A stretch of 37,794 nt of DNA. It comes from Spiroplasma sp. (lineage in GTDB: Bacteria; Bacillota_I; Bacilli_A; Mycoplasmatales; Mycoplasmataceae). The stretch spans positions 1 through 37,794 of the forward strand of contig JALAGN010000064.1 in assembly GCA_022712415.1 (NCBI GenBank). The letters run 5' to 3'. How positions within the stretch are numbered: the first letter of the stretch is position 1; each line of letters starts with the position of its first letter. Shown here piece after piece: positions 1 through 37,794 of the stretch. Below the pieces are notes generated by a model. It did not search any database. It was not told the DNA's origin and saw only the letters and a list, made by a program, of their open reading frames with translations. Made by a program: the position numbers and the translations under genes.

Positions 1-2
1 CC

Positions 3-998
3 TTAGTAAGTTCCGATAACGTCGTTTCAATTAAAACAAAAATTAAGAATAATGAGAATAGTTTAAAAATAAGTGAAGTTGGTTCTTTTTTAATTAAAGG
101 AAAATACATTATTGATATTTTAAGAAAAATGGATGATAAAGAAATTATCATCTCAAATGAGGAACCTTCAATTCTCTACTTAAAAGGTGAAAAAAATGAA
201 TTCTTCTTGAACTTAATGTCACAGGATTCTTTCCCAGAAATTGGTTTTAAAGAAAATGGGAATGATTGTGAAATTAATGGACTGGAATTAAAAAAAGCCA
301 TCACCCAAACTTCAATCTCAGTTGATGAATATAATCAAAAAATTGTTTTAACCGGTTTGAACTTCAAAATTATTAATAACCTCTTTTATGTCTTTGGTGC
401 TGATCAATTTCGCATCTCAAAAAAAATCATTGAACTTGATAAACAATTTGAAGAGATTGTGGAAGCAAATATTCCGTTACGTTCATGTAATGAGATCCCG
501 AGAATTTTTAATGATAATGATACCTTAAAAATTGTCTTCACTGAAACACATGTGTTAATTAAAAGTGATGACGTTATCTTTCAAACTTCTGTGCTTGACG
601 GTAACTATCCCGATATTAATAAAATTTATCCAACCGACTTTAATAGTTCAATCTTCGTTAATAAAAATAAATTCATTCGTTTAATCTCACGTGCTGATAT
701 TCGTGATGAAGAAACTTTAACCACAATTGTTAATTTAATTTTAAAAGAAGAAAAAATCATAATTAAATCAAACACCCAACAAATCGGAAGCTTTACTGAA
801 GAATTTACAGAATTCAATTTACGGGGAATTGATGATCAAAACGTTTATTTCAATTCAAAATTTATGTTAGATGCTTTACGAACATTTGACGCTGAAACTG
901 TCGAAATTAATTTAATTGAAAGTATGAAACCGATCGTGCTAACTTCAATGCAAGATTTAAAATTAAGTCATATTATCTTACCAGTGGGTATTAAGTAG
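3..998 (+). CDS. dnaN: DNA polymerase III subunit beta (sliding clamp), 5'-truncated by window edge
   Basis: Frame 3 stays open from the window edge into the 129..998 ORF. Clamp-like C-terminus (FNLRGIDDQNVYFNSKFMLDAL...MKPIVLTS) and position immediately before gyrB. Confidence 0.9.
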   Translation, partial: LVSSDNVVSIKTKIKNNENSLKISEVGSFLIKGKYIIDILRKMDDKEIIISNEEPSILYLKGEKNEFFLNLMSQDSFPEIGFKENGNDCEINGLELKKAITQTSISVDEYNQKIVLTGLNFKIINNLFYVFGADQFRISKKIIELDKQFEEIVEANIPLRSCNEIPRIFNDNDTLKIVFTETHVLIKSDDVIFQTSVLDGNYPDINKIYPTDFNSSIFVNKNKFIRLISRADIRDEETLTTIVNLILKEEKIIIKSNTQQIGSFTEEFTEFNLRGIDDQNVYFNSKFMLDALRTFDAETVEINLIESMKPIVLTSMQDLKLSHIILPVGIK

Positions 999-1016
999 TA
1001 ATACCTACTTTTTTTA
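984..1016 (+). terminator. Rho-independent terminator overlapping the dnaN stop codon
   Basis: gtgggtatt-aagtagt-aatacctac followed by a T run; stem with one G-T pair. Confidence 0.65.
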
Positions 1017-1046
1017 TCCTTAATTTTTTTACCCCTTAAAAAATGC

Positions 1047-2983
<1,937 letters not shown>

Positions 2984-2998
2984 AAATGGGGAATTCAC

Positions 2999-5446
2999 AT
3001 GAGTGATAATTTTTTAAACTCAGCTCAGAACATTTTATCGGTTGATATTAAAGATGAAGTTGAAAAAGACTTCTTAGAATATTCGATGAGTGTCATTGTT
3101 TCGCGTGCCCTACCCGATCTTCGTGATGGTTTAAAACCAGTACAAAGAAGAATTTTATATGCCATGAGTGATTTAAAAATTATTGCTTCATCGCCACATA
3201 AAAAATCAGCTCGGATTGTTGGGGAAGTTATTGGTAAATACCACCCCCATGGAGATTCATCGGTTTATGAAGCAATGGTGCGAATGTCACAAGATTTTTC
3301 TTATCGTTATCCGTTAGTTGATGGACACGGGAACTTTGGGTCAATCGATGGTGACGGTGCAGCGGCGATGCGTTATACTGAAGCGCGATTAACTAAACTA
3401 TCGGAATACTTGTTAAAAGATATTGATATGAATACCGTTCCTTTTGTGGATAACTATGACGCAACAGAACGTGAACCAAAATATTTAACTGGGTATTTTC
3501 CTAACTTATTAGCTAATGGAACAACTGGAATTGCAGTTGGGATGGCAACAAGTATTCCGCCACATAACTTAAAAGAAGTTTGTGATGCCATTATCGCTTA
3601 CATTAAAGATAATAATTTAACAATTGAAGATATCATGACTTATATCAAAGGACCCGATTTTCCAACAGGAGCTTTAATGACTGGTGGAAAAGAAATGATG
3701 AACGGTTACCTAAATGGTAAAGGTTTTGTCACAATGCGTGCCAAAATTTCGGTCGAAGAAAACAATAAAAAAAGTAAAATCGTTATTACTGAAATTCCAT
3801 ACCAAATTAATAAAATTAAAACAATTGAAAAAATTGTTGATCTTTACAAAAATAAAGTTATTACCGGAATCACAGATATTCGGGACGAGACTAACTATGA
3901 GGGAATTAGAATTGTACTGGAATTAAATCAAGCAGCGAACCCCCAACTAATTATTAACAAACTATACAAATTTACGAATTTACAAACAAACTTCACAATC
4001 AACATGTTGAGTCTAAATAAAGATGTTCCAGAGATTATGAACATCAAAACTATTCTGAAAAACTATGTTCGTTTTCAAGTTGAAATTCTAATTAAGAAAA
4101 CACTTTTTGAAAAGGAAAAACTAGAGAAACGTTTACATATTTTAGACGCCATTTATATTGCAATTGAAAATATTGATGAAATTGTCCAAATTATTAAAAA
4201 ATCAAAAACAACTGAAGAAGCGACAAATCATTTATTTGAACGTTTTGGTTTTGATAAAGAACAATCAAAAGCAATTTTGGATATGCGATTACAACGACTA
4301 GTTAATTTAGAACAAGAAAAAATTAAAGTGGAAATTGAAGCAATTAAAGACCGCTTAAATGAATTGGTTTTAATTTTAGCAAGTGAAGAAAAACGTAACA
4401 ATTTATTAATTGAACAATATGAGTTCATTAAAAATAAATTTGGTGATGATCGTAAAACAAAAATTATTAGTGTTGATGTTGCAATTGACGATGAAGAATT
4501 GATTCAAGATAAACAAAGTGTGATCACATTGTCACACGAAGGTTACATTCGCCGCATTGATGCGCAAATTTTTAAAACCCAAAAACGGGGTGGTAAAGGT
4601 GTCATTGTAAATCAAAATAACGAAGACCCAATTGAAATTGTTCAAGTCGGAAAAACAAAAGACGATGTTCTATTCTTTTCTGACAAAGGAAGAATCTATC
4701 GTGCGAAAGCATATAACATTCCGATTTTTTCAAGAACAGCTCGCGGGATTCCGATTATTAATATTATTGGAGTGAACACTGCAGAGAAAATCACAACCAT
4801 TCTTTCGATGAAACAAAACTCACAAAAATATAAATACTTATTCTTTGTGACAAAAAATGGGATTATCAAAAAAACCGAAATCGCAGAATATAAATTAATT
4901 AATGTTCAAGGGAAAGTTGCCATCAACCTTGATGACGACGATGCATTGGTAGCAGTTATTCCCTCAACTGGAAATGACAATATTTTAATCGCCACTTTCA
5001 ACGGACGAATTTCAAAAATCTCCGAAACCGAAGTACGATCAATGTCGCGAAGCTCGCGTGGTGTCATTGGGATTGTTCTAAAAGATGACGACTATGTAAC
5101 AAACGCATGTAGTGATTTTGGAAATGAGCTTGTGACAACATTGTCAGAAAACGGAATGATTAAAAAATCTGAAATTAAAGAATATACTCTTTATAAAAGA
5201 GGAGCAGTCGGTATTTTAAGTATGCGACTAAATGAAAAAACTGGGAAGTTTGCATCCCTACTTCCAATTCGAGATACTGATTCAATATTTATTGTTTCGT
5301 CACTCGGAAAAGCAATTCGTTTTGAAATTGATAGTGTTAAAGTTCAATCACGAGTTTCGACTGGAGTAAAAGCATTTGAACTTGAGGATAACGAAACAGT
5401 AACAGCCGCAGCGCTATTCTGAAATAAACAAGACAAAGGAGAGTAA
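2999..5446 (+). CDS. gyrA: DNA gyrase subunit A
   Basis: [55 protein letters not shown] at 5420-5422 reads as Trp, extending the ORF to TAA at 5444-5446 (815 aa). Confidence 0.97.
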
Positions 5447-5448
5447 TT

Positions 5449-6711
<1,263 letters not shown>

Positions 6712-6713
6712 AA

Positions 6714-6729
6714 TGTTTCACGTGAAACA
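6714..6729. promoter_or_regulatory. parS-like centromere site 1
   Basis: tgtttcacgtgaaaca, a perfect 16-bp palindrome matching the bacterial chromosomal parS consensus. Confidence 0.88.
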
Positions 6730-6749
6730 TTTTTTTCTTATCAAATAAT

Positions 6750-6765
6750 TGTTTCACGTGAAACA
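6750..6765. promoter_or_regulatory. parS-like centromere site 2
   Basis: Second identical tgtttcacgtgaaaca 36 bp downstream of the first, in the serS-ffs intergenic region. Confidence 0.88.
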
Positions 6766-6823
6766 AAATAGATCACTTTGTTGGGATTCTAAAAATAATT
6801 AAAAGACGAGAAAAATATGTTAA

Positions 6824-6829
6824 TATAAT
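6824..6829 (+). promoter_or_regulatory. Putative -10 element for SRP RNA
   Basis: ttaaTATAATt just upstream of the SRP RNA 5' end. Confidence 0.45.
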
Positions 6830-6832
6830 TAT

Positions 6833-6917
6833 GTCATTGTAAAGGTGACGTTCGAATTTGGTCAGGACCGGAAGGTAGCAGCCATAAGAATCTAGTGCCT
6901 TGTACAATGGCTTTTTT
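6833..6917 (+). ncRNA. ffs: Signal recognition particle RNA (small bacterial type)
   Basis: ggtcaggaccggaaggtagcagcc matches the conserved SRP domain IV tip (GGTCAGG-CCGGAAGG-AGCAGCC). Ends gtcattgta...tacaatggc pair, followed by a T run. Confidence 0.93.
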
Positions 6918-6941
6918 TATGCCTAAAAGGGGTTGTTTGTG

Positions 6942-7364
6942 GTGAATGAAATCATTAAAAAAATGTACGACCATTTTAACAAAATAGTTGATTCTGTTGA
7001 GGTTCCGGTTGTATCTTTGATCACTGATGCTGATAATAATATTGTCGCCATTTCAGAAAACGAGCGCCAAGCCAAATTTAAGATTTGTGGGCATGCCGAA
7101 ATTAATGTAATTAATAAATTATTTAAAAAATATCAATCAAAGAATCTGAAGGGTTTCAAACTTTATTCAACGTTGGAACCCTGTAAAATGTGTGTTGGTG
7201 CAATTGAACAAACAGGTTTAAATGAGGTTTTTTATTTTGTGGATAATAAGAAATTTGGGGGATCAGCCACCGCAGATAATCGGATTACTTTTAAAAAAAT
7301 TAATGGTGAAGAAGCAACATATTTTGAAGAACAACTAAAAAAATATTTTGCGAAGTTGAGGTAG
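6942..7364 (+). CDS. tadA: tRNA-specific adenosine deaminase / cytidine-deaminase-like protein
   Basis: Zn motifs HAEIN and PCKMC; position between SRP RNA and dnaX. Start uncertain (TTG 6933, GTG 6939 or GTG 6942). Confidence 0.85.
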   Translation: MNEIIKKMYDHFNKIVDSVEVPVVSLITDADNNIVAISENERQAKFKICGHAEINVINKLFKKYQSKNLKGFKLYSTLEPCKMCVGAIEQTGLNEVFYFVDNKKFGGSATADNRITFKKINGEEATYFEEQLKKYFAKLR

Positions 7365-7368
7365 ATGT

Positions 7369-9222
7369 ATGAGTAGTTACATTTCATTTTATCGAAAATA
7401 TCGTCCAAAAAATTTTGCGGATGTCGCAGGACATAAAAGCGTAAAAGATATTTTGATGTCGGAAATTAAAAATAATTCAGTTCCGAATGCAATGCTGTTT
7501 GTTGGACAAAAAGGAACAGGTAAAACATCGCTTGCTAAAATTCTGGCGAAAACTTTAAACTGTACAAATATTGATATGAACACTTGCGAAACATGTGATC
7601 AATGTGAAAATTGTTTGATGGCAATGAACAACTCCCACCCAGATATTATTGAATTCGATGCTGCTTCAAATAATGGCGTTGACGAAATCAGAAATATTAA
7701 AGCTAACGTCCAAACTTTACCAACCATCGGAAAACAAAAAGTTTTTATCATTGACGAAGTTCATATGTTAACAACCAATGCTTTCAATGCTTTCTTAAAA
7801 ACATTAGAAGAACCACCTGCTCATGTTACTTTTATTTTAGCAACAACAGAGTTGCAAAAAATCCCGGCAACAATTCTTTCACGTTGCCAAGTTTTTAACT
7901 TTAGTCGTTTGAATCTTGATGACGTCAAAGAAAGAATGAGAAACATTCTTGTGATGGAAAATAAAAATGCTGAAGAGTTAGCGCTGAATGAAATTTATTA
8001 TTTATCAGACGGGTCGTTACGCGATGGTTTAAATTACTTGGAACAACTAAGTGTCATCAGTCAAGAAACTATCACACTTGAAAAAACGAGTGATCTATTT
8101 TCAGTCGCAACAAAAAATGAAAAGCTAAACTTAATTAATGAAATGATTAATTGCCGAAGTAAAAAACTAATTGCCTTTTTTGAAAGAGCAATGTCAAAAG
8201 GATTGAATGTTCAGGTTTTGATTTTACAATTAATTGATATTGTCAAAGAGATTATTGAATTTAAAATCACAAACGATTTTTCGTTGCTTAATTATCTTGA
8301 CGAAAATGATTTGGATACAATGAAGGAAAATAATCTTGCCATTTATTTTGAGTTGGCCGATGTTTTTGCGCACGTGTATGAAACTACAAACAGAACAAAT
8401 ATTACCTATCAATATTTATTGATTGCTATTCTAAAATGAATCAATAATCGAGGAACACTTATAAGTGTAGTTGAAAATGAGGAGGAAAATACTCCTTTAG
8501 TTGTTAAAGAGGAGATGCAAGAAATTCAGGAAGTTCAAAATGCGCCAGTTAAAGTTGAACATGTTGAAGAAGAAATTGTGGATGCAGTTAACGAAGAAAA
8601 AGATATCATCGTTGAAAGCGATGAACAAAAAATTAGAGTTGGGGATGAAATTATGTACGATGAAAAAAATCTAGAAATTGATACACTAAAACTAATTTCA
8701 AAAATTGACGTTGTTGCAATTCCAGAAATTAAATTTGAGACTAAAAAAATTCTCAACGTTTTAGTCGGAGCTAAAAAAGATGTGCGCCAAAAATGAACTG
8801 ACGCCTTTGCCAATTTATTTCAAAACGGAAACTTGCTAGACGAACGTTTAATCGTTTTACACGGAGCAACTGTAGTTGCTGCTTGCGAAGATGCAGTTGT
8901 CATTTATGTCAAAATTTCAACATACACAAAAATCATTAATAACTTCATGCAGGATCCAATCTTCCGTGAAAAATTATTTAAGACTTTAAATGTTGCAGAG
9001 ACAAATGTTTTTGTCATTAATCAAAATGCTTGAGCGGAAGTTAAAGAAGTTTTCGTAGCGGCAAAAAATGACAACACGCTCCCAACTTATGACAAATCTT
9101 TATTTGATAATTTTTATGATAACGTTATTCGTCACGACGGAATTTTGACTGAAGAAGATAGCGAAATTTTAAAAAGAGCGAAAGAATTCTTCGGGGAAAA
9201 TTTTGTTAAGGTAGTTGATTAG
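7369..9222 (+). CDS. dnaX: DNA polymerase III subunits gamma/tau
   Basis: SFYRKYRPKNFADVAGH, GQKGTGKTSLAKILAK, Zn cysteines, IIDEVHMLT; continuous 617 aa in code 4. Confidence 0.94.
8455..8474. repeat. Second copy of the serS palindrome element, within dnaX
   Basis: acacttataagtgtagttga identical to 5530-5549; its 14-bp core acacttataagtgt (8455-8468) is a perfect palindrome. Confidence 0.93.
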
Positions 9223-9819
9223 ATGAAAGAGAAACATAATTTAATTGTTAATGAAATTGTTAATCAGTTTCGAACTCTAACAAAACAAACAAAACGAAAT
9301 TCTGAAAAAATGTTATTTGAGTTAATCAACAGCAATTCAGTTTTAGAACTAAAAGAATTACTCATAGCAATTGATAGCGTTTTTGATGAGTGCCCCAATT
9401 GTTTCTATTTTCTCGTGAACGGATATTGTGAATCTTGCATGAACGAAAAACGAAACAGCAAAAAAATCTGTGTTGTTTCAACAATATTAGATGCAAAGAA
9501 TATCATTGATAAAGATGTCTTTGACGGAGTCTTTCACGTGATTAAAGGTGAAATTGATATTAATAAAAATCTTGGTGCTTCCGAACTTAAAATTGGTGAA
9601 TTATTTGATAGAATTAAAGATAGTGATAAGGTTGAAGTTATCGTTGCTTTAAATGCAACGTTTAAAGGCGAAATTACCTCGAATTACTTAATTCAGGAAT
9701 TACTTGCAAGACATATTAAAGTTTCGCGATTGGCACGAGGAATCCCGTTCGGTGGAATGGTTAACTATGTTGATAAAGAAACAATTAAGAATGCTTTAAA
9801 AAACAGAGACAAATTCTAA
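9223..9819 (+). CDS. recR: Recombination mediator RecR
   Basis: C4 zinc-finger (CPNCFYFLVNGYCESC), Toprim region, SRLARGIPFGGMVNYVDKETI; directly downstream of dnaX. Confidence 0.93.
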   Translation: MKEKHNLIVNEIVNQFRTLTKQTKRNSEKMLFELINSNSVLELKELLIAIDSVFDECPNCFYFLVNGYCESCMNEKRNSKKICVVSTILDAKNIIDKDVFDGVFHVIKGEIDINKNLGASELKIGELFDRIKDSDKVEVIVALNATFKGEITSNYLIQELLARHIKVSRLARGIPFGGMVNYVDKETIKNALKNRDKF

Positions 9820-9831
9820 GGGGGAAAGAAA

Positions 9832-10467
9832 ATGATTTTTATTAGTTTAGAAGGAATCGATGGTTCAGGTAAAACAACAATTGCCAAAATTGTCAAAGAT
9901 AAACTTGTGCAAAAAGGGTTTGATGTTTTATTAACCCGCGAGCCAGGGGGCGAACCAATTTCTGAAAAAATTAGAGAATTAGTTCTTGACCCAGAAAATT
10001 CAGAAATGACAGCTTGAACAGAAGCGCTACTTTATATCGCTTCAAGAAAACAACATCTTGATCAAGTTATTATTCCGGCATTAAAAAAAGGAACAATTGT
10101 GATTTCAGATCGTTTCATGGATTCAACAACTGTCTACCAAGGGTTTGCTCGTAAGCTAGGTATTACTGATGTTGATGAAATTCAAAATATTGTCATTGGT
10201 CCGGCAATTCCTGATATTACTTTATTTTTTGATATCTCACCAGAAGAAGCAAAAGTGCGATTAGATCTAAGAAACTCTGGTTCTGATAGATTAGAAGCAG
10301 AAGCGGATGAGTTCCACGAAAAAGTTTACCAAGGGTATCGAATGTTAATTAGTGAGAACTCAAACCGAATCAAAGTGATTGATGCACGAAAAGCGGTTGA
10401 TGTAATTTCACGTCAAGCAATTTATTTAATTGAAGAATTGTTAGAAGAAAGAAAAGCTAGTCAATAA
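9832..10467 (+). CDS. tmk: Thymidylate kinase
   Basis: MIFISLEGIDGSGKTTIAK, TREPGG, SDRFMDSTTVYQG; 211 aa in code 4. Confidence 0.95.
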
Positions 10468-10469
10468 TT

Positions 10470-11210
10470 ATGCTAAAGAATGAAGTTGTTACTAAATTAA
10501 AAAACGATATTGAAAGCAACACCCTTTCGCATGCATATATTTTAGAATCACCCAATCAGTTGTTTCTAGAAGAAGCAACGACTGATTTACTATTGGCTTA
10601 TTTTTGTGAAACAAAAATAGCATGTCGAACATGCCGCCAATGTTTAAATGTTATTAATAATACTAATTTGCAAATCATTAATATCGGCGATGCGACAGAG
10701 CGAATTAAAAAACAAGAAGTTCTTGATTTGATCGCGAAACTTAACATTACCAATTTAGGTGAAGACGACAAGAAATTTTATGTAATTAAAAATATTGAGC
10801 AACTAGGTCCTGAAGCTAGTAATGCAATCTTAAAAACATTAGAAGAACCCCCAAAAGGAGTTACAGCTTTTTTGTTATCAAATAACCGTGATGAGATTCT
10901 GCCAACAATTAAGAGTCGTTGCATTTTGTTTTATATCGATGATGAAAGTTTTGCTTTAGAAAATAATATCTTAGCCGATGTCATTCAAAGCGGTAATAAA
11001 GATGAATTGTTTTTGGTTGGTGCCAAGTTGCGTCATTTACCCAAAAATGAAGTTGTTAGCATTTTACAGGATGCTTTAAAAAAAGTTGTCTTACAAGAAA
11101 AGGTTGAGATTGCTGACAAGTTTTATGATGCTATCTACAACATTAAAAAAATGACTAACACCAATTTAATCATCGAAAATTTGATGATTGAAATTTACGA
11201 GGTATTGTAA
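10470..11210 (+). CDS. holB: DNA polymerase III subunit delta'
   Basis: SNAILKTLEEPPKGVTAFLLSNNRDEILPTIKSRC; position after tmk. Confidence 0.9.
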   Translation: MLKNEVVTKLKNDIESNTLSHAYILESPNQLFLEEATTDLLLAYFCETKIACRTCRQCLNVINNTNLQIINIGDATERIKKQEVLDLIAKLNITNLGEDDKKFYVIKNIEQLGPEASNAILKTLEEPPKGVTAFLLSNNRDEILPTIKSRCILFYIDDESFALENNILADVIQSGNKDELFLVGAKLRHLPKNEVVSILQDALKKVVLQEKVEIADKFYDAIYNIKKMTNTNLIIENLMIEIYEVL

Positions 11211-11932
11211 TGAAAGTTTGAAATAATGTTTTAGGATATGACTTGAAAATTATTCAAGACACACACATGTTTAAATTTTCAATTGATTCAATTCTGCTTG
11301 CCCGATTTGTCGATCCAACAAAATCAAAGGTCAGAAAAATATGTGACTTCGGAACCAATAACGCCATCATCCCTTTGATCCTAAGTGAGATTTGTGATGT
11401 TGATATTGATGCAGTTGAAATTCAAAAGGAAGCATTTGATGTTGCTGTGGAAAATGTGCAACACAATCAACGCGACAAACAAATCACAGTTTTTAATGAT
11501 GATATTAAAGAGTTTGTGAAATCGCGAAATAATATGTATGACTTAATTTTATGCAATCCACCGTTTTTCAAAGTGCACGAGAAAACAAAAGTTCGGAAGT
11601 TGAGCGAGTTTGTTGTTAATGCGCGTCACGAAAAACTCATCACATTAGATGAGGTTGTGCGCGCAGCGGCAATCGGATGTAAACACAAAGGGAAGTTTGT
11701 GATGATTCATATCGCCGAACGCTTCAATGAAGTTTTTGAGACACTACTAAAACACAATTTTGTTGTCAAAAGAATTCGCTTTGTTCATTCGCATTTGGAT
11801 GAAGAAGCAAAAAAAATAATAATCGAATCTGATTTTATGGGGAATCCAGGAATGACAATTTTACCCCCATTGATCGCACATGAAAAAGATGGTGAATACA
11901 CAGATGAAGTTAAAAAATTATTTCAACCTTAA
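11210..11932 (+). CDS. tRNA1(Val) (adenine-N6)-methyltransferase-like protein (TrmN6/YabB family)
   Basis: SAM-dependent N6-adenine methyltransferase motif LILCNPPFF; location after holB as yabB in Firmicutes. TAATG overlap with holB. Confidence 0.82.
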
Positions 11933-13082
11933 TGGCATTAGTCAAAATAAAAAATATCTTATCGGGTTCTCAGGTGGACCAGATAGTACTTTTTTATTTT
12001 TTCATACGCTTAATTTAGTTGGTAAAGAAAATATCGTGGCAGCTCACGTTAATTATCATTTACGTGATGAGGCTGATGAAGCACAAAAATTGGTTGAACA
12101 ATATTGCAAAGAAAATGATGTCACACTATTTGTGCAGGAAGTGGTAAATGATACGAACGAAAATGTTGAAGGATGAGCGCGCAAAGTACGCTATGAATTT
12201 TTCAATCACATTGCTGCGAAAGAAAAATGTGATGCCGTTGTTATTGCTCATACTTTTGATGATGATATTGAAACATATGCTTTGCAAAAAGAGCGTTCTA
12301 ATATCGTTACTTATTTTGGTTTGAAAGAATCAACTTACTGAAAAGACTTAAATGTGATTCGCCCGATGTTGACACTAAAAAAACAAGAAGTGTTAAATTG
12401 AATTGAGGACAATAATTTAACGGTTGATTTTGATAAAACAAATGAGGACGACAAATATCGTCGTAATTTTATTCGCAAACATTTGGACCACGAAACAGTC
12501 GAATTATACATTCGCGAAAAAAATAGTCGTAACCGCATGATGCAATGAGTTTATGAAAAACTCAATAAAATTATTCAACCAGAATTTACGTTGGAAACCT
12601 TCTTGCCGTTAAATGATAAAGAAGAATTGGTCTTCATTTACGAATACATTAAACGTTTTGTGCCGAACTATAATCTCGACAAGATGAAGAAAAATATTGC
12701 TGGTGAAATTGCAAAACAACTTCGTTCGGATAAAGCATATATTTGTATTAAAATTAATGAGAAATACGCTTTGATTAAAGATCGCGGAAACGTGTTTTTA
12801 AAACCAACGGCCGTTTTGAATAGGACATTCCAAATTACAAAAGCCGCTGATTTGAAAGAGTTAAGTCTTTTTGCTAATTACGATGAAATTCAAATAATTT
12901 TTGAACAACATGGAGCAATCACAGTTTCGAACGACTTTCAACAGTATCAAGCAAAACTAACTTATCGCGGTAAAAAAGCGAGTGAATTCTATTTAAAAAA
13001 CAAAATTAGCTATCGCTTTCGCATTGAAAATGCTGTTGCATTTATTGAAGGGGATTGCGAGATACTAACAAAAATAAGGTAA
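11904..13082 (+). CDS. tilS: tRNA(Ile)-lysidine synthase
   Basis: PP-loop YLIGFSGGPDSTFLF, HVNYHLRDEADEA, FIRKHL; upstream of ftsH as in Firmicutes. Confidence 0.9.
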
Positions 13083-13120
13083 AAAATGATACTATTATTT
13101 TGATTAAGAGGTGAACAATC

Positions 13121-15044
<1,924 letters not shown>

Positions 15045-15055
<11 letters not shown>

Positions 15056-15068
15056 TTCCTTGTTTTTT
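15045..15068 (+). terminator. Rho-independent terminator overlapping the ftsH stop
   Basis: acaagg-attaatt-ccttgt-ttttttt. Confidence 0.75.
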
Positions 15069-15130
15069 TATAGCATTTTTGCATTTATTTTTATTCACAA
15101 GTATAATGTAAAAAGTCTAGGAGAAATGAT

Positions 15131-16000
15131 ATGGGATTAGAAGTTAGAGCGATAAGCGATAAACATAATATAAAAATAGCAATTGTAGATTTAACTGATG
15201 GATTTAAAGAAATTGTTAAATTACAAAAACCAAACATGATTGCAGCAACTGCATTAGGAAAAACATTAGCGAACACAACTTTAATGTCACTGAGCATTAA
15301 AGAAGGTGACCGTCTTAACGTTACAATTAACGGAATGGGACTTTGTGGAAATGTGGTCGCTGAATTTGATAACAACACATTCAGAGGGTACATTCAAAAC
15401 CCACGATTTAACACCGATGATATTACAACCGAAAAAGGTGATCCAAGTGCGCTATCGCAAGCGGTAGGGACAAATGGGTTTATTCAGGTGGCAAGATATA
15501 CAAGTGGAAACGAACCGTATGTGTCACGAACTGAATTAATCACTGGTGAAATCAACGTCGACTTTATGGGATACGTCCAACAAAGTGACCAAGTGCACAC
15601 TTTAATTTCATCAGCGGTTGATTTTGATGATGCTGGGAACGTTAAAAAATTAGCAGGAATCTTAATTCAGTTACTACCCAACTCAAGTGAAGAAGATGTT
15701 GATTTCTTAGAGGAAAAAATTGGATCACTTGACCACTTGAACAAGACTTTACTACAATCAACAAATTACGAAGCGTTGATTAAAGAAATTTGTGATGATG
15801 CTAAAATTTTGGCATCACACGATAATCTTAAATTCCAATGCACTTGTTCGTTGGACAAAGTTCTTGATTCAATCCGCATGTTACCAAGCGATGAAATCGA
15901 TAACATTATTCTGAATGGTGAATCAGTTGAAGTTGTTTGTGAATTCTGTCAAAAAAAATATGTCGTTGATGTTGAAGAAATTAAAAAAATCAAAGATTAA
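15131..16000 (+). CDS. hslO: Redox-regulated chaperone Hsp33
   Basis: Hsp33 C-terminal cysteine pairs FQCTCSLDKV and VVCEFCQKKYVVD; downstream of ftsH as in Firmicutes. Confidence 0.93.
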   Translation: MGLEVRAISDKHNIKIAIVDLTDGFKEIVKLQKPNMIAATALGKTLANTTLMSLSIKEGDRLNVTINGMGLCGNVVAEFDNNTFRGYIQNPRFNTDDITTEKGDPSALSQAVGTNGFIQVARYTSGNEPYVSRTELITGEINVDFMGYVQQSDQVHTLISSAVDFDDAGNVKKLAGILIQLLPNSSEEDVDFLEEKIGSLDHLNKTLLQSTNYEALIKEICDDAKILASHDNLKFQCTCSLDKVLDSIRMLPSDEIDNIILNGESVEVVCEFCQKKYVVDVEEIKKIKD

Positions 16001-16057
16001 TAAGTTATAATTACTTGGACGACGATTTTATACAGAACTTAAATAAGGAGAAAAAGC

Positions 16058-17128
16058 ATGGCTGACGAAAAGAAAGTTGAACTTGTTTTGGACGAAATTA
16101 AAGAACCAGAACAAAAGACTGTAGAAAAATCAAAAAATAAAACTGAAAAACCAGTAAAAGAAAAAGCTGCGAAACCAGAAAGACCAGCAAAACCAATAAA
16201 AGAAAAACCAGCAAAATCTGATGAAATGCAAGTTTTATCAAGAGTTGAAGGACGTGAATTTATTGCGTTGAACGAAGAGAAAATTACTGAAAAAACAGTT
16301 AAAGCTGAAAAAGCAAAAATTAAAAGACAAAAACAATTAACTTCAAAATGATCAAAAGAAATTTTGAAAGAAGGAAAAATTGTTTCAACTAAAAACTCAA
16401 AACCAAATATTAAAGAACATATTATTGAATTACATAATGTGGAAAAATCATATACTAACACCGACGTTGTAACACCAGTTCTAAAAGGAATTGATTTAAC
16501 ACTTGATCGTGGTGATTTCATTGTTATCTTAGGACCATCAGGTTCAGGGAAAACAACACTTTTAAATACCATCTCAGGATTGGATAAAGTTAGTGAAGGG
16601 GACGTCTTCGTCCTTGGAGCCAACTTATCACTTTTAAAAGACTCACACTTAACACGTTTCCGTCGTGATTACGTTGGGTTTATTTTCCAACAATACAACT
16701 TACTAACTAACTTAACTGCCAAAGAAAATGCGGAAGTTGGGGAAAACTTATCTCGTCAAAAACACAAAGATTTAACAATCGAAGATATTTTTGAAACAAT
16801 CGGGATGAAAGAACAAATGAATAAATATCCGCACCAAATGTCAGGGGGACAACAACAACGTGTCTCAATCGCACGTGCCTTGGCTAAAAACCCAGAAATC
16901 CTTTTTGGGGATGAACCAACTGGAGCGCTTGATGAAGAAATGGGACGACGTGTTCTACAAATTCTTGTTGATATTAATAAAAAATACAAAACAACAGTTA
17001 TTATTGTTACTCATAACCCGAACATCGCTGATATTGCTAACACAATTATTCATGTTAAAAACGGATTGATTGATGAAGTTAAACATAACAAAGCACCAAA
17101 AAATCCATCAGATATCGACTGATCATAA
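16058..17128 (+). CDS. ABC transporter ATP-binding protein (LolD/MacB-like) with a long charged N-terminal extension
   Basis: Walker A GPSGSGKTT, signature MSGGQQQRVSIARAL, Walker B EILFGDEPTGALD. The two track ORFs join in frame through TGA (Trp), 356 aa. Confidence 0.9.
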
Positions 17129-17131
17129 TTG

Positions 17132-17158
17132 AAATCAACCTTTTGGTTGATTTTTTTG
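17132..17158 (+). terminator. Rho-independent terminator
   Basis: atcaacc-tttt-ggttgat followed by a T run. Confidence 0.8.
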
Positions 17159-17233
17159 TATTCGGGTGGAAGTCGGGACCACATAGAGTTATAATTAAAA
17201 ACAAGTTATAAAATAGAACGGAGTGAATAAGAA

Positions 17234-17548
17234 ATGCCAATATTCACATTTAACGGTGCCGACGAAGCAACGGTACGCGAATACTTTAAGCGTGTCGGTG
17301 AACTAGCTCAGATTTCAAATATTGATGTTGAACAATTTGTTTTCATTAATGGTAATTCAACAATTATCGGAAATGGATATGAAAGTGATGCAATTTATGT
17401 AACCATTGATTGAATTGGAAGACCATTAAAACAAGATCCAGTTGCGAACCACATCCTGGAATTCTTCAGTGCCCAATCAAAAAATGTCTATGTTAAATTT
17501 ACAGAAATTAATACCTTCTTGTATCATAATGGAGAACAAATTAACTAA
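17234..17548 (+). CDS. DUF1904-like small protein with Pro-2 (tautomerase/MIF-like fold suspected)
   Basis: MPIFTFNGADEATVREYFKRVGELAQISNIDVEQFVFINGNST...; 104 aa in code 4 with one TGA=Trp (IDWIGRP). Recognised as resembling DUF1904 proteins; not searched. Confidence 0.65.
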
Positions 17549-17560
17549 AATCAATGTGTG

Positions 17561-17592
17561 AGGTCAACTAAAATTTAGTTAGACCTTTTTTA
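17561..17592 (+). terminator. Rho-independent terminator
   Basis: aggtc-aact...agtt-a-gacct followed by a T run. Confidence 0.7.
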
Positions 17593-17633
17593 TTTGAAAA
17601 ATATATATATCATAATAATGAGGAGAAAAAATA

Positions 17634-19139
<1,506 letters not shown>

Positions 19140-19140
19140 G

Positions 19141-20142
19141 ATGCAATACAAAATTGTTAACTCGTATATTTCAAAACTTTCATTGTTAGAAACATTGAGT
19201 GCCAAAGAAGAAATCCGAACTAGTTTTAAAAACAGTTTAACATCGCTATTAAAATTAACTGAAATCGAACCGGCGATTGTGACTGACAACGCCGAGTGAT
19301 TGAATGATGATTACAACGCTTCAGAACGCCCGATCGATTTTGACACAAGAATTAATGTGTTTGGTCAATTGATTCAATCAAATACCAAATTCCGTCGTAA
19401 AATGTTAACCGATATTGATTTCAAAAAAACCAATATGGGGATTTTAACGGATGGACTTTACATCCGTCGTGACCGTGATATTTCCAATATTAGTGCTGTT
19501 GCATTTAATGAAATTGGTTTTGATTTATTAAAAGAAGTTCGGGACGTTGAGGAAGTCAAAAAAATCTTAACGCTTTGCTATGCTGAACTAATTAAAATCG
19601 ATGTTGAAATTGGCAAAAAATACAAAGAAATCAAACGTCAACATTTAGAATCTAATTTAACTTATGTCACAAGTGCCCAACTAAAAATTATGTATCCGTT
19701 ATTGTCATATCCCGAACGAATTAATACTTTTGGTCGTGACAATGGATCGTTCATTATTTATGATTTTGTTCACTCGTTGCTTGATACAAAAAACGATGCG
19801 AAGTATTCACAAGATGTTTATGACTTCGATAATTTTTGTGAGTTGTACATTTACAACAAAAGTATTCAACAAGCAATTTGCATTGGTTGAGGGGCTTTTC
19901 ATGTTAACCGGGATGAATTAAAAATCCAATCAAAAATTTTACGAGACGATAAGAAAGATAAAACTAATTATAATAACCAAATTAAGTCAGACGACTTTGC
20001 GGTTGCAATGTCAATTTCTTTTGACTTTGCCCGTATCACAATGACGCTTTTAGAAAAACAACATATCGGTGAGGTCATCAGTTCTGTTTGAGAGAACGAC
20101 TTCCTAGAATATGCGAAGAAAAACGAAATCATCATTCTTTAA
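19141..20142 (+). CDS. Aspartate-ammonia ligase (AsnA)-like protein, divergent
   Basis: 333 aa. By-eye similarity to AsnA: TKFRRKML vs AKWKRQTL, GLY...RPD-like GLYIRRDRD, and C-terminal FARITMTLLEKQHIGEVISSVW vs [21 protein letters not shown]. Confidence 0.72.
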
Positions 20143-20194
20143 GCGAGAACAAAAAAATACCAGATTTAGAGTATCATTATTATCCAAAATCTTG

Positions 20195-20200
20195 TATAAT
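20195..20200 (+). promoter_or_regulatory. Putative -10 element for rpsF operon
   Basis: cttgTATAATtac, 7-10 bp upstream of the leader hairpins. Confidence 0.5.
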
Positions 20201-20209
20201 TACATTTGC

Positions 20210-20248
20210 GAGTTAATTCTTCTGAATTAGCTCCTTGCTCGAAAGAGC
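20210..20248 (+). promoter_or_regulatory. rpsF operon 5' leader with two tandem hairpins
   Basis: gagttaattc-ttct-gaattagctc (10-bp stem with one G-T pair, 20210-20233), then gctc-gaaa-gagc (GNRA loop, 20237-20248), between the putative promoter and rpsF. Confidence 0.6.
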
Positions 20249-20283
20249 CTTATGTCCAAAAGGAGAAAGAAAGGAAACAAAGC

Positions 20284-20889
20284 ATGAGAAAATACGAAGT
20301 TATGTATATTATCGATCAAGACGCTAAAGATGTGAAAGCAACTGCAAAAAAACTTGACGATATCCTTACAGCTGACGGTGCTAAAATTGTTGAATCAGCC
20401 GATTGAGGTTTGAGAGACTTTGCGTACCAAATTAACCATAAGAAAAAAGGTCACTACTTTGTTGTGATTACCGAAACAACACCTGCTAACATTAACGAAT
20501 TCCAACGTATCGCTGGAATTGATAAAGACGTTGTTCGTACAATGGTTATTAACACAGAATCTGAAAAAAGATATGTTCAAACAACTAAACTTTCAAAAAC
20601 CGATATGTCAGTTTTTAAAGAAGAAAGAAAACCACGTTCATTTGATAGACGTGGACCAAGATCAGAGGATGCTAAATCAGAAGGATCAAGATCTTACGAT
20701 AGAAAACCTGTAGAAGAAAGAGCAGAAAAAACAGAAGAGGTTAAAAAACCTGTTGCTGAAAAACCAGCACCTGCTAAACCTGCTGCTGAAAAAGCACCTG
20801 CTAAAAAACCTGCCGCTGCTAAACCTGCTGCTGAAAAAGCACCTGCTAAAAAACCAACTGCAAAAAAAACTACAGAAGATAAAAAATAA
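20284..20889 (+). CDS. rpsF: 30S ribosomal protein S6 with long Lys/Ala/Pro-rich C-terminal tail
   Basis: MRKYEVMYIIDQDAKDVKATAKKLDDIL...GLRDFAYQINHKKKGHYFVV; 201 aa in code 4; upstream of ssb-rpsR. Confidence 0.94.
20773..20856 (+). repeat. 45-bp in-frame tandem repeat in rpsF tail
   Basis: gctaaacctgctgctgaaaaagcacctgctaaaaaacc begins at 20773 and again at 20818; encodes AKPAAEKAPAKKPAA / AKPAAEKAPAKKPTA. Confidence 0.88.
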
Positions 20890-20914
20890 TTAGCAATCAA
20901 AGGAGTGAGAAAAG

Positions 20915-21343
20915 ATGAATTCAGTTAATTTAATTGGACGTATCACGCGAGATCCGGAATTAAAATCGTCAAGTAATGGTAAATCATTTGTTGCATTTAC
21001 ACTTGCGGTTTCTGAGTTTTCAGGCGGAAATCAATACACACAATTTGTTCCTTGTTTTGTTTGGGATAAAGCTGCTGAAAATGTAGCCAAATTCGTCAAA
21101 AAAGGAACACAGCTTGGTGTATCTGGTTCTTTAAACGTTCGTCAAAATAATACCAATGGTCAATACCAAACGATTATTAATGTAAATGTTCAAAGAGTTG
21201 AATTCTTAGGTTCGTCATCGGGAAACGGTAATTCATCTTCATCACAAGATAATAATTCAGGTTCAAATTCTAACTATGTTGGATTTGATACCCCAACAAA
21301 TGAAATAGACGTTGAAAAAGATGCTATTTTATTTGAAGATTAG
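20915..21343 (+). CDS. ssb: Single-stranded DNA-binding protein
   Basis: MNSVNLIGRITRDPELKSSSNGKSFVAFTLAV; between rpsF and rpsR. Confidence 0.95.
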   Translation: MNSVNLIGRITRDPELKSSSNGKSFVAFTLAVSEFSGGNQYTQFVPCFVWDKAAENVAKFVKKGTQLGVSGSLNVRQNNTNGQYQTIINVNVQRVEFLGSSSGNGNSSSSQDNNSGSNSNYVGFDTPTNEIDVEKDAILFED

Positions 21344-21365
21344 AAGTTAATGGAGGTCAAAAATC

Positions 21366-21593
21366 ATGGCAATGAAAAGATTTCAAAAAAGAAAAAAAGT
21401 AAATTTCTTTGCGAAAAATAATATTGATTACATCGATTACAAAGATGTTGATTTATTAAAAACTTTCATTTCACAAAATGGAAGTATTAAACCAAAACGT
21501 GTAACTGGGACATCACCAAAACACCAAAGAATGTTATCAACAGCGATTAAACGTTCTCGTATTATGGGGTTACTACCTTACGTTGTAAAATAA
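21366..21593 (+). CDS. rpsR: 30S ribosomal protein S18
   Basis: [50 protein letters not shown]. Confidence 0.96.
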
Positions 21594-21602
21594 GAATTTA
21601 TG

Positions 21603-21626
21603 AAATACCGCTTATGCGGTATTTTT
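21603..21626 (+). terminator. Rho-independent terminator after rpsR
   Basis: aaataccgc-ttat-gcggtattttt. Confidence 0.85.
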
Positions 21627-21663
21627 TATTGCATTAATTGGTATAATCTTAAAGGTGATTTTA

Positions 21664-22110
21664 ATGAAAATTATTTTATTGGCTGATGTGAAAAACGTCG
21701 GGAAAAAAGATGAAGTAAAAGAAGTATCAGATGGATATGCAAGAAATTTCTTATTTAAAAATAAGTTAGCGAAACTAGCAACCCGTGACGATCTCGGAAG
21801 ATTGAATCATAAATTAAAAATCCAAGGCGATGAATTAAAAGTTGAAATTGGTAAAACCGAACAATTAAAACAAAAAATCGAAACACTAGAACTAAACTTT
21901 AAATTAAAAGAGATGAATGGAAAAGTAATCGGTAGTGTTTCACTTGTTCAAATTGAGGAACGTTTAAAAAAAGAATTTGATGTGATTGTTGATAAGAGAA
22001 AATTCTCAGTTCACGATCCGTTACGCGAACTAGGATTACATTACATTCAAATTAAATTGGGACACGGTGTTGAAGCGCGTCTTAAAATTATGGTGGAAGG
22101 AATCAAATAA
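21664..22110 (+). CDS. rplI: 50S ribosomal protein L9
   Basis: [36 protein letters not shown]. Start set at 21664 from the upstream aaggtga (track start is 21655). Confidence 0.94.
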
Positions 22111-23459
22111 TGAATGATATTTTAGAAAATGGTGTCACAGATTCACACGATCTTGTCACTTATGAAAAAACAATTCTCGCAATTGCTTTGAGTTCAAAAA
22201 ATGCCGTTGTTGATATTGTAACCAAACTGGAAGCAATTGATTTTTCAATCCGTCCGCACGTTTTACTGTTTGAAGCAATTATTAATTTAGTTCAAGAACA
22301 AACTAAACTACCAATTTCGGTCGCAACACTAACTGAAAAATTAAAAGAGTTCGGAACACTGGAAGAAGTTGGTGGTGTTGGATATATTAACGAAGTTTTA
22401 GTTTACTATTTCAACGATCTAATGGTTGACCAATACATTGACATCATTTTTGCCAACTCGTTATCAAGAAGATTAACAAGAGCGTTAAACGAAATTAATT
22501 TACTAAAAGCGAACAGCTCAAACAATGTACAAGACCTAGTGTTAAAAGCACAAGAAAAAATCTTAAGTATCAAAACAGATATTGATCTTAATGATGCTGA
22601 AGAATTAAAAGAAATCGTGGAACGTGTTGTTAAAAACACGTTGGCATTAAAAGATAATGACGTTGAGTTAACTGGTGTCACAACTGGATTTAATGAAATT
22701 GATAATCTAACAAGTGGATGACAAAAAGGGGACTTCGTAATTTTAGCGGCTCGTCCCTCAATGGGGAAAACGGCGCTAGCTTTAAATCTTGCAATCAATG
22801 CTGCGATGGCTGGAAAAAGCGTGGGAATCTTTTCACTCGAAATGCCAAAAGAACAATTGGCACAAAGAATCTTGTCATCAAGTTCCTTAATTGATTCGAA
22901 AAAAATTAGAACTGGTCAAGGAATTACGCCAGACGAACAAACGCGTTTAGTTTCAATGACCGACATCTTAGGAGAATACAAAATTACAATCGACGATACT
23001 CCGGGATTGGATATTTTACAACTGCAATCAAAAATCAGAAAAATGAAACGTGACAGCGACATTGAAATTTGTTTTATTGACTACCTTCAATTGCTATCGG
23101 GAACACCAAATAAAAATGAAACCAGACAAAATGAGGTTTCAACTATCTCGCGTTACATTAAAAAAATTGCGCGAGAAATTGGAATTCCAATTGTTTGTCT
23201 CTCACAACTTTCGCGTTCTGTCGAAAGCCGTGAAGACAAAAAACCATTAATGTCGGATCTACGTGATTCGGGAGCGATCGAACAAGACGCAGATATTATT
23301 ATGTTCTTGTATCGTGAAGAATATTATTCAAAAAAAATTGAAGATGCCAACAAGGCGGAATTAATCTTTTCAAAACACCGTAATGGATCAACTGGAATTG
23401 TCAAACTAAACTTTGACGGAGAGTACGGGCGATTTAGTGATGAAAATCACATGGATTAA
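22110..23459 (+). CDS. dnaB: Replicative DNA helicase
   Basis: [60 protein letters not shown]; joined through TGA=Trp, 449 aa. Confidence 0.96.
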
Positions 23460-23489
23460 TGTTAAGATAAAAAGAAAGGTGAACAACAC

Positions 23490-24551
23490 ATGAAAAAACT
23501 ACTTTCAATTTTAGGGTCATTCGGAATTATCGCATCTAGTGCTTCAAGTCTAGTTTCGTGTTCTGTACCGACACAAAGTTTAAAAACAAAAATAATGGGC
23601 AAAGATGCAACAGATGATGTAATCAACAATTTCAGATTACCATCAATGGCGGGTGATTCTGATAATCCGTTGAACTCAATCGGAATGGGATTGTTAAATG
23701 TTCTTGCCGCTGGCGGAGATAAAGTTGAAGATGCATCTGATAAAGCAATGTTAGGTGATGCTGAAAAACTTTCAATCAATAATAATTTATACAACGACGA
23801 TCAAAAAATTTACACTGGAGATTGAAATGCGTTTAAAGAAGCTTATGTTTCTTCTGGTAACTCACGCTTTACATCTGTTGATTATGAAAAGGTAGCAATG
23901 GATGGTGACTCGGCAGAGGATAATCTTTACGGTCAACAATTAGGAATCGTGAAGGATGCTACAGAACCATCACTAACACTAACATCGGATGTTAAAAACT
24001 TAACCACTTTAATTAGTAATGCCGGTGAAGGTGAATTAAAAACTAATATTGAAAAATTTAAAGGTAAACATTTACCTTATGGTAGTTATTTAGGAAAACC
24101 AACAGAAAAACCAACATTCACCGTCAAAGGTTATACTGATGATGAAGCAAACAAGTTTAAAGCATTAGCAATATCAGAAAAAGATTACAAAGAAAAGGGT
24201 TTAACTATTAATGCCAGATTAAATCTAGATGACGAAACTGTGATCGAATATGCCAACACATCACAAGAAATCTACCAACCAGTTGATGGTCTAGAAGTTA
24301 AATTTGAATTCCAAACTGAAAAAGGTAAATCATTTACCCTTGATGTAACAGGAATTACTTGTTACTTAATGTATGGTTTGGGAATTATGACAGATGGATT
24401 TACTGCAAGCGATAGTATGAAAGCCTTCTTAGTTGTTTTACCAAGTGCTTATACATTTACACATGACGTTGCTAATCCAACAACTAACGTGTTTGAAAGC
24501 TTAGTTACAAATCAAGAAAAATTGAAAATTGATATTACAGAAAATAAATAA
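23490..24551 (+). CDS. Putative lipoprotein, function unknown
   Basis: Mollicute-style lipoprotein signal MKKLLSILGSFGIIASSASSLVSC; 353 aa in code 4. Confidence 0.85.
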
Positions 24552-24553
24552 TC

Positions 24554-24584
24554 GAAGAAACCCAATTATGGGTTTCTTTTTTGA
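24554..24584 (+). terminator. Rho-independent terminator
   Basis: aagaaaccca-atta-tgggtttctttttt. Confidence 0.85.
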
Positions 24585-24610
24585 TAAAATAAGAAAAGGA
24601 CGGTGAGGAC

Positions 24611-25069
24611 ATGCTGAATTATTTTGTAAAGTTCGAAAACAATATTTATAAAGTTGTGGACGGAAACACTAACAGAACAGTTGCAACTTTTATTAATGAA
24701 GTTGACGCTCACATTTTTTTAAGGAATATGATAACTTCTGCGCTTGGAGGCGCAATTGTTCCCAACCCACAAAGTGGTCAGCAAATGTATCCACCATACA
24801 ACAATCAAGCAATGCAACAGCCAATGCAAAATTTTAATCAAAACCAAAACTCAGTTATTAATAATAATTTTGATGACTCATCAATTCAATTAGATGGATC
24901 AAACTTTATGCAGGACAAATTAGGGACATTAATTAAACTACCACCCGAAGTTTATGCTGGAAGTTTTGACGATTCGTCATTAGGAGAAACAAGCGGATAT
25001 CAAATCAAGGATATTGAAGAGATTGAGTTCTTAGAAAATAACGGTAAAAACATCGGAAAAAAGTATTAG
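24611..25069 (+). CDS. N/Q-rich hypothetical protein, possibly the 5' part of a frameshifted gene
   Basis: 152 aa ORF with good upstream gaggac; ends ...KNIGKKY*, overlapping the next open frame at an A_AAA_AAG site. Confidence 0.75.
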   Translation: MLNYFVKFENNIYKVVDGNTNRTVATFINEVDAHIFLRNMITSALGGAIVPNPQSGQQMYPPYNNQAMQQPMQNFNQNQNSVINNNFDDSSIQLDGSNFMQDKLGTLIKLPPEVYAGSFDDSSLGETSGYQIKDIEEIEFLENNGKNIGKKY

Positions 25070-25659
25070 ACAGCACTTATTACGATAAGGTAGCACAACG
25101 AAAAAAACGTGAAGACGAAGAAATGGAACGTAGTATTCGAAATCAATTTACATTTAAAGAAGATGATAAGTATTTTGATATGTCAGATCCATCATTGGGT
25201 GCTGTCTATAACGAACGTGATTATGCCAAAAACCTAGATAACGATTCACAAAATGCTTACAATAGTTATCAAAATCCACAGCAACAAACAAACAACAATA
25301 ATGAGGTTGTTCATAATAAAGCCAACGTGCAAGTTACCAACCACTTTGAAGATGACATTCCGGAGATTGAAGAGATTCAGGATTTTGAAAGCGCCATGCC
25401 AAGTGAAGTTGCGACACCCAGCAATTCAAATCCAACCGATTCTTATGCTGCTAACCTCGTCAATAGTAATATTGAAGTTAAAAAAAATGAAGACATCATT
25501 GACTTGGGACCATTAGCAGAGCAAGATGATATTTTTTCAACGCCACGTCGTGATGCTGAAATGGAAGATGACTTCCAAATTTTTGGTGAATACAAAAATA
25601 AAAAAGAAGAACGCAAAGCGTTTAAACGAGAATTAAAAAAAGTTAAACGAGGACGTTAG
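25063..25659 (+). CDS. N/Q-rich acidic hypothetical protein, possible -1 frameshift continuation (or independent ORF from ATG 25123)
   Basis: The -1 frame is open from just after the TAA 5' of 25063 through VLDSTYYDKVAQRKKREDEEMERSIRNQF... to TAG 25657-25659; no clear Shine-Dalgarno before ATG 25123. Confidence 0.65.
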   Translation, partial: VLDSTYYDKVAQRKKREDEEMERSIRNQFTFKEDDKYFDMSDPSLGAVYNERDYAKNLDNDSQNAYNSYQNPQQQTNNNNEVVHNKANVQVTNHFEDDIPEIEEIQDFESAMPSEVATPSNSNPTDSYAANLVNSNIEVKKNEDIIDLGPLAEQDDIFSTPRRDAEMEDDFQIFGEYKNKKEERKAFKRELKKVKRGR

Positions 25660-25662
25660 GTG

Positions 25663-26304
25663 ATGAACGGAATTCTTAATAGTTGATTGGATTTCTTAAC
25701 ACAACTTAATTTGCGTGAAACGGTCGAAACATTGCTAGACCAAGTTTACCGTGAAGAAAATGTTTTGCCACCGCGAGCTGAAGTTTTAAGTTTGTTCAAA
25801 TTAATTAATCCGCAAGATGTCCGAGTGGTCATCATTGGACAAGATCCCTATCACACACCAGGAGTCGCAAACGGAATTGCGTTCGCGACTAAAAATAGTA
25901 AAACACCACCAAGCTTAAAAAATATTTTTAAAGAACTACAAAATGATCTTGGGATTGTGCGAACTGATAATGATTTATCTGATTGAGTACGTCAAGGAGT
26001 TTTACTAATTAATTCAGTTTTTACTGTCAGAGCAGGCGAACCAAATTCGCACCAACATGTTGGATGACAAGCAATCGTCCAAAAAATTTTAAGCGGGCTA
26101 AACAAAATGAATAGTGAAATTATTTATTGTTTATGGGGAAACAACGCTAAATACTTATATAATAATTTAGAAGTAAGAAATAGAAATTGTATAATCTCAG
26201 CCCATCCTTCGCCGTTTAGTTACGCAAGAGGATTTGCCGGAAGTACGCCATTTAGTAAAATTAACAAGCTGTTAAGAATGATAGGTGGTCAAGAGATTAA
26301 ATGA
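25663..26304 (+). CDS. ung: Uracil-DNA glycosylase
   Basis: VVIIGQDPYHTPGVANGIAFA, LLINSVFTVRAGEPNSH, HPSPFSY; 213 aa in code 4. Confidence 0.95.
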
Positions 26305-26319
26305 TAGTGGGGTATTAGT

Positions 26320-27315
26320 ATGATTCAACAGATGAGTAAATGATTGTTGCAAGGAAATAATTTAGCTTTCGCCACAATCGGATTTGTTTTCGGGGTAATG
26401 TTTTTATACATTATTTACAATACAATGTCGTTTTACATTCTTCGTGAAAAATATCATGGGATTCGTTTTACCACAAAGAACATCGCCTACATTACAATGT
26501 TTACTGCCATTTCTGTTTCAATCACAATTGTTATTTCTTTAACAATTCCCATTACAGTTTTCCCTCCCATTCGGGTAGCCTTCGAAGGGATCATGGTTAA
26601 AATTACCGGATTTATTTTCGGACCAATCGTTGGAATTGTTGTTGGGTTAATTACCGAATTACTTGTTACCATTTTTGTGCCGTCGTTTATTCACCCGGCA
26701 TATGTTTTAGTGACCATCGCCTATGGATTTGTTTCGGGAGTTGGAGCATCATTCCTTCGTGCCGGAAAAGGAAAAGAATGAATTATCGTTATTTTAATTC
26801 ATCTCTTCGTAATTCTTTTTGGATCGTTCATGTATGTCATTATCGATGCATACGATGCAAACATTAAAGTTTTAGGATTCGAAGTGTCGCCAAAAGTTTA
26901 CCAATTCTTATTTGTGGGAATCTTGGCATCAATCTTAGTGATGGTATGGTTGATTATTATCATCGTGAAAGCTCGCGAGTATTACCGCATTAAAGCGGAA
27001 TTAAAAAATCTGGAACGTCGCAATGAAATTGTTGATTACGAAGCAGAGAAAGCAAAAATTGTTAAAGAAAATAAAAAACATGTTTTACGTTTCTTGCTAC
27101 CAATTATTTTATTTGCCACTGCCTCAGAATTTATTGTCACTACTTTAATTTCTGCTTGAGGGGATGCTGAATTCCTGGGAATTAAATCAGACGGAGGATA
27201 CTCAGCAATGATGATCGGACGTTTAGTGCAAGCTCCAATTAAAATTTTATTCAACTCATTTGTATTATTCTTTACTTATACAGCTGTTCGTCCATTAATT
27301 AAACGAGATAGATAG
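26320..27315 (+). CDS. Integral membrane protein, ECF transporter S component-like
   Basis: Multiple TM segments; NIAYITMFTAISVSITIVI...FPPIRVAFEGIMVKITGFIFGPIVGIVVGLITELL resembles ECF S components (folate type possible); 331 aa. Confidence 0.7.
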
Positions 27316-27326
27316 AGGTGTTGAAA

Positions 27327-28658
27327 ATGAAATTGTTTGATAGTTTATCAAAAGAGAAAATCGAACTACCGAAATCAAATGTAAAAATTTATTCATGTGG
27401 ACCGACTGTTTACGATTTGATTCACATTGGAAATACCCGTCCGATTTTTATCGGTGATGTGATTGTGCGTGCGCTTACCGCAGCAAAAACTAACATTAAT
27501 TTTTTAATGAACATTACTGACATCGATGACAAAATTATTAACAGAGCAATCGAACATAAAACATCAGACATTGATTTGGCAAAAAAATACACCAAAAAAT
27601 TCTTGAGTGATTTGAACGATTTGCAAGTTGTGATGCCAAATAAAATTATTCCGATCTCAAGTCGGATTGATACCATTATTGATTTTATTGATGACCTGGT
27701 TAAAAATGAGTCAGCTTATTTTTCTGAAGGAAGTGTTTATTTTGAAATTGAAAAATTCAAAGATGAGTATGGAAAAATCTCACACCAAAAACTAGACGAG
27801 TTAATCGATGGTGTCCGAATTGAAAATGATCAAAATAAAAAAAGTCCTCTTGATTTTGCTTTGTGAAAAGCAACAAGTGTTGGAAGAAAATTTTTAACAA
27901 AATGATCGAGCGGTCGTCCGGGATGACACACAGAGTGTGTTGCTTTAATTGACGAATACTTTGGTGACACCATTGATATTCATATTGGAGGAACCGATTT
28001 ACGTTTTCCTCATCATGAAAACGAAAGAATTCAATTCATGGCACGCAATCAAAAAAAACTGTCAAGAATTTGATTTCATGTTGGTCACGTTTTATTTGAC
28101 GGACAAAAAATGTCAAAGTCAGTTGGGAACATAATTACGATTGACGATTTCTTAGCAGAAAATAATGTTAACGATTTACGTTACGTGATGTTGGTCAATA
28201 AATATTCACAACAAACAAATTTAACTTACGATTTAATTGCGCAAGCAAAAAAATGAAACGAACGAAACGAAAGTTTATTCCGTAAAATTAATTGAATGCT
28301 TGCCATTGATGAATTGTCGATGACTAACGATAATCCAATTGATGATGATTTTAATATAATTGATTTTCGCAAAGAAGCAATGGAAGCTTTAAACGACGAC
28401 TTGAATACTGCGAAAGCAATTTCGGTTGTTGATGCTGCCATCAAATATTTGAACAACAAAATCAAAAATGGTTTTGTTGACGAATCGTTCAACATGTTAA
28501 ATGAAGTGTTAGCAATTTTAGGATTTGATTATGAAATTAAAAATTTAGCAGCTGACGAAATTCACGAAATTAAAAAATGACAAAAATTAGTTCAAACCAA
28601 AAAATTTGAAGAAGCAGATGCGCTTCGTAAAAAACTATTGAAGAAAAAAATTATTTAA
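27327..28658 (+). CDS. cysS: Cysteinyl-tRNA synthetase
   Basis: [45 protein letters not shown]; 443 aa in code 4 (GTG 27318 is an alternative start). Confidence 0.96.
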
Positions 28659-28676
28659 ATGTAAAGGGTGTTATAA

Positions 28677-29378
28677 ATGGAGTCAAAATATCTTGTTTAT
28701 GGTAAGAAAGTCGTTCAGCACGTTCTCGAAACCAAACCAAATTTAATTATTGAAATTTGGATTGAGGCTGGAGAGGAACGGGTGTGAGAATTTAGCATAC
28801 CAGAGAATATTAAGGTCGTTAAAAAAAATATAAGTGAAATAGATAGAGTAGCAGATGGAAATCATCAAGGGTTCGTTGCTTTTATGAAAGAATATAACTA
28901 CGTTCCTTTTGCTGAGATTGTGGATGAAGATAAAATATTGATTTTAGATCGAATTCAAGATCCCCATAATTTTGGAGCTATTATCAGAAGTGCAGCTTTA
29001 TTTGGGTACAAAAATATTTTACTGTTAGACCACAATCAATGTCCCGTGACTCCAGCCGTCGTAAAAACTTCTGCCGGAACGCTTTACGATGTCCAAATTG
29101 TACGTGTTTCAAATTTGTCAAATGCCATTAAAGCACTGCAAGAAAATAACCACTGAATCTATTCAACTTTTTTAAGTGAAGATTCACAAGAACTAAATTC
29201 AATCGAATTTACCAAAAGAAATGCAATTATAATCGGAAATGAAGGCGAAGGAATTTCGCAAAAAATTGCGAAGCAATCCGATTTTAGAATTAAAATTAAA
29301 ACCAATGACGCGATTGATTCATTAAATGCGTCGGTCGCCACAGGAGTTATTTTATTTTTTGCCACTCTAAATCAATAG
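28677..29378 (+). CDS. rlmB: 23S rRNA (guanosine-2'-O)-methyltransferase RlmB-like (SpoU/TrmH family)
   Basis: ILDRIQDPHNFGAIIRSAALFG, IIGNEGEGIS, DSLNASVATGVILF; downstream of cysS. Confidence 0.92.
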
Positions 29379-29391
29379 AGGAGGAAAAGGT

Positions 29392-30060
29392 ATGGCTTCT
29401 AATGATAGTGCCTTTATGAAAGAAATAATTAGAACAACTATTAAAGATAACAAAATGAAAATAACACAAGATAATCTTGACGGTTTAGTCGTCACAGTTT
29501 CAGCATTCGTTCGGCAAATTGTGCAAACCAACACATTCAACAGTATTGGTGCTGAAGATTTGATGACACCAATTTGAATTGGAGTGAACGAAGGTTGCAA
29601 GGAAATCAAAAAGCATCATATTCCAATTGACAGTGGATTCATCTTCACCTGCGTCAAAAATAAAATTTTAGATGTTGTACGAAGAATGGGAACCGCAGCT
29701 AATCGGACTCTCAGTTACGCAGTGCGTAATCGTACGTACTGCGCGGTTCTAAAACCAGAGGGTGATCCGGAAGACACTTTTGATTATCAAACAACTAAAA
29801 CGCTTTCACAACGCGAAGAAGAAATGTGTCAATGAAAAATTGTTCGTCTTTGCATGGATGAACAATGACAACAAATTAGAAGTGAACGTGATCGTCAAAT
29901 TGTTGCCGCTTGATATGAAGGAGATAGTTATGCCGATATTGTTGAGAAGTTGCATATATCGTCTCGCAATGTTGCGCGGGTGCTTCAAACGTTCAAGGAA
30001 GGAACCAAAAGGAGAATCTTGGATTTTTACACTTCTATCGAAAAGCGTAAAAAAAATTAA
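29392..30060 (+). CDS. Divergent sigma-70 family protein, SigH-like
   Basis: 222 aa in code 4. C-terminal DRQIVAAWYEGDSYADIVEKLHISSRNVARVLQTFKEGTKRRIL fits sigma region 4; position between rlmB and rpmG-secE-nusG matches Firmicutes sigH. Confidence 0.75.
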
Positions 30061-30106
30061 TTTTTAATAATAAGTTAATTTATAGTTTATAATTGACTTA
30101 GATAAG

Positions 30107-30128
30107 AATAACCGCAAGGTTATTTTTT
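30107..30128 (+). terminator. Rho-independent terminator between sigma-like gene and rpmG
   Basis: aataacc-gcaa-ggttatt followed by T run. Confidence 0.75.
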
Positions 30129-30152
30129 ATTTGGTCGAAAGGAGAGATTGAA

Positions 30153-30311
30153 ATGCCAACAGCTTCTAAAAAAATTATCTTAGTGTGCGAAGAGTGTTTG
30201 AATCGTAATTATTCTTTTCAAAAGAGTACCCTTTCGCAGCGTAACAGACTTGAACTAAAGAAATTTTGTTCTTTTTGTAACAAACACACTATCCATAAAG
30301 AATCGAGGTAA
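30153..30311 (+). CDS. rpmG: 50S ribosomal protein L33
   Basis: [22 protein letters not shown]...[20 protein letters not shown]; two CxxC motifs. Confidence 0.92.
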
Positions 30312-30754
30312 TGATTGTGAAAGAAAAAGATCCTAACAAAAAAGCTACACAAGATGACAGTGTTTTAAAAGGCAAACCAAAATTATCAAAAGCCGAAAAA
30401 GCGAAAGCGAAATTTGACAAAATTGAAGCGAAACGCGAGAAAAAAGAAAAACAAAAAGAAATCTATAAAGATTTAAAAGATGGATATAAAGAGTTTGAAT
30501 CGAAAGACAGTCGAACTAAAAGAGCAAAAGCAGCACGAGTTAAAAAAATCAAAGATAAAATTGATTACAAAATGGCGCTGCGCGAATTTCCAATTCGCTT
30601 AATTAAAGAAGTTCAAAAAGTTAGATGACCAAAACAAAAAGATCTGGGATCAAAATTGGCGTGAGTGATTGGGTTTATGCTCTCACTTGCCATCCTCTTC
30701 TACTTTGTAGACTGAGGAATCCAAGCCTTGTTTGGTGTCGCAAAAATTATTTAA
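30311..30754 (+). CDS. secE: Preprotein translocase subunit SecE with long charged N-terminal extension
   Basis: EVQKVRWPKQKDLGSKLAWVIGFMLSLAILFYFVDWGIQALFG; between rpmG and nusG; 147 aa in code 4. Confidence 0.9.
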
Positions 30755-30765
30755 TGGAGGAAACT

Positions 30766-31371
30766 ATGTCAGAATTAGAATTATTAAACGAGTTAGAAAA
30801 CTTTAAAGGTCAATGATTTGTCATTAACTGTAACAGTGGACATGAAGAAAAAATTCGCGAGGATTTAATCGAAAAAATGAACACCGGAATTTTATCGCAA
30901 TACATTTTTGATATTCGAATTTCAAAAGCACCAATTGCTGGTAAAAATGGAAAAGTAATGGACCGTAATAAATTTCCCGGATACATTTTCATTAACATGA
31001 TTATCACTGACGAAACTTGATTTACAATTCGAAACACACCAGGTGTCACTGGATTTATTGGTTCATCAGGAAAAGGGGCAAAACCTTTACCATTAACAAC
31101 TGATGAAGTTATGAAAATGTTAATGATTGGTGAAACAAAAGAAGAAAAAGTGACACCAGGTCAAACACCAAAAAAAGAAAAAAATCTTTTCAAGGCTGAG
31201 TTTGCAGAAAAAGACTTCGTGATTATTACCAACGGGGTCTTTGAAGGAAAAGAAGGTCAAGTGATGAAAATGGATTACGAGAAAGGGATTGCGATTATTA
31301 ATATCGAACTCTTTGGTCGTTATACACCATCAGAAGTTAACTTTGACGATGCCAAAAAATTAAATTATTAA
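30766..31371 (+). CDS. nusG: Transcription termination/antitermination protein NusG
   Basis: [48 protein letters not shown] (KOW); 201 aa in code 4. Confidence 0.95.
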
Positions 31372-31384
31372 TAAGGAGAATAGA

Positions 31385-31888
31385 ATGCAAAAAATCCAAA
31401 TCAAATTAAAAGATGGTAGAGTAATGAATGCTGAACTTTATCCAGAACTTGCTCCGATTTCGGTGCAAAACTTTATTAATTTAATAAATGAAAACTATTT
31501 TGCGGGACTAATTTTTCACCGTGTTATTCCTAATTTCATGATCCAAGGTGGTGGAATGAAACCGGGATTAGTGGAAAGTGGTAAAGCAAAAGAAATTAAA
31601 GGGGAATTCTCATCAAACGGATGAAAAGAAAACCTGAAATTATCACATGGTCCGGGTGTTTTATCAATGGCGCGTACGCAAGTGCCAGACTCTGCATCAA
31701 GCCAATTCTTTATTGTAACGGGAGATGCTAAATTCCTTGACGGGCAATATGCGGCATTTGGAAAATTGAGTGACGACGCTAGTTTAAAAGTGGCGATGGA
31801 TCTTCAAAATGTCCCAACTCATTCAGTGGGATTTCACGATGATGTTCCAGTGCAAGATATTGTGATTGAAACAATTCAATTAGTCTAA
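31385..31888 (+). CDS. Cyclophilin-type peptidyl-prolyl cis-trans isomerase
   Basis: [48 protein letters not shown]; joined through TGA. Confidence 0.93.
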
Positions 31889-31890
31889 TT

Positions 31891-31916
31891 GTAAAACACC
31901 TGCGCGGTGTTTTTTA
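31891..31916 (+). terminator. Rho-independent terminator
   Basis: aacacc-tgcgc-ggtgtt followed by T run. Confidence 0.8.
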
Positions 31917-31973
31917 TTTTTCCTCACACGAGAATCCAAAAACTGTGTTATGATTATTTATGGCCGATTTTTA

Positions 31974-32008
31974 TTGTGGAAGATTTTAATTAATCGCTTG
32001 GACCACAA
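31974..32008 (+). promoter_or_regulatory. Candidate L1-binding leader hairpin upstream of rplK-rplA
   Basis: ttgtgg...ccacaa outer stem enclosing aagatt...aatcgctt; location fits L1 autoregulation. Assigned by eye only. Confidence 0.4.
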
Positions 32009-32036
32009 CGAAACATTCAATAGAGGAGGTGTTATC

Positions 32037-32465
32037 GTGGCAAAAAAAATCACACGTATTGCAAAATTAGAATTTATGGCTATGCAAGCTAAACCAGGTG
32101 CAGAATTAGCTTCACTTGGTATTAATATGCCTCAATTCACACAACAATTTAATGACGCCACTAAAGACAGAGCAGGTGAAGTAGTTCCTGTTGTTATTAC
32201 AGCTTATGATGATAAATCATTTGATTTCGAATTAAAAACTACTCCCGCAGCATTTTTACTAAAAAAAGCAGCGGGCATCCAAAAAGGAGCACATAAATCA
32301 GGGACCGAAGTTGTCGCAACTATTTCTGCGGATAAAATCAAAGAAATTGCTGAGTACAAAATGGCTGATTTAAATGCAACAACAATTGAAGCAGCAATGA
32401 GAATTATCGAAGGTACCGCAAGAAACATGGGTATCAAAGTAGAAGGAATGCCTGAGGTTAAATAG
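32037..32465 (+). CDS. rplK: 50S ribosomal protein L11
   Basis: GTG start; [40 protein letters not shown]. Confidence 0.95.
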
Positions 32466-32467
32466 TT

Positions 32468-33154
32468 ATGGCTAAAATTTCAAAAAAATTAAAAGTCGCA
32501 TACGGTAAAGTTGATCACAATCAAACTTACGTAATTGCGGAAGCTGTTAAACTTGCAAAAGATACCTCAGTTGCTAAATTCGACGCAACAATCGATGTTG
32601 CCTTCAATCTAAACGTTGACCCTCGTCATGCGGATCAACAAATTCGTGGAGCAGTTGTGCTTCCTGCCGGAACCGGTAAAACACAAAAAGTATTAGTTTT
32701 AACTAAAACAAAAGCAGCTGACGCTGAAGCAGCGGGAGCTGACTATGTTGGAGCCGTTGAATTAATTCAAAAAATTCAAAAAGAAAACTGATTTGATTTT
32801 GATGTTATTATTGCCACACCAGAAATGATGGCAGAACTAGGAAAAATTGGGAAAATCTTAGGTCCGAAAGGATTAATGCCGAACCCAAAAACTGGAACTG
32901 TTACTATGGATGTTAAAAAAGCAATTGATGACGTTAAAAAAGGGAAAGTTGAATATCGTACTGATAAAGAAGGAAATGTTCACTCAGTGATTGGGAAAGC
33001 ATCTTTCAAACCAGAAGATTTGATTGCCAACTACAACACTTTATTAGATGTAATCAAAAAAGCAAAACCACAATCAGTTAAAGGAACTTATATTAAAAAC
33101 ATTTCAATTTCAGCCACAATGGGGCCGGGAATTAAAATTACAATTGAAAACTAA
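32468..33154 (+). CDS. rplA: 50S ribosomal protein L1
   Basis: [19 protein letters not shown]; downstream of rplK; joined through TGA. Confidence 0.97.
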
Positions 33155-33230
33155 TCTTTCAAAAATTCGCAAAAGCGGATTTTTTTTATCCCAAAAACGA
33201 TATAATACTCGTGTCAAAGGAGTGTTAGTT

Positions 33231-34019
33231 ATGAAATGGTGATTTTCAGATTATGATGGAACAATTAATGTAAATCATAACGATATTATTGAACAACAGG
33301 ATTTAGAATTTATCAACGAATGAATTGATGACGGCAATAAATTGGTGATTGCGACGGGGCGAATGAACCATGAAATTTTGGGAGTCTTAAAACAAAATGC
33401 CATCCCATTTGATTATTTAGTGATGAACAACGGGGCTTGCGTGTATGACAAAAGTAATAACTTAATTAGTCATTTAACCATCCCAATGGCAGCACGCAAA
33501 GAAATTGTTGCGATCTTAACGGAATGAAAAGAGCGCTTCGCTATGTCTTATTGTATTGAAAATACAAGAACGGATCTGACAAGTGTTTATACGAAAGAAA
33601 TTGAGGAGAGCGAGTTTTTAAGACAATATGCTCCACATCACAATAATTTTGAAGCCGGAATTAAAGACATTGAAACCAACAAGGATTTAAACATTATTTA
33701 TTTCTATGTTAATAAAGGTGATATCGAAGAGATTAAAAATCGCTTCCACGCTATTCCTGGTTTAAAAGCGGTGCGAACAGTGGCAAATGTCATTGAAGTG
33801 ATGAACGCCGATGTTTCAAAAGCACATGGAATCAAAATTATTGAGGACATGCATAACTTAGATAATGCAAATATTTTCACAAGCGGTGATGGCGAAAATG
33901 ACATCGAAATGTTGGCGCACACCAAACATTCATTCGCGATGGACACCGCAGATGATGTGGTGAAAAAAACTGCTAGTCACGTGATCGCACGCGTGCGAGA
34001 CATTAAAAAATATTTGTAA
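33231..34019 (+). CDS. Cof-type HAD hydrolase
   Basis: WWFSDYDGTINVN (motif I), VIATGR, SGDGENDIEML (motif IV); 262 aa in code 4. Confidence 0.92.
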
Positions 34020-34067
34020 GCAAAAAGTCTTGTTGCTAATTTAGAAAATATGTTATTATATATGTGC

Positions 34068-34205
34068 TATTCGTATCGAAGAAAGTAACTGGGTTCGCCC
34101 TTAATTTGTTACCGAGGAATGAAACACTTATTATGCGATTAATTTTGATTTAATCAATATATGTTTTACGAGCCTCGGAAAATAATTATTTTCTGAGGTT
34201 TTTTA
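34068..34205 (+). promoter_or_regulatory. Ribosomal protein L10 leader with terminator-like hairpin
   Basis: Long structured leader directly before rplJ, including gggttcgccc and the cctcggaaaataattattttctgagg-tttttt hairpin. Confidence 0.8.
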
Positions 34206-34222
34206 ATGAGAGGAGGCAAAAT

Positions 34223-34720
34223 ATGGCAGATGTTAGAAAAGCGCACGCTTTAAAAGGCGAAATTATTAACGAAATTGCTTCGAAAATTAAAGAAGCAAAC
34301 GGAACAGTGATTGCTGAATACACAGGATTATCTGTTGCTGACGTAACTGAATTAAGAAATATGGCGCGTGAAAGAAACGTTTTTGTAAAAGTTTACAAAG
34401 ACTCACTTGTGACACGTGCACTTGATTCACTAAAAATCGAAGGATTAGCACCTTACTTAACAAAACAAAATATCTATTTATTTTCAGAAGATGCTATCGC
34501 TGCTGCTAAATTAGTAGCGGATTTTGCAAAAAAACACGAAGAACTAGTATTGAAAGCTGGGATCTATGAAGGAACTGTTATGGATACTGCTGCAATTAAC
34601 GAAATTGCATCACTTCCATCAAAAGACGAACTATACAGTATGTTCGCATCTTCATTGATTTACCCATTGCGTCAATTTATGTTATTAACAAAAGAAATCG
34701 CAAAAACAAAACCGGAATAA
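34223..34720 (+). CDS. rplJ: 50S ribosomal protein L10
   Basis: VIAEYTGLSVADVTELRNMARERNVFVKVYKDSLVTRAL. Confidence 0.96.
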   Translation: MADVRKAHALKGEIINEIASKIKEANGTVIAEYTGLSVADVTELRNMARERNVFVKVYKDSLVTRALDSLKIEGLAPYLTKQNIYLFSEDAIAAAKLVADFAKKHEELVLKAGIYEGTVMDTAAINEIASLPSKDELYSMFASSLIYPLRQFMLLTKEIAKTKPE

Positions 34721-34787
34721 TGAAATAATTGGTACCAATAGCGCCAATAATTAAAAAAGAAATTTACAGAAAAAGGAGAAATACATT

Positions 34788-35153
34788 ATGGCAATTACAA
34801 AAGACGATATTATTAAAGCATTAGAAGAAATGAAATTAGCAGAATTAAACGATTTAGTTAAATCAATCGAAGATCACTTCGGAGTTGTAGCGGCTGCCGC
34901 AGTTGCTGCACCTGCTGCTGGAGCTGCTGCTGCAGCACCAACAGAAGTTAACGTGATGTTAACAAGCGCTGGTGGAAACAAAGTTCAAGTAATCAAAATC
35001 GTAAAAGAAATTACAGGATTGGGATTAATGGATGCTAAAAAATTAGTTGACGGAACTTTACCAGTTGCAATTAAAGAAAACGTAAAAACTGAAGAAGCAG
35101 AAGAAATGAAAAAATCATTGATGGACGCTGGAGCTTCAGTTGACTTGAAATAA
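34788..35153 (+). CDS. rplL: 50S ribosomal protein L7/L12
   Basis: Ala-rich hinge and [26 protein letters not shown]. Confidence 0.97.
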
Positions 35154-35175
35154 TTTCATAAACTAAATAGCGAAA

Positions 35176-35205
35176 CGAACACACATATTAATGTGTGTTT
35201 TTTTA
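35176..35205 (+). terminator. Rho-independent terminator after rplL
   Basis: acacacat-atta-atgtgtgt followed by T run. Confidence 0.85.
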
Positions 35206-35314
35206 ATTTGCAAGAAGTTTACTTAACATCAAGGAGCAAAAGCAACAAATTATTTGATATTATAATTTATGAAAGTAATAGGCATTAGATAAATCAAGAA
35301 AGAGGTATAAAGGA

Positions 35315-36946
35315 ATGACAAAATTTTTCGTTAAACGAATTGTCCGCAACTGAGTGGGTTGAACAATTTGTGGTATTTGCGTTTTAGCATTACTTATTGA
35401 GATCCCCATTTTCTTTGGGGATGATAGGTTGTTAGAAAGCGCAAACATGTTTGTTGCCCCTTTTGTCACATTAATGTGTTTTAGTTTTTTCTATACGTTA
35501 GTATTCACAATCAATTTCTTTAGTGAAGATATTGAAAAAGGGATTGTTAGTTTAGAATTGCAAAACGGAAAATCAAAATTCAAAACTTACTTTACAAGGG
35601 TTGCTTTTTCATCGGGTGCAAACGTTATCATGATTATTGGTCTTTGACTCGTTGTTGTTGGATTGTTTGCTTGTTTTAAAATGACGCGCGTTTATGCACT
35701 TGACGGTTTTGCCGCTTCAATTGGAACTTTAATTTTACTATCTATTTTTCTTAATGTTGTAACAACGGTTACAACATTAATTGTTAAATCATATATAAGT
35801 TCGATTGTTGTTTTAATCTTATTTTTTATTGTCATGATTGCTCCGGTCTTTTCACAAATGGGAATGGCTTCGTTAGGGTCAAACATTGATACCAACAATA
35901 CGGTTAATTCAATGAAATATTTTAAAGATTTTCAAGATGACAAAGTAGCACAAGCTATCTTGAACTATACTAAGGATGAAAAATTTGCAGCAGACTTTAA
36001 AAAACACGGTCAGTCAGACAACGATATTGATGAATTTAAATTTGCTGATAATTATTTTTATTACTTTAACGAAGATCCAAATTACAACTATAACAGAACG
36101 TATCCGGAAAACAAGATTTTGCTTAATGATATCGTCGGTGGAATGTCAGCTGTTAGATTTTTAGAATACACAACATTTCAAAAAGCATTTGTACCAATTG
36201 CAGAGCAAAAGATAGAGAACTTTAATCCTGGTAATAATTTTGATATGGAAGAAGTTTGAAATTATCAAGATCTGAGTGACTTAATTGCCAGCTTCTCGAA
36301 TGAAGATTTAAAAAGTAGTTTCCTGCCAGCTATTTCGGATCCTTTATCGGGAGATGAATTGAAAGCATTTTTATTAAAATGCGTTGATTTTTATAAAGAT
36401 ACATTCCAACATCCCGTTCAACCATTGTTTGGTGTTCGAATTGGTGACTTAGAATCGGAGAAAAACGAAATTTACAGACATTGTGACGAATGAGAAATAA
36501 ACGGCAAAAAAGGAATGTCAACCTATGTCGCAGGAATGTTATATAGTGTCGATAAGTGTTTTAAATATCTATTCACAGGAAAAGTTGATTTTCAAGAACC
36601 TTCATTTAGTTATATGCATACATATACAAATGGTATTGCAGGCCCACATAGCATCGCTGTTGCAAACCCTTTTACATGATTAACAGACTTTGAATATGGA
36701 GCAGCTAGAAATAGTAACTACTACTGAATTGTCCAAGACACATTTGGAACTGTGTATTCAAAACAATATCTTGTTGATTCTGTTGCTGATGACGAAGAAA
36801 CAAATGGCATTACGGCATTAAAATACCGTGTCCGCAATTTACAATATAACACTTCTTATTGAGGTGAATTAGCAGGATTTGTGGTTGTTGATGTGGTCAT
36901 CCTATTAATTGCCATGGCACTCTACAACAGAAAGGTGTATAGATAA
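35315..36946 (+). CDS. ABC-2 type permease-like membrane protein with large non-TM domain
   Basis: 543 aa in code 4; N-terminal TM cluster, long hydrophilic middle, C-terminal TM (ELAGFVVVDVVILLIAMALY); coupled by TAATG to an ABC ATPase. Confidence 0.75.
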
Positions 36947-37683
36947 TGATGAAAAAAATGATTGTTAGAAATATATCGAAAGAGTTCAAGGGCGGCTTTG
37001 GAATTAAAAAGATTTCTTTTGAAGTTAACGCTGGTGATATTGTTGGATTTATTGGTGATAACGGAATGGGAAAGACAACAACAATTAAATCAATTCTCGG
37101 AGAGTTAAAAATCCAATCTGGTGAAGTGATTATTGATGGAGAGAAAATTTCACAATTTGCGCAACGCGTCGCTTTCTTTCCAGACCAACGTTCATTTCCT
37201 TCGGGAATCAGAGTTTGTGATTACTTAATGTATTATTTATCGTTAAAAGATATTAAAATTTCACAAAGCAAGATTGATGCTCTTTTTGAGGAATACGGAC
37301 TAAAAGGTGTCTATAAAAAGAAAATCGCCACACTATCTAGTGGGATGGTTAAAAAAATGTTGTTTATTGCTGTTCTACTAACGGATGCTGACTTAATTAT
37401 TTTAGATGAACCGACCGCTAACCTTGACGTTGAATCGCGCATTCAAATGTTAGAGATTCTAAAGGAATTTGGGAAACGAGGAAAAGCAATTATTATCACG
37501 AGTCATATTATTGATGAATTAAAAGAAATCGTCAATCGTTTGTTGATTATCAGAAATGGGCGAATTGTGTATGATGATCAATTCGACAACAAAGTTGACG
37601 ATATTGAAGAAATCTACCACAAAGTCTATGAATCGAGTCGTGATTCTTCCAATGTGAAACGAATTCTATCGATTATCGAGTAA
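36946..37683 (+). CDS. ABC transporter ATP-binding protein (ABC-2 type)
   Basis: Walker A GDNGMGKTTTIKSI, ATLSSGMVKKMLFIAVLL signature, LIILDEPTANLD. Confidence 0.92.
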   Translation: MMKKMIVRNISKEFKGGFGIKKISFEVNAGDIVGFIGDNGMGKTTTIKSILGELKIQSGEVIIDGEKISQFAQRVAFFPDQRSFPSGIRVCDYLMYYLSLKDIKISQSKIDALFEEYGLKGVYKKKIATLSSGMVKKMLFIAVLLTDADLIILDEPTANLDVESRIQMLEILKEFGKRGKAIIITSHIIDELKEIVNRLLIIRNGRIVYDDQFDNKVDDIEEIYHKVYESSRDSSNVKRILSIIE

Positions 37684-37707
37684 GAATTAATTATATATTA
37701 GGCAAGT

Positions 37708-37745
37708 AACTTTACTATGAGAACAAATAGTAAAGTTCTTTTTAA
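37708..37745 (+). terminator. Rho-independent terminator after ABC pair
   Basis: aactttacta-N10-tagtaaagtt (10-bp perfect stem) followed by T-rich run. Confidence 0.8.
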
Positions 37746-37794
37746 TTTAAAAATTATTTTATCACTTTTTTTAAAAAAATGGTAAATTAATTGA

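Follow-up and report, generated by a model that had tools for sequence, protein, structure and literature searches.

The window analysed here, a stretch of 37,794 nucleotides from Spiroplasma sp. that makes up an entire contig, C39, in a 797-kb assembly (81 contigs, 85.6% complete), carries two consecutive open reading frames. Sequence comparison identifies them as two parts of what was ancestrally a single gene, with a lipoprotein gene (itself downstream of dnaB) on one side and ung on the other. The change of frame between them maps to a short run of A's (Table 1). What had been proposed, on a sequence-only reading, to be a programmed -1 ribosomal frameshift at the heptamer A_AAA_AAG is very probably the outcome of an ordinary single-base change in this run, which may be a genuine mutation or an error of assembly; the evidence gives no support to programmed frameshifting, which is unlikely.

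Table 1. Positions in the window of the interrupted gene, its junction and its immediate neighbours
Feature	Positions	Strand	Remarks
Upstream neighbour, predicted lipoprotein-like ORF (MKKLLSILGSFGIIASSASSLVSC...)	23490..24551	+	same neighbour type in relatives
ORF1, 5' part of interrupted gene	24611..25069	+	152 aa; profile match 24857-25123
ORF1 layout			small N-terminal beta-beta-beta-alpha domain, N/Q-rich linker, first acidic repeat with DDxSLGE...Y motif
Sole interval with both frames open	25048..25069	+	frame change must fall inside
A6 run / in-frame A_AAA_AAG, frame-change site	25057..25063	+	net one base short relative to the single ORF of relatives
ORF2 frame, 3' part of gene	25063..25659	+	second repeat, IDLGPxxExDxxFSTPRxDAE motif, basic C-terminal tail
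Downstream neighbour, ung (uracil-DNA glycosylase)	25660..26307	+	

At its 3' end, ORF1 reads GGA AAA AAG TAT TAG, with the six A's at 25057-25062, the heptamer in the frame of ORF1 and the TAG stop at 25067-25069; on re-reading the sequence, the coordinates, heptamer and stop first given for this junction were all borne out. The last stop upstream in the frame of ORF2 is a TAA at 25045-25047, beyond which this frame is open. Both frames are thus open together over only 22 nt, so any change of frame must lie there, and the longest run within this interval is A6. Elsewhere in the window, a small SRP RNA (RF00169; 6830-6917), located directly 5' of deaminase and dnaX-like genes, and a ribosomal protein L10 leader (RF00557; 34058-34213) scored over their gathering thresholds.

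Searches for the gene covered as many as 242 genomes at the level of the order and 60 at that of the family. Besides one marginal match in another family, they located it in 22 other genomes, all belonging to the window's own family (genera g11, g6, and g8). We examined the locus in all 22 genomes, reading the frames with TGA as Trp (code 4), and extracted the gene automatically from 20. In every one of these 20 relatives, which belong to three other genera, the gene is a single open frame of ~356-880 aa; it is preceded by a lipoprotein-like gene and followed by ung, except in one genome where its downstream neighbour is the gene that elsewhere comes next after ung. The sequence-only reading had itself named a single uninterrupted ORF in relatives as evidence against recoding, and this is, in substance, what all of them carry. 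The code used is one that a further observation fits: a tRNA with a UCA anticodon (labelled SeC by ARAGORN; L116 1501-1576, G000:C63:32377-32449) lies directly 5' of tRNA-Trp(CCA).

For 19 of the 20 relatives, tblastn placed the N-terminal part of the single ORF on window frame 2 (start 24566-24614) and the C-terminal part of the same ORF on window frame 1 (end by 25656). The DDxSLGE...Y motif of window ORF1 was present on the single ORF in 19/20, and the IDLGPxxExDxxFSTPRxDAE motif of window ORF2 was C-terminal in every relative aligned. Several relatives carry two copies of the SLGE-type repeat per ORF, and the window copies likewise number two and flank the split, one on each side. A global protein alignment misplaced the repeats across the low-complexity linker and was excluded from placement of the breakpoint. 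The split is present in the window genome only. Closer relatives were sought by comparing the C-terminal alignment with genome contigs, which returned a single unrelated low-identity match.

A reading of the locus as two independent genes, or as a gene stably divided in two, where translation of ORF2 begins at its first ATG (25123), would fit the open frames retained by both halves and the Shine-Dalgarno (SD) motif of ORF1, yet we consider it extremely unlikely. No SD-like motif was found before ATG 25123, whereas the ORF1 start and most neighbours have one, as had been remarked before. With a codon score for which the remaining genes of the window served as training set, applied to 60-mers, we found that the 60 nt from A6 to this ATG (25063-25122) score 0.575 bits per codon, which is the 48th percentile of true coding 60-mers and above all off-frame 60-mers sampled, with the other two frames below -1.1. 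The 20 codons ahead of the ATG thus score as coding and the ATG has no SD, which argues that ORF2 is not an independent gene starting there, and the two halves form one ORF in all relatives compared. On these three grounds (SD absence, coding score, relatives) the two-gene candidate was rejected, and ATG 25123 appears to be internal to the ancestral gene. The ORF2 frame is coding right up to A6, and the break is either recent, erroneous, or bridged in expression.

Bridging by a lineage-specific programmed -1 shift, with 152-aa and ~349-aa products made from one mRNA, would draw on several features of the site. Only one codon separates an exact slippery heptamer of the X_XXY_YYZ type, set in the 0 frame, from the stop; directly past the heptamer the downstream frame is unbroken and coding; no other coding frameshift was detected in the sampled part of the assembly; and tRNA-Lys(UUU) is the only tRNA-Lys found (two UUU and no CUU genes among the 30 tRNA matches listed, in an assembly 85.6% complete from which a CUU gene may be missing). 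No other heptamer of this type shifts as readily as A_AAA_AAG in E. coli, a species in which AAA and AAG are decoded by a single tRNA-Lys (PMC5009743). We nevertheless regard a programmed shift as highly improbable. None of the 20 relatives needs one to encode the protein, no heptamer is conserved at the corresponding place in any of them, and the upstream product would be missing the region of highest conservation. An SD-like stimulator 9-14 nt upstream of the heptamer, of the kind on which dnaX and roughly half of the IS elements rely (PMC5009743), was not found in 25037-25056 (AATAACGGTAAAAACATCGG). Folding downstream was no better than chance, with z = -0.23, +0.53, and -0.18 relative to shuffled sequence for secondary structure without pseudoknots; the weak hairpin previously pointed out just past the heptamer can be drawn on paper but does not exceed chance in strength (z -0.23 and +0.53 in two downstream windows). 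The earlier suggestion divides: a single protein of about 349 aa with a change of frame at A6 holds good, while the programmed -1 shift itself is not supported, there being neither a conserved heptamer nor stimulators. Best in agreement with the data is an alternative that the sequence-only reading had itself listed, loss of one base in the A-run, whether real or erroneous. A -1 shift newly arisen in this lineage from deletion in the A-run, producing short and long forms of the protein without dedicated stimulators, also seems to us very unlikely. For the locus between dnaB and ung, we found nothing in the literature on frameshifting in Spiroplasma and Mollicutes.

How much weight the heptamer itself deserves depends on its background frequency. 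In-frame A_AAA_AAG is uncommon in this genome without being rare: the window's 36 kb of coding sequence holds one, and long ORFs on other contigs hold six over 151 kb. In-frame A_AAA_AAA is ~14 times commoner (99 versus 7), so the heptamer can readily arise when such a tract is shortened. In E. coli, A_AAA_AAG is found in 68 genes (PMC9307594), and its presence by itself therefore means little. Chance does not account for the heptamer lying at the frame break, a position equally to be expected of an indel in the A-run and of a slippery site.

Uninterrupted relatives, a frame change at a run, and two halves that are intact and coding up to the break are the marks of a homopolymer indel, and all of them are seen here; we infer that the split is due to such an event. 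A net loss of one base in the A-run at 25057-25062 (or, less likely, within a few bases of it) would have occurred in this genome only and would make the upstream half run into the TAG two codons on. The loss would be either a recent DNA polymerase slippage mutation or a local assembly or sequencing error, and A_AAA_AAG would be a by-product of the shortening of the run, not a conserved recoding signal. Indel frequency is known to climb ~2.5-fold per repeat base, with tolerated indels sitting between conserved motifs (PMC3812077), and the A6 break likewise falls between conserved motifs. Frameshifts in A/T tracts are present in AT-rich symbiont genomes (PMC3017870). Two points stand against the indel: homopolymer indels are otherwise rare in the assembly, and it would be somewhat coincidental, in a way that mildly favours recoding, for a lone indel to create, right ahead of a stop, the A-rich heptamer that is the most slippery in bacteria.

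The quality of the assembly was assessed by comparing 358 kb of the window genome with proteins from ~760 kb of one relative. Over ~220 aligned genes (194 kb, with 755 A/T runs of six or more), the A6 split was the sole coding frame jump, the two others that were flagged being tRNA clusters; the same pipeline recovered 129 of 169 simulated one-base deletions (~76%). As no other coding frameshift was seen in these genes, systematic homopolymer error is unlikely, and a general problem of this kind was ruled out for the sampled part of the assembly. A single local error at A6 is possible. In our judgement, which is not a measurement, the odds are about even between a recent deletion that is real and an error of the assembly.

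Even with a real loss, some full-length protein could be made through ordinary slippage of ribosomes at a low level on A_AAA_AAG, adventitiously and not as a programme; spontaneous frameshift rates are 1e-4 to 1e-5 (PMC9307594). With only tRNA-Lys(UUU) found, partial ribosomal bypass at the heptamer is possible. More broadly, slippage of the ribosome or of RNA polymerase on a true A6 might partly restore the full-length protein without any dedicated signal, a sub-case of the indel explanation whose probability overlaps with that given above and which we consider conceivable but rather doubtful. Such bypass has been documented where the frameshifting indel falls in a homonucleotide repeat 3-8 bases long and lies, as here, between conserved motifs (PMC3812077), and transcriptional slippage rescues such genes in Blochmannia and Buchnera (PMC3017870). 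It presupposes, however, that the indel is real, and six A's are short for transcriptional slippage, the Blochmannia study stressing tracts of 9 or more (PMC3017870).

The main use of this analysis is that it keeps a false recoding event off the record. The comparison also reveals a single uncharacterised protein, conserved beside dnaB and ung across several genera of the family (window 24611-25659, loci L038-L059) and diverging fast. Its layout comprises a beta-beta-beta-alpha N-terminal domain, an N/Q-rich linker, at least one acidic SLGE repeat, the IDLGP..FSTPR motif, and a lysine-rich tail. Neither Pfam nor NCBIfam holds a family for ORF1, ORF2, or the intact relatives. The N-terminal domain gave a confident structure model in which it is predicted to adopt the small beta-beta-beta-alpha fold, and its comparison with solved structures, by sequence and by fold, yielded nothing at a meaningful E-value. 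At the neighbouring gene of one relative (G080, L055 3837-4504), ung has an open frame no earlier than 3941, giving 138 aa from the first ATG versus ~222 aa elsewhere; this ung may be truncated or frame-broken. Should the indel in the window gene be real, the locus would offer a small natural test of how well a recently arisen frameshift at A_AAA_AAG is tolerated when tRNA-Lys(UUU) is the sole tRNA-Lys found.

The -1 frameshifting of E. coli dnaX and IS elements (PMC5009743) resembles the window site in the heptamer, in the nearby stop, and in that only tRNA-Lys(UUU) was found here. Unlike those systems, the window site has no SD stimulator at 9-14 nt, no stem-loop above chance, and no conservation, and the relatives of the window gene encode the long product without a shift. 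With the dnaB/ung-adjacent protein of the same family of TGA=Trp bacteria, the window gene shares its neighbours, the N-terminal domain, the SLGE repeat, and IDLGP..FSTPR, and differs in being split in two where the relatives have a single ORF. In the homopolymer-tract genes of Blochmannia and Buchnera (PMC3017870), as here, a one-base change in an A-tract splits a coding sequence that is whole in relatives; the tracts in those symbionts are longer and some of the frameshifts are common to several species, whereas in the window the tract is an A6 and the split belongs to one genome.
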